From the NCBI GenBank assembly GCA_002869275.1, contig PKTF01000405.1:1-64000 (forward strand): a stretch of 64,000 nt of DNA. Direction: 5' to 3'. The DNA is from Ignavibacteria bacterium. Its GTDB lineage: Bacteria > Bacteroidota > Ignavibacteria > SZUA-365. The translations under genes and the position numbers were made by a program. Positions 1-64,000 of this stretch are shown one piece after another. Every line of letters begins with the position of its first letter. The first letter of the stretch is position 1. The notes beneath the pieces were generated by a model. The model was not told the DNA's origin, ran no database searches, and saw only the letters and a list, made by a program, of their open reading frames with translations.

Positions 1-217
1 CGCGATCACGGTGACGCAGCAGCGTTCCCCCCGCTCCGAAGGTCTCATCATCGGCATGCGGCGTGAGTACGTCGATGCGCTGCGTGTGTCCCTCGAAATG
101 CAGTTCCTGCGGGTATACCGTCGCCAACGGATCCAATGCAAAATCTGCTATCTGTCGCGCACGCAGGCGCAGGCGCCTCGTCGTGAAATACTCGAGCAGC
201 TGACGGATACCGGTCAT
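1..217 (-). CDS. PIG-L family deacetylase, N-terminal part (cut by window edge)
   Basis: Only the first 72 codons are inside the window; the gene continues past position 1. About residues 54-70 carry PHADDETFGAGG, the PIG-L/LmbE zinc-binding signature (normally PHPDDE) with Ala in place of Pro. Family members hydrolyse N-acetyl groups from sugars, usually GlcNAc-type. No signal peptide is visible, so it is probably cytosolic, unlike the secreted paralogue at 6028-7185. The ATG overlaps the stop codon of the upstream acyltransferase as ATGA, implying translational coupling. The family is sure; the substrate is unknown, though the neighbours point to surface glycan biosynthesis. Confidence 0.8.
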   Translation of the reverse strand, partial: MTGIRQLLEYFTTRRLRLRARQIADFALDPLATVYPQELHFEGHTQRIDVLTPHADDETFGAGGTLLRHRDR

Positions 218-750
218 GCGTTTACCCCTTTCACAACACCGCTGCGACGTGTAAGTCCCGCGACATGCACCGCATTGATCACACCATGATCTTCGAAACC
301 CGCCTTGCGTATTCCGCGTATCGATGCGTCGTTTTCCTCTTCGGAATAGATCCAGAGATGGCGCACGCCTTCCTCGGCGAGCAGACCGCTGAGTCGACGC
401 AGAGCGGCAGGATAAATACCTTTCCCTCTCCAATCAGGCATGGTGACGACGTCGTATGCCACCGCATCCCCAGCTGTGAGTTTCCACTCCCAGCGCAATT
501 CGTCGATGACCAGACGCCCGTGCTCCACCCAGCTCGAAAAGACGATTGCTGCGCCGGATCGTCCGAGAAACGCGCGAGAACCTTCCGAAAAACGTGCGCG
601 ATACTGGGCGTGGAACTGATGCAGCGGATGAGTATCCCACGGAAAACTGTCTGAATCGTGAAACGAAAATTCAATGTCGCCCGTCAACAGGGTTACGGGA
701 AAACAGGTCTGACGAAAGAAACGCAGTGCGTGTCTGTTCAGCAGGCTCAT
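214..750 (-). CDS. GNAT-family N-acyltransferase
   Basis: This 178-residue protein has the two GNAT hallmarks: the acyl-CoA pyrophosphate loop RGKGIY (residues 108-113) after a beta strand, and the later NDASIRGIRKAGFE segment (140-153), typical of the C-terminal half of the fold. The ATG at 750 was chosen because the open frame extends much further upstream but that part has no family character and runs into the preceding gene. Its stop overlaps the start of the PIG-L deacetylase by four bases. A deacetylase and an acyltransferase coupled this way suggest exchange of an N-acetyl for another acyl group on a sugar, which is inference. The acceptor is unknown. Confidence 0.8.
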   Translation of the reverse strand: MSLLNRHALRFFRQTCFPVTLLTGDIEFSFHDSDSFPWDTHPLHQFHAQYRARFSEGSRAFLGRSGAAIVFSSWVEHGRLVIDELRWEWKLTAGDAVAYDVVTMPDWRGKGIYPAALRRLSGLLAEEGVRHLWIYSEEENDASIRGIRKAGFEDHGVINAVHVAGLTRRSGVVKGVNA

Positions 751-787
751 GCGTCCGACCTCCGAAGGGTGAGGCTGTTGTTCTCGA

Positions 788-1852
788 TCATGCCGTCGTC
801 CGCTCCCCCTCGCCCCGACGCAGGTTTTGCGCCGTGCGTGCGATCCTGTAGCGCAATCCCGGTCCGCCGGACTGCAGCGTCCAGTGTTCACTCGTCCGCT
901 GCTCGGGCCTGAACTCCTGTTTGTATTTTTCATCTCCACGCAGAAAATCAAAATACGTGTATCCGTGCTCGGCAGCGTGGCAGATGCTGCGGTCGAGGTT
1001 CATGCTGCCCGGACTGTATTTCCTGAAACGCTCATCCATGCCCGAAAGCACATAGAGCATCGATGTGCCGTGGGTGTAGCTCACCATGACGTGCGCGATG
1101 TCGTCGTTGTGTCGCAGCACGGTGAAGAGCAGTTCCTCACCGGCGTCCCCGCTGAGCGCGTTGAAAAAATCACGATGGAGTTTTTCAGCGAACCATGACG
1201 CCTCACCGAAACGGGCACGGTTCAGATCCATGAGAGCGGAAACAAGGTCTTCGCCGGGTGCGGACACAGCCTCCCACCGCCAGGAAGAATCGGCGCTGAA
1301 GGTCTTTCGTGCGCGAAGAATTTCCCGGCGCATATGCGGGACGCAGTGATCAGGGAGTCGCGTGCTGTCAAGTTTTGCGAGCGGGATGCGGAGATAGGTT
1401 TCCCCGCGCGTTTTCTCAGCCTGCATATCGGCTTGCCTGGCCGTTGAAGCCGGCAGCACATCATGCAGCTCTATCCAGCTTCCAGGCAGTTCAGCTTCGA
1501 GGTACTGCAGGATGGCGTGCCAGAGCGGCGCGGTTTCGGCCTGCAGGGTGATCAGGTCTGTGTACTGCGCCAGCCGGTCGCCGAGAAAGAGAAGGTATCG
1601 CCATGCTGTCAATGGACCCGCGCTGCGGATCTGCAAAAACATCGGTGCCACAGCGATGATCTCTCGGTCGGATTCAATTTTCAAAAGATACAGTTCGCGC
1701 CGGGGATCATCTCTCACGAAATGCTCATACCAGTTCCTGTTCCACGCGAGTGATTGAAAGAGCGTGTCACAGCGCAGCGAACTGCTGCTGTAGGCATCCT
1801 CCCACCATGCTCTCAAAGCGGCGTCGTCATAATCTGATCGTGTGACCGTCAC
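788..1852 (-). CDS. BioF2-like/CelD (BcsL)-type GNAT acyltransferase
   Basis: A 354-residue protein resembling the double-GNAT family annotated CelD/BcsL or Acetyltransf_6, related to FemAB aminoacyltransferases. The recognisable part is the C-terminal GNAT unit (about 160-315), including a YVLSGMDERFRKYSPG-like segment and the conserved tail YFDFLRGDEKYKQEF. No signal peptide or membrane span is seen, so it should act in the cytosol on an activated precursor. The start overlaps the stop of the upstream acetyltransferase as ATGA. Members of this family are common in exopolysaccharide clusters, which fits the context. The acyl donor and acceptor cannot be read from the sequence. Confidence 0.75.
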   Translation of the reverse strand: MTVTRSDYDDAALRAWWEDAYSSSSLRCDTLFQSLAWNRNWYEHFVRDDPRRELYLLKIESDREIIAVAPMFLQIRSAGPLTAWRYLLFLGDRLAQYTDLITLQAETAPLWHAILQYLEAELPGSWIELHDVLPASTARQADMQAEKTRGETYLRIPLAKLDSTRLPDHCVPHMRREILRARKTFSADSSWRWEAVSAPGEDLVSALMDLNRARFGEASWFAEKLHRDFFNALSGDAGEELLFTVLRHNDDIAHVMVSYTHGTSMLYVLSGMDERFRKYSPGSMNLDRSICHAAEHGYTYFDFLRGDEKYKQEFRPEQRTSEHWTLQSGGPGLRYRIARTAQNLRRGEGERTTA

Positions 1853-2421
1853 GCCTCCTCCCTCCTGTCACGAATCACACGTGCAGGTGTGCCCGCGACG
1901 ACGGCCCAGTCGGGAACGTCTTTCGTTACCGTGGCGTTGGCGGCGACAACGGCGTGGTCGCCTATGCGTACACCCTGAAGAATGACGCTGTTGGTTCCGA
2001 TCCAGACGTCCTCACCGATGTCGATCGGCTTCTGCACACCACCCTGTGTCTTTACCGGACTTGCACTGTCGCTGAACACGTGATTTCCATCGATGATGGT
2101 GACGAAGCCGCCGATAAGCGTGTTGCGTCCGATATGGACAGTGCCCGATACCGTGCAGTGCTGCGAGATGAACACCCCTTCATCGATATCGAGAGAATTT
2201 CCTTCATGGGCGATCAGCCATGAATCGTGCAGCACTTCCACGCCCTTGCCGATATTGAACCGGGCACCGTCGGCGATGCGAAGCTGCACGCGCGGTCCAA
2301 ACGTCGCCGAGACGCTGATGTGATGTCCGTCCCTGCGCAGATTGCGCAGCGCGAGGTACAGTTCCGCGCCCTGCATCTTTCGGAACAGCCATGCGGCGAT
2401 ATGTGCGATCAGCGCTTTCAT
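1849..2421 (-). CDS. Hexapeptide-repeat (left-handed beta-helix) O-acetyltransferase
   Basis: This 190-residue protein has repeated [IV]-G-x4 hexapeptides (for example IGKGVEV, IGRNTLIGG, IGEDVWIGTNSVILQGV, IGDHAVV) that form a left-handed beta helix, followed by the usual end cap AGTPARVIR. The DGNHVF segment (111-116) supplies the probable catalytic histidine (His114), as in maltose/galactoside O-acetyltransferases and WcaF-type colanic acid enzymes. It probably transfers acetyl from acetyl-CoA to a glycan hydroxyl and works as a trimer. It overlaps the flippase gene upstream and the BioF2-like gene downstream by four bases each. Confidence 0.85.
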   Translation of the reverse strand: MKALIAHIAAWLFRKMQGAELYLALRNLRRDGHHISVSATFGPRVQLRIADGARFNIGKGVEVLHDSWLIAHEGNSLDIDEGVFISQHCTVSGTVHIGRNTLIGGFVTIIDGNHVFSDSASPVKTQGGVQKPIDIGEDVWIGTNSVILQGVRIGDHAVVAANATVTKDVPDWAVVAGTPARVIRDRREEA

Positions 2422-3737
2422 TCAGAGACGGGTTCCGCCGTCGCATCGGGAACGGCGGAAGTGATTTCCTGACGGTGAAGATAAATATACAGCAGCGACG
2501 CGAATCCTGCCGCGAACCAGACAATGATGCTGCTGATTGCGGCGCCCATCGACCCCATGCTGCCGATGAAGAGGTAGTGCGACAGCAGTGTGACCGGTAA
2601 TTGTATGAGTGCGATGTAGGTGGCGACGCGTGCGCGGCCGATACTCAGAATAAGCATGGTCAGCGGATTACCGATGATGGTCCATGCATATCCGATGAAC
2701 AGGACGGAGAACATCGGAAGCGCGTCGACATACTTCTCGAAAAAATGCGGCACGGCGAGGTGCATGACGAAAAGATATGCGAGTCCGATTCCTGTGACCG
2801 GCAAAGTCACGATGAAGGTACGTTTGACGTAGTGGCGCATGTCGGCGACCGTACGTAACTCCATCGCCTTGGGAAAGAAGACAGTGGACACCGAGCCTAC
2901 CAGCACGATCAACGGTGTGCAGAGCCGTGCAGCCGCGATGTAGATGCCGGCCTCTGCCGGACTGTCTGCAAGCATCGGAGTGACCATGAACACGTCGAGA
3001 CGCATCAGAAACATCGTGGCGAACGACGTGACCATCATCCACTTTCCGAAGCTCCAGATTTCCCTTGTGATCTCTTTCCAATCATACGCTGCAGCACCGC
3101 GCAGCGCCCTGAATGCCAACAGCCCCACCGCCGCGACGATCACCGGAGCAGCAGCGTAGGCGGAATACACGAAGGTCAGAGAAAATGCGCCAACGAGAAT
3201 GCCGACGTAAATCGTTCCGGTTTTGATCGCCGCCTCTGTCACGCGTACGATGGTAAAGCGGATGAATTCCTGTCGCGCCTGAAGTACGGCGAGGATGAAT
3301 TCCATCATTCCCCCGCCGATAATCGCGATGGTCATGATCTTCAGCGGCATGACGAGTTCCGGCGTACGCAGCAGTGAAACCGCGAGAAACTCGGCACCGT
3401 AATACAGGACGATCGCGGTGATCAAAATCAGAAGGCTTTTGATCCGGATCGCCATCTGAAAATGCGCCTTCGCGCGATCGGGATCACTGTTCTTGTAGAG
3501 CGAATAAAAGCGAATGAAACTCTGCTGGATTCCGGAGTCCGTGAACTGATTGATGGTCGCGAGAACGGTGATGAAGAGGCCGTAGAGCTTGTAGTCCTCC
3601 GCGGTCAGCAGACTCATCATCCAGAGGGTTATGAGAAAGGTCAGGAGCTTGGCGGACACGTCTCCCATGAACACGACGCCCGCTTCTCTCGCGCCGAGCG
3701 GCAGAAATTCACGGATACCGTTGATGATGCGCTGCAT
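2418..3737 (-). CDS. Polysaccharide flippase (Wzx/MATE-like)
   Basis: About 439 residues with roughly 12-14 hydrophobic helices along the whole length, the layout of the polysaccharide transport/MATE-like flippase family that moves lipid-linked oligosaccharides across the inner membrane. The N-terminus (MQRIINGIREFLPLGAREAG) leads directly into the first helix. The ATG at 3737 was chosen because it starts one base after the stop of the upstream glycosyltransferase; an in-frame ATG at 3755 is an alternative. Neighbouring glycosyltransferases and acyltransferases support a role in exporting a surface glycan. Confidence 0.82.
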   Translation of the reverse strand: MQRIINGIREFLPLGAREAGVVFMGDVSAKLLTFLITLWMMSLLTAEDYKLYGLFITVLATINQFTDSGIQQSFIRFYSLYKNSDPDRAKAHFQMAIRIKSLLILITAIVLYYGAEFLAVSLLRTPELVMPLKIMTIAIIGGGMMEFILAVLQARQEFIRFTIVRVTEAAIKTGTIYVGILVGAFSLTFVYSAYAAAPVIVAAVGLLAFRALRGAAAYDWKEITREIWSFGKWMMVTSFATMFLMRLDVFMVTPMLADSPAEAGIYIAAARLCTPLIVLVGSVSTVFFPKAMELRTVADMRHYVKRTFIVTLPVTGIGLAYLFVMHLAVPHFFEKYVDALPMFSVLFIGYAWTIIGNPLTMLILSIGRARVATYIALIQLPVTLLSHYLFIGSMGSMGAAISSIIVWFAAGFASLLYIYLHRQEITSAVPDATAEPVSE

Positions 3738-3738
3738 G

Positions 3739-4935
3739 CTACACCGTTGCCGCATGCTGGTGCAGATGATCGAGCAAACGATCGCAACGGACTTTCCATG
3801 TATTGCTCGCCGCGAAATGCATTCTCTCCCTGCGCAGCGATGCACTGTCCTCCGTCACTGCGAGTTCGAGTTTGTTTCCAAATTCGCTCGCGGTCCTGGC
3901 GAGATAGACATGACCAGCATAGTGTTCGAGCTCTTCGGTCCAGCGCGCGACCACGGGAAGTCCGGCCGACGCGTACTCATACATTTTCAAGGGATTCACC
4001 ACACGTGTTATCGCATTGTGGCGAAACGGAATGATCGCGGCATCGAAACGCTGAAGCCAGTCCGGGAGGTTCTCGTGCTGTACGAATCCGTGCAGGGTCA
4101 CATTCGCATGGACCCGGCATCTGTCCGCAAAAGGATTTTCGACCGGACCAATGACGGAAAAGCGATAGGTGGGGAAACGTTTCAGCAGTCCCAGAAAAAG
4201 CTCTTCATCGAACCATTTTCCCGTTGTGGCCCCGATGTACCCGATGTGGGGAGACGGGTCGCCGTTTGCCGTTCTCGGGATGCGCTGAACTGCATCGATA
4301 AAATCGCCTCCAACGGCGTTGGGCAGGAACAGCGTCTTCGTGTCGGCAAATCGCTGCTCGACATCCTGCCGCATCTCAGCTGCGCTGTACGTGACGAGGT
4401 CCACCTCACGTTTCAAGAGTGTCTCCCCCGCCCGGAGGCGCTGCAACGTGCGGTCGAAGCGGCTCTGGACCTCGAGCGCATCGCAGATATCATAAATAAG
4501 GACCCGCGGTGAGACCAGCGTGCGGTCGATGAAATTCCCCCACCAGAGGGGAATATTGATGATCACGATCGCATCAGAAAAATCATGGCCGGCAAATTCT
4601 CGTCGGAACCAGCTGCGAAATATCGAACGGTCGGCCGGAGGTGTCAGGCTGTTTCGGAACCCTGTCGGCAGCGTCGGCGGAGTGTGAATGTGCAGGTTCG
4701 GCGGCACGGCGGCATACTTGAACCCGGTGTCCTGTCCGAGAGGAGAAAAGGTGCGGTGGACAAACGCCTGCATTTTACCCGCTACAGACGGTGCGATCTC
4801 GATGAAGTCGATCCGGTGGCCTCTATGCGCGAGTTCCGCAGCCATGGCCTGTTCGCGCTGCGGCAGGCTGTGGAAGGAAGTCAAACCAAAAATCAGGAAG
4901 CGATATGTCTCTGAGGTCTGCATGTGCTGGGTCAA
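3739..4935 (-). CDS. Glycosyltransferase, GT-B fold (TuaH-like)
   Basis: This 398-residue protein has a GT-B two-domain layout. The N-terminal half has a Rossmann-like start and a stretch around YDICDALEVQSRF that resembles TuaH-type glycosyltransferases. The C-terminal half starts at HIGYIGATTGKWFDEEL and contains the nucleotide-sugar site around VVNPLKMYEYASAGLPVV, where the Glu of MYEY corresponds to the usual E of the family motif. No membrane segment is present. It probably builds the glycan exported by the downstream flippase. An ATG at 4923 is a possible alternative start. Sugar and linkage are unknown. Confidence 0.8.
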   Translation of the reverse strand: MTQHMQTSETYRFLIFGLTSFHSLPQREQAMAAELAHRGHRIDFIEIAPSVAGKMQAFVHRTFSPLGQDTGFKYAAVPPNLHIHTPPTLPTGFRNSLTPPADRSIFRSWFRREFAGHDFSDAIVIINIPLWWGNFIDRTLVSPRVLIYDICDALEVQSRFDRTLQRLRAGETLLKREVDLVTYSAAEMRQDVEQRFADTKTLFLPNAVGGDFIDAVQRIPRTANGDPSPHIGYIGATTGKWFDEELFLGLLKRFPTYRFSVIGPVENPFADRCRVHANVTLHGFVQHENLPDWLQRFDAAIIPFRHNAITRVVNPLKMYEYASAGLPVVARWTEELEHYAGHVYLARTASEFGNKLELAVTEDSASLRRERMHFAASNTWKVRCDRLLDHLHQHAATV

Positions 4936-4957
4936 TATGCTCGGAACAGGTTGGAGG

Positions 4958-6025
4958 TTACGTGGAACTGTGTTTTCGCGGTGTTGAATACCACTGTATC
5001 AGTATCCTGGAAATATCATCCCAGGTATGTTCAGATACAAACGCACGTGCCCGTTCCGCCTTTTCCTGCAATGCTGATTGCAGGGCGCCCTTCAGGATTC
5101 CTTGCAGAACTTCCTCGGCCTCCTGCTCTGAACGCAATACTGTCGCGAGCGTATCCAGCTGTTCAATTGATGCGAAATACTGCTGCTTCATCGAGTTGAA
5201 GGCGGGAACGATGACAGGAATGCCAGTCTGAAAGGCTTCAAACAGGCTCAGGAAGCCCGTGGCGACGAGATATCGCGCATTCCGTAGCACAGGAAGGGTG
5301 TCTTCAATTTGTCCGTGCAGGAGCATTTCGAAGCCCTCATGTTCCAGTTCCTGCAATTCTGTACGGAGAGAGCCGCTTCCCGCCAGCTCCAGTCGCACCG
5401 GGATACGCGTCTGCATCGCAGCGTCCCGTAGAAGCTGCACCAGGGGTAACAGAAGGGTATCCTTCTCGAGTCTGCCGGTGTACACGAAGACCATCTTGTC
5501 GTTCTGCGGCATCGCGGGGAATTCACGGATTGGGGCTCCGAGGTACACCGCATCTATTGGATGTCGGTACAGTGCACGGAGGTAGGAGCCGACTCCGAAA
5601 CGTACGTGACAGAGCCATGCGGTGAGGCTCCGAAAGAACTGATGGTGGGCCTGCACGGGCCACCGTTCGAATCCGTGAAAGGTCACCGCGTAGCGGGGAC
5701 CACGGATCAGCGGACGAAGAGGCAGGAACCAGTGAACGAACACAGTGTAGTCATGGAAGTGCAGTACATCGGCACTGCGCAGAAGTGCACGGAATCCCCA
5801 CATGCGCCGCCAGTAAAACAGACGTGTGATCGGACGAACCACCGGCACCTGAAACCTATGGACGGTACAGGCGAGTTCATCATCCTGCCATGCACCAACC
5901 GGAGTCTCACTGATCACGCTGACCTCATGGCCGGCGCGTACCTGTGCTTCAGCAGTGCGCAGGACGCTCCACTCCACTCCGCCTGCGGAGGGAAGAAAAT
6001 GATTTGTAATGTGAACGATGCGCAT
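4958..6025 (-). CDS. Glycosyltransferase family 4 protein
   Basis: A 355-residue retaining GT4-type enzyme. The N-terminus HITNHFLPSAGGVEW is the family's glycine-rich start, where the GG loop contacts the nucleotide sugar. The C-terminal domain has FVYTGRLEKD followed by LFEAFQTGIPVIVP, the conserved E-x-F-x-x-G-x-P-V sugar-nucleotide motif. It starts two bases after the secreted PIG-L gene, so co-expression is likely. The protein has no signal peptide and should work at the cytoplasmic face of the membrane. Its donor sugar is not deducible. Confidence 0.85.
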   Translation of the reverse strand: MRIVHITNHFLPSAGGVEWSVLRTAEAQVRAGHEVSVISETPVGAWQDDELACTVHRFQVPVVRPITRLFYWRRMWGFRALLRSADVLHFHDYTVFVHWFLPLRPLIRGPRYAVTFHGFERWPVQAHHQFFRSLTAWLCHVRFGVGSYLRALYRHPIDAVYLGAPIREFPAMPQNDKMVFVYTGRLEKDTLLLPLVQLLRDAAMQTRIPVRLELAGSGSLRTELQELEHEGFEMLLHGQIEDTLPVLRNARYLVATGFLSLFEAFQTGIPVIVPAFNSMKQQYFASIEQLDTLATVLRSEQEAEEVLQGILKGALQSALQEKAERARAFVSEHTWDDISRILIQWYSTPRKHSST

Positions 6026-6027
6026 TG

Positions 6028-7185
6028 TCAGCGACGGTCGCCCAGGTTCACTTTCTGGAAAAACTCGTAGCGTGGAGGCTTCCCGGTGACGGGCGTGTAA
6101 CCGTAATCCTTGACGAACATGCCGTCCATGTATTCGTCATCAGGATTCCAGGGCTTGTCGTAGTCGTTGCCTTCCTTGTAGATGAACTCGATGCGTTTGA
6201 AGGCTTCGTGCTTCTTACGTCTCGCTGCACCGCCTGCCGCGTCGAGATCGAGAAAGTGCGTGATATTGTCGTCGATGTTGTATTCCGGAAAGCCCGTGTA
6301 GAGGGCAATACGACTGCCTGAGCGATCCTGCAGCACCGCATTCTTGACGAGCAGGTTCACTGTTTTGTGAAAGTAGCTGCCGTACTCACCGTTGCTTCCA
6401 TGTGTGAGGACCATGTCGGGTCGTTCACGCGCGAGCAGGTCCGCGATGCTTCGAGCCATCGCTTCACGCATGATTGTTCCCGGACCGTAACTCTTCTTGA
6501 AGTCCAGCCCAGGGTACTCTCCGATCTGTACCAGGGTTTCCCCGTCCAGCTCGTAGCGCACGGGAAGTACAGCGATGTCGACACCGAGCACGCTGCCGTA
6601 TCTTCGCGCGATGCCCGGCTTTGCCAGGCCCATCAGGTCCGTCGCGACGCGCACCGATCCGTCGGGCATGACGCTTGCGCAGTTGTATCCGCCGAGCGCA
6701 TCGTTTTCGTCGTCGTCAAAGCCGCGCGAACCGTCCGCGCCATTGGAGACCAGGTACACGCGTACCTTCTTCCCCATCGCTGCTGCGCGGGCAAGCAATC
6801 CTCCGGCGAGGAGTATCTCGTCATCTGGATGTGCGAAGATCGCCAGGATATACCGGGACGACTGCAATTCGTTCTCCATAGGTGTGAAGCGTGCTGAGAG
6901 TGCTTCCGGTGTGCGGAGGTATCCGGTATGATCATCACCATCGAAAACGCTGAGGGTGTAGTCGATTTTCGTTTTCTCTGTCGGTTCACCGTACCGGAAA
7001 TTCTTGTAATACACCACACGGTGATCGATTCCCGGCCACTCATCGAAATCCCATGTGCCGTGTTCGACGCCGGCGGGGATGTCATGACCGGGACGGAACA
7101 TGGACGGCGTCGCCGTATGCGGCACAGTCTGCGCGTAGATGTTGCAGGTGAAAATCAGAAGGAAAAAGACTGCAAGGCGTTTCAT
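6028..7185 (-). CDS. Secreted PIG-L (LmbE-like) deacetylase
   Basis: This 385-residue protein starts with a clear signal peptide (MKRLAVFFLLIFTCNIYAQ, cleaved after about residue 19), so the enzyme acts outside the cytosol. The zinc motif AHPDDE is at residues 118-123, followed by a large Rossmann-like deacetylase domain with SNGADGSRG and the later THGSNGEYGSYFHKTV segment, which supplies the third zinc histidine. The first ~110 residues precede the domain and are not recognised. Location in a glycan cluster suggests N-deacetylation of an exported polysaccharide or glycolipid. Twelve bases separate it from the SGNH hydrolase upstream. Confidence 0.85.
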   Translation of the reverse strand: MKRLAVFFLLIFTCNIYAQTVPHTATPSMFRPGHDIPAGVEHGTWDFDEWPGIDHRVVYYKNFRYGEPTEKTKIDYTLSVFDGDDHTGYLRTPEALSARFTPMENELQSSRYILAIFAHPDDEILLAGGLLARAAAMGKKVRVYLVSNGADGSRGFDDDENDALGGYNCASVMPDGSVRVATDLMGLAKPGIARRYGSVLGVDIAVLPVRYELDGETLVQIGEYPGLDFKKSYGPGTIMREAMARSIADLLARERPDMVLTHGSNGEYGSYFHKTVNLLVKNAVLQDRSGSRIALYTGFPEYNIDDNITHFLDLDAAGGAARRKKHEAFKRIEFIYKEGNDYDKPWNPDDEYMDGMFVKDYGYTPVTGKPPRYEFFQKVNLGDRR

Positions 7186-7197
7186 CGTAGCTGGCCC

Positions 7198-8196
7198 TTA
7201 CATGAGAAGGATGTTGCTTTGTATAGCTGTCTGGTCAGACATGATATACACCGTATATGGTCCTGAGGCGGCCCGAGTTCCCTGATCCGTCCGGCCGTCC
7301 CAGGGCACGATGTGCTGTCCGTCTGTATGCGCGGAATATACGATATTTCGGACTATGCGTCCGGCGGCGTCAGTGATGCGCACTATGAAGCGCTCTCCCC
7401 GACCAGCAGGGAACGTGATACTGCACCATGTATGCAGTTCGGGACGAAAAGGATTCGGATAGAGTGATGCCACAGGGGATATGCGTTGCGGCGGAGGCCC
7501 GCGCAGAATCTGCTGGATGCGCTTTGCCAGCGTGGCCGCCATGGCGCGGTGGCCCGGCGGAGTGGGATGCACTCCGTCAAAGCCCAGTTCGATGTCTGGT
7601 TGAGTGAATGCCGGAGCGAGCGGGACGTGATCGCAGTGCAGCTCGAGAGCCGTGGCGGCAATGATACTGTCATAACTGCGCTGCAACCGCTCGACTCCAC
7701 CATAAGCAGCATACACTGCGCTGTCGGCGTAACGGTAGAAGCGTGCAGCATCCAGCGGCGGGAGTCCGAGAAGGATGACGGACACACCACTCCCCTGCAT
7801 CTTACGAACGAGGAGCCGGAGGTTGTCGGCGAAGCGCTGCAGCGGAACTCGAACAGCGGGATCATCACCCCAGACATACCGGTCATTTGATCCGAACGCC
7901 ACGGTGACCAGGTCGGGACGCTGCGAGAGGACGTCAGCATCGACGCGACGGACGGCATCAGCACTCGTTTCACCGCCATAGCCACGAGGGATTGCAATGA
8001 TATCAAGAGCATTGCTGCGAAGTATGGAATCGGTGATGGCGGGATACGCACGCTCAGGCTGCAGTTCCGCCTCGATCCAGCCTTCGGTGATGGAGTCCCC
8101 GAAATAGCAGATGCGTGTCTGTGCGGCTGCATCGGGTACGCAAACGATGCAGATCAGAGAGATGGCATGAAGAAGCGTGAGGATCGGTGTGTTCAC
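7198..8196 (-). CDS. Secreted SGNH/GDSL hydrolase with type IX secretion sorting tail
   Basis: A 332-residue protein with a signal peptide (residues 1-26). Block I is FGDSITEGW with the nucleophile Ser35; block III is FGSNDRYVW; block V is DGVHPTPPGH, giving the catalytic Asp and His. The last ~85 residues begin with SLYPNPFRPE and continue with a beta-rich GRIVRN...WDGRTDQG pattern ending in YTVYIMS, the layout of the Por/T9SS C-terminal sorting domain. The enzyme is therefore probably an esterase or deacetylase exported across the outer membrane. It sits between the activase gene and the PIG-L deacetylase in the same orientation. Confidence 0.85.
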   Translation of the reverse strand: MNTPILTLLHAISLICIVCVPDAAAQTRICYFGDSITEGWIEAELQPERAYPAITDSILRSNALDIIAIPRGYGGETSADAVRRVDADVLSQRPDLVTVAFGSNDRYVWGDDPAVRVPLQRFADNLRLLVRKMQGSGVSVILLGLPPLDAARFYRYADSAVYAAYGGVERLQRSYDSIIAATALELHCDHVPLAPAFTQPDIELGFDGVHPTPPGHRAMAATLAKRIQQILRGPPPQRISPVASLYPNPFRPELHTWCSITFPAGRGERFIVRITDAAGRIVRNIVYSAHTDGQHIVPWDGRTDQGTRAASGPYTVYIMSDQTAIQSNILLM

Positions 8197-8216
8197 CGTG
8201 CATCTCAGTAGGAGTG

Positions 8217-11200
8217 TCAGCGTGGCAGATCGATGGTGACGATCGGACTGTCCTGCTCTGTCGGTCCGCTCGCGAAATGCGGCTGCGGCTGCATCTGCTC
8301 GTGCAGCGCTTTGAGAAGTTTCGCTTCGTATTCGCGCAGTTTCGCCTCGAGAGCATCTTCCTTGATGCTGCGCATTGTCAGGGTCTCACGGTAGCGCTTA
8401 AGGAAGTAGGCGATCGTCTCAACGCGGATGCGGATACTGCCGCTGGGTTTGTTTTCGTCGATGTCCTTGAAGCTGAAATATGGTGTTCCCGAGCATTCCA
8501 CCACTTCCTGGACCACGGCGTAGATCGGTCCGTCATGGCCGCATTTGAAGCTGGACAATTCGAGCGCCACGAGATTTGGATGCCGTGCGACATACTTGGC
8601 CGCCCAGACCTTGCGGCTCGTGTTCTCACTGTAGGAGTTTTTCCAGACGTCGGATATTTCCATGGGATCCGAGATGCGTCCTTCCCGGATCTCGGCGCCG
8701 AAGAGGCGTTCGAGAGTCTCGGCATCGGTGGGCAGACTGTCTTGTGTGAACACCGGATAGCCGAGTTTCTGGAATTCAGCGAGAGTGCCGTGATTGATCC
8801 CGGGATCGTTGTGATAGGGGCGCGCGAGAAGGACGATCCCGAGTCTTCCCTCCTCCTCGATTTCGTGCAGCGTTTCCGCCGCACGGTTTCGAATGCTGTC
8901 GGTGAAGCTGCGCAGCGCGTCATACCCGGCCCGCATCGCTTCTTCATGCTCCTTGAGCGACAGCTTCAATACGCCGCGCAGCTCGAGGTACAGTTGACGC
9001 GAAGCGAGTTTCTCATCCCCGAGGTTCACGAAGGGATGAAGGTACTCGATGCCATGCGCATCGAATATGCTGCCTTCCTTGGTGTAGGCCGCCTCAATGG
9101 TTTCAGCAGTACCGACGATGGTCGGACATGCTTTTGCCGCCTGTGTATTGTGCAGGTCACTGGGCATGTCATCAACCATAGGAAAGAAAATCACATCCAG
9201 CGCTTTGGCGGCGTGTTTCCTGTACAGAAGATTATGCGTGTGCGCCAGACCGAGTTTGCTCGGGAAGCAGGGGTCGATGCTGCCGCGCTTGCTGCCTTCG
9301 CGAAAGAGTGAATCCGTTGTATGATCGGACCACACGATATGTTCAAAGGGAATGCCCAGGGTCTGCAGATAGGCAGTAAAGAACGGTGCATGCGCATACA
9401 TATTCAATGCGCGAGGAATACCGATCTGAAGATCCGCGCGTCGTTTCGCCACTCCACGAATGCTGATTCCGGTTTCACCGCGTTCTGCATTGGTCTCTGC
9501 GAACGTACGGAACACCTCTCGTCCGGAGATTTCCGCATAGTTGGGATATTGTTTGCGAATTCGTGCGAGGTCCCTGGCGATGTCGCGCATCGCATCGGCT
9601 TCCTCCACACAGCCCTTTTCGCAGGTGGCTATAATGAGCCGGCGTTTTGTATCGTCGGTGCTTTTTGCCCGGACTGCTGGAGTCTCGACGTCAATGAAGG
9701 TGCGCATGCAGGAATTCTTGCAGAAGCTGCAGCGGGTGGATTCATCCCTGCGAGACACAAATCGCAGCTGCACCGCGGCATCGAGTCCGATAAACGTGGT
9801 TTCTCTGCCGCTTGTATGCAGGCGTGCCGCTTCGACAGCCGTACCGATCGCTCCGGCCTCGCCTGTATGCTGATGGACGATGATACGCGGTCGCAGATCC
9901 CGGAATTTGCTTTCGATGAAATCCACCTGGGCCTTGACAGCGGCAAGATTCCGTTGCGTACCTCCTTGCAACACAAAGGTGCTGCCGAGCATTTCGAGGT
10001 TGCTGATCTGGGAGACGTAATGCCAGATATTCTTCGGCAGAACGCGGGCGAGTCCGGCCATGATCTCAGAAGCGTTCCAGCCCTGCCGCTGAAAATCGAC
10101 GATATCGGACTGCAGGAACACCGCGCAGCCGTAACCGAATTCGGGGATCTGCTCGGCCTTGAACGCGAGATCCGCATATTCTTCAACGCTGTATCCGAAT
10201 CCCTCGGCCGTGCTCTGCAGGAAGTAACCATTACCTGCCGAGCATTGCGTATTCAGCTTGAAATCGACGACTCTATCCTGGTGCAGCAGAATGAGTTTGA
10301 TATCCTGACCTCCAACGTCACATATCACATCTACGTGATCGTAAAAACGCTGAGCAGCCTGCGTGTGAGCAACCGTCTCGACGAGGGCTACGTCGGCACC
10401 GATGGCGTCCTTGAGAATGTCCTTGGCGTATCCCGTTGTCCCGACTCCCAGAATGTGCAGCGTCGCACCCTGACGCTCAACCTGATCACGGAGGTCGCTG
10501 ATGATCAGGCGGGTGTCTTCGATGGGATTGCCGGCGGAAAGTCGATACGCTTTGAACGCCACGTTCAATTCGCTGTCGATGAGCACACCCTTCGTGGAGG
10601 TAGATCCTCCGTCGATACCCAGGTAAGCGCTGAATGTAGATCCATGATGGAGTCGACACGGAATAAACTGCGGCACACTGTACTTGTTTTTGAAACGAGT
10701 AAGTTCCTCCTGTGATTGAACCAGTCCCTGCCCCGTCTTCGCTCGACGGATGGCATTTCTTCCGTGTGCGATATAATCGCGCAGGCCGTCTAGCCCCGTA
10801 AAACGTTCGGTAATGTCATTCCTGCTGGCATAAAGGATACAGCCGTGAGCAGCGAAATACTGCGCGTCATCAGGCACGTATATCAGATCAGCGGGATCAT
10901 CCGTTTCCGAGATGTCAACGCCGCGCTCCTTCCAGAGACGCGGGATATTTTCCTTCCAGCATTCGACCATTCCGCGGATGAAGGTGTTTGGTCCGCCCAG
11001 CAGCAGCACTTCGGGTCGCAATGTGTTGCCACGCGTGAGGACGGAAAGGTTCTGCTGAATAATGGATTCGAAGAGCGAGGCCATCAATTCCTCTGCCGGC
11101 ACTCCCTGCTTCTGCAGACTGTTGATGTCGGTTTCCGCAAACACACCGCATTTCCCGGCCACGGGATGCAGACGCATTCCGGAGTAGGAAAGGTGCGCAA

Positions 11201-11675
11201 GCTGCTCGGCGGGAATACGCAGCTTCGCATTGATCTTGTCGATGATCGCGCCGGTTCCCCCGGCACATTTGTCGTTCATCGACGTGAATTTCTTGCTGCG
11301 CCCGCTGACAGGATCGCGCTGGAATATGAGGATCTTTGCGTCCTGTCCGCCCAGCTCAATGGCGGAGCCGGCGCGAGGATGCCGTTCTTCGACGGCGAGG
11401 GCCACGGCATTGACTTCCTGCACGTATCGGGCTCCGATGATCGGCGCGATGGGTCGCGCACCGGAACCGGTGATCAGCACCTGCAGGCCGGTGGATTCGG
11501 CATCGAGATCGGAGAGAATTCGCGTCAGGAAATCCAGGACGGTTTCGGCCTGACGGGTTTCGTGGCGCCGGTAGTCCTTCCAGACGATGGAGCCGTCCGG
11601 CACTGAAATCACCACACCCTTGACGGTGGTGCTGCCGACATCGAGTCCTACGATATGTGTAATAGTCGAATTCAC
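8217..11675 (-). CDS. Double-ASKHA acyl-CoA dehydratase activase with DUF2229 domain
   Basis: This 1152-residue protein fuses two BadF/BadG/BcrA/BcrD (HgdC-like) ATPase domains, about 7-285 and 350-620, to a DUF2229/COG3580-like region (about 640-1100). Each ATPase has the phosphate loop (GLDVGSTTVKG; GIDGGSTSTKG) and both cysteines that bridge a [4Fe-4S] cluster across the dimer (Cys137 and Cys176; Cys478 and Cys517). The third region adds CSFCKNSC (649-656), Cys685, Cys690, Cys803, Cys850 and Cys1045, likely further iron-sulfur ligands. Such proteins use ATP to push an electron to low potential. The GTG at 11675 was chosen because it follows AGAAGAG and avoids overlap with the upstream gene; an ATG at 11720 exists. 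The electron acceptor is probably the partner protein at 11689-13449. Confidence 0.85.
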   Translation of the reverse strand: MNSTITHIVGLDVGSTTVKGVVISVPDGSIVWKDYRRHETRQAETVLDFLTRILSDLDAESTGLQVLITGSGARPIAPIIGARYVQEVNAVALAVEERHPRAGSAIELGGQDAKILIFQRDPVSGRSKKFTSMNDKCAGGTGAIIDKINAKLRIPAEQLAHLSYSGMRLHPVAGKCGVFAETDINSLQKQGVPAEELMASLFESIIQQNLSVLTRGNTLRPEVLLLGGPNTFIRGMVECWKENIPRLWKERGVDISETDDPADLIYVPDDAQYFAAHGCILYASRNDITERFTGLDGLRDYIAHGRNAIRRAKTGQGLVQSQEELTRFKNKYSVPQFIPCRLHHGSTFSAYLGIDGGSTSTKGVLIDSELNVAFKAYRLSAGNPIEDTRLIISDLRDQVERQGATLHILGVGTTGYAKDILKDAIGADVALVETVAHTQAAQRFYDHVDVICDVGGQDIKLILLHQDRVVDFKLNTQCSAGNGYFLQSTAEGFGYSVEEYADLAFKAEQIPEFGYGCAVFLQSDIVDFQRQGWNASEIMAGLARVLPKNIWHYVSQISNLEMLGSTFVLQGGTQRNLAAVKAQVDFIESKFRDLRPRIIVHQHTGEAGAIGTAVEAARLHTSGRETTFIGLDAAVQLRFVSRRDESTRCSFCKNSCMRTFIDVETPAVRAKSTDDTKRRLIIATCEKGCVEEADAMRDIARDLARIRKQYPNYAEISGREVFRTFAETNAERGETGISIRGVAKRRADLQIGIPRALNMYAHAPFFTAYLQTLGIPFEHIVWSDHTTDSLFREGSKRGSIDPCFPSKLGLAHTHNLLYRKHAAKALDVIFFPMVDDMPSDLHNTQAAKACPTIVGTAETIEAAYTKEGSIFDAHGIEYLHPFVNLGDEKLASRQLYLELRGVLKLSLKEHEEAMRAGYDALRSFTDSIRNRAAETLHEIEEEGRLGIVLLARPYHNDPGINHGTLAEFQKLGYPVFTQDSLPTDAETLERLFGAEIREGRISDPMEISDVWKNSYSENTSRKVWAAKYVARHPNLVALELSSFKCGHDGPIYAVVQEVVECSGTPYFSFKDIDENKPSGSIRIRVETIAYFLKRYRETLTMRSIKEDALEAKLREYEAKLLKALHEQMQPQPHFASGPTEQDSPIVTIDLPR

Positions 11676-11688
11676 AGCGTCTCTTCTG

Positions 11689-13449
11689 TCACCGCAGTTC
11701 CTGTGCCACCAGGCGTGCAAAACGCGCCGCAGTGCCTGTTCCCTGACGCGGAAGTCGCAGGAACGCCCGAGTCAGCTCAGGATTTCGTTCCATCTCCGAC
11801 TTGATCCGGGTTTCAGTGACACCACAAGCAGCAAGAGTATCTTCATATTCGGTCCTTGCACGTTCACGTGCATCATTGAGCGTCATCTGTACGCGACTCT
11901 GTGCGTTGACCTCTCCTTCACCGGAAGTTTCGATGGGCAGGTAAATGATATCGTCGTAATGCGCCACGACCGCGGTCTGTACCCCGTCAGACTGCGTACT
12001 GGGCAGGCAACCGAAGGGTTTGAGCGAAAGCACCATGTGGCTCAGTTTCTCGCGGGCATAGTAGATGTTCTTAGCCACTTCCAGATGCCCTTCTCCCCCT
12101 TCGATACGGGAATGGTAGTAGGGGTGTCCGATACGCTGCAGCATGTACTGGTCCTGCATCGGCTGCGGAATATTCATCATTCTTCTGCGCAGTCTGCGGT
12201 ATTCCCGGCTGTAGAGGCGTTCAGCAAGCGTGAGAATGGACCAGGTGCGCGCGTAGGTGATCTCTGAGCGAATCCGCTGCCTTATGCGTGGCCAACCTCG
12301 CAGTTCGTCCGGTACATCGAGCAGTCTGCGGTCTTTGCGTGACTGTTTTTCCTGGTGCAGCAGGTACATCAGCCAGGGAGCAATCGGCTCGATCATCACT
12401 TCCGCACCTTCTCGTTCGAGAAAATCAAACATGCGGAAATTTCCATCTCCCTCAGTGGTTTGTGCCCAGAATTCACCAGTGATTTTCACTATGGGTTTGA
12501 CGCGCGTGCGATCGACACGGACCTTCGAGAATATGTCTCGGCAGTCGTTCAGCAGCGCCCGCCTGTCTCGTCCGAACAGCTGAACGGCAAACTTCACGAC
12601 ATTTTCGATCACCCGCTGATTGTGTCTGATGATTGGCACGTTGCTCCAGGACCTGCCAAGGGCGAAGATCTCTTTTTCCTCTATCGCAGTCGCGACATAT
12701 TCCATGGCATGTTCGAGCGCGGCATTCGTGCTTCCGGGCTCGATCTCATAGGGACGAAGCTTGTATGCCATGTCGTTGAGCAGGTCTGCGATCATGAAGG
12801 CGTTGATGATACCGAGTGTGAAGTCGAGGTTCATCTCCAGCCCCGCATCCGCGTGGCTCTGGTCGAGTCCCCCCTCCTGCTGGAGGATCAGGACGCGGAA
12901 TCCTTCATACCCTGCATTGCGGAGTGCGAGCCGGTATTCGGCCTCGTACATCCCGAAGCGACAGGGACCGCAGGCACCCGCGGTAAAGAATACGTAGTTA
13001 TCGATAATGTGCTGGCGCGAGCGGCCCTCTTTCTCCAGCTTCTGTAAGTGATGGATGAGGTTTCCGACAGTGAAATACGTGGGATTGCAGAGACCGTTGT
13101 TGCTGAATTCCTTTCCGGTCTCATACGCTTTTACGTCGGGTGCCGGAAGGTATTCTGAGCGGTAGCCGAGTCGATGCAGGTTGGCCTGGATGAGGCGTTC
13201 GTGCTTCCATGTGAGTCCGCCGAACAGCACAGTCGTGCGTTCTCTCTGAGCACGTGTGAACGCATGCTCCGCCGGACGCTGCCAGTGTCCCTTGCGAGGA
13301 GTGAGACCGAACTCTTTCTCCAGGCGCAGGCGCTCGGCGGCGACAGCTTCTTCGAGGGTCATTGACCCGTCGCGCAATGCCGCGAGAATGCGGGGATCGA
13401 GTCCATCCCCCTCCTGTCCGGCACCGGCATGACGTACCGTATCGTGCAT
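11689..13449 (-). CDS. 2-hydroxyacyl-CoA dehydratase / double-cubane-like protein (COG3581 type)
   Basis: This 586-residue protein resembles the region that follows DUF2229 in large fused activases (COG3581). Likely metal ligands are Cys121 (NNGLCNP), Cys160 and Cys163 (TAGACGPCRFGMYE), and the Cys of KPFGCLPSTQSDG near residue 485. The ATG at 13449 is preceded by AGAAAGGA at about 11 bases; a longer frame to 13503 lacks a ribosome site. The gene lies 13 bases before the double-ASKHA gene, so both should be made together. In many anaerobes this unit is part of one polypeptide; here it is separate. Whether it dehydrates a 2-hydroxyacyl-CoA or reduces a small molecule, as double-cubane proteins do, cannot be decided. 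Confidence 0.75.
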   Translation of the reverse strand: MHDTVRHAGAGQEGDGLDPRILAALRDGSMTLEEAVAAERLRLEKEFGLTPRKGHWQRPAEHAFTRAQRERTTVLFGGLTWKHERLIQANLHRLGYRSEYLPAPDVKAYETGKEFSNNGLCNPTYFTVGNLIHHLQKLEKEGRSRQHIIDNYVFFTAGACGPCRFGMYEAEYRLALRNAGYEGFRVLILQQEGGLDQSHADAGLEMNLDFTLGIINAFMIADLLNDMAYKLRPYEIEPGSTNAALEHAMEYVATAIEEKEIFALGRSWSNVPIIRHNQRVIENVVKFAVQLFGRDRRALLNDCRDIFSKVRVDRTRVKPIVKITGEFWAQTTEGDGNFRMFDFLEREGAEVMIEPIAPWLMYLLHQEKQSRKDRRLLDVPDELRGWPRIRQRIRSEITYARTWSILTLAERLYSREYRRLRRRMMNIPQPMQDQYMLQRIGHPYYHSRIEGGEGHLEVAKNIYYAREKLSHMVLSLKPFGCLPSTQSDGVQTAVVAHYDDIIYLPIETSGEGEVNAQSRVQMTLNDARERARTEYEDTLAACGVTETRIKSEMERNPELTRAFLRLPRQGTGTAARFARLVAQELR

Positions 13450-13491
13450 ACTTCGAAGTATCCTTTCTGTCGGCTCAGCGAATGCGTGATG

Positions 13492-13527
13492 AAGACGCAT
13501 CACACGTCATAGGAGCCAATGCGTCTT
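13492..13527 (-). promoter_or_regulatory. Inverted repeat in the leader of the activase operon
   Basis: Perfect 9-bp arms AAGACGCAT (13492-13500) and ATGCGTCTT (13519-13527) flank an 18-base spacer, 43 bases upstream of the start codon at 13449. One arm can instead pair with more proximal sequence (GTGATG...CATCAC, about 13487-13504), so two mutually exclusive hairpins are possible in the leader RNA. An attenuator-like role is inference. Confidence 0.35.
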
Positions 13528-13575
13528 TGTTCCGATCATTAAAAATACGCTTTTCTCCATATATACAAAGCATCC

Positions 13576-13600
13576 ATGACAGGTATGCGCATCCTGTCAT
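13576..13600. promoter_or_regulatory. Dyad-symmetric operator candidate between divergent operons
   Basis: Perfect 8-bp arms ATGACAGG (13576-13583) and CCTGTCAT (13593-13600) flank a core that is itself the palindrome ATGCGCAT plus one extra T. The dyad ends 9 bases upstream of the predicted -35 of the nfeD promoter, in the intergenic region shared with the activase operon. This is the pattern of a dimeric transcription factor site. The regulator is not known. Confidence 0.45.
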
Positions 13601-13609
13601 CCATGCCAC

Positions 13610-13638
13610 TTGCGTATCACACCTCTGATCGCTAGTAT
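13610..13638 (+). promoter_or_regulatory. Predicted sigma-70-type promoter of the nfeD operon
   Basis: TTGCGT (13610-13615), a 17-base spacer and TAGTAT (13633-13638). Transcription would start near 13645, about 30 bases before the start codon, leaving GAGGAGA as ribosome site in a short leader. Confidence 0.45.
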
Positions 13639-13674
13639 CGTTGTACACCACACTCATCAGAGGAGACGGATGCC

Positions 13675-14979
13675 ATGGCTTCGAGATTTGTTCTCTTTCT
13701 TCTGATCGGTTTCCTCCCCGTTCTTTCGCAGGCTCAGGAGCGCGTGATGCGCATTACCGTCGATGGCAGCATCAATCCGGCCTCGGCAAAGTATATCCAC
13801 GACGCTCTCGCGGAAGCCTCCTCCGATGGTGCACACGCCGTAATCCTTGTACTTGACACCCCTGGCGGACTGCTGCAATCGACCCGTGACATTGTTTCTG
13901 ATTTTCTGGAGAGTCCGATTCCCGTTATTGTCTACGTCGCGCCTGGCGGTGCCCAGGCTGCGTCCGCCGGGGCGTTCATCACGATGGCCGGGCATGTCGC
14001 GGCGATGGCTCCGGGAACAAACATCGGTGCGGCGCATCCCGTGACACTCGGTGAAGGACAGAATATCGCAGATTCCACAAATGTGCCGCTGACCAAGGCG
14101 ACCAATGACGCTGCAGCTTTCGCACGCACCATCGCGGAGGCGCGCGGCCGCAATATCCGCTGGGCTGAAGCCGCCGTTCGTGGAAGTGTATCCATCACCG
14201 AAAAGGAAGCGCTGCGTGATACCGTCATTGATATCATCGCACGCAGCAGCGACGATCTGCTCGAACAGGCACACGGGATGCGCATTGCAATGGCTGAAGA
14301 TACCGTGACGCTGCGGACATCCGGAGCAGAGGTGTACGACCGGGAAATGACCTTTCAACAGAAAATTCTCGACATCCTCAGCGATCCAAACATCGCCTAT
14401 ATTCTCCTGATGCTCGGGATGTACGGGATCTTTTTTGAGCTGTACAATCCCGGCGCGATATTCCCCGGGGTTGTTGGCGGGATTTGCCTGATCCTTGCGT
14501 TCTATTCGATGAACACGCTGCCGGTCAACTATGCCGGACTTGCGCTTATTCTGTTCGCAATCATCTTATTCATTCTCGAAATCAAGATTGTCAGCCACGG
14601 CATTCTCTCGATCGGAGGGGTCATTTCTCTCTTCCTCGGATCGCTGATGCTGATCGAGGCTCCACCCGGAGTGGAATTCATGGAAATATCGCTCTCCGTC
14701 ATCATTACAGTCACGGCCTGCACCACCGCATTCTTCCTGTTCGTTGTCGGGAAAGGCATTGCCATCATGAAGCGAAAGCCAACGACCGGAACAGAAGGTC
14801 TGATCGGCGAGCGCGGCCTCGTCCGGGATTCGCTTTCTCCTGAAGGAGTCATCACGGTACATGGCGAGATATGGAAAGCCCGGAGTGCCACCGGTGCTGA
14901 TATCGCCGAGGGACTTCGCGTGCGGGTGGTGCAGATCGAGAATCTCCTGCTGATCGTTGAAGAAGCAAACGACAGATAG
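13675..14979 (+). CDS. NfeD-family membrane-bound serine protease (ClpP class)
   Basis: A 434-residue long-form NfeD (STOPP partner). A signal peptide (1-20) precedes a ClpP/crotonase-like protease domain with Ser97 in AQAASAGAF and Lys141 in the TKATNDAAA helix, matching the Ser-Lys dyad of the Pyrococcus PH1510 protease. About five membrane helices follow (about 235-370), then a soluble OB-like NfeD domain (about 375-432). The family cleaves the C-terminus of stomatin-like proteins, and a slipin gene follows 44 bases downstream. The ATG is preceded by GAGGAGA. The predicted promoter is at 13610-13638. Confidence 0.92.
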   Translation: MASRFVLFLLIGFLPVLSQAQERVMRITVDGSINPASAKYIHDALAEASSDGAHAVILVLDTPGGLLQSTRDIVSDFLESPIPVIVYVAPGGAQAASAGAFITMAGHVAAMAPGTNIGAAHPVTLGEGQNIADSTNVPLTKATNDAAAFARTIAEARGRNIRWAEAAVRGSVSITEKEALRDTVIDIIARSSDDLLEQAHGMRIAMAEDTVTLRTSGAEVYDREMTFQQKILDILSDPNIAYILLMLGMYGIFFELYNPGAIFPGVVGGICLILAFYSMNTLPVNYAGLALILFAIILFILEIKIVSHGILSIGGVISLFLGSLMLIEAPPGVEFMEISLSVIITVTACTTAFFLFVVGKGIAIMKRKPTTGTEGLIGERGLVRDSLSPEGVITVHGEIWKARSATGADIAEGLRVRVVQIENLLLIVEEANDR

Positions 14980-15023
14980 AGTAAAAAACGATAGTACGTT
15001 TCATCAATCATTCTGGAGATGCC

Positions 15024-15782
15024 ATGGATCCCACCAGCAGTATTTTCGGTATTATCATCGCATTTATCATCCTTCTCCTCGCGAGCGCCGTGCGCGTGCT
15101 GCGTGAGTACGAACGCGGTGTGATTTTCCGTCTCGGACGCCTGGTCGACTCGAAGGGGCCCGGACTCATCCTTCTCATTCCCATCGTCGATCGCATGGTC
15201 AAGGTCAGCCTGCGCACCATCGTGCTCGATGTACCCGCGCAGGACGTGATCACACGCGACAACGTCTCTGTGAAAGTGAGTGCGGTTGTCTACTTCAGGG
15301 TTCTGGAGGCCTCGAAAGCCATCGTCGAAGTCGAGAACTTTCTTTTCGCGACATCTCAGCTCTCACAGACAACGCTGCGCAGTATCCTCGGACAATCGGA
15401 GCTGGACGAGCTCCTTGCGGAACGCGACAAGATCAACAAGCAGCTTCAGGAAATCATCGACATGCAAACCGAGCCCTGGGGGATCAAGGTGAGCCTTGTC
15501 GAGGTCAAGCATATCGATCTGCCACAGGAGATGCAGCGCGCCATGGCAAAACAGGCAGAGGCCGAACGCGAGCGCCGCGCAAAAGTCATTGCCGCGGAAG
15601 GCGAATTCCAGGCATCGCAGAAACTCGCCGATGCGGCAAAGATCCTCTCCACCGATCCCGCCGCGCTGCAGCTGCGCTATCTGCAGACGCTGACCATCGT
15701 GGCAGCCGAGAACAATTCGACAACCCTCTTCCCCATTCCCATTGACCTGATGAAACCGTTTCTTGACAAAATAAGCAAGTGA
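15024..15782 (+). CDS. Slipin (stomatin/SPFH-domain protein)
   Basis: This 252-residue protein has one N-terminal membrane anchor (about 6-24), then a Band-7/SPFH domain starting at [14 protein letters not shown] and ending in a long helix rich in Ala, Glu and Arg (about 170-205), which drives oligomerisation. It is the expected partner and substrate of the upstream NfeD protease; the two form a widespread operon thought to organise membrane microdomains. The ATG at 15024 is preceded by TGGAGATGCC, a usable ribosome site. Only three bases separate it from the downstream nuclease gene. Confidence 0.93.
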
Positions 15783-15785
15783 TCC

Positions 15786-16841
15786 ATGAACATTCGTGAC
15801 AACCGAAGCAGACGTGGTGTGGTTCGAACTGGTGTGCTGCTCAGCGCAGTTGTTTTACTGATGACATCGTGTCAACCCGACGACCAGACAGATGTTATAC
15901 TCGTGACAGAACTTTCGGACGACCATTTTATCGGTGTGTTCGATGACTACGAGGTTATTGACGGCGACACGTTTCATATCCGTGATTTCACGCGCGGCTT
16001 CCGCTTTCTCTGCATCGATACAGAGGAGGTGCCGCGGGGAGACGACGCCATGCAGCAGCTGGCCGGACTGCGAGCAGCCTGGCCAGCGTCATACGAGGAG
16101 CGACGCGGTGATAAACGCTTCCCTATCAAAATGCCTACTCCCTTCGGATATGAAACTTCGGAATGGGCGAAACAATGGTTCAAAGACGTCGACTCGATTC
16201 GTCTCGAACGGGATTCGAACGACAATGTTTTCGGCTACTTCGGCCGTACGCTGGCCTACGTCTACGCATACAAGGACGGTGAGTGGGTCAATTACAATGT
16301 CGAATGCGTTCGCCAGGGAGGATCTCCTTATTTCGGGAAATACGGGTTCAGCAGCAGGTTCCATGATGTTTTTGAAGTGGCACAGGAAGAAGCCCGGTAT
16401 TTCAAGCGAGGAATCTGGAATACGGATTTGCAGCATTATCCGGATTATGAGGAACGGCTTAGTTGGTGGAATGCACGTGGTGCATCCATCAAGCGGTATC
16501 TAGGCGGACCAGCTGAACATGATCACAGTTACTTCATCGGAAGGGATGGTGAATTCGAACGGCTCGCACTCGCGGGTGGAAAAGAGGTCGTGGTCTTCGG
16601 TCCCGTCCATTGGTTGGGTGATGCACGTCCCGTCCGCACCCTGAAGCTTCCTCACAAAAAGGACCTGGACGTACGCGTGATCCTTCCGGACGGCATGCAG
16701 CAGGATGTGCTGGAGCAGTTTGAGCAGCAGTATATCTATGCCAGAGGGACCGTTTCCGGAGGCGGGCAGGAAATCACGATCACCTGTGGGTCACCCGACG
16801 ACATCAGTCGTGTTCCGCATCCGTCGTGGAATCTGGAGTGA
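15786..16841 (+). CDS. SNase-like (thermonuclease) lipoprotein with C-terminal OB-like domain
   Basis: 351 residues. A lipoprotein signal ends at LLMTSC (Cys29). The staphylococcal-nuclease domain starts at VIDGDTFHIR and keeps the main catalytic residues: Asp of DGDT, Arg before FLCIDTEE, Asp and Glu of IDTEE, and the later Arg of FGRTLAYVY. About 60 residues are inserted between the first strands and that last Arg. The last ~80 residues (KEVVVFGPV...QYIYARGTVS...[11 protein letters not shown]) resemble a nucleic-acid-binding OB fold. It is thus a membrane-tethered nuclease, with the cell-surface side inferred. It is cotranscribed with the NfeD-slipin pair. Its last 38 bases overlap the end of opposing brkB. 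Confidence 0.8.
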   Translation: MNIRDNRSRRGVVRTGVLLSAVVLLMTSCQPDDQTDVILVTELSDDHFIGVFDDYEVIDGDTFHIRDFTRGFRFLCIDTEEVPRGDDAMQQLAGLRAAWPASYEERRGDKRFPIKMPTPFGYETSEWAKQWFKDVDSIRLERDSNDNVFGYFGRTLAYVYAYKDGEWVNYNVECVRQGGSPYFGKYGFSSRFHDVFEVAQEEARYFKRGIWNTDLQHYPDYEERLSWWNARGASIKRYLGGPAEHDHSYFIGRDGEFERLALAGGKEVVVFGPVHWLGDARPVRTLKLPHKKDLDVRVILPDGMQQDVLEQFEQQYIYARGTVSGGGQEITITCGSPDDISRVPHPSWNLE

Positions 16842-17829
16842 TGGCAGGAAAACCGATCGGACTGGTTTTACTTTGTTCAATAACGTTTTGAAGGCTCTTA
16901 TCGGAAAAGAGCCTTTTTAATTCTCTTCGTTCAGACGCCATTTCAGCCACCTCCGCGGCGAACAGCACGGTCATGCTGGAGTAGTATACCCAGATTGCGG
17001 TTGCGACGATGATGGCATAGGGTCCGTATATCGTTCCGATCTTCCATAGATGTTCGAGATAGTATGCGAATACGAATTTCGCGACGCCCCAGAGCAGTGC
17101 TGCCACGCTGCTCGAAGTGATGATGATGCGGAGTGACATTTTGCGATCCGGCAGCAGATAGAACACAAGACTGAAGAGGATGAAGCTCAGAATGAAGGGC
17201 GAGATGATGTTAATAGCATCGTTGAAAATCCAGGAATCCAGCTGAATACCGAATACGTCATCTCCGATTCCCTTAATAACAGAAATTCCGTAGAGGAATA
17301 CGGTTACGAACACCAGTGCCATCCCGACGATGGACAGCATTGCGAAATCCTTCAGCTTGGAGACAAAGATATTCTTGGTGTCCTGGATGTCGAAGATGCG
17401 GTTGAGTACGGTGCGGAGTGCGGCAAAGAGAGCACTCGAAGTCCAGATGAGACCGATGCCACCGAGCACACCGGCGAGCTGCGATCCGCCGACGAATTCC
17501 TCGATCAGGTTGATGACCATGCCACGGAGCTGTTCACGCTGATACGGAAACAGCTCCAGTTTCTGCAGATAGGTGTCGACCATCTCGATGGCTGCGGCCG
17601 TATCGAGGTAGAAGCCGAGAGCGTAGAACACCAGGAGAATAAGTGGGATGAAGCACAGCAAGGCATTGAAACTGATGCCGGCTGCGGAGAGGAATATATG
17701 GTTGTCCTCCATACGCTCGATGATGCGCACGAGGTACATCCAGATGTCACGCACCCAGCGCAGTGAAATGAAATTACGCAGGGTACGCAAGGCTCCCTCG
17801 CGGGACCTCTGAAGGATAGGTTGTTTCAC
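16804..17829 (-). CDS. YihY/BrkB-family inner membrane protein
   Basis: A 341-residue protein with about six to seven membrane helices and the YihY/BrkB layout (formerly called RNase BN): an amphipathic start, then [18 protein letters not shown], and later [33 protein letters not shown], all typical. Members are thought to be exporters or channels; biochemical function is unsettled. Its start overlaps the purL stop by four bases. The last ~30 codons are charged and cytosolic, and their DNA also contains the terminator of the opposing operon (16891-16918) plus 38 bases of the opposing nuclease gene. Confidence 0.88.
16891..16918 (+). terminator. Intrinsic terminator of the nfeD-slipin-nuclease operon, inside brkB
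   Basis: Perfect 9-bp stem AAGGCTCTT (16891-16899) and AAGAGCCTT (16907-16915) with a 7-base loop, running into a T tract on the plus strand to 16918. It lies 50 bases past the nuclease stop and wholly within the coding sequence of brkB on the other strand, where no T tract follows the stem. Confidence 0.85.
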
Positions 17830-20054
17830 GACTGTTCGAGCAGGCGTTCGAGAGCGCCATCATGAGCGCCCGCCATCTCCGTTATGTCGAGTAGAATGTC
17901 GTTGTTAATATTCAGCGTGCTTCCGCCAACCGCACCGATGATGACAGCCGGGACGTTCGCTTCCCTGGCTTCGGCCAGTATGTTTTCGGCCACGCTCTCA
18001 TCGCAGCCGACGACGACACGAGATTGCGACTCTCCGAAATACAGGGCGTCACGGCGCAACTGCGAAGCATCGAGCTGAATGACTGCTCCGTGGTGCGTCT
18101 TTCCGAGGAAACAGCATTCCGCGAGTGTGACCGCCAGTCCGCCATCCGAAACATCGTGCGCGTTTCGGATCTGTCCTGCACGAATCCGTGCCAGCAGGAA
18201 CTGGTGGAGCCGATGCTCTTCTTCCAGGTCCAGGAACGGTGCATCTCCTCCGATGATGCCATGTCGAGAGGCGAGATACTCACTGCCGTTGATTTCATCG
18301 CGGTTCTGTCCGAGCAGGATGATCACATCTCCGTCATTCTGGAAGGCGGATTGTGTGATGTGGTCGATATGTTCGACAAGACCCAACATGCCGATCACGG
18401 GTGTGGGATACACGGCTCCGTTTGGATTCTCGTTGTAGAAACTGACATTGCCACCGGTGACGGGGGTGTCGAAAACGAGGCAGGCCTCACCCATCCCCGC
18501 ACAGGCTTCTTTGAACTGGTAGTACACTTCGGGTTTGTAGGGATTTCCGAAGTTAAGACAGTTGGTGATGGCCAGCGGTTCACCGCCGGAACACACGACA
18601 TTACGTGCTGCCTCTGCAACTGCGATGGAACCGCCCCTACGAGGATTGAGATAGACGTAACGTCCATTGCAGTCGGTTTTTACCGAAAGAGCCTTGTCGG
18701 TGCCCTTCACGCGGATGACGGCGGCATCAGAACCTGGTCCCATGGCCGTGTTGGTGCGAACCGAGGTGTCGTACTGCTCATATACCCATCGCTTGCTGGC
18801 GATATTCGGCGATGCAAGAAGTTCGAGCAGCGCGCTGTTCATATCAGAGGGTACGGGTATGGACTCCATACGAAAGGCGCCGGTGGTTTCGAGGTAATCA
18901 GGGCGCTTCGTTTCGCGGTGATACACCGGTGCCCCTCCTCCGAGAACGAGACTGTCAGCCGGAACCACTGCCTTGACTTCGCCTTCGCGCCGGATGGTGA
19001 CCATGCCGTCGGCTGTGACGTGTCCGATCGTAACGGCATGAAGATCCCACTTACTGAATATTTCTCGAACGCGCTCTTCATTACCTTTCTTTGCGACGAC
19101 GAGCATACGTTCCTGTGATTCGGAAAGGAGAATTTCATATGCCGACATACCATCTTCGCGGATCGGGACCAGATCGAGATCGAGGTCCATGCCGCTTTCG
19201 CCTTTGGCCGACATCTCACAGGATGAACATGTGATGCCCGCCGCTCCCATGTCCTGAATGCCTACGATCAGGTCTTCCCTGATGATCTCGAGTGTGGCTT
19301 CAAGGAGGAGTTTTTCAGTGAAAGGATCACCGACCTGCACGGAAGGACGTTTTGATTCCGAATCTGCGCTGAGGTCCACGGATGCGAAGGTGGCGCCATG
19401 AATACCGTCGCGACCGGTACTCGATCCGACGATCATGACGGGATTCCCCTCTCCTTCGGCCGTGGCGGAGGCCGTCTGGTCATGGCGCACGATACCGACG
19501 GCCATGGCGTTCACCAGAGGATTTCCCTGATACGAACTGTCGAAATATATTTCTCCCGCGACAGTAGGGACGCCGAAACAATTGCCGTAGTGGCCGATGC
19601 CGCTCACGACACCTTTCACGAGGTACTGGACGCGAGGATTTTCAGGATCACCAAAGCGCAGTGAATCACACGCGGCTACCGGGCGGGCTCCCATTGTAAA
19701 GATATCGCGAAGGATACCGCCGACTCCTGTCGCCGCGCCCTGGAACGGTTCGATGGCTGAGGGGTGATTGTGGCTCTCGATTTTGAATGCAACCGCGATA
19801 CCGTCGCCGATATCGACCAGCCCGGCATTCTCCTCTCCCGCACCGACGAGGAGGCGTCCGCCGCTCCGCGGCAGGGTTTTGATCACCGCGATGGAATTCT
19901 TATATGAGCAATGTTCGCTCCACATCACGCTGTACATGCCCAGTTCGGTATAGGTCGGCGTTCGGCCGAGATAGTCGAGCACCATCTGGTACTCTTCTTC
20001 CGTGAGACCCAGTTCCTTGGCGATATCGAGGGTGACGACAGGTTCCGTGTGCAT
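17826..20054 (-). CDS. purL: Phosphoribosylformylglycinamidine synthase subunit PurL (small type)
   Basis: 742 residues, the usual length of the small PurL that works with separate PurS and PurQ. It converts FGAR to FGAM with ATP and glutamine in purine synthesis. The N-terminal signature [14 protein letters not shown] and [41 protein letters not shown] and the repeated second half ([28 protein letters not shown]) are all in place. The ATG at 20054 was chosen over an upstream frame because it starts with typical PurL sequence and follows CGGAG. It is followed by brkB with a four-base overlap. A terminator at 20145-20180 separates it from the upstream operon. Confidence 0.97.
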
Positions 20055-20144
20055 GTGTGTAGCTCCGAGGGATTGGCGGATGGTCGGGGTGATTGTATTC
20101 ACCGGTAAAAATGAAAAATACGAAGCAGGCCGGACAATCCCTTG

Positions 20145-20180
20145 AAAAAAAACCGCACGCTCCATGATGGGAGCGTGCGG
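20145..20180 (-). terminator. Intrinsic terminator after the SGNH lipoprotein gene
   Basis: Perfect 11-bp GC-rich stem CCGCACGCTCC (20153-20163) and GGAGCGTGCGG (20170-20180), 6-base loop, followed on the minus strand by eight T residues (20152-20145). It ends the accC-biotin carrier-fadL-SGNH operon before purL. Confidence 0.93.
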
Positions 20181-20206
20181 CAGGAACATGGATCCGTCGT
20201 GTGCGC

Positions 20207-21565
20207 TTATTGCACGCCGAAGATACGATGGAAATCCGTGGGGAAATCGACGGACAGCCGCCAGGGCACGACGCCGCGCTTGCCCATTCCGCTGGGAGCG
20301 GTGAACCCGGGAACGGTATTCGGGGCAATCATACGGATATTCGCACCGTAGGCACTGTTCATTGCATCGATGAAATAATTCGCAACCAGGGCGTTTCCTC
20401 GCGGCATCAGATGCACGCCGTCAAGGCTGAAGACGCCGCCGGTGATGTAATTGCTGGTGTAGGTCTCGCCTGCGACTTTGACCCCACCCGAGTTCAGATC
20501 ACTCATCAGCTGATTGACATCGACAAGAACGTACCCGTGAGCGGCTGCTTCCTGTTCGAGAATCATATTGAACTTTTCGACTGCATCTTCAGCGATGGCC
20601 ACCTCGGCTGCGTCCAGTACGTACTGTGACGGCAGAGGGTTATTCGGATGGAGTCCGACGCCCTTGAGCAGTTCAGCCTGGGCAGTGAGGAGCACGTAAT
20701 CGTTTTCACCGACGGCTGCGACATTGTCGCTGCTGGTGTGATAGTAGATATCGAGCATCTGCTCGGGGTTTGTCGGATTGGGTATCTTTCGAGGCACGGT
20801 GAAGAACAACGGGTTCTTCGTCACATTCGGAATGTTCCCCACGAGGACCTTCGCATCGGGAATCGACAGCTTCATCAAACCGAACGCCTTCTTGATGAAT
20901 TCATCAAACACCGCACGCTCTGTTGGCATTGTCCCACGCGGATGTCCGCCGACACCGATATTCGTGCCGCGGGTGCCACCGGAGGCGGCATATCCGAAGA
21001 CGTCGTTGCAACCGAACCAAAAGGTCATCAGGGTCGGCTGAAGTGCGATGGCCTGATCGAGCACCGATTTCCCGAATACAGACTGATCTCGCAGAACCAG
21101 TGCATAGAAAGGATTAGCGCGCTGTGTGCCGCGGACGACGGCATCAGACGTATCGATCGCATCGGCGAGGATGGATCCGGGAATTCCGAGATTGTGATAC
21201 GGCTTGAGATGCGTGGTCATGTTGGTCGGATACGCCAGATTCGCTCCGTTGTAAGTGATGACCGGCTGACCATTTATAATCTGCTGCAGCAGCATGAGAT
21301 CGCCGGTACCGGGATATGCGATAGTCGGCTGCACGAATTCCGCCGTGCCGATCTGCTGCGCGATCAGGTTGGGGAAACTGTACATCTGTGCTTCTTCAAA
21401 GAGAGCGCCGGACTGGTAGCCTGCGGTCAGGCTGTTACCGACTGCCACATAGACGGAGGCGTCGATGCTTCCGTTAGAGGGATCTCCAATCGGGGCATCT
21501 TCATCACAGGCCGTGAAGGTCATCGAAAGAATCGCGATTCCGAGCAAGAGTATAAGGTGTTTCAT
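20207..21565 (-). CDS. SGNH/GDSL hydrolase-like lipoprotein
   Basis: 452 residues with a lipoprotein signal ([20 protein letters not shown], Cys20). Block I reads [12 protein letters not shown], the GNSLTAG variant common in Bacteroidota lipoproteins, with Asn where classical enzymes have Asp. FGCNDVFGY forms the block III region, and [14 protein letters not shown] gives the Asp-His pair. It is probably a surface esterase or lipase anchored to the outer membrane. The ATG at 21565 has a very strong GAGGAGG at 6 bases, which settles the start; the upstream porin stops 10 bases before. It is the last gene of the acyl-CoA carboxylase/FadL operon. Confidence 0.85.
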
Positions 21566-21575
21566 GGTATCCTCC

Positions 21576-22850
21576 TCAGAACGCATAGGTGATGTTGAGA
21601 GCAAAAAGGTCCACGCCGCCACTGTACTTGCCGTTCATATGCACGCCTTCGTCATAGGTCGTCGCTTCGGTGATGCGGTCGATGAAGATCAGGTGCAGGT
21701 ACGCGGCATCGAGACGGATGTTCGGCAGAACATCGAGTCCGACACCGATGTTCAAACCATGGCGGTCCGAATCCGGAAGCAGCGGTTCAAGGCTCTTATC
21801 CGGGACAGGGTTGTTGTCGAAGAAGTATCCTCCACGCAGGGCGATGCCTGTCGCGGGGATGCGGTATTCGAGACCGAATCGGGCGATAAACGTATTTTCG
21901 TAATCCTTCGGGGATGCGACATCGCTCTGTGCGACGCCGGGTGTATTGGCGGCATCCGTCGAAAAATCGATGGCAAGCTCATCATACGATGACCAGCCGA
22001 TGAACTGATAGTCAAATTCGAGGTCGAAGTTCTCGATCGGTGACCAGGCAACGCCGGCGAACCATGTTTCGGGCAGTGTCAATCCCGTAGTGACATCGCC
22101 TCCAGGGAACAGGGCCTGCAGTGTGGTCGGTGCGTGAAAATCAGATGTACCTTCGAAATCAAGTTCCGTTTCGCTGCGGTACGTGAAACCGACCGACACG
22201 TTTTCGATAGGACGGAAAAGGATCCCGGCATTGAAACTGTAGCCCAGGTCGCCGTCTCCCTCGAGTTCGAGATCGAGTTCCGTGTCGAAATTCGTAACTG
22301 CCCGGCGGAGCATCACGTTGGATATGACGATGTTTGCGCCGACACCAACGGAAATCATGTCGTTGATGGCATAAGAAACCGTCGGCATGATGAAGAAGGT
22401 CTGGAGTTCGATCTCCCGGGTGACGGATCGTCCGATCCAGTCATCATCCCATTCCGTACCGAGACCGAAGGGTGTGGTCACGCCGATACCGATCGCGAGG
22501 CCCTTCAGCGCTCCATCGTTCCATGTGTTGGTGATGTAGAGATTGGGAGGTGTGAAGACGTTATTATTCATCTCCCACTTCTCATTGCTGTTCAGGTTGC
22601 TCGGACCATAATACGTATACGACGGTGCGATGATCGTTGCACCTGCCATGATCTGCGTTCCACGCTGGAATGACAATCCGGCCGGGTTGAAGAAAAGAGC
22701 CGACGGATCATTCGCTCGCGCGGCGAACGCCCCCGCCTGTGCCATTGCGCGCGCTCCATGCTCGTTGAGCTGGAAACCACCGGCCGCGGCCTGCGATGTC
22801 AGCACCACGCTCAGCAGGAGCACTGTGGAAACGGTCACACGTAGCTTCAC
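21576..22850 (-). CDS. OmpP1/FadL-family outer membrane transporter
   Basis: 424 residues. A signal peptide (about 1-24, ending AAA) is followed by GGFQLNEHGARAMAQAGAFAARANDPSALFFNPAGLS, split here over the hallmark FadL start: GFxLxExgaxxxgxaxAgxA...D.saxxxNPAG. The rest alternates as outer-membrane beta strands and ends with Phe (ALNITYAF), as beta-barrels do. The family imports long-chain fatty acids and other hydrophobic compounds. The GTG at 22850 is chosen because GGAGG sits 5 bases upstream; starts further up would overlap that ribosome site. It lies 25 bases after the biotin carrier gene. Confidence 0.92.
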   Translation of the reverse strand: MKLRVTVSTVLLLSVVLTSQAAAGGFQLNEHGARAMAQAGAFAARANDPSALFFNPAGLSFQRGTQIMAGATIIAPSYTYYGPSNLNSNEKWEMNNNVFTPPNLYITNTWNDGALKGLAIGIGVTTPFGLGTEWDDDWIGRSVTREIELQTFFIMPTVSYAINDMISVGVGANIVISNVMLRRAVTNFDTELDLELEGDGDLGYSFNAGILFRPIENVSVGFTYRSETELDFEGTSDFHAPTTLQALFPGGDVTTGLTLPETWFAGVAWSPIENFDLEFDYQFIGWSSYDELAIDFSTDAANTPGVAQSDVASPKDYENTFIARFGLEYRIPATGIALRGGYFFDNNPVPDKSLEPLLPDSDRHGLNIGVGLDVLPNIRLDAAYLHLIFIDRITEATTYDEGVHMNGKYSGGVDLFALNITYAF

Positions 22851-22875
22851 ATTGACCTCCAATAAGGTGAAAGAA

Positions 22876-23382
22876 TCAAGAGATATCTATGAGAACAGTG
22901 TTTTTTTCCACAGCGTCAGCCTCCTTTACACGGATGGCCTTGACAATTCCGGCCGATGGGGCCTTGATTTCGTTTTCCATTTTCATTGCTTCGAGAATGA
23001 TGACACCCTGCCCCGCTTCGATGAGCTCTCCTTCGGTAACCATGATACGCGTGATTTTTCCGGGCATCGGCGATCGGACCGTCGCCGACTGAAGCTGCGT
23101 CGCTTTCCCGATCTGGAAGGATTTCATCAAGGCCGTTTTTTCATCCTCGAGTTCGACAGACATTCCTTTCCCGTTAACCGTAACATGATACTGCGGTTCG
23201 TCGTCTGAGGTCGGAACAGCGTAGGTAGCGTAGCTTTTGCGATTGAATCGGTACATCACACCGTCATTGACGACGTATCGCTCCGCGTCAAACGGTTTTC
23301 CGTTGATGAGGAGGGTATCCTCCTCGCTGCGTTCAACGCGATATTCGCGTCCATTGATATAGACCGTATACACGACGCTCAT
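22876..23382 (-). CDS. Biotin carboxyl carrier protein of an acyl-CoA carboxylase
   Basis: 168 residues. The C-terminal biotinyl domain (about 98-168) has EAMKMENEI with the biotin-accepting Lys134. The first ~95 residues form a beta-rich module (YTVYINGREYRVE...YHVTVNGKGMSVELED) like the BT domain that docks the carrier in propionyl-/acyl-CoA carboxylases. That points to an acyl-CoA carboxylase rather than the AccB of fatty-acid synthesis. It overlaps the biotin carboxylase gene by four bases. The matching carboxyltransferase is probably the gene at 60629-62281. Confidence 0.9.
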   Translation of the reverse strand: MSVVYTVYINGREYRVERSEEDTLLINGKPFDAERYVVNDGVMYRFNRKSYATYAVPTSDDEPQYHVTVNGKGMSVELEDEKTALMKSFQIGKATQLQSATVRSPMPGKITRIMVTEGELIEAGQGVIILEAMKMENEIKAPSAGIVKAIRVKEADAVEKNTVLIDIS

Positions 23383-24896
23383 CTGCTCCCTCCTCCTCGG
23401 TTGCGCAATGCCCAGGGCGAACAGCGTCCTATCTGCAAGCCTCCGTTGCTCTTTCCGGCCGCGGAGAGTTCCCAGCGCTCATGCTGTTCGATGGCCGCGA
23501 GGGCGGCCGCGATTTCCTCGTCTTCGGTGGGCTCTGGAAGGTCTTCAGGCCGGAAATGCACCTGTACGAAATCGATCTGGAAATCCCCATCGATGAACTT
23601 CGGATGCTCCATGACGAAACGGCAGAAGGGAATCGTTGTTTCAATACCGTGAATGACATATTCGTCCAATGCACGACGCATTTTACGGATGGCGTCCATG
23701 CGATCCATCCCCCATACGACGAGTTTGGCAAACATGGGATCATAGTGGATCGAAATTTCGCTTCCTTCCAGAATGCCTGAATCATCGCGCACACCGAATC
23801 CCTGCGCCGGTCGGCAGGCCATCACGATGCCGGTGTCGGGCAGGAAGTTGTTGCGGACATCCTCTGCGCAGAGCCGGCATTCAATGGCATGTCCCTGCAG
23901 CCGAATATCGTCCTGCGTAAACGGCAAGGGCTTCTGTTCCGCCACGAGGATCTGCATCTTCACGAGATCGATGCCGGTCACAAGTTCGGTCACGGGATGC
24001 TCTACCTGAAGTCTCGTGTTCATCTCCAGGAAATAGAAATCCCGATTTTCATCGATGAGAAATTCGATGGTCCCAGCATTCACATAGCTGCAAGCTCGTG
24101 CGGCGTCCACTGCAGCCTGACCCATACGTGCGCGCAATTCCGCATCCACGATGGCGGAGGGGCTCTCCTCTACCACTTTCTGATGCCGTCGTTGAATCGA
24201 GCATTCGCGTTCACCGAGATGCACGATGGAGCCCTGTGCGTCGGCGAGGACCTGGATCTCGATGTGACGCGGTTTCACGACAAATTTTTCGATGTACACG
24301 CGATCATCGCCGAAGGCTGAACGGGCCTCGTTCTGTGCGGACTCGAGCGCTTTTCTCAGGTCTTCAGGTCGCTCGACGACGCGCATGCCTTTTCCACCGC
24401 CGCCTGCGGCTGCTTTCAGCAGAATCGGGTAGCCTACTTCCAGGGCGGTCTTTTCGGCTTCTTCGGGGGATGTGACGGCGCTCTCCGTTCCCGGGACGAC
24501 GGGCACGCCGCGTGCGATCATGAGCTTCCGTGCTGAGGTCTTGTCACCCATGGTCTCTATGGCACTCGCGGGCGGACCAATAAAGATCAGGCCGGCTTTC
24601 TCAACGGCACGCGCGAAGCCGGCGTTTTCGGAAAGGAAGCCATATCCTGGATGGATGGCATCGCAGTTGGCGCTCCGGGCGGTGTCAATAATGACATCCT
24701 GGCGCAGGTAACTCTGGTTCGACGGAGCGGGGCCGATCAGCCAGGCCTCGTCGGCATAACGGACGTGAGGCGAAGCGGCATCGGCCTCGGAGTACACCGC
24801 AACCGTACGTATCCCGAGTTCCTTACAGGCACGGATGATGCGTACAGCTATTTCCCCTCTATTCGCTACTAGAATAGATCGTATTGATTGACTCAC
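23379..24896 (-). CDS. Biotin carboxylase subunit of acyl-CoA carboxylase
   Basis: 505 residues, an ATP-grasp enzyme that carboxylates biotin with bicarbonate and ATP. Landmarks: ILVANRGEIAVRI start, the glycine-rich loop KAAAGGGGKGMR, IQRRHQKVVEE, and the active-site FLEMNTRLQVEHPVTE. About 50 residues beyond the usual core (PEPTEDEEIAAAL...) probably help hold the carrier. Start is GTG at 24896 (VSQSIRSILVANRG). A predicted promoter at 24933-24961 gives a leader of about 30 bases. It is the first gene of the operon that also contains the carrier, the FadL porin and the SGNH lipoprotein. Confidence 0.95.
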   Translation of the reverse strand: MSQSIRSILVANRGEIAVRIIRACKELGIRTVAVYSEADAASPHVRYADEAWLIGPAPSNQSYLRQDVIIDTARSANCDAIHPGYGFLSENAGFARAVEKAGLIFIGPPASAIETMGDKTSARKLMIARGVPVVPGTESAVTSPEEAEKTALEVGYPILLKAAAGGGGKGMRVVERPEDLRKALESAQNEARSAFGDDRVYIEKFVVKPRHIEIQVLADAQGSIVHLGERECSIQRRHQKVVEESPSAIVDAELRARMGQAAVDAARACSYVNAGTIEFLIDENRDFYFLEMNTRLQVEHPVTELVTGIDLVKMQILVAEQKPLPFTQDDIRLQGHAIECRLCAEDVRNNFLPDTGIVMACRPAQGFGVRDDSGILEGSEISIHYDPMFAKLVVWGMDRMDAIRKMRRALDEYVIHGIETTIPFCRFVMEHPKFIDGDFQIDFVQVHFRPEDLPEPTEDEEIAAALAAIEQHERWELSAAGKSNGGLQIGRCSPWALRNRGGGSR

Positions 24897-24932
24897 GCTA
24901 GGTTGCGCTTGTGGCAGGTAATGTCAGGAAAA

Positions 24933-24961
24933 ATAATACATAATCACCAAGGCAATTACAA
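24933..24961 (-). promoter_or_regulatory. Predicted sigma-70-type promoter of the biotin carboxylase operon
   Basis: On the minus strand TTGTAA (24961-24956), a 17-base spacer and TATTAT (24938-24933), five of six matches to the consensus -10. It lies in the 103-base gap between mutS2 and the carboxylase gene. Confidence 0.6.
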
Positions 24962-24999
24962 GGAAGCACCGCACCGATGTCACGCCGTTGATGCGGTCG

Positions 25000-27393
25000 T
25001 CACGATTCGCGGAACAGCACCTTGGTCATGCCGGAGCCGCCTTCATTCCACTCACCAAGGGCGAAACTCTGGACAAAAGACAGATCCTTGAGATAGGAAT
25101 GCACACGCTTTCGCAGCGCTCCTGTTCCCTTGCCGTGAATAATTTCGACCATACTCATCCCGGATGACCACGCATCCGAGAGAAAACGATCAATTTCGCT
25201 GATCGCTTCGTCGCCGTACATCCCCCTCACGTCGATGGAGTTCGAGTCGATGGGCTCTTCAAGATGCTGTGTCGCGACAAGCTTCCGGGCCTCCTTCCGC
25301 CCTATTTTTCTCAGGGAGCCAAGATCGAGCTTCATTTTCATGCTCCCGAATGCCACGGTGACCTTGCCGTCATGCGGCTCCTCGATGGCGATCCCTTTCG
25401 TGGTTGGATTGTCGCGCATCGCCACTTCGTCTCCAGAATGAATTTCAGCGTTGTCGATACCCTCCGGTACAGCGGCTTCGGGCCGGGTGTCTTCAAGCGC
25501 TTTCTCTATTTCTACACGCTTCGAAGTTACGCGTTCACGCGCTGTGCGAATTGCTTCCTTCGAAGCCTGTTCCTCGCGAATCTCGCGAATGGCATCTTCG
25601 ACAGAGGCGTTCGCTTCGGCGAGCAGCTTTTCCGCCTGCTCCAGCGCACCCCGCTTCATCTGCTTTGCCTCCTGTTTTAAGCCCTTCACCTTGGCCGTGT
25701 ACTCGGTGACAAGTGCCTCGTATTTCTCCTCGCTCTGCTCTGTCTTGCGAAGTCGAATTCCCAGATCCTGCGACTGGCGCTCAACTTCCGCAAGAAGCTG
25801 TTCGAGAGCATCAGACTGCGTTCCGATGATTTCACGGGCTCGGTCGATGATGCGTGTATCCATTCCGTGTCTTCTCGTGATCTCGAAGGCATAGCTGCTG
25901 CCGGGGAGACCAGGACGAAAGACATACGTCGGCTGCAGTGTTTTCAAATCGAATTCCATGGCGGCATTCATCATGCGTTCCTGCTCATGTGCGAACGCTT
26001 TGAGCATGCCGTGATGGGTGGTTGCGATGACATGAGCCGATACGGCTGTGAGACGCTGCAGGATAGACGCTCCGAGTGCGCTCCCTTCCGCAGGGTCTGT
26101 TCCAGTGCCGATCTCATCGATCAGCACAAGCGAGCGGTCGGAGGCGTGATCGATAATATGAGCCAGGCGGCTCACGTGGGAGCTGAAAGTACTCAGGTCG
26201 TTCTCCACGGACTGTTCATCACCGATATCCACAAAGATGCTTTCGTACATCGGAAATTCGCTTGATTCGTCACAGGGCACCGGAATACCGCTCTGCACCA
26301 TGAGCGCACAGAGTCCGGCTGTTTTCATCGTGATGCTCTTCCCGCCTGCATTGGGACCGGTAATAATGATTGTCGACGCATCTTCACCAAGTGTGAGGTC
26401 CAGCGGAACAACATCCGGTGACTTTTTGTGCAATAGGAGCAGAGGGTGACGCGTATGCTTTAAGACGAGAGGTCCGTCGAGTTTAACGTTCGGACTGGCG
26501 CCCATCGATTCCTTGCCGTATCGTGCACGCGCATAGAGACTGTCGATGTCTCCCAGCAGTTCGATGCTGCGCTGCAGAGCGGCGACCGTACCACGCAGAC
26601 GACCGGTCAGCTCGGTGAGGATGTTGTTGACCTCACGGATTTCAGCGAACTGCAGGTCACGGATCTCGTTATTGAGGTCGAGTGTTTCCGTAGGTTCGAT
26701 ATACACTGTCTGACCCGTGGCCGAGGTGGAGTGTATGAAGCCCTGGATCTGTCGCTTGTATTCCACCTTGACTGGCAGCACCATGCGTCCATCGCGCATC
26801 GTGACCAGTTCCTCCATCACCATGTCGTCGTCTGAAACCCGTTTGAGTATTCCTTCCATCCTGCGGCGCAGCTGACCGGATTTCTCGATGATCTCGCGTC
26901 GTATGGCACGTAATTCCTTGCTGGCGCTGTCTTTGACTCCCCCCTCGTCGTCGACGACACGGTCGATATGAAATTCCAGCATTTTGTCTTCGTGCAGTTC
27001 GGCCGCGAGTTTCGCCAGCAGAGGGCTGCGATCCGATCTCTTGCTAAGGAATGTCTTTATTTTACGTGAGACGGTCAGGGTGTGCAGCAGGTAACGAAAG
27101 TCCTCCGCGGCGATGACACTTCCCTCCTTCGCCGCGCGATGAAGCGCTGAGCGCGTATCTTCGAGACGCTCCAGAGGCGGGCCGTCGTCTCCATCGAGCA
27201 AGGCTCGCATCTCATCGACACGGGCAAGCTCGTCACGGACGAGTGCGAATACGGCGGAAGGCAGCAGACTGCCGATCCGTTCCTTCCCGTATTCCGAAAC
27301 GCAGTAACCTGCGATATGAGTGATCATGCGATCAAATTGGAGGGTGGCGATTGCATCGCCGAAAGCTGACTGTTCAGGCACGGTTTGTTCCAT
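25000..27393 (-). CDS. mutS2: Endonuclease MutS2
   Basis: 797 residues, normal length for MutS2. The ATPase core has Walker A GPNAGGKS (346-353), a Walker B around LVLIDEIGTGTDPAEGSALG and ATTHHGMLKAFA. A long coiled region (about 520-640) follows, then a KOW-like segment and the C-terminal Smr nuclease domain with SIDVRGMYGDEAISEIDRFL and IIHGKGTGALRKRVHSYL. MutS2 suppresses recombination and, in some bacteria, resolves collided ribosomes. It stands between a terminator (27407-27437) and the biotin carboxylase promoter, so it is probably transcribed alone or by read-through. Confidence 0.97.
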   Translation of the reverse strand: MEQTVPEQSAFGDAIATLQFDRMITHIAGYCVSEYGKERIGSLLPSAVFALVRDELARVDEMRALLDGDDGPPLERLEDTRSALHRAAKEGSVIAAEDFRYLLHTLTVSRKIKTFLSKRSDRSPLLAKLAAELHEDKMLEFHIDRVVDDEGGVKDSASKELRAIRREIIEKSGQLRRRMEGILKRVSDDDMVMEELVTMRDGRMVLPVKVEYKRQIQGFIHSTSATGQTVYIEPTETLDLNNEIRDLQFAEIREVNNILTELTGRLRGTVAALQRSIELLGDIDSLYARARYGKESMGASPNVKLDGPLVLKHTRHPLLLLHKKSPDVVPLDLTLGEDASTIIITGPNAGGKSITMKTAGLCALMVQSGIPVPCDESSEFPMYESIFVDIGDEQSVENDLSTFSSHVSRLAHIIDHASDRSLVLIDEIGTGTDPAEGSALGASILQRLTAVSAHVIATTHHGMLKAFAHEQERMMNAAMEFDLKTLQPTYVFRPGLPGSSYAFEITRRHGMDTRIIDRAREIIGTQSDALEQLLAEVERQSQDLGIRLRKTEQSEEKYEALVTEYTAKVKGLKQEAKQMKRGALEQAEKLLAEANASVEDAIREIREEQASKEAIRTARERVTSKRVEIEKALEDTRPEAAVPEGIDNAEIHSGDEVAMRDNPTTKGIAIEEPHDGKVTVAFGSMKMKLDLGSLRKIGRKEARKLVATQHLEEPIDSNSIDVRGMYGDEAISEIDRFLSDAWSSGMSMVEIIHGKGTGALRKRVHSYLKDLSFVQSFALGEWNEGGSGMTKVLFRES

Positions 27394-27406
27394 CGTGACA
27401 GAAAAT

Positions 27407-27437
27407 AAAAAGGCAAACGTCGATAGACGTTTGCCTT
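27407..27437 (-). terminator. Intrinsic terminator of the exbB-exbD-exbD operon
   Basis: Perfect 12-bp stem AAGGCAAACGTC (27410-27421) and GACGTTTGCCTT (27426-27437) with a GATA tetraloop. On the minus strand the stem runs into TTTTATTTT. It sits in the 66-base gap between the last exbD and mutS2. Confidence 0.9.
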
Positions 27438-27459
27438 TGTTCGACGTACGATACGTGTA

Positions 27460-27873
27460 TCAGAGCTTCACAAGCGCTGAATAGTTGATACGTAGAGCAT
27501 CGGCACGGCGCAGCTCCTGCTGCACGTCGCTGACGATACCCATACGCGACCCCTTATCGATGCGGAGCGACATGATAATATTCGGATTGTTCATGCGCTT
27601 CTGGTAGGCGATGTTGGTGATCGCGTTGACAGGAATAATGCTGTCGTCGATCTGGATGCGCTCGTCATTTCCGATCCAGATATAGGAAAGCAGTCGTTTG
27701 TTATCGATTTTTTCAACAGAAATGGCATCCGGCAGCGTGTACTGCACCTGGATATCGACTTCACGCAGCACGGTCGAAACCATGAAGAAGATCAGCAGCA
27801 TGAAGATGATATCAGGCAGGGACGAAGTCGGGATGTCCTGCTGTGACGTGGCTATTTTTTTATTGAATTTCAT
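27460..27873 (-). CDS. ExbD/TolR-family biopolymer transport protein (second copy)
   Basis: 137 residues: a short cytosolic start, one membrane helix (about 21-37, PDIIFMLLIFFMVSTVL) with the conserved Asp21 that carries protons, and a periplasmic domain. It should work with ExbB to turn the proton gradient into force for TonB or a Tol-like partner. Two different ExbD copies follow one ExbB here, a common Bacteroidota arrangement. It is the last gene before the terminator at 27407-27437. Confidence 0.92.
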   Translation of the reverse strand: MKFNKKIATSQQDIPTSSLPDIIFMLLIFFMVSTVLREVDIQVQYTLPDAISVEKIDNKRLLSYIWIGNDERIQIDDSIIPVNAITNIAYQKRMNNPNIIMSLRIDKGSRMGIVSDVQQELRRADALRINYSALVKL

Positions 27874-27893
27874 ATGTTCAGCTCCTCCTGCTC

Positions 27894-28403
27894 TTAACCT
27901 TCTGCCTGGGTCGGTTCGGCAAGGGAGATACGTTGGGGAATCGCCCTGCGGATTTCCATGATCTGATCCTCATTGGCCTGATCCATGGGAACGCCGAATT
28001 TCTCGCGGCTGTATTCCTGGCGCAGGTCCGTGTAGGCGAGTTTCAGCTGGTCCATCACGTCAATGTAGATTTTATACGGAGTATCACGAACGGTCTTGTA
28101 CGAAATGATGAGCTTGGGATTGGACTTGATGCGTGCGATCATCTCCGACTTGATCTGCGGCACACCGATGATTTTCTCATCGAGAAGCACGTCTCCAACC
28201 TCATTAACCAGGAGGTTCGCGATATTATCTGACTTGACGGCAACCTGTTCTGCGTTATCAACCCAGGGCGGCAGCACCAGATCGATGCCGGTATCGACGT
28301 CAATCGTCGTCGTTACCAGGAAGAACAGCAGGAGCAGGAAGGAAATATCCGCCAGTCCGCTCGAACTGATCTCCGCACCGGGTCTCTTTTTCTTACGAAA
28401 CAT
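27894..28403 (-). CDS. ExbD/TolR-family biopolymer transport protein (first copy)
   Basis: 169 residues. The N-terminus MFRKKKRPGAEISSSGLADISFLLLLFFLVTTT, here shown in parts, has the conserved LADISFLLL helix with the proton-path Asp19; a periplasmic domain and an extra C-terminal tail of about 40 residues follow. It lies 37 bases after exbB and 20 before the second exbD. The two ExbD copies differ clearly in sequence, so they may form a mixed complex or serve different partners. Confidence 0.9.
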   Translation of the reverse strand: MFRKKKRPGAEISSSGLADISFLLLLFFLVTTTIDVDTGIDLVLPPWVDNAEQVAVKSDNIANLLVNEVGDVLLDEKIIGVPQIKSEMIARIKSNPKLIISYKTVRDTPYKIYIDVMDQLKLAYTDLRQEYSREKFGVPMDQANEDQIMEIRRAIPQRISLAEPTQAEG

Positions 28404-28440
28404 GATTGAGTCCTCGTGTTAATTGGAAACGGACAGACGG

Positions 28441-29139
28441 TTAGTTGTTGACCTTCTTTCCTCTTTCCAGCAGTACCAGCGAGTCAATCAGTTCAATCGA
28501 ACTTTCTTCCATATCGACGACAAGCTTGTCGATGCGGGCGATGAAGTAGTTGTAGAGGACCTGGAGAATCATCGCGACGATGAGACCGAACAGGGTCGTG
28601 AGCAGTGCAACGGAGATACCGCTGGCAACGATTTCCGGCGAAATATTCTTTGCGGCCGCAATGGAGTCGAATGCCTGGATCATACCGGCAACCGTACCGG
28701 CAAAACCGAGGAGCGGTGCGATGGAGATAAAGGTCGAAATCCAGATCATGCCACGCTCGAGGAAGGACATTTCGATCGAGCCATAGCTGATCACGGCCTT
28801 TTCGGCAGCCTCGATACCTTCATCGGCACGCATGAGACCGGCCTGGAAGACGCTGGCGATCGATCCGCTATTCTTGGAGCATACGTCGATGGCCTTGTCA
28901 ACTCCACCTTCGTCAAGCGCTTTTTTCACGTCGACGAGGAATTTTTTCGTGTTCACGGATGCGCGACCAAGGGAGATGAATTTGAAAATGACGAAGGCCA
29001 GTCCAAGTACGAGACTGATCAGGATCGGCCACATGAAGCCGCCACCCTCGTTGAATTTTTGCACGAGGAAATTGACGACGCCGCCATCATCACCGGCTTC
29101 CTGAAGAAGCAGAAGGAAGGTTCCAAGAACATGCTGCAT
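28441..29139 (-). CDS. ExbB/TolQ/MotA-type proton channel protein
   Basis: 232 residues with three membrane helices: about 35-57, and a pair near 130-155 and 170-198. The pair contains FISIAPLLGFAGTVAGMIQAF, the conserved proton-channel sequence, and ISVALLTTLFGLIVAMILQ. It forms the pentameric channel around an ExbD dimer. The predicted promoter at 29195-29223 and an upstream GGAGG give it its own start of transcription. The partner TonB protein is not in this window. Confidence 0.93.
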   Translation of the reverse strand: MQHVLGTFLLLLQEAGDDGGVVNFLVQKFNEGGGFMWPILISLVLGLAFVIFKFISLGRASVNTKKFLVDVKKALDEGGVDKAIDVCSKNSGSIASVFQAGLMRADEGIEAAEKAVISYGSIEMSFLERGMIWISTFISIAPLLGFAGTVAGMIQAFDSIAAAKNISPEIVASGISVALLTTLFGLIVAMILQVLYNYFIARIDKLVVDMEESSIELIDSLVLLERGKKVNN

Positions 29140-29194
29140 GTTAGTATGCCTCCAGAGTAGAGATAAAGGGTTTCAAAATTCTCAAATCATTACT

Positions 29195-29223
29195 AAAATA
29201 CGCCTCGCACCTGCGAAACTCAA
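29195..29223 (-). promoter_or_regulatory. Predicted sigma-70-type promoter of the exbB operon
   Basis: On the minus strand TTGAGT (29223-29218), 17-base spacer, TATTTT (29200-29195). It lies 56-84 bases upstream of the exbB start in an AT-rich stretch of the gap to nanE. Confidence 0.5.
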
Positions 29224-29307
29224 GCGTATAATCGGGGTAAATTACGAAGATTGTGGGAGAATCCCGATGGGAAAAAGTATCTCCGTCCGATCTCTCCCGA
29301 TTCGGAC

Positions 29308-30030
29308 TCAAGCACCTTCTCCGGCCCCCTCCACGGAACCACTTTCCAGCTCATCGACGAACATCTGCGTGATGATCTGCGGACGTGTGATGGCCGATCC
29401 GACGACCACTGCGTACGCCCCGATATCCAGGCAATGGCGTGCCGCCTCAGGAGACCAGATTCTTCCCTCCGCGATCACCGGAATGGTGAGGGACGTTGAG
29501 AGCTCCCGGATCAATGGAAAATCGGGTGTTTTGTAATCGTCGGTCCTCGTTCCATGTGTGTAGCCCGCGAGGGTAGTCGCAACGAAATCCGCACGCATTT
29601 CCGCTGCCCGCACGCCTTCCCTGAACGTGGCGACGTCGGCCCACAACGGATGATGGAAGCGTTTCCGCGCCTGCTCGAAGAAAAGGAACCCGTCGGTGTC
29701 GACCGGACGCTTGCGCTTCGTCGTGTCTATGGCAACGATATCCGCTCCGGCACTGAACAGCGCATCGATGTCGTCAAGACTCGGCGTGATCAGTGGAGAG
29801 CCGTCGGGATAGGTGCCGTTCGTGAATCCAATGATGGGAAGTTTCGTCTGCGGCCGGATGCTGCGAATGCGTTCAACTCCCTCGATGCGGAGGCCGACCG
29901 CCCCGCCCTGCATGGCTGCATGTACGAAATACGACAGGGCATCGAATGCGTCATTCCCCTGCTGTTCTTCCACATGGCAGGAAACGATCACGCCTCCGTG
30001 CAGCTGATGTGCGATTTGTTCTCCAGTCAT
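29308..30030 (-). CDS. nanE: Putative N-acetylmannosamine-6-phosphate 2-epimerase
   Basis: 240 residues, a TIM-barrel of the NanE family: it interconverts ManNAc-6-P and GlcNAc-6-P. Landmarks are LHGGVIVSCHVEEQQGN at the start, GGAVGLRIEGVERI, PIIGFTN, ADIVAIDTTKRKRP (catalytic Lys in the TTKR segment), and VIAEGRIWSPEAARHCLDIGAYAVVVG at the phosphate-binding end. No sialic-acid lyase, kinase or transporter is in this window, so it may serve amino-sugar recycling instead. It follows the YIP1-like gene by 30 bases. Confidence 0.9.
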   Translation of the reverse strand: MTGEQIAHQLHGGVIVSCHVEEQQGNDAFDALSYFVHAAMQGGAVGLRIEGVERIRSIRPQTKLPIIGFTNGTYPDGSPLITPSLDDIDALFSAGADIVAIDTTKRKRPVDTDGFLFFEQARKRFHHPLWADVATFREGVRAAEMRADFVATTLAGYTHGTRTDDYKTPDFPLIRELSTSLTIPVIAEGRIWSPEAARHCLDIGAYAVVVGSAITRPQIITQMFVDELESGSVEGAGEGA

Positions 30031-30060
30031 GTCACCAACCGATGTAAGTATCGAGTGAAT

Positions 30061-30771
30061 TTATATCGCAGCATGAAACAGAAACACACCTGCGAGAACG
30101 AAAGCTGCCAGCACGGTCCAGAAGACGAGTGTCCGGGTAAATGCCGTTCCGTAGGACAGTCCGTGCAGCATAAAGGGCCGCGGAAGCAGCACCATGCTCC
30201 ACAGCAGCGCGAGCAGGTCTATTCCGACGAAGCTCCAGTACGGCAGGGGCTGTGTTTGCCATGCCGGTGGATTCGTAGAAAACAGCAGAACTCCGAAGAT
30301 CCCGAGCTGCAGCGGTAATACAATGACAGACGTCCACAGAAGCGGTGAGATTCCAAACGCGGCGTACGCTCCCGTCTGTCGAAAACGAAGCCGTGCGCCG
30401 GTACTCACGCGAAACACCGACCGCAGAGCGGCAGTGGCCGCAACAAAAGCCAACAGCCCGAATACAGGTCCGGCGGCGACGCAGGCAAGGAGCACGTAGC
30501 TGAACGGTGTATCAGTGTCTCCAACACGGGCGGCTGCAAGGACCAGGGCGACAAGAACCGGTCCCGTCAGAGCGAACAGCAGGAACGTATAATTTTTCTG
30601 CTCGCTACGCGCGATTCTCAGAAACGTCGTTTCCGGGGATTCAATGATACCCCACAGCGTGGAAAACAGGTTTAGTGCCGGGACGCGATCGCGTATGTAT
30701 GCTCCGCAGCTGCCGCAGCGAAGGTCGAGGACAGAGCTTTCAGCTCCACATGACGGACACCGGCGCGTCAC
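30061..30771 (-). CDS. YIP1-like membrane protein with N-terminal zinc ribbon
   Basis: 236 residues. The first ~27 residues contain two CxxC pairs (CPSCGAESSVLDLRCGSCGA), a zinc ribbon. The rest has about five membrane helices, with the fold seen in YIP1/DUF1282 proteins (SPETTFLRIARSEQKNYTF before the first helix; LRSVFRVSTGARLRFRQTGAYAAFG in the middle). Function is unknown. It is placed between secA and nanE with 27- and 30-base gaps, so it should be cotranscribed with the translocase. Confidence 0.7.
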   Translation of the reverse strand: MTRRCPSCGAESSVLDLRCGSCGAYIRDRVPALNLFSTLWGIIESPETTFLRIARSEQKNYTFLLFALTGPVLVALVLAAARVGDTDTPFSYVLLACVAAGPVFGLLAFVAATAALRSVFRVSTGARLRFRQTGAYAAFGISPLLWTSVIVLPLQLGIFGVLLFSTNPPAWQTQPLPYWSFVGIDLLALLWSMVLLPRPFMLHGLSYGTAFTRTLVFWTVLAAFVLAGVFLFHAAI

Positions 30772-30798
30772 CGGTTGTGAGCGGATGATAACCGCCTC

Positions 30799-33700
30799 CT
30801 ATTTACCGTGACATTGCTTGTACTTCTTGCCGCTGCCACAGGGACAGGGATCATTTCGACCGGGTCTCTTCTCCACACGGACAGGTTGACGTTTGCCTGC
30901 GGTTGCCTCCTGGGGCGCTTCGAGACCGGGAGCCGCTTCCTTATTGGCCTGGTATCCCATTCCAGTCGAGGACTGATGTGAGGTAACCAGTTCGCTGACG
31001 CTCGGTCCGGTCGGCTGTGCAGGGAGATCTTCCTGTACCGGGTAGAGTCGGAAGACCATGCCCAGGACTTCGCGATTAATCATACCAAGCATCTGTACGA
31101 ACAGCTCGAATGCTTCGCGTTTGTATTCGATGAGCGGATCTTTCTGGCCATAGGCGCGCATATGGATACCCTCTTTGAGGTCGTCCATCTCGCGCAGATG
31201 CTCCTTCCAACGCATATCGATCACCTGGAGGAGAGCCATGCGCATGAGTGCGTTCATGACATCCGATCCGAGGTCCTCTTCCTTGCGACGGAGGAAATCG
31301 AAGGAGGACTTGACGATCTGCTCCTTCAGTTCGGGAGCCCCGGAGACACTCACACGCTCCTTATCGAGGTCGAGATCGATCACGAGGTTACGCCGCAGTT
31401 CCTCGCGCAGGCCGTCCATATCACCGCTTTCCCAATGCTGATCGGCGAGCTCCTCGACGTACTGATCGACCATCTCGTAGATTTCATCCTTGAGATTTTC
31501 ACCGATAAGGGCCTGACGGCGACGAGCATAGATGACTGTGCGCTGCTGGTTCATGACGTCATCGTATTCCAGGAGGCGCTTACGAATGCCGAAGTTGTTT
31601 TCCTCCACTTTTTTCTGCGCGCGCTCAACGGATTTGGTGATCATTGAATGGCTGATCACTTCCCCTTCCTCCACACCGAGCTTTGTCATGACTCCGGCGA
31701 TGCGATCAGATTTGAAGAGCCGCATCAGGTCGTCTTCGAGGGAGAGGTAGAACCGAGTCATTCCGGGATCACCCTGGCGACCCGCGCGTCCGCGCAGCTG
31801 CCTGTCGATACGGCGCGCTTCGTGCCGTTCCGTACCGAGAATAACGAGCCCCCCTGCTTCCTTCACACCCGGACCGAGCTTGATATCGGTACCGCGTCCC
31901 GCCATGTTGGTGGCGATTGTCACGGCACCCGGGAGGCCGGCGTTGGCGACAATTTCCGCCTCATGGCGGTGCTGCTTCGCATTGAGAACATTGTGAGGAA
32001 CGCCACGGCGCTTCAGCATACGGGAGAGTGTTTCGGACACTTCCACGTTCGTTGTACCGACGAGAGTCGGCTGTCTGTTCTCACGGCATTCCTCGATGAA
32101 ATCAATGACCGCGTTGTATTTCTCACGCCTCGTCTTGTAAATGTGGTCTTCCTGATCGTCGCGGACGATGGGCCTGTTGGTCGGGATGACCACCACATCG
32201 AGTTTGTAGATTTCATAAAACTCACCGGCCTCGGTTTCCGCTGTACCGGTCATGCCGGCAAGCTTATTGTAGAGTCGGAAATAGTTCTGCAGAGTGATGG
32301 TAGCAAGCGTCTGCGTATCGCCCTCGACCTTGACGTTCTCCTTGCTCTCGATGGCCTGATGCAATCCTTCAGAGTAACGGCGTCCGGGAAGGATGCGTCC
32401 GGTGAAGGTATCGACAATCATCACCTTCCCTTCCTGCACCACATACTCGACATCCTTTTCGTACAGACAGTAGGCCTTGAGCAGCTGGTGGACGGTGTGG
32501 ATGCGATCACTGCGTTCGGCGTACACCTGCTGCAGCTTATCCTTTTCGCGCTGCAGTTCCTTCGGTTCAAGTCCCTGGCCCTCGAGGACACTCAGTTCGG
32601 TAGTGATATCCGGGAGAACGAAGAAATCCGCTTCATCCTTCGAAGGGGCGAGAAACTCTCTTCCCTTGTCGGTGAGATCGACGATATAGGTTTTTTCGTC
32701 GAGGGAGAAATACAGTTCCTCGATAATTTCCGGCATCCTGCGAGCGCTGTCGGCCCGGTAGATGTTTTCCGTCTTATGCATCAGTGTCTCATTTTCCGGA
32801 TCACTGAGAATTTTCAGCAGACGCTTGTTTTTCGGAAGACCGCGCTGGGCCCGGTATATCAGAACCCCGGCTTCATCACGATTGCCATCTTTGAGCAGAC
32901 GTTCGGCCTCTGCCAGGATCTTCGCGATGAAGGCATTCTGGGCGTTGACGATGCGGTCTACCCTGGGCTTCATTTCGTCGAACTTATGATCGGTGTTGCC
33001 GACCGGACCGCTGATGATCAGCGGAGTACGTGCCTCATCGATGAGCACGGAATCGACTTCATCGACGATGGCATAGTTATGCGGCCGCTGCACCATGTCC
33101 TGCGGATCGATAACCATGTTGTCGCGCAGGTAATCGAAGCCGAACTCGTTGTTGGTACCGTAGGTGATGTCCATGTTATAGATTTCACGACGTTCCTGCG
33201 GCGACATCGTGTTCTGGATGCATCCGACGGTCAGCCCGTGAAACTCATAGACGGGCGACATCCATTCGCTGTCACGCTTTGCGAGGTAATCGTTGACGGT
33301 GACGAGATGGACACCCTTCCCCGGCAGTGCGTTGAGGTAGACAGGAAGCGTCGCGACCAGCGTCTTTCCTTCACCCGTCGCCATTTCAGAAATTTTCCCC
33401 TGATGCAGGGTAATACCACCGATGAGCTGCACGTCGAACGGCACCATGTTCCAGACTGTTTTATTGTCCACAACGAGGTACTCATGGTCGACCAGGCGAC
33501 GACAGGTTTCTTTCACGACGGCGAAGGCCTCGGGAAGGATTTCGTCGAGCACGTCCTCGATCGTATCCTTCAGTTCCTCCCGCAGTATTTTCTGCCGGTC
33601 GTGCAGGGCATCGCGGTTCGCCTGACCGGTATCCGTCTCGAGTTCGCGTGTGATGCCCACAATCTCTTCTTCGATCTCACGGGTTTCGTCGGCGATTCTT

Positions 33701-33855
33701 TTCTTGAACGCCGCCGTTTTTTCGCGCAGTTCGTCATCAGTCAGCGAGGCATACTGTGCGAAATGCTCATTTATTTCATCGACGATGGGATAGAGATCCT
33801 TCAGATCGCGCTCATGCTTTCCACCGCCAAACACTTTCGATAAGATATTCAGCAT
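30799..33855 (-). CDS. secA: Preprotein translocase ATPase SecA
   Basis: 1018 residues, somewhat long for SecA but normal for this group. It drives post-translational export through SecYEG. Visible are the MATGEGKTLVATLP Walker A loop, VDEVDSVLIDEARTPLIISG (DEVD box and motif), TNMAGRGTDIKLGPGV and the helicase motif RQLRGRAGRQGDPG. There is an insert in the first nucleotide-binding domain (about 285-390). The protein ends in the zinc-binding DPCPCGSGKKYKQCHGK that contacts SecB and phospholipid. Confidence 0.98.
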   Translation of the reverse strand: MLNILSKVFGGGKHERDLKDLYPIVDEINEHFAQYASLTDDELREKTAAFKKRIADETREIEEEIVGITRELETDTGQANRDALHDRQKILREELKDTIEDVLDEILPEAFAVVKETCRRLVDHEYLVVDNKTVWNMVPFDVQLIGGITLHQGKISEMATGEGKTLVATLPVYLNALPGKGVHLVTVNDYLAKRDSEWMSPVYEFHGLTVGCIQNTMSPQERREIYNMDITYGTNNEFGFDYLRDNMVIDPQDMVQRPHNYAIVDEVDSVLIDEARTPLIISGPVGNTDHKFDEMKPRVDRIVNAQNAFIAKILAEAERLLKDGNRDEAGVLIYRAQRGLPKNKRLLKILSDPENETLMHKTENIYRADSARRMPEIIEELYFSLDEKTYIVDLTDKGREFLAPSKDEADFFVLPDITTELSVLEGQGLEPKELQREKDKLQQVYAERSDRIHTVHQLLKAYCLYEKDVEYVVQEGKVMIVDTFTGRILPGRRYSEGLHQAIESKENVKVEGDTQTLATITLQNYFRLYNKLAGMTGTAETEAGEFYEIYKLDVVVIPTNRPIVRDDQEDHIYKTRREKYNAVIDFIEECRENRQPTLVGTTNVEVSETLSRMLKRRGVPHNVLNAKQHRHEAEIVANAGLPGAVTIATNMAGRGTDIKLGPGVKEAGGLVILGTERHEARRIDRQLRGRAGRQGDPGMTRFYLSLEDDLMRLFKSDRIAGVMTKLGVEEGEVISHSMITKSVERAQKKVEENNFGIRKRLLEYDDVMNQQRTVIYARRRQALIGENLKDEIYEMVDQYVEELADQHWESGDMDGLREELRRNLVIDLDLDKERVSVSGAPELKEQIVKSSFDFLRRKEEDLGSDVMNALMRMALLQVIDMRWKEHLREMDDLKEGIHMRAYGQKDPLIEYKREAFELFVQMLGMINREVLGMVFRLYPVQEDLPAQPTGPSVSELVTSHQSSTGMGYQANKEAAPGLEAPQEATAGKRQPVRVEKRPGRNDPCPCGSGKKYKQCHGK

Positions 33856-33897
33856 TGTTGTTCTTCTTTACCAATGTATGGGGAATTGTCGTACCGG

Positions 33898-34248
33898 TCA
33901 GGGTTGCCGCGTATGGGCGGCGGAAGGGGCCCTGATCGGGTGCGCGCTGCGCAGGAAGACGGATGTGTGTTCACGACGTGACGAGCCTGAGAGCAGCCGG
34001 ATCTCCGGCAGCGCGTGCCTCTGTTTCACCTGTGTCGGCGCTGTGGAACAGGCCGGGTGATGCTTCCCCACCGTCCAGTTGATCTGCGCCCGCAGTGTCG
34101 GTGCGGCGGCCTCGAGAATATGCCGGATAACGCCCGCATCCGCGGATTGCAGGACCGCGGGATCCGCCTGAATGACGGCACTGCAGAACAGAGAAAACGT
34201 GAAGATGAAACCGGTCATGCCACAGATATTCCGTGTGAAATCAAGCAT
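33898..34248 (-). CDS. Small hypothetical secreted protein (tentative)
   Basis: 116 residues with a hydrophobic signal-like start (ICGMTGFIFTFSLFCSAVIQA) and a basic, histidine- and proline-rich rest. No family is recognised. GC use at third codon positions looks like that of neighbouring genes, which supports coding, but there is no ribosome site and an inverted repeat (34236-34266) covers the start codon. If it is not a gene, 33856-34286 is a 431-base gene-free gap upstream of secA that would hold the secA promoter and the dyad and nothing else I can identify. Confidence 0.42.
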   Translation of the reverse strand: MLDFTRNICGMTGFIFTFSLFCSAVIQADPAVLQSADAGVIRHILEAAAPTLRAQINWTVGKHHPACSTAPTQVKQRHALPEIRLLSGSSRREHTSVFLRSAHPIRAPSAAHTRQP

Positions 34249-34266
34249 GTAAAGTACTTGATTTCA
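34236..34266. repeat. 10-bp perfect inverted repeat over the start of the small ORF
   Basis: TGAAATCAAG (34236-34245) and CTTGATTTCA (34257-34266) with an 11-base spacer that contains the start codon at 34248. No T tract follows on either strand, so it is more likely a protein-binding dyad or a leader hairpin than a terminator. Confidence 0.45.
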
Positions 34267-34286
34267 TGTGGTGAATCAAGATCACG

Positions 34287-35645
34287 TCAGGGCAGAATCC
34301 CGGCCCGGCGCATCCCGTTGGCCATGCGATGTGTCGCGAGATCATCCCATTCGTAATGATGGCGGGCATCGGAGATGAATTGCAGACGGCCGTAGCTCGA
34401 TGGTGCGTTTTCACGGTAGCCGCGAGAAGTCGAAGAAATTGATACCCAGTGCAGATTGGCGGGATAGTCGACGTCATGGTAGGTACATGCGAAGCCGGCA
34501 CCGGGCAAAGCGGTCTCATTTTCGAATAATGGACGCGGCAGACGGATACGGAAGACGAATTCGTTAAAGCGATCGGGCTTCGTGCTGACGGATACATCCA
34601 CGAGGTGAGCGTACTGTTCGGCGAGTTTTTTTCCTTCCAGCTCGACGACAGGCGTCCGCTCTTCGCCGTCTCCCATAAAGACATTGAGAATCAGCTGGGC
34701 ATTCGGCGAAAAATCCTGCTCATCACCACCCGGACGTACACGCGTTTTCCGGCTGAGATCGAAATGCAGCGAGAGGACATCCGCGGAATCCTTCTCCGGA
34801 GCGTATAACAGGCGATCATCATTGACGGTGACGGTGAAATACACGAAGCTGCTGTCATATTCGGCGGAGCAGAACAGGCTGCAGTCTTCGGGACCGTGCC
34901 AGCTGCTCCCTCCTTTTACGATCATGAGCGCGGTCGAGTCTCCGATCTCGCGCTGAAGCGCGGCAGGGATGTCATCACCGGCCCTGAATACCGGCAAGGT
35001 GTAATACTTTTGCCGCAGAAAACTGCGACTGCTGTTCGTGCCGTAGAAATGATCCTCAGAAACATGCGAGTCGCCGTCATAGCTGTGTTCATATCCCACG
35101 GCTGTTTCCCTTCCTCTGTAGGCCATCCTTTCCGTCGTCCACTGGTATATCCTGCGGAAAATATTGTCTCGGACGGTATATCCCGTTATACGCCACCCAA
35201 ATTCACCGGTCTTTTCTGTGACGAAAGCCGTTCCTCGTTCGATGGAAAATCCAACCTCTATCGCTTCGAATACGAAGCTGCGTTCCAGTGACTGGACGAG
35301 TTCGAATTCAGCTCCGGCATTCTGGAAAAAATGAACATTCAGCCTTCGGCTGCGGCTGTTTTCCTCCCGGGTAGAGAGGACGACATCCATACCGTCATCC
35401 CCCGTATAATCGCCGACATCGTACCCGTAGATTTTGGACTTCGGCGGGAGTTTTGATAGTATGGACTGGATTTTATCAGGCGAAAAAATACGCTGCAGCG
35501 TCGCCGAAAAGCCCGCGATCTCGAGGCTGTCCGCCAGTGGGACCCCGGCTTTACACGCAGCCTGCGGCAGATACAGAGCGAAAAGGAACAGAACAATGGC
35601 GAGCCATCGCATACCGAGCCGCGGGTGGGCTGTTATCACCTTCAT
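34287..35645 (-). CDS. Hypothetical secreted protein with a probable sugar-binding-like C-terminal domain
   Basis: 452 residues. A signal peptide (MRWLAIVLFLFALYLPQAA) starts at residue 12. The first half includes GYDVGDYTGDDGMDVVLSTRE, which looks like an FG-GAP/VCBS-type repeat. The second half (about 270-440) has CSAEYDSSFVYFTVTVNDDRL, DVLSLHFDLS and NAQLILNVFMGDG, the pattern of CBM9/DOMON-like sugar-binding folds. Both calls are by pattern only. I chose ATG 35645; ATG 35612 and 35666 are alternatives. With 35645 the gene overlaps the 5' end of divergent dacB by 50 bases. Confidence 0.65.
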   Translation of the reverse strand: MKVITAHPRLGMRWLAIVLFLFALYLPQAACKAGVPLADSLEIAGFSATLQRIFSPDKIQSILSKLPPKSKIYGYDVGDYTGDDGMDVVLSTREENSRSRRLNVHFFQNAGAEFELVQSLERSFVFEAIEVGFSIERGTAFVTEKTGEFGWRITGYTVRDNIFRRIYQWTTERMAYRGRETAVGYEHSYDGDSHVSEDHFYGTNSSRSFLRQKYYTLPVFRAGDDIPAALQREIGDSTALMIVKGGSSWHGPEDCSLFCSAEYDSSFVYFTVTVNDDRLLYAPEKDSADVLSLHFDLSRKTRVRPGGDEQDFSPNAQLILNVFMGDGEERTPVVELEGKKLAEQYAHLVDVSVSTKPDRFNEFVFRIRLPRPLFENETALPGAGFACTYHDVDYPANLHWVSISSTSRGYRENAPSSYGRLQFISDARHHYEWDDLATHRMANGMRRAGILP

Positions 35646-37056
35646 TGGTTTTCTTTCTGTCGTCATTTCATCTTCGGGTGTTGCACAGCAGAGCACGGCG
35701 CTTTCCGTCCTCACGACGGCTATCGACAAGGAAGTGGAGTCCGACCTCTTTGACGGAGCGATAGCAGCCGTGGTGGTTCGGGACTGTCTCACCGACCGTG
35801 TACTGTATGAGCAGCATGCAGACCTGCTTCTCAGGCCCGCATCAAACGCGAAACTCTTTACATCCGCGGCTGCGTTCCTTTCGCTTCCACGCACGTATTC
35901 CATGGAAACCACTGCCGGAGTTCTCGACAGCGGTCGTCGAGTTCTCCGGTGTTCCGGTGGAGCGGATCCGCTTCTGACCGTGCAAGATATTCAAAAACTC
36001 GCTGAAATCGCAGCTCCGACAATCGATTCCACCCTTGACACTCTGTATATGGACGCCTCGCTATTGAACGACAATTTCTACGGCAGCGGCTGGATGTGGG
36101 ATGACGAATCGGACCCCTTCATGCCCTTCCTCAATGCATTCAGCCTGGAGGGAAACAGCATTCGAATCTCGATGAAATCTCCGTCGAAACGTGGCTTGCC
36201 TGTTGAAGTTAGCGTATTTCCATCAAGCAATATGATCACAGTCGAAAATATGCTGCTCAGTGGACGGCGTACGAGGATCGATGTCACAAAGCAACCGCGC
36301 AGCAACAACATCGTGCTGAGAGGCACGCTGGCGGCGGGAAAACGGCGAACGAACACTGTCAGCATGTGGCGACCACAGGATATCGTGGCGGAGATGCTCC
36401 TCGATCAGCTGCGACAGAACGGAATCAACGTCGACAGTACCGTCGTCGTCCACAGCGAGGGATGTGGCGTTCCGCTCGCCCTCCACTCCGTCGGGCATGA
36501 CCTCAAAGAAGTGCTTGCGGAAATGAATAAGGAGAGTGATAATCTCTGCGCGGAAATGGCGCTGCGTCACCTGGCCGTCTTTCGTGGAGCGAAATCCGGA
36601 GTACGGGATAAGGACGGGCTGGCTGCGATGACGTCTGTCCTGGCGCGGAACGGACTGGATCTGGACGGCTTGCATCTGAAGGACGGTTCGGGAATATCCT
36701 TTTACAACCTCGTAACGGCTCGTTGTATCTCAGATCTGCTTTCCATGATGAGCAGGCATAAGGATTTTCAGTTGTACGCCGCCACACTCGCCGTGGGTGG
36801 AAGAAGCGGTACGCTAGAAGGACGGATGAAGGACTTATCGAAGGGTCAAATGTTCTGGGGAAAGACGGGGACCATAAGCGGTGTCAGCGCGCTTTCGGGG
36901 TATGCGCAAGCGCCACAGGGACGCCTGGTGAGCGTGGTCATGCTGATGCAGAATTTCGCGGGCAAACATAAACCCTACCGCGAAGTTCAGGACAGGATTG
37001 TGCGGCACTGCATCACGTACAGTGCCGCACTGAAATCTGTCAGGAAGCCTCAATAA
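35596..37056 (+). CDS. dacB: D-alanyl-D-alanine carboxypeptidase/endopeptidase (PBP4, DacB family)
   Basis: 486 residues, exported by a signal peptide (about 1-30). It has the three active-site motifs of class C penicillin-binding proteins: SNAK (Ser83, Lys86), SDN in KESDNLCAEMAL and KTG in WGKTGTISG. It trims or cuts peptidoglycan cross-links in the periplasm. The ATG at 35596 follows AAAAGGA at 8 bases; an upstream frame to 35434 has no export signal and is antisense to the neighbouring gene. Its 3' end overlaps the opposing 37040-37342 gene by 17 bases. Confidence 0.93.
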   Translation: MASHRIPSRGWAVITFIGFLSVVISSSGVAQQSTALSVLTTAIDKEVESDLFDGAIAAVVVRDCLTDRVLYEQHADLLLRPASNAKLFTSAAAFLSLPRTYSMETTAGVLDSGRRVLRCSGGADPLLTVQDIQKLAEIAAPTIDSTLDTLYMDASLLNDNFYGSGWMWDDESDPFMPFLNAFSLEGNSIRISMKSPSKRGLPVEVSVFPSSNMITVENMLLSGRRTRIDVTKQPRSNNIVLRGTLAAGKRRTNTVSMWRPQDIVAEMLLDQLRQNGINVDSTVVVHSEGCGVPLALHSVGHDLKEVLAEMNKESDNLCAEMALRHLAVFRGAKSGVRDKDGLAAMTSVLARNGLDLDGLHLKDGSGISFYNLVTARCISDLLSMMSRHKDFQLYAATLAVGGRSGTLEGRMKDLSKGQMFWGKTGTISGVSALSGYAQAPQGRLVSVVMLMQNFAGKHKPYREVQDRIVRHCITYSAALKSVRKPQ

Positions 37057-37342
37057 GAGTCTTGTATTCCGTCTTTGAATCACTGATGAATTCATCGACG
37101 ATGCGATTGATCAGCTGTTCGGTGATCTCGTCCGCATCATCTTCGAGGGCATCGTATTCCTCCATGGAATTGCAGAAATACACCTCGTTGAACGTATTCG
37201 GACGCGATTTGCTTTCGAATACAGAATAATCTTTTCCCCGTTCGTTCGTGAGGTAGTTTCTCAGTTCGCGAACGGTTTCCAGATACTCTTCCCTCTTTTC
37301 TTCCTGGATCCGATAGGATATGGAAAAAATTACCTTGGGCAT
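37040..37342 (-). CDS. Small dimeric alpha-beta barrel-like protein
   Basis: 100 residues, acidic, without signal or membrane segment. The order MPKVIFSISYRIQEEKREEYLETVRELRNYL, given here in outline as strand then long helix, and the later NEVYFCNSMEEYDAL resemble the ferredoxin-like fold of antibiotic-biosynthesis-monooxygenase (ABM) and related domains. A catalytic function cannot be claimed. It stands alone between convergent dacB (17-base overlap) and pnp, 45 bases upstream of the pnp stop region. Confidence 0.7.
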   Translation of the reverse strand: MPKVIFSISYRIQEEKREEYLETVRELRNYLTNERGKDYSVFESKSRPNTFNEVYFCNSMEEYDALEDDADEITEQLINRIVDEFISDSKTEYKTLIEAS

Positions 37343-37387
37343 TAACGCCTCCGTTGTGTCACGTTGTTATTGACGAGAACCCGAAAA

Positions 37388-39598
37388 TCAGTTGTTGCGA
37401 TCACGTCTGCGACGATCGCCGCCACCGCCGTCGCTCCGGCGACCTCCACCACGACGGTCACGATCACCGCCACGGCGTCCGCCGTCGCTCGAAGATTCCT
37501 TCTCTTCGTAACCTTCGGGGGGTTCCATGAGTGCCTTGCGACTGAGTACGAGCTTGCCGTTATCCTCGACGCGGAGAAGTTTGACTGTGACCATGTCGCC
37601 GACTTTCAGGACATCCTCAACAGAGTTGATGCGGCGGAAATCGATCTGCGAGATATGCAGAAGTCCTTCCTTGCCCGGAATGATTTCGACGAATGCACCG
37701 AAGTCGGTGATTTTCTTCACCGGACCGGTGTAGGTCTCGCCTTCTTCCGGAACCGCGGTGATGCGCTTGATCATCTCCACAGCCGTGTCGCTGTTCTCCT
37801 GGTTGACAGCAGCGATGATGACGCGGCCGTCGTCCTCGATATTGACTTCAGCGCCGCTTTCCGCGACGATACTCTTGATGGTCTTCCCGCCCGGTCCGAT
37901 CACTGCACCGATCATATCAACCGGTACCATGATCGTTGTCAGCCGAGGAGCGTATTTCGACAGGTCGTCGCGCGAGGCTGTGATCGCATCTTCCATCTTG
38001 TCGAGGATATGCATGCGTGCATCGCGGGCCTGCTCGAGTGCCCGTTCCATGATCTCGAAGCTGATGCCCTTGATCTTGATGTCCATCTGGTATGAGTTGA
38101 TACCGTCACGTGTGCCGGCGACTTTGAAATCCATATCGCCGAGATGGTCCTCGTTACCGAGGATATCCGTCAGCACGGCAACCTTGTCATCTTCCTTGAT
38201 CAGTCCCATTGCCACACCGGCGACGGCCTTTTTGATGGGAACACCGGCATCCATGAGCGCCATCGAACCTGAGCACACGGTAGCCATGGAGGAAGACCCG
38301 TTGGATTCCAGGATGTCACAGAGCAGTCGGATGGTATACGGGAATTCCTCGTCGGAGGGCAGCATCCCTTTCAGGGCGCGCTCGGCGAGATTTCCGTGAC
38401 CGATCTCACGGCGACTGGTGAAGCCGAATCGGCCCACTTCGCCCACGGAGAACGGCGGGAAGTTGTAATGCAGCATGAAACGCTTGCGAAACTCGTCCCG
38501 CAGTCCATCGATGATCTGCTCATCGGACTTTGTCCCGAGCGTGCAGGACATGAGGGCCTGTGTTTCACCGCGCGTGAACAGCGCTGAGCCGTGCGCACGC
38601 GGGAGCAGCTGCACGTCGCAGTTGATCGGACGCACATCCGTGAGGCCACGTCCATCAAGTCGCTGTCCCTTTTCAAGAATGACCTTTCGCATGGCATCCT
38701 TCTCGAAATCATGGATGATGCGCTTGATCAGACCTTCCTGCTCGGGATAATCCTCTGCAAGGGCTTCCTGGATTTCGTCATAGATGGCTTTGGTGGAGGA
38801 TGCGCGCTCCTCCTTGGCCAGGACGCTTCCGGCGAGATCGAGAAGCCGCTGCCACGACAATTCGCGAATGCGATCTTCAATGCCCTCGGGCAATTCGACG
38901 ACAGCTACTTCCATCTGGGGTTTGCCCGCCTCGTCGGCGAATTCCTGGATGGCCTGACAGATGTCGACGATATGCTTGTGTCCGAATTCCAGGGCATCGA
39001 GCATGTCGCGTTCGGAGATTTCTTTTGCTTCACCTTCGACCATGAGGATTGAGTCCTTGGTTCCGGCGAGCACGACTTCGAGGTCAGCTCGGTGAACCTC
39101 ATCGAAGGTCGGATTAATGACCATCTTGCCGTCGACGCGACATACGCGCACTTCAGCGATGGGGCCTTCGAATGGCGCACCGGCGATCATGAGTGCGGCG
39201 GATGCTGCAGTAGCGGCCAGCACATCACCGTCATGCTCCTGGTCGGAAGAGTATACCGATGCGACAATCTGTACTTCATTACGGTAGTTGTCAGCGAACA
39301 TGGGTCGAATCGGGCGGTCGATCAGACGTGCGGAAAGAACTTCCTTTTCGGAAGGCTTACCTTCACGTTTGAAAAATCCACCCGGAATCTTACCGGCCGC
39401 GGATGTTTTTTCACGATATTCACAGCTCAAGGGAAAAAAGTCAATCCCTTCCCGTGGTGAGTCAGCGAGTACGACGGTCGCGAGGACCATGGTCTCACCC
39501 AGGGTAATCATCACCGAACCGCTCGCCTGTCGGGCGAATCGGCCGGTTTCCATGGTCAGCGTCTTTCCGCCGAGCGCTATTTCTTTCGTAGTCATCAT
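37388..39598 (-). CDS. pnp: Polyribonucleotide nucleotidyltransferase (PNPase)
   Basis: 736 residues: two RNase PH-like domains, a KH domain (MVPVDMIGAVIGPGGKTIKSIV) and an S1 domain (TYTGPVKKITDFGAFVEIIPGKEGLLHISQID). It degrades RNA phosphorolytically from the 3' end in the degradosome. After the S1 domain there is an unusual Arg/Gly-rich tail of about 35 residues (DGGRRGGDRDRRGGGRR...), a likely disordered RNA-binding extension. It is the last gene of the rimP-nusA-infB operon, 46 bases after rpsO. Two adjacent ATGs (39598, 39595) are equally possible. Confidence 0.97.
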   Translation of the reverse strand: MMTTKEIALGGKTLTMETGRFARQASGSVMITLGETMVLATVVLADSPREGIDFFPLSCEYREKTSAAGKIPGGFFKREGKPSEKEVLSARLIDRPIRPMFADNYRNEVQIVASVYSSDQEHDGDVLAATAASAALMIAGAPFEGPIAEVRVCRVDGKMVINPTFDEVHRADLEVVLAGTKDSILMVEGEAKEISERDMLDALEFGHKHIVDICQAIQEFADEAGKPQMEVAVVELPEGIEDRIRELSWQRLLDLAGSVLAKEERASSTKAIYDEIQEALAEDYPEQEGLIKRIIHDFEKDAMRKVILEKGQRLDGRGLTDVRPINCDVQLLPRAHGSALFTRGETQALMSCTLGTKSDEQIIDGLRDEFRKRFMLHYNFPPFSVGEVGRFGFTSRREIGHGNLAERALKGMLPSDEEFPYTIRLLCDILESNGSSSMATVCSGSMALMDAGVPIKKAVAGVAMGLIKEDDKVAVLTDILGNEDHLGDMDFKVAGTRDGINSYQMDIKIKGISFEIMERALEQARDARMHILDKMEDAITASRDDLSKYAPRLTTIMVPVDMIGAVIGPGGKTIKSIVAESGAEVNIEDDGRVIIAAVNQENSDTAVEMIKRITAVPEEGETYTGPVKKITDFGAFVEIIPGKEGLLHISQIDFRRINSVEDVLKVGDMVTVKLLRVEDNGKLVLSRKALMEPPEGYEEKESSSDGGRRGGDRDRRGGGRRSDGGGGDRRRRDRNN

Positions 39599-39644
39599 TT
39601 CTTTCGTCTCTTATTCTTTAATCCCTTGATCGAAAATCGCCGCA

Positions 39645-39914
39645 TTACTTGCGGAGCGCGAGTTCCTTCACGATTGTACGATAGCGCTCGATGTTGACTT
39701 TCTGGAGGTAGGCCAGAAGGCGGCGGCGCTTACCGACCATTTTCAGCAATCCACGACGGCTGTGATGGTCTTTTTTATTCACGTCGAAATGCGAAGACAG
39801 GCCATTGATGGTTTCAGTCAAGATGGCGATCTGAACTTCGGCTTTGCCGCTGTCGTTTTCATGATCGCCGAACTTCTTGATCAGTTCCTGCTTGCGGTCT
39901 TTGGTAAGAGGCAT
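39645..39914 (-). CDS. rpsO: 30S ribosomal protein S15
   Basis: 89 residues, full S15 length, with the typical [29 protein letters not shown] core that binds 16S rRNA and helps assemble the platform. The ribosome site AAGGAG lies inside the last two codons of ribF, whose stop is only 5 bases upstream, so translation is probably coupled. The rpsO-pnp order is the classical one. Confidence 0.98.
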
Positions 39915-39919
39915 GATTG

Positions 39920-40897
39920 TTACTCCTTGAAAAAACTGAATTGTTCGTTATTGTAATCTGTTTCGAGTTTTGGTATTCGTTCTTTTGCAAACGCGATATC
40001 GGTCTGTATCTGACCGATAAGCTGTTCGCGATTTTCAAAGCGGATCTCATCCCGAAGGCGATCCAGGAGCGCAATCTGCATGGACTGTCCATACAAATTG
40101 CCCGAAGTAATAAAAATATGAACTTCTACGGAAATATGCATCTGTTTTGACAGAGTCGGTCTGCGCCCGATATTCATGATTCCGTAATGCCTGTTTCCGT
40201 CGAAACCCACTGCCACGATGTACACACCGCTCCTCGGGAGGAGCTTGTTATCGTCCGTGAGCTCGATATTCGCCGTGGGGAAACCGAGTGTGCTCCCCAC
40301 TCCGTCGCCGCGGACGACGATCCCGCGCAGAGCGTAGGGGCGTCCAAGAAACAGGTTGGCCTGCCGTATCGCGCCGCTCAACAGTGCGTTGCGAATCGTG
40401 GTACTGCTGACTTTTATTCCTTCGACCAGAAGCTGGCTTACCACACTGATGTCGATTCCGTGTTTCTGGCCCAATCTCTGGAGTTCGGGTGCCGAACCCG
40501 AGCGACCTTTTCCGAAGGCGTGGTCCACACCGACCACGATGTGAGAGGCGTTCAGACGTCTCAGCAGATATTCTTCAAAAAATGTCTCTGCGTCGAGTAC
40601 CGAGAGATCGCGTGTAAACGGAAGTACCACGCAGGCATCGAGCTCGAGTCCATCCAGCAGTGTCATCCGCTCGTCAATGCTGGTCAGAAGGTACGTTGGA
40701 TCGCCCTGTCTGCCGATCACTTCTCTGGGATGGGGATCGAATGTCATCAAGACCGAAGGTATCCCCGCATCGCGGGCGACGGCGACGGTACGCTCGATGA
40801 TCCTGCGGTGACCGCGATGCACACCGTCGAACGTTCCCAACGTCAGGGCTACGGGCTCGCGCCTTGTCAATTCGTCAAGATGGCTGACGACGATCAC
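39920..40897 (-). CDS. ribF: Bifunctional riboflavin kinase / FAD synthetase
   Basis: 325 residues. The N-terminal nucleotidyltransferase has [17 protein letters not shown] and the C-terminal flavokinase has [29 protein letters not shown]. It makes FMN and then FAD from riboflavin. I place the start at GTG 40897 because AAAGGAG sits 7 bases upstream and the product then begins like other RibF proteins ([10 protein letters not shown]). ATG codons at 40927 and 40972 would lengthen the overlap with truB. The chosen start overlaps the truB end by 23 bases. Confidence 0.95.
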
Positions 40898-41627
40898 CAG
40901 CGGACTCCTTTCCGGAAGATGCGGCATTGAGGAGCGCAGCACGCTCTGAAATCTGATCGATGGTCCAGGCATCGGAAACCTGGTGTTCGCCGATTGCCGT
41001 GCGCCGCAGGGCAGTCAGATACGCGCCGCACTGCAGGCGCTGACCAAGATCATGCGCAAGGGTGCGTACATAGGTACCTTTCGAACATTCGACAGTAAAA
41101 TCGACCGCCGGCAGCGTCACGTCATCAATAGTGAAGCGATGTACGGTGACGGTTCTCAGCTTGCGCTCAATTTCCTTTCCCTTTCTTGCGAGCTTGTACA
41201 GCCTCTGTCCTTCGACTTTCACAGCCGAGTACATGGGCGGGAGCTGCTCAATCTCACCAACGAAACTTGCGGCTTCACCGAGGATCGCATCCGTTGAAAT
41301 GCCGCTGATATCCTTTTCCGATTCGGGAGGAGTATCGGCATCATAACTTGCGGTCACGGCGCCTAGCTGCATGGTGCCAGAGTACGCTTTCATCTGTGCC
41401 TGGTACGCATCGATCTTCTTCGTCATCTTCCCGGAACACAGGATGAGCAACCCTGTCGCGAGGGGATCAAGTGTACCCGCATGCCCGACTTTCTTGACAC
41501 GCAGCGTTCCACGGACCTTCTTGACGACATCGAAAGAGGTCCATTTCTGCGGTTTATCCACCAGGAGCACACCACCCTCTGGAGTGCGAAACTGTTCGAT
41601 GGTATTAAACCCTGCGGGCTGCGTCAA
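40875..41627 (-). CDS. truB: tRNA pseudouridine(55) synthase TruB
   Basis: 250 residues, catalysing pseudouridine formation at U55 of tRNA. The core GVLLVDKPQKWTSFDVV, the catalytic VGHAGTLDPLATGLL (Asp in TLDP), PPMYSAVKVEGQRLYKLAR and SKGTYVRTLAHDLG are all present. It overlaps rbfA by four bases and ribF by 23, in the usual order of the infB operon. No C-terminal PUA domain is evident, as in many Bacteroidota enzymes. Confidence 0.97.
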   Translation of the reverse strand: MTQPAGFNTIEQFRTPEGGVLLVDKPQKWTSFDVVKKVRGTLRVKKVGHAGTLDPLATGLLILCSGKMTKKIDAYQAQMKAYSGTMQLGAVTASYDADTPPESEKDISGISTDAILGEAASFVGEIEQLPPMYSAVKVEGQRLYKLARKGKEIERKLRTVTVHRFTIDDVTLPAVDFTVECSKGTYVRTLAHDLGQRLQCGAYLTALRRTAIGEHQVSDAWTIDQISERAALLNAASSGKESAGDRRQPS

Positions 41628-41977
41628 CGGCTGCTCTCGTCCTCATGAATCTGACGGAACAGTTCGTCAAGGCGTTCGACCTTATCAAGTGTCTGGTCAA
41701 TGTAGAAACGAAGTTCTGGCGTGAATTTTAAACGGACGCTTTTCCCTACGGCCATTCGGATCTCTCGCGTCTTGTCATCAAGAAAGGCAAGAACATCTTC
41801 GTCACTCTTTCCGGACTGAAAATGGCTCACATATACCTTCGCGATGCGCAGGTCGGGGGTCACCATGACCTCGGTAACAGTCAGCAGGCCAAAACCATCG
41901 GTTTCGATATCGCGCGACAGCGTTTCGCTGATCTGCTGCTTTATGAGCTGGGAAACCCGTGCGGTACGAATAGACAT
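41624..41977 (-). CDS. rbfA: 30S ribosome-binding factor RbfA
   Basis: 117 residues with the single KH-like fold of RbfA: RVSQLIKQQISETLSRDI at the start, VTPDLRIAKVYVSHF, and the LKFTPELRFYIDQTLDKVERLDELF ending. It helps mature the 16S rRNA 5' end in late 30S assembly. It begins two bases after infB and overlaps truB by four bases. Confidence 0.96.
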   Translation of the reverse strand: MSIRTARVSQLIKQQISETLSRDIETDGFGLLTVTEVMVTPDLRIAKVYVSHFQSGKSDEDVLAFLDDKTREIRMAVGKSVRLKFTPELRFYIDQTLDKVERLDELFRQIHEDESSR

Positions 41978-41979
41978 GA

Positions 41980-44841
41980 CTACTTCTGTGCCTGATCCAG
42001 AGAGCGTTTGACTTCGACCTGTTCGAATGCTTCGATGACATCACCGACCTTGATGTCGTTGAATCCAACAAGATTCAAACCACACTCAAAGCCGCTGTCG
42101 ACTTCTCGGACGTCATCCTTGAAGCGCTTGAGAGAATCGATGTTGCCGGTAAATGCGACGATTCCATCGCGCAGCAGGCGTATCCTGCTGTTGCGATTGA
42201 TCTTTCCGTCCTGTACGTAGCAGCCGGCGATGACACCAACTTTCGAGATCTTGAACGTTTCGCGTACAAGAACGGTTGCCGTGATTTTTTCCGAAATCTC
42301 GGGACGCAGCATACCTTCGAGCGCATCCCGCACATCTTCGATGGCGTCGTAAATAATGTCGTACATCCGGATATCCACATCTTCGGACTCAGCAAGTTTG
42401 CGAGCGTTGAGATTAGGACGGACGCGGAAACCGATGATGATGGCATTTGAAGCGCTGGCGAGCAGCACATCCGATTCGGAAATCGCACCGACGTTCTTGT
42501 GGATGACGGAGATACGCACTTCCTCGTTCGACAGCTTGAGAAGCGAATCTGAAAGTGCCTCGACCGAACCGTCGACGTCGCCCTTGACGACGATGGGAAG
42601 GTCCTGCACTCCGCCCAGCTTGATCTGTTCGGAGATATCATCCAGCGTCGTGCGGCGTACGCGACGGAAATCGCTTTCACGCTTGATCGCCTGGCGGTTG
42701 GTCGCGATTTCACGCGCCTTACGCTCGGTTTCGACCACGACGAAGCTGTCACCAGCCTGAGGAGGACCGTTGAAGCCGAGTACCTGCACGGGAGTGGCCG
42801 GGGTTGCTTCGTCAACGCGGTTTCCACGCTCATCGAGCAATGCCCTGACCTTGCCATACTCATTTCCGGCAACGAAGGAATCTCCGACGAGCATGGTTCC
42901 CTTCTGCACGAGCACGGTCGCAATGATGCCCTTCCCCTTGTCCAGCTCGGATTCGATAACGGCGCCTCTGGCTTCGCGATCGGGATTGGCTTTCAGTTCG
43001 AGGATATCGGCTTCGAGGACCAGACGATCAAGAAGCTCCTGGACATTCAGGCCTTCCTTGGCCGAGAGCTGGACACAGCCATATTTGCCGCCCCAGTCCT
43101 CGACCAGCAGATTGCGGTCGGCGAGCTGCTGCTTGATGCGATCGGGATTGGCCTCGGGTTTGTCAATCTTGTTGATGGCCACGACGATGGGAACCTTAGC
43201 TGCCTGGGCATGGCTGATGGCCTCGATCGTCTGTGGCATGACACTGTCGTCTGCCGCAACCACGAGCACCACGATATCAGTAACCTGGGCACCGCGGGCA
43301 CGCATTGCCGTAAAGGCTTCGTGACCCGGGGTATCGAGGAAGGTGATACGGCGATCATTATCGAGTGTCACGGTGTAGGCACCGATGTGCTGCGTAATGC
43401 CACCGCTTTCTCCTGCCACGACATTCGTCTTGCGAATAAAATCGAGGAGCTTCGTTTTACCATGGTCGACATGCCCCATGATCGTGACGATCGGCGGACG
43501 CGGTTCGAGCGTGTCTTCAGGGTCTCCTTCATCAGCAAGCACATCTACGGTATACTCTTCATGCTGCTGCACGTCGAAACCAAATTCCGCGGCGACGAGT
43601 TCGATCGCTTCCATGTCGAGTCGCTGATTGATCGACGCCATGACACCGAGGCTGATCAGCGCCTGGATGACCTGATTGACGCTGACGCTCATCAACTGGG
43701 CAAGTTCACTGACAGATGCGTATTCGTAGATCTGCAGTGTCTGCTTTTCGAGCTCATGCTGCTCCATCTCGCGGATCTGTTCTTCTTCGCGACGGGCACG
43801 TTTTTTCTTGCGCATTGCCGCGCGTCCGGTAACGGGACCGAAGTCCGACATCGAAGCGATCGTTTTCTTGATCGCACTGTCCACTTCTGCCTGATCGACC
43901 TCACGGCCCTTACCCTTCTTGCCGCGCTTGAACATCTTCTTCTTGAGTGCTTCCGCATCGATGTTCTCAGCAGGCTGATCACCACCCTTGGTGACTTTCT
44001 TCTTTTTCTTCTTTTTACGACGGGGCTTGCCGTCTTCGCCGGTTTCGGTCTCTTCGCCCTTGCCACCTTTTCCATCGGCGGCCATCGTGGCTTCGAGGTC
44101 GATTTTGCCCTTCACGGTCAGGCCGCGCATCTTGGGAAGACTCGCCTCGATCGAAACATCGACTTCGTCTTTTTTCGTCGGTTTTTTAGCAGCTTTCGCT
44201 TCTGCAGCAGGGGCCGGTTCAACCTCCTTGGTTTCCTCGGGTTCCGCTTCTTCCGCTGCTTTCTCAGCAACGGGTTCGGGTTCTTCTGCCGCAACAGGAA
44301 CTTCCGCTTCTTCAACAGCGACTTCCTCGACGACCTCCTTAACCACCTCGGGCTCAGGTTCAACAGCCTCGACGACGGGAGTTTCCTCGGTCTCTTCGAC
44401 GACCTCCTCAACTACCTCGGGTTCGGCAACCTCAACCTCTTCAGCGGCAGTGACCTCTTCCTCGACGACAGCTGCATCATCATCGTCTGATGCCGGCTTC
44501 TCGTCTTCAGCGTCCTCTGCGACGACGGGGGTTTCGGAGGGCTGTTCCACAGGGGCAGCGGCCTCTTCCTCCAGCTCGTCTTCCGGGTGATCCTCTCCAC
44601 GGCGGCGGCGGTCCTGCTCGTCAAACTCCCTGCGCTTGCGTGCGTGCCGTTCGGCGTCCGTTTTCTCCTTTTTATAATGCTTCTCGATGAGATCGAGCAT
44701 TTCCTCATCAATGATGGACATATGGTTTTTAACCGAATAGCCCTTCTTGTCGAGGAACTCCGTCAGGGTGTCATGGGAGAGATTGAACTCTTTGGCAACC
44801 TTATATAGACGCGTTTTTTTCTTTTTTTCCGTTACAGCCAT
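41980..44841 (-). CDS. infB: Translation initiation factor IF-2
   Basis: 953 residues. It delivers initiator tRNA to the 30S subunit and hydrolyses GTP on subunit joining. An IF2N helix-rich motif opens the protein. A very acidic Glu/Val/Ala/Pro-rich linker (about 70-235) and a Lys-rich patch (RRKKKKKKK) follow. The GTPase domain begins with IVTIMGHVDHGKTKLLDFI (G1 near residue 455), with DTPGHEAF and NKIDKPEANPD as further G motifs, then the C1/C2 domains. The linker makes it longer than E. coli IF-2. Confidence 0.97.
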   Translation of the reverse strand: MAVTEKKKKTRLYKVAKEFNLSHDTLTEFLDKKGYSVKNHMSIIDEEMLDLIEKHYKKEKTDAERHARKRREFDEQDRRRRGEDHPEDELEEEAAAPVEQPSETPVVAEDAEDEKPASDDDDAAVVEEEVTAAEEVEVAEPEVVEEVVEETEETPVVEAVEPEPEVVKEVVEEVAVEEAEVPVAAEEPEPVAEKAAEEAEPEETKEVEPAPAAEAKAAKKPTKKDEVDVSIEASLPKMRGLTVKGKIDLEATMAADGKGGKGEETETGEDGKPRRKKKKKKKVTKGGDQPAENIDAEALKKKMFKRGKKGKGREVDQAEVDSAIKKTIASMSDFGPVTGRAAMRKKKRARREEEQIREMEQHELEKQTLQIYEYASVSELAQLMSVSVNQVIQALISLGVMASINQRLDMEAIELVAAEFGFDVQQHEEYTVDVLADEGDPEDTLEPRPPIVTIMGHVDHGKTKLLDFIRKTNVVAGESGGITQHIGAYTVTLDNDRRITFLDTPGHEAFTAMRARGAQVTDIVVLVVAADDSVMPQTIEAISHAQAAKVPIVVAINKIDKPEANPDRIKQQLADRNLLVEDWGGKYGCVQLSAKEGLNVQELLDRLVLEADILELKANPDREARGAVIESELDKGKGIIATVLVQKGTMLVGDSFVAGNEYGKVRALLDERGNRVDEATPATPVQVLGFNGPPQAGDSFVVVETERKAREIATNRQAIKRESDFRRVRRTTLDDISEQIKLGGVQDLPIVVKGDVDGSVEALSDSLLKLSNEEVRISVIHKNVGAISESDVLLASASNAIIIGFRVRPNLNARKLAESEDVDIRMYDIIYDAIEDVRDALEGMLRPEISEKITATVLVRETFKISKVGVIAGCYVQDGKINRNSRIRLLRDGIVAFTGNIDSLKRFKDDVREVDSGFECGLNLVGFNDIKVGDVIEAFEQVEVKRSLDQAQK

Positions 44842-44883
44842 GTCGCCAATAATGCGTTAGAATGATTGAAATGAACCCGTGCG

Positions 44884-46152
44884 TTATTCTTCTTCCGCGA
44901 ACGCCTTCTTCATTTCGACAACAATATCGTTGATCTGTTCGATGGAGAGACCGGGGACCTTTGAAAGGAGGTCCGAGACCGGTGCGAGGATGACGTCGTT
45001 GGCGGTGCGGTAGCCCGCGGTGACCAACTTTCCTATCAGCTCCTCTCCAAATTCCTCGACAAACTCATTGAGATCGATTTCGTATTCCGCCATCGTCTTC
45101 GTGATCTCTTCGCCTTCCTTGACGATCTCGATCTTGAAGTTGGTCAGTTCCGATGCGAGGCGGATGTTTTGTCCGTTGCGGCCAATTGCCAGGGAAGCCT
45201 GATCGGCGTCCACGTGTACCTGAGCGGTACCGTTTTCGCGATCCAGCTTGACGTCGAGCAGTTTCGCCGGAGCGAGCGCCCGATTGATTAACAGATGCGT
45301 GTCTTCTGTCCAGTTGATGACGTCAATATTCTCGTTGTTGAGCTCACGCACGATCGCATGGATGCGCACGCCCTTCATTCCCACGCATGCACCAACCGCA
45401 TCGATGCGGTCGTCATGCGATTCCACGGCCACCTTGGCGCGTTCGCCCGGCTCGCGAGCGATTTTGCGGATGGAAATAACGCCATCATAGATCTCGGGAA
45501 TTTCCTGCTCGAACAACTTGCGGAGGAACAGCGCATCAGCGCGAGACACGATGACCATCGGCATGCCGCTTCCCTTGCGCACGACGTCCTTGATCACACA
45601 GCGAATCACATCACCTTTCCGGTAGCGTTCCTTGCCGATCTGCTCCTGCTTCGGGAGAATCAGTTCTGTACGGTTATGGTTGATCAGAACATCGTTACGA
45701 CGCACCTGGTACACGTCGCCGACCACGATGTCGCCAACCTTGTCTGAGTACTCGTCGTGAATGAGATCCTTCTCGATTTCCTTGATTCTCTGATTGAGAT
45801 TCTGCTTCGCCGTCGAAACCAGGCGCCTGCCGAACTCCGCGAGATTGATAATCTCGACGTACTCCTCGCCAACATCGAGCTCTTCACCGGATTTGTCACG
45901 CGCGGTCTGAATATCGACTTCCAGCGTGGGGTCCTCGACCTCTTCGACAACTTCCCGGATCAGGAATATTTCAATATCTCCCTTGTCCATGTTCACAACG
46001 ATTTCGTAGTTCGCTTCCAGGCCGTACTTCTTTTTGACCATCATGCCGAAGATATCCTCGATAACGGAGATCAGGCGATCGCGGTCGATGCCTTTTTCGC
46101 GGACCATCTGGCTGAAGGATTCTACGATTTCGGAATTCATGCTGCGGGTCAT
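44884..46152 (-). CDS. nusA: Transcription termination/antitermination factor NusA
   Basis: 422 residues: N-terminal RNA-polymerase-binding domain (NSEIVESFSQMVREKGIDRD), S1 domain (about 130-200), KH1 and KH2 (RADALFLRKLFEQEIPEIYDG; GACVGMKGVRIHAIVRELNNENIDV; LAIGRNGQNIRLAS), then a helix-hairpin-helix end with GLSIEQINDI. The E. coli acidic repeats are absent, as usual outside Gammaproteobacteria. NusA slows polymerase at hairpins and promotes intrinsic termination. GGAGG precedes ATG 46152 by 12 bases; ATG 46140 is an alternative and matches the usual NusA start better. Confidence 0.96.
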   Translation of the reverse strand: MTRSMNSEIVESFSQMVREKGIDRDRLISVIEDIFGMMVKKKYGLEANYEIVVNMDKGDIEIFLIREVVEEVEDPTLEVDIQTARDKSGEELDVGEEYVEIINLAEFGRRLVSTAKQNLNQRIKEIEKDLIHDEYSDKVGDIVVGDVYQVRRNDVLINHNRTELILPKQEQIGKERYRKGDVIRCVIKDVVRKGSGMPMVIVSRADALFLRKLFEQEIPEIYDGVISIRKIAREPGERAKVAVESHDDRIDAVGACVGMKGVRIHAIVRELNNENIDVINWTEDTHLLINRALAPAKLLDVKLDRENGTAQVHVDADQASLAIGRNGQNIRLASELTNFKIEIVKEGEEITKTMAEYEIDLNEFVEEFGEELIGKLVTAGYRTANDVILAPVSDLLSKVPGLSIEQINDIVVEMKKAFAEEE

Positions 46153-46209
46153 GACGATGTTCTACCTCCGGCAGGGTGAATGCCCATATATTCTTTCACA
46201 GAAAACATA

Positions 46210-46653
46210 TTACAGTGTTGCGATTATCATTGCGTGTTCAATGTCATCGAACGGAATGGCACGCATGCCCTCACCGTCCTTGACAACAATCTGCTCTTCC
46301 GTAACCTCTTGCACGGTACCTTCAAGCTTGACAATCCCTTCGCTGTCGCGATAGGAGAGCTGGATGCTCCGACCCGTATGCCGCTGATACTGCCAGGGGA
46401 AGCGGAGCGGGCGCTCGAGTCCGGGTGACGATACGACGAGGGTATACGAACCGTTGATCAAGTCGCGTTCCTCGATCTCGTTACCAAGTGAACGGCTCAA
46501 TGTTGCCAGTTCGTCGGCGGAGATCCCTTTCGCCGTATCGACGAAGACTTCGAGATGCAGTTTCCTGCCCTGCGTGCGGGTTTCGAGCTCTATCAGATGC
46601 GCTCCGGCAGAGGCCACAAGCGCTTCAATTTCCGTTTTCAGTCGTTCGGTCAT
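46210..46653 (-). CDS. rimP: Ribosome maturation factor RimP
   Basis: 147 residues starting at ATG 46653 (MTERLKTEIEALVASAGAHL). The RimP core LHLEVFVDTAKGISADELATLSR and SYTLVVSSPGLERPLRFPWQYQRHTGRSI, broken here by variable parts, is complete. It helps early 30S assembly. It leads the rimP-nusA-infB-rbfA-truB-ribF-rpsO-pnp operon; its promoter is predicted at 46710-46738, with a terminator-like hairpin between them. Confidence 0.93.
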   Translation of the reverse strand: MTERLKTEIEALVASAGAHLIELETRTQGRKLHLEVFVDTAKGISADELATLSRSLGNEIEERDLINGSYTLVVSSPGLERPLRFPWQYQRHTGRSIQLSYRDSEGIVKLEGTVQEVTEEQIVVKDGEGMRAIPFDDIEHAMIIATL

Positions 46654-46673
46654 CCAGTTGAGGTACCTATAAT

Positions 46674-46697
46674 AAAAAATGCGGGGTAGCCCCACAT
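46674..46697 (-). terminator. Terminator-like hairpin in the leader of the rimP-nusA-infB operon
   Basis: On the minus strand ATGTGGGG / CCCCGCAT form an 8-bp stem with one G-U pair and a CTA loop (46697-46679), followed directly by six T residues (46679-46674). It lies about 6 bases after the expected transcription start and 21 bases before the rimP start codon. It could act as an attenuator; nothing on the plus strand would use it, as no T tract follows there. Confidence 0.65.
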
Positions 46698-46709
46698 TCA
46701 GAACACATA

Positions 46710-46738
46710 AATATAGACGAAATCGTTCTCACTTGCAA
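46710..46738 (-). promoter_or_regulatory. Predicted sigma-70-type promoter of the rimP operon
   Basis: On the minus strand TTGCAA (46738-46733), 17-base spacer, TATATT (46715-46710). The expected start is near 46703, just before the hairpin at 46674-46697. The -35 is palindromic and lies in the divergent gap shared with smpB. Confidence 0.65.
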
Positions 46739-46803
46739 TTATCAACGGGTGTTTTTTCATTAATTCTCTTATTTTGAGCACGATGATCTCGTGGATTACT
46801 CGA

Positions 46804-47259
46804 ATGGCCAACAACCCTGAACATATCACCGTCATCCTCACGAACCGGCGCGCCCGGCACGAATATCATGTGCTCGAACGCATCGAGGTGGGGGTCGTCC
46901 TGCGCGGCACCGAAGTCAAATCCATCCGCGGCGGGAAAATCAGTTTACAGGACGCCTACGCCACGGTGGAGAACAACGAACTCTTCCTGTTCAACATGCA
47001 CATCAGTCCGTTCGACAAAGGCAATATCCATAACCACGATCCGCTTCGAATACGGAAACTGCTCGCAAGAAAAAAGGAAATCAGCAAACTGGCCCAGAAA
47101 ATCAACGAAAAGGGCCTCACCCTGATTCCGCTGCAGGTGTATTTCTCCGGACGCCACCTGAAGATTGAACTCGGCGTGTGCAAAGGAAAAAAGACGTACG
47201 ACAAGCGCCAGGCACTCAAGCAACGTGATATCAAACGAGAAATGGAACGACAATTTTGA
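46804..47259 (+). CDS. smpB: SsrA-binding protein SmpB
   Basis: 151 residues. SmpB binds tmRNA to rescue stalled ribosomes. The core [40 protein letters not shown] and [12 protein letters not shown] is intact, and the basic tail ends in [21 protein letters not shown] chose ATG 46804 because homology begins right after it ([19 protein letters not shown]); ATG 46783 is an alternative and neither has a clear ribosome site. tmRNA itself is not in the window. tyrS starts inside its stop region. Confidence 0.95.
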
Positions 47260-48485
47260 GCACAACACCCTTCCCCCCCCTCAATGAGCAGATGGACCTC
47301 ATCCGCCGCGGCACATCCGAAATATTACCAGAGGATGAGCTCGTCAAAAAGATCGAAGACTCCATCGCGAACAACAGGCCGCTCCGGGTGAAACTGGGCT
47401 GCGACCCCAGTCGTCCCGATCTGCATCTGGGCCACTCGGTTGTGCTGCGCAAACTGCGCCAGTTCCAGGATCTCGGCCATACGGCCATTCTTATCGTCGG
47501 TGATTTCACCGGCATGATCGGGGATCCGACCGGGAAGAATAAAACCCGACCGTCTCTCACTCTCGATGAGACCCGGAAGAACGGTCAGTCGTACTTTGAG
47601 CAGGCCTCGCAAATTCTCGATATCGAACGTGTGGAGATCCGTTATAATTCTGACTGGCTGGCGCCGATGACGTTCGAGGACGTGATCAAGCTCTCCGCCC
47701 GCTATACCGTGGCACGCATGCTCGAGCGTGATGAGTTCGAGAAACGCTATCGGAATCAGGAACCGATCAGCGTGCATGAGTTCCTCTATCCCCTCGCTCA
47801 GGCCATGGATTCCGTCGCGATCACGTCTGACATCGAGCTGGGCGGTACCGATCAGAAATTCAACCTGCTCGTCGGGCGGGAGATCCAGCGTGAATACGGA
47901 CAGGTGCCTCAGGTCATCCTTACCATGCCATTGCTCGAGGGTACGGACGGCGTGGAAAAAATGAGCAAGTCGCTCGATAACTATATCGCCTTCAACGATA
48001 CGCCGGAGAACATGTACGGAAAGACCCTGTCGATTCCGGATCATCTCATCCTCCCGTATTTCAGACTCGTCACAGATGTTCCTGAAGATCGGGTCGCAAC
48101 TATCGAGGCGGGAATGGCCGGCGGTGACAATCCGCGTGATTTCAAACGTGAGCTCGCGCGCACAGTCGTTGCCTCGTATTACGATGCCGAAGCGGCATCG
48201 CAGGCAGAGGCGCACTTCGATCGTGTCATCAAGAATAAGCTGGCACCCGAGGATATCGACGAATTTCTCCTCCCTCCTGGCAGCGATAAGAATCTCCTCG
48301 ATGTGATTTTCGAAGCGGGACTTGTGAAATCCAAAGGAGAAGGCCGGCGTCTCATGCAGCAGTCCGCCGTCAGCGTCAATGATGAGCGCGTCACCGATCC
48401 CACGGCCGCCGTTCCTGACGGTGAGGAAATCGTCGTCAAGGTGGGCAAGCGCCGTTTCGTGAAAATCATTCGCAGCGCTTCCTGA
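47256..48485 (+). CDS. tyrS: Tyrosyl-tRNA synthetase (long TyrZ-like type)
   Basis: 409 residues. The class I signature appears as [21 protein letters not shown] (HLGH for HIGH) and [12 protein letters not shown] (KMSKS); the C-terminal part is an S4 RNA-binding domain ([25 protein letters not shown]). [19 protein letters not shown] and [14 protein letters not shown] confirm the tyrosine enzyme. The likely start is TTG 47256, overlapping the smpB stop; ATG 47292 would remove 12 residues that homologues usually have in similar number. Translational coupling to smpB is likely. Confidence 0.95.
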
Positions 48486-48532
48486 ACAACCATGTTACGT
48501 TATTACACTTTTTCTATTTGGAGGATGCAGTC

Positions 48533-49078
48533 TTGTTCGTACCCAAACGGATCTTCTTTACCAAGGGCGTAGGCCGCCACAGGGACTACCTGCAGTCGTT
48601 CGAACTTGCGCTGCGGGATGCCGATCTCGAACAGCAGAATCTTGTAACGGTTTCCAGCATCTACCCCCCCAACTGCAAAAGAATCTCAAAAAAGTTGGGC
48701 ACGGAAATACTGCAGCCAGGCCAAATCGCATTCGTCGTCATGGCGCGTAATGCCACGAATGAGGCCAACCGCCTCATCGCTTCGTCCATCGGCGTGGCCA
48801 TTCCCGGTGACGGCTCGACCTATGGCTACCTGTCCGAACACCACCCTTTCGGTGAAACGCAGCGCGTCGCAGGCGATTATGCCGAAGACCTCGCCGCAAC
48901 AATGCTCGCCACGACTCTTGGCGTGGAATTTAATCCTGACACGGCGTGGGATGAGCGCGAGCAGGTCTTCAAGGCCAGCGGAAAGATTTTTAAAACGTTT
49001 AATGTCACGCAGTCCGCCGAAGGAAAGCTGAACATGTGGACGACAGTGATTTCCTGCGCGGTCCTTCTCCCTGATTGA
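48533..49078 (+). CDS. Pyruvoyl-dependent arginine decarboxylase
   Basis: 181 residues. The enzyme makes agmatine from arginine, the first step of polyamine synthesis. It self-cleaves at a Ser-Ser bond to form a pyruvoyl cofactor; here the site is Ser41-Ser42 in [38 protein letters not shown] and [13 protein letters not shown] are further family landmarks, matching the Chlorobi/Bacteroidota group. The start is TTG 48533: GGAGG lies 8 bases upstream and the product then begins [11 protein letters not shown] like its homologues. A longer frame from 48518 would include the ribosome site. Confidence 0.93.
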
Positions 49079-49113
49079 CGCGCATCACTCCTCCCTTCTC
49101 CTCCCTTTTGTGT

Positions 49114-49141
49114 GCCGTCAGCTCTCGATAAAGCTGACGGC
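49114..49141. terminator. Hairpin between convergent genes (possible bidirectional terminator)
   Basis: Perfect 10-bp stem GCCGTCAGCT (49114-49123) and AGCTGACGGC (49132-49141) with an 8-base loop. It covers the stop codon of the thioesterase and lies 35 bases past the arginine decarboxylase stop. There is no T tract on either side, so it may only protect the 3' ends. Confidence 0.45.
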
Positions 49142-49573
49142 CTCACCCTCATAACGCAGAATCATCGCCCGCAGATGTTCCGGGACCCGATCCGGCTGAT
49201 CAGTTTTCTCGTTGACATGCACGAAGACATGCTCGCCTTTCGCCGCTGGTGTACCGTCTGCTTTCAGGCACCAGTGCTCGAACCCGATGCTCGAATTCTT
49301 CACAAAGGATATGCGCGTCAACACCGTGAGTTCCTCGTCGAAGATCGCAGGCATGAAATAATCGCAGGCATTACGGACCACGAAAAACTTATCGTGTGAG
49401 ACAAACGATTCCTGGTCGATCGGCATGCCCATGGCACGCAGGTATTCCACCCGCGCTTCCTCGAAGTACAACAGGTACCGGAGATTGTGCACGACATTCT
49501 GCCTGTCTACGTGTTCGTAACGCACGCGTATGGGGTAGCGATGTCGAAACTGCTCTGCAGGAACGGTGATCAT
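49118..49573 (-). CDS. Hotdog-fold acyl-CoA thioesterase (YbgC/4-hydroxybenzoyl-CoA type)
   Basis: 151 residues. The hotdog signature YEHVDRQNVVHNLRYLLYFEEAR corresponds to the YbgC-type active-site segment, with His/Asp near D-x-x-x-V-V-H (the usual form is DxxxxVyhxxY). The rest (ACDYFMPAIFDEELTVLTRI) fits strand patterns of the family. It hydrolyses acyl-CoA thioesters; the substrate is unknown. The ATG at 49573 overlaps the threonine aldolase stop as ATGA. It is the last gene of the seven-gene minus-strand operon, ending in a hairpin. Confidence 0.85.
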   Translation of the reverse strand: MITVPAEQFRHRYPIRVRYEHVDRQNVVHNLRYLLYFEEARVEYLRAMGMPIDQESFVSHDKFFVVRNACDYFMPAIFDEELTVLTRISFVKNSSIGFEHWCLKADGTPAAKGEHVFVHVNEKTDQPDRVPEHLRAMILRYEGEAVSFIES

Positions 49574-50610
49574 AGTGACCTGAAACATGTGTGAATGATG
49601 TCGATTGCCCGTGTGATGTCATCATCTGACAGGTCGAGATGTGTGACGGCACGCAGGGTGTTTCCCATCCCCATCCCGATGCTGATGCCCGCCTCAGCGA
49701 GTATGGACTGCGCATGCTGCGCCGTCATTTCAGACGCAGCGAAATCCAGAAGTACCATGTTGGACTGCACGCGTTCCGTATCGATACTGAATTGTTCTAT
49801 CGACTTGAGCTCACTCGCGAGCTGCTGCGCTCTCGCGTGATCCTCGGCGAGCAACGGAAGGTGCTGCGCTACGGCATACTGTGCGGCCGCCGCCAGCATG
49901 CCCACCTGGCGCATCCCTCCTCCAAATACTTTGCGGTACTTATGGGCTTTCGTGATCAGCTCTCGTGAACCGAGAAGCATGGAACCGACCGGAGCGCCGA
50001 GTCCTTTCGAAAAACAGATGGAGATCGAATCGACCGCATCTCCGAATTCTCTGAGAGACGTTGTGCTTGCGACATGTGCGTTCCAGATGCGGGCTCCGTC
50101 GAGATGCAGCGGCAAGGATTTCCCGTGACAGAATTGATGAAGCTCCCTGATGCAGTCGATCGGATACAGCGTTCCGCCAAAACGGTTGTGCGTGTTCTCG
50201 ATGCAGACCAGTGATGTCCGGGGATAATAATATTCCGGCGGACGAATGGCCGCCTCGATATCATCGAGGCGAAACACCCCGAGTTCGCTTTCGACCGTAT
50301 GCAGCTGTACGGCGGACATCATCGAAGGCGCGGCGGTCTCATAGTTGAATATGTGCGATTCCCGTTCCACGATGACTTCATCGCCGGGTGCGGTCCACGC
50401 TTTTATCGCGAGCTGATTGCTCATCACGCCGGTGGGAACAAACAGTCCGGCCTCCATACCGAAGAGATCGCACATCTCTTCTTGAAAGGCGTTCGTCGTC
50501 GGGTCTTCCCCATAAATGTCATCACCCAGCGGTGCCGCGCACATTGCGGCTTTCATCTGTTCGGTGGGTTGTGTGACAGTATCACTGCGTAAGTCGATCA
50601 TTGAGGTCAT
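49570..50610 (-). CDS. ltaE: Low-specificity L-threonine aldolase
   Basis: 346 residues, PLP-dependent, splitting threonine or allo-threonine into glycine and acetaldehyde. The N-terminus MIDLRSDTVTQPTEQMKAAM, YGEDPTTNAFQEEM, HLDGARIWNA and SISICFSKGLGAPVGS (PLP lysine in FSKG) are all characteristic. ATG 50610 overlaps the lnt stop as ATGA; ATG 50601 (MIDLRSD) is an alternative closer to the homologous start. Confidence 0.95.
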   Translation of the reverse strand: MTSMIDLRSDTVTQPTEQMKAAMCAAPLGDDIYGEDPTTNAFQEEMCDLFGMEAGLFVPTGVMSNQLAIKAWTAPGDEVIVERESHIFNYETAAPSMMSAVQLHTVESELGVFRLDDIEAAIRPPEYYYPRTSLVCIENTHNRFGGTLYPIDCIRELHQFCHGKSLPLHLDGARIWNAHVASTTSLREFGDAVDSISICFSKGLGAPVGSMLLGSRELITKAHKYRKVFGGGMRQVGMLAAAAQYAVAQHLPLLAEDHARAQQLASELKSIEQFSIDTERVQSNMVLLDFAASEMTAQHAQSILAEAGISIGMGMGNTLRAVTHLDLSDDDITRAIDIIHTCFRSL

Positions 50611-52268
50611 TTCCTGTAATACCACGAGATAAGTGAGAACAGCAGAATGAAGCCGCTCACGACACCGGCTCCGAGTGGAAACCAGTCGCCATGACGGGTG
50701 TAGAACGTCTTTTCAGAAATCAGCGGCAAGTCAGCGATGATTCCGGTACGCGTATAGAGATCCGTCCGTTTCGAGACCCTCCCGTAGGGATCGATGAAAC
50801 AGCTGATCCCATTGTTGGCGCAGCGTGCCACGGCCCGGCGGTTCTCAACGGCACGCAACACCGTGTACTGCATGAGCTGATACGGACCGGAAGAATTTCC
50901 AAACCACCCGTCATTGGTGATGACGGCGAACACATCCGCACCTCGCTCAGCGAATCCGGCCACGAATGACGGGTATAATGTTTCGTAACAGATCATGGCC
51001 CAGATATCCGTCGATGCGCGCACACTGCCGAGAGAAAAAACAGTAGTGTCATTACCCACCCCCCAGTTGCTGATGCCGACTCCCCAGTTCAAGGCATCCT
51101 GCATGAACGGCAGCGCGTCGAGATATGGGATGCGCTCGCTCAGCGGTGTCAGCTTTGACTTGTGGTAAATCTGCGGGATGCGCTCACCGGGCAGTATGAG
51201 CATTGCGGAATTAAAATCATGGTACCGCAGTCGCGAGTCACGAATGCGACGGGCGCTCGATGGCGCGGTCTCAGGATCATCGTAGAAGACCGTGTGAGGA
51301 AATCCGGCCAGCAAAGGCACACCAACGCTGTCCACATGTGTCCGCAGCCACGTCCATTCATCAGCATAACTGTGCTGCAGGATGCGAAATGGGATCGCAG
51401 TCTCGGGAAGGAGTACCAGATCGGGTTTTCGAACCGCGAGACTATCATACACAGCGATCAGCTGATGCAGCTTCTGCAGCGGTGTGTCACCCTCGGCCCA
51501 TTTTTGATACGGGTTGACATTGGGCTGGATGATACCGATGCGAACTTCTCCATTCTCTGGAAGTTCCTCGTGCATGACTATTGCCGAGTGCAGTTTCGGG
51601 AGCAAGAGAAGTGCGAGTATGCATGCAGCAGTGATCCAGGCCGCCGGCATGCGTAGGTTCCACCTCGCCGCCAGCAGCTGCCGGGTCATGAGGAAAAGGA
51701 GTGCGTTGATCAAGGCGATCCAGAATGTCAATCCGAACGCACCGGTCCACGCGATAAACTGGATATTTTCGAGGTCGTATGTCTGCGTGTTGGCCAGGAC
51801 TAGCCAGGGGAATGAAAGTTCCTGCAGCTGAACCAGCCATTCCCAGGTCGTCCAGAGAAACGGAAACGATGCCGTCGCGGCTATGGGACCCAGACGCTTT
51901 CTGACGACATAGTGCAGCAGCATCGGCAATATGAAGAACACCGGGTGGACGAGGTTGACCGCGACACCTGCCGCTTTCAGCCATGGATCCTCACCCCACC
52001 ATCCGCTGATCCACCATATCGTGCCGCCGTTTCCAATGAGAAAGGTCAGGTAGGACCAGCGGAACACAGCCGCGGCCGAAGGCATGCGCTCCATCAGAAA
52101 CAATAGCGGGAGCAATGCGACGAACGCCGTGAGCCCGCCCGGAATGGGTGGAAACGCGAAGGCAAACAACAGGCCCGATGCAATCGCGAGCGAAAGTCGT
52201 AATCGTCGTTCGCGCGCGGGTGAGTCTGCAGTCAGCAGCGTGGATGGCCGGACAATCCTCTCTGTCAT
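50607..52268 (-). CDS. lnt: Apolipoprotein N-acyltransferase
   Basis: 553 residues: about six N-terminal membrane helices (1-205) and a periplasmic nitrilase domain. The catalytic triad is visible as Glu in LVLLPETAIPF, Lys in YHKSKLTPLSERIPY and Cys in AMICYETLYPSF. It adds the third acyl chain to lipoproteins, which fits the lipoproteins in this window. It overlaps the PAP2 gene upstream and ltaE downstream by four bases each. Confidence 0.95.
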   Translation of the reverse strand: MTERIVRPSTLLTADSPARERRLRLSLAIASGLLFAFAFPPIPGGLTAFVALLPLLFLMERMPSAAAVFRWSYLTFLIGNGGTIWWISGWWGEDPWLKAAGVAVNLVHPVFFILPMLLHYVVRKRLGPIAATASFPFLWTTWEWLVQLQELSFPWLVLANTQTYDLENIQFIAWTGAFGLTFWIALINALLFLMTRQLLAARWNLRMPAAWITAACILALLLLPKLHSAIVMHEELPENGEVRIGIIQPNVNPYQKWAEGDTPLQKLHQLIAVYDSLAVRKPDLVLLPETAIPFRILQHSYADEWTWLRTHVDSVGVPLLAGFPHTVFYDDPETAPSSARRIRDSRLRYHDFNSAMLILPGERIPQIYHKSKLTPLSERIPYLDALPFMQDALNWGVGISNWGVGNDTTVFSLGSVRASTDIWAMICYETLYPSFVAGFAERGADVFAVITNDGWFGNSSGPYQLMQYTVLRAVENRRAVARCANNGISCFIDPYGRVSKRTDLYTRTGIIADLPLISEKTFYTRHGDWFPLGAGVVSGFILLFSLISWYYRK

Positions 52269-52849
52269 GTTCTCTCGTCGCTCGCTTTCCTTGATTCGCG
52301 AAGAATCAGAAATTGTTTGTTTCCGAATTCGTAAAGATAGATGATCGCCAGTGCGATCGCGGATCCCAGGACCGCTCCACCGACGATATCAGAGGGATAG
52401 TGCACTCCGACATACACACGCGAAAACGCCACGAGTCCCGCCCATATCAGCAGGTAGGTGCGTGCTTTCGGATAGAAGTGCGCGATCAGCACAGCCATGG
52501 CGAAGTTATTCGTCGCATGCGAGGAGGTAAATGATTTTCCGCCGCCACAACCGATGAGCAGTCGTACGCCTTCGAGCACGTGACAGGGTCGCATTCTTCC
52601 GACCATGGGCTTGATGACAAAGCTGCTGACCTGATCGGCGACGGTGATGGTCAGGATTAACAGCAGGACAGTCGTGATCCCGCGTTTACGGCCGAACACC
52701 ATGAGGCCGATCAGGAGGACGGCATATGGGATGTAAAAATTCTTTATCTCGGTGATAAAGGGAAAAAACCAGTCGCCGACGGGGTTGGCGATAGCGTCAT
52801 TTCCAAAACGGAACAACGCGACATCAATTCCGTAGAGCCATTCTATCAT
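52265..52849 (-). CDS. PAP2-family phosphatase (undecaprenyl-diphosphatase-like)
   Basis: 194 residues with about five membrane helices. The three phosphatase motifs are present: Lys80-x6-Arg-Pro (KPMVGRMRP), SFTSSHATN (PSGH-type, with Ser before Ser-His) and SRVYVGVHYPSDIVGG. It may recycle undecaprenyl pyrophosphate or dephosphorylate another lipid. The ATG shares one base with the stop of the DedA gene (TGATG) and the end overlaps lnt by four bases. Confidence 0.9.
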   Translation of the reverse strand: MIEWLYGIDVALFRFGNDAIANPVGDWFFPFITEIKNFYIPYAVLLIGLMVFGRKRGITTVLLLILTITVADQVSSFVIKPMVGRMRPCHVLEGVRLLIGCGGGKSFTSSHATNNFAMAVLIAHFYPKARTYLLIWAGLVAFSRVYVGVHYPSDIVGGAVLGSAIALAIIYLYEFGNKQFLILRESRKASDERT

Positions 52850-53496
52850 CAGGACTTCTCTCCCGCTTCATCGGAAGGCGAGTCGGCAGGATTCCCGTTT
52901 CGACGCGAACGAATCCATTTCACCGCCGCCCAGAGGAGGATCACGACGGCGATGACGATGCTGACAATCTTGCTGTAGGTCGCAAGATAGTCGCCGATTA
53001 CTCGCCAGTTGTCACCGACCAGATATCCGAGGTAAATCAGAATACTGTTCCACAGAAGCGCGCTGCCCGCTGACAGCAGCGTTGTGACTGTGATGTTCAT
53101 TTCCGAAACGCCCGTGCAGAAACTGATGACAGCGCGGGTGCCGGCGAGGAAACGGTTTCCCACGACCACCCAGTAGCCGTAGCGTTTGAACCACTTTTGC
53201 ACCTTGTGTACCAGGTCGAGGGAAATGAAAGGGATGCGTTCTTTTTCGAGAATGCGGTCACCGAACTGGTCTCCCAGCCAGTACATGCTCATGAAGCCGA
53301 GTGTGCTTCCCGTGGTGGCGAGTACGACGGTGAGGATGGCGTTCCCCTGTCCGAGAGCTACAAGCGATCCGGCGAAAACGACGATGACATCGCTCGGAAA
53401 CGGTGGGAACAGGTTTTCGATATACGATATCGCAAACACAGCGACATAAATCCATGCGGGTGACAGCCCGGAAAGCGTTGCGACGAGGTCTTCCAT
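52849..53496 (-). CDS. DedA-family membrane protein (VTT domain)
   Basis: 215 residues, with the DedA core ISYIENLFPPFPSDVIVVFAG, GSTLGFMSMYWLGDQFG, RYGYWVVVGNRFLAGTRAVISFCTGVSEMN and several membrane helices. Recent work assigns flipping of undecaprenyl phosphate to some DedA proteins (UptA), which would fit the PAP2 neighbour; here that is inference. It lies 8 bases after ispF. Confidence 0.9.
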   Translation of the reverse strand: MEDLVATLSGLSPAWIYVAVFAISYIENLFPPFPSDVIVVFAGSLVALGQGNAILTVVLATTGSTLGFMSMYWLGDQFGDRILEKERIPFISLDLVHKVQKWFKRYGYWVVVGNRFLAGTRAVISFCTGVSEMNITVTTLLSAGSALLWNSILIYLGYLVGDNWRVIGDYLATYSKIVSIVIAVVILLWAAVKWIRSRRNGNPADSPSDEAGEKS

Positions 53497-53504
53497 TATT
53501 CCAG

Positions 53505-53996
53505 TCAGCTCCTCTTCGTCAGCAATACCATTGCATGCGCGTCAACGCCTTCTCCCCTGCCGACGAAGCCCATCGCTTCCCCTGTCGTGGCTTTCAGCGA
53601 CACCTGTCCGGAATCGAGCTCCAATGCAGCGGCGATCGTGCTGCGCATGGCATCACGGTATGGAAGGACTTTCGGTCGTTCGAGCACGAGTGTGGCGTCG
53701 AGATTGGCAATTTCATATCCGCGCTCGCGAACCATGGCATGACAGCGCGCAAGCAAATCGAGGCTCGAGACGCCTCGCCAGGCAGGATCGGTATCCGGAA
53801 AATGTTCACCGATGTCTCCAAGTGCGAGAGCGCCCAGCAGCGCGTCGCTGATTGCGTGCAGCAGCACGTCACCGTCTGAATGCGCTACCGTGCCGAAATT
53901 GGATGGAATGGAGACGCCCCCGATGATGAGTGATTCACCTTCGGCGAGACGGTGGATATCATAGCCGTAGCCAATACGAAAAGGTGCGGTGCTCAC
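53505..53996 (-). CDS. ispF: 2-C-methyl-D-erythritol 2,4-cyclodiphosphate synthase
   Basis: 163 residues, the fifth step of the MEP isoprenoid pathway. The metal site is Asp13 and His15 in GYGYDIHRL with a third His in SDGDVLLHAISDALLGA; the substrate loop is GDIGEHFPDTD, and the end has the conserved ATTGEAMGFVGRGEG. The start is GTG 53996, forming GTGA with the acylphosphatase stop; a longer frame would overlap the upstream gene and adds no homologous sequence. Confidence 0.95.
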   Translation of the reverse strand: MSTAPFRIGYGYDIHRLAEGESLIIGGVSIPSNFGTVAHSDGDVLLHAISDALLGALALGDIGEHFPDTDPAWRGVSSLDLLARCHAMVRERGYEIANLDATLVLERPKVLPYRDAMRSTIAAALELDSGQVSLKATTGEAMGFVGRGEGVDAHAMVLLTKRS

Positions 53997-54265
53997 AGGT
54001 GAATCTCGAAGCTGTGGTACATCTGCTCGTGCTCGATCCAATCGATGCGTAGATTTCGAACATGTGCCGAACGCGGACCGACACGTAATTCCTTGATGAA
54101 GTCGCCAAGCATGCCTTCTTCACCCTGTGCGACGATCTCGACATCTCCTGAAGAGGTGTTTCGCACAAAACCGTTGACTCCGAGGAGACGGGCGCGTTGC
54201 AGCGTGAAGTAGCGAAAACCGACGCCCTGGACCAAACCTGATATTCTGCACTGCAACGTTTTCAT
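53993..54265 (-). CDS. acyP: Acylphosphatase
   Basis: 90 residues, complete. The signature RISGLVQGVGFRYFTLQRA has the active-site Arg (in GFR), and GVNGFVRNTSSGDVEIVAQG supplies the catalytic Asn. It hydrolyses acyl phosphates. ATG 54265 has no clear ribosome site; the open frame continues upstream but with no family resemblance. It is the first gene of the operon with ispF, dedA, PAP2, lnt, ltaE and a thioesterase. Confidence 0.93.
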   Translation of the reverse strand: MKTLQCRISGLVQGVGFRYFTLQRARLLGVNGFVRNTSSGDVEIVAQGEEGMLGDFIKELRVGPRSAHVRNLRIDWIEHEQMYHSFEIHL

Positions 54266-54288
54266 GACGATCACGGAAACATAAGGAT

Positions 54289-54300
54289 TTTTCGCGAAAA
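54289..54300. repeat. 12-bp perfect palindrome in a divergent intergenic region
   Basis: TTTTCGCGAAAA lies 24 bases upstream of the acylphosphatase start in the 166-base gap to the divergent TldD-like gene. It may be a regulator site. No promoter in this gap could be defined with confidence. Confidence 0.3.
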
Positions 54301-54431
54301 GCGTTGCGGCGCTCCTTTTCCCCGACATCGAATCGCCGTGACCCTGCATGGAACAAGGGGTACGACAGCGGAGTTTCAGAACTCGGTCGCAGTATCTATC
54401 TTTCTCCTTTCTCGTAAAGAAACAGGATTTC

Positions 54432-55985
54432 ATGAGACGTCGAACATTTCTCCAGACAACAGCCGCGGCAGGAACGGCAGCACTGCTGCTTCCGGGACCG
54501 ACACGGGGGCGCACGAGCACGACCGAGGAACAGGGCGTCGATTCCACCTGGCTCGAAGACGCCGTCAACAGCGCCATCGACCAGGGAGCCGAATACGCGG
54601 AAATTCTATTTCGCGAAGACGCCACCGAGACGCTGCAGCTGAGAAAGGACAGGATGTATCAGGCGAGCGATGGTTTTCATTCGGGCATGACAATGCGCGT
54701 GTTTCGGAATGGAGCCTGGGGAAGCGCGTCTGTTTCTGAATGGAATCCCGGGAATCCCTCCGCCCTCGCTGCATCCGCACTTCGTTCGTCACGAATTATC
54801 GGAGGGATACGCCGGCAGGAACTGGACCTGAGCAATCGTGTATCCGATGGAAAACACGAATGGTCCACCCCGATTAATCGGGATCCTTTCGCCGTCAGTT
54901 TTGAAGAAAAACATGATTTTCTGCTCTCACTCACCGAGAAGGCGACAAAAATTCAGCAGATTCCGTTTGCTGTGGCGAATCTCTTTCTCGTCCGTCGCCG
55001 GAGTGAATTCATCAACTCCCTCGGTGCCGGGGTGCATCAGACGTTTCACTATACCTACCCGAATTTTGCCGTTACCGCGTTTCACCAGAAAAAACGTCGC
55101 ATGGATTCCCGTTCAAGCGAACGCGAAGCCCAGGCCGCTGGCTGGGAAGTCACCGGCGAATCCTTCGACAGCGCGCTCGAGACGGCGATGCAGGAAGTGC
55201 TTCAATTGCAGACAGCTGAAGCTGTCACAGAGCAGCGCTATGATCTCGTCGTGCATCCAACCCTGCTGTGGGATCTGCTGTTTACGACATTGCTCCCTCA
55301 CCTCGACCCCTCCCGTTTGCTCGGGTTAGATGGCGCTCGTCCGGGCGACCGCTGGCTCAAACCCGAGGACCTCGGCCATAAACGCATCGGCTCGCCACTG
55401 CTCAATCTGCGGACGAATTCATCGCTCGCGCGTGGACTCGCTTCATGCGGCTGGGATGACAGCGGTCGCGCCGCAACTGATGTGCAGCTGCTCCGCGATG
55501 GCATTCCTCAGATGATTCCCGCATCCGATACGCTGCCTATTCCGGGTACGATCTCTACAATTCCGTTCTCGCGCAGCGCGCAATGGAATGCTCCTGCCGA
55601 CGCAGCCATGCCCAATATCGTGATGGACTCGGGTGAGCAGTCGCTTGCAGGGCTCGTCTCTTCGGTCGACACAGGGTTACTGGTGAAAGGACGTGGCACG
55701 GTCGTGCTGAATCCCGCCAAGACGCTGTTCCGTGTGCGTCCTCAGATGGCATGGATGATACGCGGAGGCAAGATCGCGGAAGTCGTACGCGGCGTGGAGA
55801 TAGAGACCAGCGTGGAGCAATTCTGGAACGCATTGGATGTCCTCGGCGGCAGCAATGAAGCGGTAACCTCCGGAGATTTATTCCCGTCACGCGCGCTGCC
55901 GATCTGGAGTGTCCCATTCTCCATTTCCGCGCCGCCGGCACTGTTCCGTGATATCCCCATCTACTCGGCGAAGGAGTCGTCATGA
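54432..55985 (+). CDS. Tat-exported TldD-like protein lacking the zinc-protease motif
   Basis: 517 residues. It starts with a twin-arginine signal (MRRRTFLQTTAAAGTAALLL), so it should be exported folded. The TldD/PmbA fold is seen in the N-terminal domain (AINSAIDQGAEYAEI-like) and in the C-terminal GLVSSVDTGLLVKGRG and FPSRALPIWSVPFS segments. In exported TldD proteins I recall LW...HExxGHxxELDR at the active site; here the same place reads LWDLLFTTLLPHLDPSRLLG with no gap, so both zinc His and the Glu are gone. A catalytic metalloprotease role is unlikely. AGGA precedes the ATG. It is coupled to a PmbA-like gene by a four-base overlap. Confidence 0.82.
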   Translation: MRRRTFLQTTAAAGTAALLLPGPTRGRTSTTEEQGVDSTWLEDAVNSAIDQGAEYAEILFREDATETLQLRKDRMYQASDGFHSGMTMRVFRNGAWGSASVSEWNPGNPSALAASALRSSRIIGGIRRQELDLSNRVSDGKHEWSTPINRDPFAVSFEEKHDFLLSLTEKATKIQQIPFAVANLFLVRRRSEFINSLGAGVHQTFHYTYPNFAVTAFHQKKRRMDSRSSEREAQAAGWEVTGESFDSALETAMQEVLQLQTAEAVTEQRYDLVVHPTLLWDLLFTTLLPHLDPSRLLGLDGARPGDRWLKPEDLGHKRIGSPLLNLRTNSSLARGLASCGWDDSGRAATDVQLLRDGIPQMIPASDTLPIPGTISTIPFSRSAQWNAPADAAMPNIVMDSGEQSLAGLVSSVDTGLLVKGRGTVVLNPAKTLFRVRPQMAWMIRGGKIAEVVRGVEIETSVEQFWNALDVLGGSNEAVTSGDLFPSRALPIWSVPFSISAPPALFRDIPIYSAKESS

Positions 55986-57310
55986 ACGGTCTCGACCGAT
56001 CCCGCATTGAAGGTGCACTCGCAGCAGCCGTGCAATATTCCAGCGCGGATGAAGTGTTTGCCGTCCTGAGCAGTACGACCGGTGAAACGACGCGCATTGC
56101 CGATGGAATCGTCGCATCTCCGCATGCGGCGACGGAGGCTGGAATGCAGATCACCTTACGTAAGGGAAACCGATATGGAAGCATTCATACGAACGAGCTG
56201 CAGCCGGATGGAGTTCGGCGGGCGATGGATATCGCAGTCGCACAGTCCGCGATCATGCCGGAGGTGGAGCAGATCGTACCGTTCCCCTCTTCCATCGAGT
56301 TTGTCGAAGCCGCTTCCACTCATGCTTCTTCCAGGACCTCGCTCGATGGCTCCGAGCTTCTAAAGCGCCTCTCCGAGAGAGTGGAGAGCGCCGCCATTCG
56401 CCTGACAGGCAGTCTTGCTCTGTCGCACAATACCCTTTCCATAGCATCTTCCAACGGTCTGTTCCTTCATCACCCTTCCTCTTTCGTACATACACAGTTC
56501 AGGTTGTATTCGAACGACGGCTGGAGCACGGGTTACTCCGAGCGTTTCGACGATGCGCTTTCCGAGGAAGAGGTGATCGCCTCTCTGGACGGTGCAGTCC
56601 AGAAGTGCCGTGCATGGCGTGACCCGGTGGAAATACAGCCGGGTCGTCACACCGTTGTACTTGAGCCCCGCGCTCTGGCTGACATGCTCAAACCCATGAT
56701 GGAGCAATTCTCGTCTCGCGCAGTCGAGGAAGGACGGAGTTTTCTGCGCAAGCTCGACGGTTCGAATTTTGTCGGCAGCAGGCTGTTCGATGAACAGATC
56801 ACCCTGCGTTCAGATCCCCGCAACAAAGACTGCGCCTCCCTGCCCTTCACCATGGATGGGACGCCGGTTCCGTCCGCAACGTGGGTGCAGGGTGGTGTGA
56901 TCGAACAGCTGGTCCTTGACCGCTATGAATCCGCAGCCTCGGGCGGCCTCCCAGTGCCTCCACCGACCAACCTGATTATGGAGGGTGGAGCTTCCACGAT
57001 GGAGGAACTCGTTTCCTCGATCGATAGAGGACTTCTTGTCACAGGATTTTCAGGTCTGCAGGTCATCGATCCGAGTAACTGCCTGCTGACGGGTTCAACG
57101 CGAGATGGACTGTTCCTCATCGAAGAGGGACGCATCAGCAAGGCGGTTCGCAACATCATCCTTCGCGAAACACCCGTCTACCTCATGAAAGAAGTCGAGG
57201 CACTTGGCGCCGTCGAGCGAACCTCGACGACGGGAAGCTTTTTCCCCATGCTTCTTCCTGCGATGCGAGTAAAAGATGTGCTGTTCGGCGGTTCAAGCGG
57301 AATGATTTGA
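55982..57310 (+). CDS. PmbA/TldE-like protein
   Basis: 442 residues, the partner type of the TldD/PmbA heterodimer. Typical parts are RKGNRYGSIHTNEL near the start, VVLEPRALADMLKPM at the place of the TldD active site (TldE proteins normally lack the HExxxH motif here), LPFTMDGTPVPSATWVQGG and GLLVTGFSGLQVIDP. No signal peptide is visible, which is odd beside an exported partner; it may be hitch-hiked through Tat or act alone. It overlaps the upstream gene as ATGA and the opposing EamA gene by 18 bases. Confidence 0.85.
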   Translation: MNGLDRSRIEGALAAAVQYSSADEVFAVLSSTTGETTRIADGIVASPHAATEAGMQITLRKGNRYGSIHTNELQPDGVRRAMDIAVAQSAIMPEVEQIVPFPSSIEFVEAASTHASSRTSLDGSELLKRLSERVESAAIRLTGSLALSHNTLSIASSNGLFLHHPSSFVHTQFRLYSNDGWSTGYSERFDDALSEEEVIASLDGAVQKCRAWRDPVEIQPGRHTVVLEPRALADMLKPMMEQFSSRAVEEGRSFLRKLDGSNFVGSRLFDEQITLRSDPRNKDCASLPFTMDGTPVPSATWVQGGVIEQLVLDRYESAASGGLPVPPPTNLIMEGGASTMEELVSSIDRGLLVTGFSGLQVIDPSNCLLTGSTRDGLFLIEEGRISKAVRNIILRETPVYLMKEVEALGAVERTSTTGSFFPMLLPAMRVKDVLFGGSSGMI

Positions 57311-58198
57311 GCGGTATTTCGTCCGAAGCCCGTACAACTCTGAAAACATCAGTCCCCCAAACATCACGGCGGCTCCGAGTGCTTCGACCAGGGACATGAT
57401 TTCCCCGAGGACGAAAAATGCGATCAGGGCCGCGAACACCGGTTCCATCGTGAAAATGATCGCCGCCTTCGTGGGTGTCGTCTCACGCTGGTATTTGGAT
57501 TGCACGAAAATTGCGACCGTCGAAGCGAAAAAACTCAGGTACAGGATAGCTCCGACGGAAGGGAGAGTAAATGCCGTCTTAGCCGGTTCGAAAAACGGCC
57601 AGGCCGCAAAGCCGATGACCGCCGTTACGACGAACTGGTAGAACACGATCTCACGGTCAAAGTGCTCCTTGGTGAAGACATCCAGGTAGACGATGTAGAA
57701 GGCGAATACAATGGCGCAGAGAAACACCAGCAGGTCGCCGTAATTGAAATTTCCACCGGCCGGCGAGGTGAACATATACAGTCCCACACCAACGATGATC
57801 ACTCCGATCGTATTTCCGATGGAAGGTCGACGGCGCTCGATGACCAGCTGCAGCAACGGTGTGAATACTACCATGGTGCCTGTCAGAAATCCCGCCTTGG
57901 AAGCTGTAGTATGAACAAGGCCCACGGTCTGCAGGGCAAAGCCCAGACCGAGGAGAAAACCCAGCACGAGTCCGGCTCGCAGGGACCGGGGCGATGTTGT
58001 TTTGATGTCTTTCCATGTATACATTCCCACCATCAACGCCGCGACGAAGAAGCGGCTGCCCTGCAGCAGCATGGGCGAAAGATCCAGCAATGCGATTTTT
58101 GTCACCGAAAAGGTCGAACCCCAGATGAGCGTGATGGCAAGCAGATACCGGTCCGCACGAGGAAACAAAGCTGTCGTTGTTTTACTGTCGTTGCTCAT
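57293..58198 (-). CDS. EamA/DMT-superfamily transporter
   Basis: 301 residues with ten membrane helices in two EamA repeats (about 18-145 and 160-292). The first repeat shows LLAITLIWGSTFSVTKIAL, the second VEALGAAVMFGGLMFSEL, both typical. Substrates in this family are metabolites such as amino acids; none can be assigned. Its 3' end overlaps the PmbA-like gene by 18 bases and its 5' end overlaps the divergent lipoprotein gene by 65 bases. Confidence 0.9.
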   Translation of the reverse strand: MSNDSKTTTALFPRADRYLLAITLIWGSTFSVTKIALLDLSPMLLQGSRFFVAALMVGMYTWKDIKTTSPRSLRAGLVLGFLLGLGFALQTVGLVHTTASKAGFLTGTMVVFTPLLQLVIERRRPSIGNTIGVIIVGVGLYMFTSPAGGNFNYGDLLVFLCAIVFAFYIVYLDVFTKEHFDREIVFYQFVVTAVIGFAAWPFFEPAKTAFTLPSVGAILYLSFFASTVAIFVQSKYQRETTPTKAAIIFTMEPVFAALIAFFVLGEIMSLVEALGAAVMFGGLMFSELYGLRTKYRSNHSA

Positions 58199-58526
58199 GA
58201 TGCTGATGTATGCTTCGGCCTGCAGCGACGATAACGACGACCTGCTGCCGGACGAAACGTTTGAAATCCTTTACGGGGACGTATTGTTTTTAGGTGAACT
58301 TTATCGTGGTGATTCCACGCTGATTCGTCGAAGCATCGATTCATTGCTGCAGGCGCATGGCACGGATACGACGACGTTTTTCGCGACTGCTGAGACGTAT
58401 GCACAGGACCGGGAAAAGATGCAGCGTCTTTACAGCAAAACCATCGAGCGTTTTGAAAAGCTTTCGGGCAGTAACGATTCACTGCAGAACACGCGGGACA
58501 TCGGTACTCATCCTGAAGATTACTGA
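58134..58526 (+). CDS. DUF4296-family lipoprotein
   Basis: 130 residues. A basic n-region, a hydrophobic segment and the lipobox YASAC (Cys30) predict a lipoprotein. The mature part (DETFEILYGDVLFLGELYRGD...LLQAHGTDTTTFFATAETYAQDREKMQRLY) matches the pattern of DUF4296, a small Bacteroidota lipoprotein family of unknown function. ATG 58134 was chosen because it gives a sound signal; the frame is open further upstream, antisense to the EamA gene. If correct, 65 bases are coding on both strands at the two 5' ends. Confidence 0.72.
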   Translation: MASRYRSARGNKAVVVLLSLLMMLMYASACSDDNDDLLPDETFEILYGDVLFLGELYRGDSTLIRRSIDSLLQAHGTDTTTFFATAETYAQDREKMQRLYSKTIERFEKLSGSNDSLQNTRDIGTHPEDY

Positions 58527-58537
58527 CACCTCTGGTC

Positions 58538-59905
58538 CTACACTTCCCTCTCAAGTCCGTACTTGTTTATTTTTTTGTACAGATGGCTGCGCTGGATGCC
58601 GAGCTCTTCGGCGGTGCGGCTGACATTCCAATCGTATCTCTCCAACTGTCTCCGCAGAAACAGCATCTCGGCCTGATCCTTGAATTCCTGGAAGGTAGCG
58701 TCCATGGAAATCGTCGTTTCGAAATCGTCGGGACTGCCCACCACATAGCGTTCAACATCCTCCGGCAATATGCGTTCGGCGACCATGATGGCGAGACGTT
58801 CGACGGCATTCCGCAGTTCACGGACATTGCCCGACCAGTTCATGTTTTGAAGCCTGGAGGCTGCATCCTTCGTGATACTGCGCGGGGGAAGCTTGTTCTT
58901 CCGGCAGGATTCATGGAGAAAGAATGTGATGAGATCCGGGATATCTTCACGACGTTCACGAAGCGGCGGAACGTGTATCGGGATCACGTTGAGCCGGTGG
59001 TACAGATCTTCTCTGAAATTTCCTTCCTGGATTTCCGTGGCGAGTTCCTTGTTCGTCGCCGCAATGACGCGCACGTCCACGCTGACGCGTTTGTTTCCAC
59101 CCACGCGTTCAAACGCGCCTTCTTCGAGTACGCGCAACACCTTTGCCTGCGCCGGGAGGCTCATGTCGCCGATCTCGTCCAGAAGCAGCGTGCCACCATC
59201 CGCCTGTTCAAACTTGCCGATGCGCTGTGAAGTAGCACCGGTGAACGCGCCCTTCTCGTGGCCGAACAGTTCGGATTCGATCAGCTCCTGAGGAATGGCG
59301 GCACAGTTGACTTCCACGAGCTCACGATCCGCTCGCGCACTCTGTCTGTGAATAGCCCGCGCGACAAGTTCCTTTCCCGTGCCGTTCTCGCCGGTAATCA
59401 GGACGTACGCCTCGGTCGGTGCGACGCGACTGATCGTTTCCCGCAACGACTGCATCAGCCGGGACGTCCCCACCATGGTGTCCTGGCCTTCAATCTCCTC
59501 GCGCATGCGGAGGTTTTCCCGCAACAGAGACGTCTGCAGAATCGCATTGCGCAGTGTGATGAGAATCTTTTCGCGGTCGGGCGGTTTCGTCAGAAAATCG
59601 AACGCGCCTTTTTTCGTTGCTTCCACGGCAGTTTCTATCGTGCCGTGTCCGGTGAGCAATACTACCGGGATGTGCGGATGGGATGCCTGGAGGCGTTCGA
59701 GTGTCTCCATGCCGTCGAGACCGGACATTTTCACATCCAGGAGAATCGCATCGGGACGGATCTCGTCGATCAATTCGATGGCACGGATACCGCTCTCCAC
59801 GTCCGCGACTTCGTACTCTTCGTACTCGAGTGTCATCCTGAGCATGTCACGAATGCTCTGTTCGTCGTCCACGAGGAGGATTTTCCGTTTGCTGCTGGTA
59901 CTCAT
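58538..59905 (-). CDS. NtrC-type sigma-54-dependent response regulator
   Basis: 455 residues. The receiver domain (8-120) has the phosphorylation Asp57 in AILLDVKMSG and Lys in FLTKPP. The AAA+ domain (about 140-375) has Walker A GENGTGKE, the sigma-54 contact ELFGHEKGAFTGA, Walker B GGTLLLDEIGD and the sensor FREDLYHRLNV. The Fis-type DNA-binding helix-turn-helix ends the protein (WNVSRTAEELGIQRSHLYKKI). No sensor kinase is adjacent. It is cotranscribed with the upstream hypothetical gene (four-base overlap) and acyl-CoA carboxyltransferase. Confidence 0.95.
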   Translation of the reverse strand: MSTSSKRKILLVDDEQSIRDMLRMTLEYEEYEVADVESGIRAIELIDEIRPDAILLDVKMSGLDGMETLERLQASHPHIPVVLLTGHGTIETAVEATKKGAFDFLTKPPDREKILITLRNAILQTSLLRENLRMREEIEGQDTMVGTSRLMQSLRETISRVAPTEAYVLITGENGTGKELVARAIHRQSARADRELVEVNCAAIPQELIESELFGHEKGAFTGATSQRIGKFEQADGGTLLLDEIGDMSLPAQAKVLRVLEEGAFERVGGNKRVSVDVRVIAATNKELATEIQEGNFREDLYHRLNVIPIHVPPLRERREDIPDLITFFLHESCRKNKLPPRSITKDAASRLQNMNWSGNVRELRNAVERLAIMVAERILPEDVERYVVGSPDDFETTISMDATFQEFKDQAEMLFLRRQLERYDWNVSRTAEELGIQRSHLYKKINKYGLEREV

Positions 59906-60624
59906 TTCGATGATCCGGATTTGAGTATGTCTGAAGGAAGCACGTTTTCCGCCTTCTGAAGCTGCCTGGCGAAAGCCGTGCCGAGCCTGTTGATCATGAT
60001 GTCGCGAGGATCACGTGATCCTTCGAGCTTGAACACCGCCTCGCCGAACTCCAGCGCTTCGCCGGCAAAGAGACTCACGAGTTCGCTTCCGGTAGACAGC
60101 TGGAGCCAGGCAGACCCGAAGAAATGCGGGAGTTTGTCACGGTCCAGATACGATGGTGAATCGACAAACAGCTTTCCCGGCAGGGCCGCCATACGTTTCT
60201 CGAACATTTCCCGGTTTTCTGTCGAAACCGGTACAGTGATTGTCAGCCCTGTCAGCGGAATCTGAGCGGGAAATGTATAATAAGGCAGTGTTGCTATCGC
60301 CAGTGCGAACAGGGCCTCGCGTGCATCACCGTCGGCAAGATACACCGCATGCTGATAAATCGCATCCAACCGCCGCAGGTCCTTTTCCCTGTCACGCGGC
60401 GAAAGTGCCTGCTGTCGCGAGATCCAGGCGCGCAGGTGGTACGCCGTCCTGAATTCTCGAGGTATGACAAGATCACGCAGAAACAGCCAGACCGTCTCAA
60501 GCGTTGTTTCTTCGTCGGCAGCGGCGTTCGTCAGGTATTCGCGCTCCGGGGAATGCTGTTGTCCCTGCAGTTGTGCGGCTGCCAATGTCAGCATGAGCAG
60601 CAGGCAGGCGATGCGCACCCACAT
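59902..60624 (-). CDS. Hypothetical secreted protein
   Basis: 240 residues with a signal peptide (MWVRIACLLLMLTLAAAQLQGQ). The mature part is mostly helical in the first half (WLFLRDLVIPREFRTAYHLRAWI; DAIYQHAVYLADGDAREALFALA), then beta-richer with a region around YYTFPAQIPLTGLTITVPVS. I do not recognise the family. It is positioned between the carboxyltransferase (4-base gap) and the NtrC regulator (4-base overlap), so a role linked to either is possible but not shown. Confidence 0.75.
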   Translation of the reverse strand: MWVRIACLLLMLTLAAAQLQGQQHSPEREYLTNAAADEETTLETVWLFLRDLVIPREFRTAYHLRAWISRQQALSPRDREKDLRRLDAIYQHAVYLADGDAREALFALAIATLPYYTFPAQIPLTGLTITVPVSTENREMFEKRMAALPGKLFVDSPSYLDRDKLPHFFGSAWLQLSTGSELVSLFAGEALEFGEAVFKLEGSRDPRDIMINRLGTAFARQLQKAENVLPSDILKSGSSK

Positions 60625-60628
60625 GGCG

Positions 60629-62281
60629 CTACGTCTGAATCACGCCGGGATTGAACGGCGCGAATTCCGGATTGTTATCGGCGATGCTGATACAATGTGA
60701 GATAACGTCCCTGGTGTGCGCGGGATCTATGATGCCGTCCACCCACAATCGTGATGCAGCGTAATACGGACTCATCTGCGAAGCGTAGCGGTCCTGTATT
60801 GTGCGCAGCAGTTCCTGCTGTTCCTCTTCGGTAATTTCCTTGCCTTCCCTCTTCAGCTGCGAGATGCGGATTTCGAGAAGTGTTTTGCTCGCCTGCGCTC
60901 CGCCCATGACGGCGATCTGTGCGCTGGGCCAGGAGAAAATGAAGCGCGGATCATATGCTTTTCCGCACATCGCGTAATTTCCCGCACCATAGCTGTTTCC
61001 CATGATGAACGTGATTTTGGGGACGATGGAATTTGCGACGGCGTTCACCATCTTGGCCCCATCCTTGATAATGCCCCCGTGTTCGGCTCTGCTTCCGATC
61101 ATGAAGCCGGTAACGTCCTGCAGAAACACGAGCGGTATTTTCTTCTGATTGCAGTTGAGAATGAACCGTGTCGCTTTGTCCGCACTGTCGCTGTAGATCA
61201 CGCCACCGATCTGCATTTCGCCTTTTCCATCCTTGACGATACTGCGCTGGTTCGCGACGATTCCCACCGCCCAGCCGTCCACACGCGCGTACGCGCACAC
61301 GATGGATCTGCCGTAATCGGACTTGTATTCCACAAGCTCGTTGTCATCGACGATGCAGGAGAGGACGTCACGCACATCATAGGGTTTCGCCCGGTCACTC
61401 GGGATGATACCGTAGAGGTCTTCCGCGCGCCGCCGCGGCGCAACGGCTTCGATGCGGTTGAAATGGGCACGGTGGGTCGGACCGAGTTTCGATACGAGGT
61501 CTCGCACGGTCTGCAGGGCCGTGGCATCATCGGGCATTCGATAGTCGGTGACGCCGGAGAGTTCGCTATGCACCTGTGCTCCGCCCAAAGCTTCGTTGTC
61601 GATTTCCTCTCCGATGGCCGCTTTCACCAGATGCGAACCCGCAAGGAAAACAGTTCCGGTTCCCTCGACGATGAGCGCCTCGTCACTCATGATGGGAAGG
61701 TAGGCCCCACCTGCGACGCAATAGCCCATGATCGCGGCGATCTGCGGAATACCCAGAGAGGACATGCGCGCATTATTCCGGAAGATCCTTCCAAAATGTT
61801 CTTTATCAGGGAAGATCTCATCCTGCATCGGGAGAAAGACCCCGGCGGAATCCACGAGATAAATAATCGGGAGGCGGTTCTCCATGGCGATTTCCTGCGC
61901 ACGGAGATTTTTCTTGGCCGTGATGGGGAACCATGCCCCTGCCTTTACCGTCGCGTCATTCGCAACGATGACGCAGTCTCGACCGTGGACCTTGCCGATG
62001 CCGAAAACGGTTCCTGATGACGGCGCTCCGCCATATTCCTTGTACATATCCCATGCGGTGAAGAGACCGATTTCAAGAAACGGACTCCCTTCATCGAGGA
62101 GCGCGTCAATGCGTTCGCGGGCCGTCATCTTGCCGCGGGAATGGTGTTTTGCAATCGCTTTATCGCCACCGCCCTTGCGCACCTGTTCCTCCCGCGCCTG
62201 CATAATGCGCAGCAATGTCTTGAGCGCATCTTCATTTACATCGAAACTGGCGCCACCGGGCGTCTTCGCGCTTGTATCCAT
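60629..62281 (-). CDS. Acyl-CoA carboxylase carboxyltransferase subunit
   Basis: 550 residues, in the family of propionyl-/methylcrotonyl-CoA carboxylase beta subunits: two crotonase-like halves. MTARERIDALLDEGSPFLEIG, YLVDSAGVFLPMQ, GYCVAGGAYLPIMSDEALIVEGTGTVFLAG, IPLVFLQDVTGFMIG and ITFIMGNSYGAGNYAMCGKAYDP are typical, the last two favouring a methylcrotonyl- or geranyl-CoA-like enzyme over acetyl-CoA carboxylase. Its likely partners, carboxylase and carrier, are 36 kb away at 22876-24896. AAGGA lies 9 bases before the ATG and a promoter is predicted at 62312-62340. Confidence 0.92.
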   Translation of the reverse strand: MDTSAKTPGGASFDVNEDALKTLLRIMQAREEQVRKGGGDKAIAKHHSRGKMTARERIDALLDEGSPFLEIGLFTAWDMYKEYGGAPSSGTVFGIGKVHGRDCVIVANDATVKAGAWFPITAKKNLRAQEIAMENRLPIIYLVDSAGVFLPMQDEIFPDKEHFGRIFRNNARMSSLGIPQIAAIMGYCVAGGAYLPIMSDEALIVEGTGTVFLAGSHLVKAAIGEEIDNEALGGAQVHSELSGVTDYRMPDDATALQTVRDLVSKLGPTHRAHFNRIEAVAPRRRAEDLYGIIPSDRAKPYDVRDVLSCIVDDNELVEYKSDYGRSIVCAYARVDGWAVGIVANQRSIVKDGKGEMQIGGVIYSDSADKATRFILNCNQKKIPLVFLQDVTGFMIGSRAEHGGIIKDGAKMVNAVANSIVPKITFIMGNSYGAGNYAMCGKAYDPRFIFSWPSAQIAVMGGAQASKTLLEIRISQLKREGKEITEEEQQELLRTIQDRYASQMSPYYAASRLWVDGIIDPAHTRDVISHCISIADNNPEFAPFNPGVIQT

Positions 62282-62311
62282 GGTGTATTATCCTTGTACA
62301 ACGTAGTGAGG

Positions 62312-62340
62312 AAAATACATTCTCCACGTTGCGGACACAA
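62312..62340 (-). promoter_or_regulatory. Predicted sigma-70-type promoter of the carboxyltransferase-regulator operon
   Basis: On the minus strand TTGTGT (62340-62335), 17-base spacer, TATTTT (62317-62312). Its -35 abuts the -35 of the divergent ABC-transporter promoter. Confidence 0.55.
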
Positions 62341-62357
62341 ATGGGGCTCCGTATCTT
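62329..62357 (+). promoter_or_regulatory. Predicted sigma-70-type promoter of the ABC ATPase gene
   Basis: TTGCGG (62329-62334), 17-base spacer and TATCTT (62352-62357). Transcription would start about 30 bases before the start codon at 62393. It partly overlaps the divergent promoter. Confidence 0.4.
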
Positions 62358-62392
62358 GGATACAACGATGTCTTCAGGTTTGGAACAACCGT

Positions 62393-63424
62393 ATGCAGCC
62401 CGACTCCCCTCCCTTGCTCGACGTACGAAATCTGACTACGACGTTTGAAACCGACGAAGGGGTTGCCAATGCGGTGGATGATGTGTCGTTCAGTCTGTAC
62501 AAGGGTGAAACTCTCGGTATTGTCGGGGAGTCCGGCTGTGGCAAGACGGTCACGGCGATGTCCATCATGCGGTTGATTCGCTCGCCCGGCCATATCGCCG
62601 GCGGAGAGATCATCCTCAACGGACGCAACCTGCTCGACCTGACAGAGAGAGAGATGCGTTCGGTACGCGGCAACGAGGTCGGAATGGTGTTTCAGGAAGC
62701 GATGACTTCTCTGAATCCGGTGTTCACCATCGGTGACCAGCTGACGGAAGTCTCTCTCTACCACCGTGGCAGCAGCTGGTCAGACGCCTACGACTGTTCC
62801 GTCGACATGCTGGCGCGTGTCGGCATTTCCGATCCCCACGCGGTCATGACATCCTATCCCCATCAACTATCCGGGGGGATGCGTCAGCGCGCACTCATCG
62901 CCATGGGACTGGTGGCAAATCCAGGTCTCCTCATTCTCGATGAGCCCACGACAGCGATCGACGTGACGGTGCAGGCGCAGGTGCTCAACCTCATCAACGA
63001 TCTGAAAAAAGAATTCGGAATGACCGTCCTGCTTATCACGCATGACCTGGGCGTGGTTGCGGAGGTGTGCGATCGCGTCGCGATCATGTATGCTTCACAC
63101 ATCGTGGAGTGCGGCACGGTGCATAATATTTATCATTCCCCCCGACATCCGTATACATTGGGACTTCTTGCATCCATCCCTTCTTTTCACCTTCCGAAAG
63201 AAATACTGACCATCATTCCCGGTCAGGTACCTCGCCCGACCAATTATCCTCCCGGGTGCAATTTTCATTCCCGTTGTAACTTCGCTACGGAATCCTGTGT
63301 CATACATGAGCCGACGATGACGGAAATGAGCAGCCAGCATCACATCGCCTGCTGGAACTGGGAAGACGTCACTCCGCCCGCGAGCCTCCATCGCGCCGGT
63401 ATCGGCGACCGGAACTGTGAATAA
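62393..63424 (+). CDS. Oligopeptide/dipeptide ABC transporter ATP-binding protein (DppD/OppD type)
   Basis: 343 residues. Walker A GESGCGKT (45-52), Q-loop VFQEAMTSLNPVF, signature LSGGMRQRALIAMG, Walker B LLILDEPTTAID and the switch His in LITHDLGVVAE. The C-terminal oligopeptide extension has the cysteine-bearing CNFHSRCNFATESC that in DppD-type ATPases binds an iron-sulfur or metal site. The permeases, binding protein and second ATPase are not next to it in the window. ATG 62393 was chosen over a frame reaching back into the divergent carboxyltransferase. Confidence 0.92.
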   Translation: MQPDSPPLLDVRNLTTTFETDEGVANAVDDVSFSLYKGETLGIVGESGCGKTVTAMSIMRLIRSPGHIAGGEIILNGRNLLDLTEREMRSVRGNEVGMVFQEAMTSLNPVFTIGDQLTEVSLYHRGSSWSDAYDCSVDMLARVGISDPHAVMTSYPHQLSGGMRQRALIAMGLVANPGLLILDEPTTAIDVTVQAQVLNLINDLKKEFGMTVLLITHDLGVVAEVCDRVAIMYASHIVECGTVHNIYHSPRHPYTLGLLASIPSFHLPKEILTIIPGQVPRPTNYPPGCNFHSRCNFATESCVIHEPTMTEMSSQHHIACWNWEDVTPPASLHRAGIGDRNCE

Positions 63425-63535
63425 TATTCCCTTGTTATTGAATCTGATAGCTCTTAACGTCATCTAACTGATTGACTTGTCTCGCTTAAGAGACCCCGTA
63501 CAAAAAAACAACGCTACTCTCCACGAGGAATCTCT

Positions 63536-64000
63536 ATGATCAGGACGATTCTCACTGTCTTTTCCATTCTCATGCTGACGGCAGGCCTGAACGCCCAGCA
63601 CACGCACGAGGACGAAGGAATTGCCATCCCTCTCCCCAACCAGCTGAAGCTGGTCACGCAGGCAGATGTGCAGGAAAGCATGTCTCTGAGCAAGGCGCAT
63701 AACGCCTTCCGCAGCTTTGCTGTCAATAACAGCGACTGGGAGTTCCGCTATGACGCCATGCGGCGCACACCGCATCGCGCATGGGGTTCCGGTATCCGCA
63801 TTGAAGGATATCCTTCGATCAACCTGCTCAATGCCCCGCAGGCAGGAAAGCAGTTCATCGACACCCATGCTGGCATCTTGAACGTCAATCCCGCCAATCT
63901 GCGCCTTCTCTACTCGGAGATCGTGAGCGGAAAGGCCTATCAGAAATACATACAGACCTATAACGGCATCGATGTTCTTGACTCGTATGTCGATCTGCGC
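63536..64000 (+). CDS. Secreted protein with probable FTP/protease-propeptide-like start (cut by window edge)
   Basis: The first 155 codons are in the window and the frame is open at the edge. A signal peptide (MIRTILTVFSILMLTAGLNA) is followed by IPLPNQLKLVTQADVQESM and, at 95-150, INLLNAPQAGKQFIDTHAGIL and QKYIQTYNGIDVLDSYVDLR. This pattern, helices then a QxYxGixVxgs-like strand, resembles the fungalysin/thermolysin propeptide (FTP). If so the full protein is a secreted M4/M36 metalloprotease. GAGGAA precedes the ATG by 6 bases. The 111-base gap upstream holds only a weak 5-bp hairpin. Confidence 0.7.
   Translation, partial: MIRTILTVFSILMLTAGLNAQHTHEDEGIAIPLPNQLKLVTQADVQESMSLSKAHNAFRSFAVNNSDWEFRYDAMRRTPHRAWGSGIRIEGYPSINLLNAPQAGKQFIDTHAGILNVNPANLRLLYSEIVSGKAYQKYIQTYNGIDVLDSYVDLR

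Follow-up and report, generated by a model that had tools for sequence, protein, structure and literature searches.

A split, order-reversed gene pair of an Ignavibacteria bacterium predicted to encode a PlsA/Ger-family phospholipid ester reductase

Described ester-to-ether reductases and the gene pair of the window

The plasmalogen synthase PlsA/PlsR and the glycerol ester reductase Ger convert phospholipid esters into vinyl or alkyl ethers. PlsA is known as a fused protein in Enterococcus, Lactococcus and Listeria, while the two proteins are encoded by a two-gene operon in Clostridium perfringens. The Lactococcus protein has been shown to be a plasmalogen synthase and the PlsA homologue of Thermotoga maritima has been shown by experiment to be Ger (PMC11150832, PMC11604127, PMC12838417); according to published work, Ger and PlsA are not distinguishable by sequence. 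The presence of two activase domains (BB) accompanies producers of alkyl ethers only (PMC13274423), and L. cremoris PlsA functions aerobically (PMC12838417). Solibacter usitatus has iso-C15 mono- and diether lipids without ElbD, and PlsAR homologues were proposed as the route (PMC10087280). Our literature search found no ether-lipid measurement of this kind in Ignavibacteria.

The window, i.e. the whole stretch of 64,000 nucleotides analysed here, carries on its minus strand both genes described in an earlier note, one for a protein with two HgdC-type ATPases and one for a separate partner (Table 1). The genes are 13 nt apart and in different reading frames. A Pfam search with the 1152-aa protein returned two BcrAD_BadFG domains (E=4.9e-70 for the protein as a whole) and one DUF2229 domain (E=1.3e-46). 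The 586-aa partner has no domain match in Pfam or NCBIfam and no sequence match in the PDB; it aligns with the C-terminal part of fused proteins, and C121, C163 and C481 are common to both. The pair is surrounded by genes for a GDSL lipase, PIG-L, glycosyltransferases, NfeD/Band-7, SNase, BrkB and PurL. No CoA-pathway gene adjoins it among the window neighbours examined, and a profile search found no HGD-D dehydratase (PF06050) in the whole genome, in agreement with the earlier statement that neither a dehydratase nor a CoA gene lies beside the pair. Searching the same genome for the tetraether synthase family NF045702 gave weak radical-SAM background only.

Table 1. Coordinates of the gene pair and its domains within the window
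Feature	Position	Strand	Basis
PlsA/Ger-like large subunit, 1152 aa, Act1 (ASKHA)-Act2 (ASKHA)-Cys4 linker-Red1 (DUF2229)	8217..11675	-	GTG start; Pfam/NCBIfam domains, homologues
First BadF/HgdC-type ATPase domain, Cys137 and Cys176	10992..11651	-	PF01869 match; both Cys invariant
Second BadF/HgdC-type ATPase domain, Cys478 and Cys517	9828..10622	-	PF01869 E=2.8e-51; both Cys invariant
Four-cysteine linker CxxCxxxC...C, Cys649/652/656/685	9621..9731	-	Cysteine conservation in relatives
Red1, DUF2229 and C-terminal part, HGD-D-like fold, Cys803/850/1045	8217..9428	-	PF09989 match; model; Foldseek
Red2, PlsR-like partner (COG3581 type), 586 aa; Cys121/163/481 core, Cys160	11689..13449	-	ATG start; cysteine conservation; model; Foldseek

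Relatives, phylogeny and genome context

Relatives of the partner were found in genome contigs 353 times, and 80 of these loci were analysed. Both genes are present in 73 of the 80, and in all 73 the partner gene comes first on the same strand; given these numbers, the pair is not a chance association. The proteins are about 50-60% identical within the split clade, which extends across Ignavibacteria, Acidobacteriota, Zixibacteria, Latescibacterota and Marinimicrobia. The large protein shows about 30% identity over 94-97% of its length to proteins from Listeria, Fusobacterium, Acetoanaerobium, Haliovirga and Collinsella (tblastn). Among the control genomes, DUF2229 matches were obtained in T. 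maritima, L. lactis, Thermus and Deinobacterium. That one chain serves elsewhere, as previously noted, was borne out by fused relatives of 1413-1479 aa. The two-gene form also occurs in C. perfringens and Fusobacterium; splitting into two genes is thus already known, and the unusual trait is the reversed gene order.

The earlier note had proposed a phylogeny as a check. Two unrooted trees, built without the published Ger and C. perfringens PlsA/PlsR sequences, place the split pair with PlsA-type proteins of Listeria, Fusobacterium and Clostridia at 100% SH-aLRT, yet as a separate clade set off by a branch with full support; a divergent fused Bacteroidota group stands apart from both. Split pairs in the PlsR-like then PlsA-like order, with one extra cysteine, make up this well-supported clade. 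Haem-copper oxidases were detected in 24 of 25 carrier genomes tested, and in a metagenome-assembled genome labelled Solibacter usitatus the split pair is the only DUF2229 protein.

We also observed an unexpected linkage with squalene genes. The hpnC-hpnD-hpnE genes adjoin the pair in many Ignavibacteria, with a second, divergent arrangement of the same genes within the order of the window organism; they also lie beside one fused-type relative, and hpnCD adjoins the pair in one Bryobacterales locus. Within the genus and family of the window organism, hpnCDE do not adjoin the pair. Among 100 genomes of the class, a search for squalene-hopene cyclase was negative in 99 and gave a marginal match in the remaining one. 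Squalene/phytoene synthase genes are near-universal (96/100), so that co-occurrence with the pair says little. The conserved squalene-synthesis genes beside the pair in part of the clade fit with a role in membrane lipid metabolism.

Conserved cysteines and predicted fold

The cysteine pairs C137/C176 and C478/C517, already pointed out in the earlier note, do not vary among 63 split relatives, the window pair being one of them, or among 17 fused or A-then-R relatives. Altogether 14 cysteine positions are conserved: seven, in the activase domains and Red1, are found in 17/17 of the fused or A-then-R relatives and the remaining seven in 15-16 of them. The four-cysteine linker, a probable additional Fe-S or Zn site, is kept in every split relative and in 88-94% of the fused or A-then-R ones, and its region is modelled with low confidence. 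In the partner, the three cysteines listed previously (C121, C160 and C163) are all present; the conserved core consists instead of C121, C163 and C481, while C160 is nearly specific to the split clade (98% versus 6%). In the Red2 part, PFxCLPNH versus PFGCxPS is an example of the motifs that support the kinship with PlsA-type proteins.

Both reductase halves are predicted to adopt the benzoyl-CoA reductase/2-hydroxyacyl-CoA dehydratase fold. The Red2 model (pLDDT 80) matched DCCP (7yyl/6eno), MbdONPQ (9gai) and HadBC (3o3m) in Foldseek, with DCCP 7yyl_A ranking first (E=4.3e-5, prob 1.00, TM 0.33/0.43). The Red1 model (pLDDT 80) matched 3o3n_B (prob 1.00) and 7yzm_A (prob 0.96), and also the non-family GFAT-1 at low TM. 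TM-scores of the halves against PDB entries are modest (0.3-0.45). An [8Fe-9S] double cubane needs six cysteines in one chain. Since each half has three conserved cysteines, a DCCP-like double cubane within one chain is not indicated; the 3+3 arrangement would fit better with one cubane per half, and a double cubane spread over both halves is possible. The suggestion that double-cubane proteins are the closest idea is thereby retained for the fold and set aside for the single-chain cluster. Likewise, two ATPases with two cysteines each, four in total, would fit one shared [4Fe-4S] cluster.

The domain set, the shared cysteines, the fold, the phylogenetic position and the operon conservation are the observations from which we infer substrate, product, clusters and electron path. 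Together the two proteins, as one subunit each, probably make up an ATP-driven Fe-S reductase of the PlsA/Ger family with glycerophospholipid esters as substrate and ethers as product. The most likely product is a saturated alkyl ether, as with Ger, and not a vinyl ether only. The substrate, regarded earlier as wholly open, is narrowed because the same architecture has been characterised as PlsA/PlsR and Ger acting on phospholipid; as overall identity to PlsA-type proteins is no higher than 27-30%, it could nevertheless have shifted in the split clade. The two ASKHA domains would be the intramolecular counterpart of the HgdC dimer and may hold one [4Fe-4S] cluster through four cysteines (2+2), whose potential would be lowered by ATP hydrolysis. 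Single electrons would then be fired into Red1 (DUF2229) and Red2 (COG3581), perhaps via the four-cysteine linker site, each half carrying a cluster on three cysteines, and the acyl ester would become an ether by ketyl-type one-electron reductions, protonation and loss of water. A point against this reading is that the family is as a rule oxygen-sensitive; with haem-copper oxidases in 24 of 25 carriers tested, it calls for either low-O2 expression or a tolerant variant.

Alternative readings and comparison with known systems

The main alternative concerns the product. A strict PlsA/PlsR-type plasmalogen synthase forming a vinyl (alk-1-enyl) ether instead of an alkyl ether appears rather unlikely, although the named proteins next to the pair in the trees are of PlsA type and come from known or likely producers of plasmalogens, with Listeria and Clostridia among these, and the published inseparability of Ger and PlsA by sequence leaves room for it. 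The double activase domain accompanies alkyl ethers in validated Ger proteins, but several plasmalogen-type proteins in the tree carry both ATPase domains too; Solibacter lipids, for their part, are alkyl ethers. Besides, a reductase of the same fold might act on an isoprenoid or other squalene-pathway lipid, or, like the double-cubane proteins, on some unusual small molecule. The hpnCDE linkage, the fate of squalene left open by the missing cyclase and the top fold match of Red2 to DCCP speak for it; we nonetheless regard it as improbable, since the linkage is not seen in the genus and family of the window organism, squalene/phytoene synthase is too common in the class to be informative, and both the nearest named relatives and the common cysteine pattern belong to phospholipid ester reductases.

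The resemblance of the ASKHA domains to HgdC and BcrA/BzdQ/MbdQ could also be read as an activase and dehydratase-like pair of a 2-hydroxyacyl-CoA dehydratase or benzoyl-CoA reductase pathway. This is very unlikely in a genome with no HGD-D protein, with no CoA-pathway genes nearby and with scores far from the NCBIfam equivalog cut-offs for benzoyl-CoA reductase subunits; both identities were rejected on the PF06050 result and the missed cut-offs. Finally, the existence of fused relatives might suggest that a single gene has been broken or artefactually split. Against this stand the order, which is the reverse of that in the fused chain, the different reading frames and the 73 loci in several phyla with the same two-gene order; such an artefact is barely conceivable, and a frameshifted single gene was rejected.

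As a speculative extension of this prediction, we tentatively propose that bacteria with aerobic equipment (Acidobacteriota, Ignavibacteria, Marinimicrobia and others) possess, in the split and order-reversed clade, an ether-lipid reductase with a function of its own. It might turn esters into ethers in the making of soil branched tetraether lipids and, over part of its range, cooperate with the HpnCDE squalene pathway on an unusual membrane. The branched tetraethers that soil bacteria make serve as a standard thermometer of past climates, while their makers and the ether-forming enzyme are unsettled; the split clade, conserved in Acidobacteriota and neighbours that nearly all carry genes for oxygen respiration, provides a concrete candidate gene pair for the ether-bond step. 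It also offers an opportunity to study how a radical-type iron-sulfur reductase withstands air.

Compared with known systems, the pair shares ASKHA activase chemistry and the reductase fold (Foldseek prob 0.9-1.0, best matches) with DCCP/DCCP-R, BcrABCD/BzdNOPQ/MbdONPQ and HgdAB/HadBC with HgdC. It differs from them in the fusion of the ATPases to Red1, in three conserved cysteines per half and in having no CoA genes, and the reductase halves show no detectable sequence similarity. Ger of T. maritima and Desulfatibacillum alkenivorans, a PlsA homologue that turns esters into alkyl ethers, likewise has two BcrAD_BadFG domains; unlike the window pair these are single genes, and kinship was judged without their sequences. 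With PlsA/PlsR the pair has in common Act1-Act2-Red1 plus Red2, the same cysteines, the BCR/HAD fold, 27-30% identity to the named PlsA-type proteins over almost their whole length and a two-gene form known from the C. perfringens operon. In contrast to PlsA/PlsR, the window pair has the Red2 gene first, a Red2 of 586 instead of about 400 aa, the extra Cys160 and a clade of its own, whose hosts are aerobically equipped and whose activity is predicted.

The gene pair and its surroundings

The partner gene and the downstream large gene are separated by 13 nt and lie in different frames. Two BcrAD_BadFG domains and one DUF2229 domain were assigned to the large protein with Pfam, and the partner gave no sequence matches in Pfam, NCBIfam or the PDB. 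Since the surrounding genes encode a GDSL lipase, a PIG-L deacetylase, glycosyltransferases, a flippase-like protein, NfeD with Band-7, a nuclease, BrkB and PurL, no neighbour names the substrate. HGD-D dehydratase was absent from the whole genome searched. The row formed by the flippase-like protein, two glycosyltransferases and the PIG-L deacetylase (window 2418-7185) resembles a surface glycan cluster.

Features of the split pair and its relatives (C, large-protein residue; R, partner residue; L, locus of a relative)
Feature	Position	Location	Remark
Partner gene, 586 aa	11689-13449	window, minus strand	
Large gene, 1152 aa	8217-11675	window, minus strand	
Cysteines	C137, C176, C478, C517	two ATPase domains	core ligand positions, alignment
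Cysteines	C649, C652, C656, C685	linker	core ligand positions, alignment
Cysteines	C803, C850, C1045	DUF2229 half	core ligand positions, alignment
Cysteines	R121, R163, R481	COG3581 half	core ligand positions, alignment
hpnCDE-like genes	L044:4343-13423, L163, L160, L161, L153, L102	adjoining split pair or fused relative	several arrangements

Conserved cysteines and fold

In an alignment of 63 split proteins with 17 fused or large-gene-first (A-then-R) proteins, all 14 core cysteines are present in every split relative (n = 63); seven are found in 17/17 of the comparison proteins and the other seven in 15-16/17. The earlier note had numbered its residues correctly, but its partner set of R121, R160 and R163 stands only in part, since R160 is nearly clade-specific (98% of split versus 6% of fused or A-then-R proteins) and R481, a core position, was overlooked. 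The cysteine contexts match (for example, KPFGC(L/M)PS versus QPF(G/A)CLPNH) and confirm homology. HgdC holds one [4Fe-4S] cluster in its dimer; by analogy, the 2+2 activase cysteines fit one such cluster in an internal pseudo-dimer. The three cysteines in each reductase half fit one cubane per half. A Paraclostridium relative (L186:2992-6840) has neither the linker nor the partner cysteines, and its function is probably different or inactive.

AlphaFold2 models of the partner and of large-protein residues 628-1152 (pLDDT 80 each) were compared with the PDB. The top twelve matches of the partner model all belong to the double-cubane/benzoyl-CoA reductase/HadBC family, and the high-probability, best-TM matches of the second model are HadBC (3o3n_B, 3o3m_B, 3o3o_A) and DCCP (7yzm_A), GFAT-1 entries with low TM-scores also ranking among them. 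As TM-scores are modest for both models (0.3-0.45), the predicted kinship is at fold level only; a sequence profile search gave no match to any of these structural families.

Relatives, gene order and squalene genes

A scan of genome_contigs returned 353 partner relatives, the best 80 of which were used for locus analysis. These 80 are 50-75% identical and come from Ignavibacteria/Bacteroidetes, Acidobacteriota (many Bryobacterales and Solibacter), Zixibacteria, Latescibacterota and Marinimicrobia, plus a small number of bins with an Actinobacteria or Dadabacteria label. Wherever both genes were found among them (73/73 loci), the partner gene precedes the large gene on one strand, the reverse of the fused order, ATPase-ATPase-DUF2229-COG3581; in Fusobacterium animalis, one record shows two separate genes in A-then-R order. 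Across the phylum the close form is rare (2/297 genomes), and six further genomes gave weak matches (E 1e-4 to 1e-11), mostly via divergent fused proteins. In unrooted LG+G4 (44 rows) and LG+C20 (31 rows, two longest branches removed) trees, both leaving out validated Ger sequences, a branch of 100% SH-aLRT divides the split clade from all other proteins; the clade adjoins named PlsA-type proteins, with divergent fused Bacteroidota proteins apart. Identities of the window pair agree (27-29% to named proteins versus 21-22% to the fused Bacteroidota).

Alongside the main split pair, two members of the window's family carry a second, more divergent one (about 40% identical; L158:6234-11269 and L159:5790-10935), and residue-by-residue inspection of L159 found no Cys160 in it. 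PABJ01000140.1 and G308, a genome assigned to the window's order, have identical split pairs on contigs of equal length, so the Ectothiorhodospiraceae title of the former record is probably wrong. The genes immediately upstream of the pair in Marinimicrobia loci L064:3085-6578, L115 and L084 encode a histidine kinase and a sigma-54 response regulator; their domains were verified in L064.

At 14-15 Ignavibacteria loci, two squalene/phytoene synthases and an amine-oxidase-type desaturase (hpnCDE-like) precede the pair on one strand. The same genes run divergently from the pair at L160 and L161, from two genomes that belong to the window's order; there, a single open frame of 574-582 aa seems to combine hpnC with hpnD (L160:5916-7640, L161:2053-3801). 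A fused-type relative (L153) lies directly downstream of hpnCDE, and hpnC/hpnD adjoin the pair at L102, a locus from Bryobacterales. That the linkage recurs in differing arrangements speaks for more than a gene order passed down by descent, although nearly every genome of the class has squalene/phytoene synthase genes, and pair and squalene genes lie apart in the window's own genus. Squalene-hopene cyclase was not found in 99/100 class genomes, with one marginal match. A 146-aa gene of unknown family heads the hpnCDE-reductase operon in Ignavibacteria (L044:4343-4783).

Hosts and proposed function

COX1 was found in 24/25 carrier genomes tested, including the window's. This stands out, since oxygen sensitivity is the general rule for the PlsA family, although a PlsA of L. 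cremoris functions in air (PMC12838417). Solibacter usitatus cultured at 1-21% O2 makes iso-C15 mono- and diethers and tetraethers and has no ElbD, PlsAR homologues being the proposed route (PMC10087280); a MAG with that label (L092) holds exactly this split pair. Ger homologues were reported in Black Sea MAGs of Marinisomatota and Bacteroidota (PMC11868695). DUF2229 proteins were counted in 20 carriers from beyond the window's lineage. Fifteen of these genomes encode just one; a second in some Bryobacterales and both Marinimicrobia indicates that paralogues can coexist.

DUF2229 occurs in only 4/14 control genomes, including Thermotoga maritima and Lactococcus lactis, whose genera have experimental support for Ger and PlsA, respectively (PMC11150832, PMC11604127, PMC12838417). 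By tblastn against plasmid records, Listeria, Fusobacterium, Acetoanaerobium, Haliovirga and Collinsella proteins are about 30% identical over 94-97% of the large protein, annotated, where at all, as acyl-CoA dehydratase activase or 2-hydroxyacyl-CoA dehydratase. Altogether, we consider it probable that the pair is an ATP-driven phospholipid ester-to-ether reductase, with a Ger-like alkyl product favoured over a vinyl one; what is chiefly new is that the pair belongs to a clade of its own, with reversed gene order, in hosts equipped for aerobic respiration. The domain order is that of the plasmalogen synthase PlsA/PlsR and of the glycerol ester reductase Ger: C. perfringens PlsA/PlsR is described as having two domains for activation and two for reduction/dehydration (PMC12838417; PMC9702350), and Ger is a PlsA homologue that carries two BcrAD_BadFG domains and yields alkyl ethers when expressed in E. 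coli (PMC13274423; PMC11150832).
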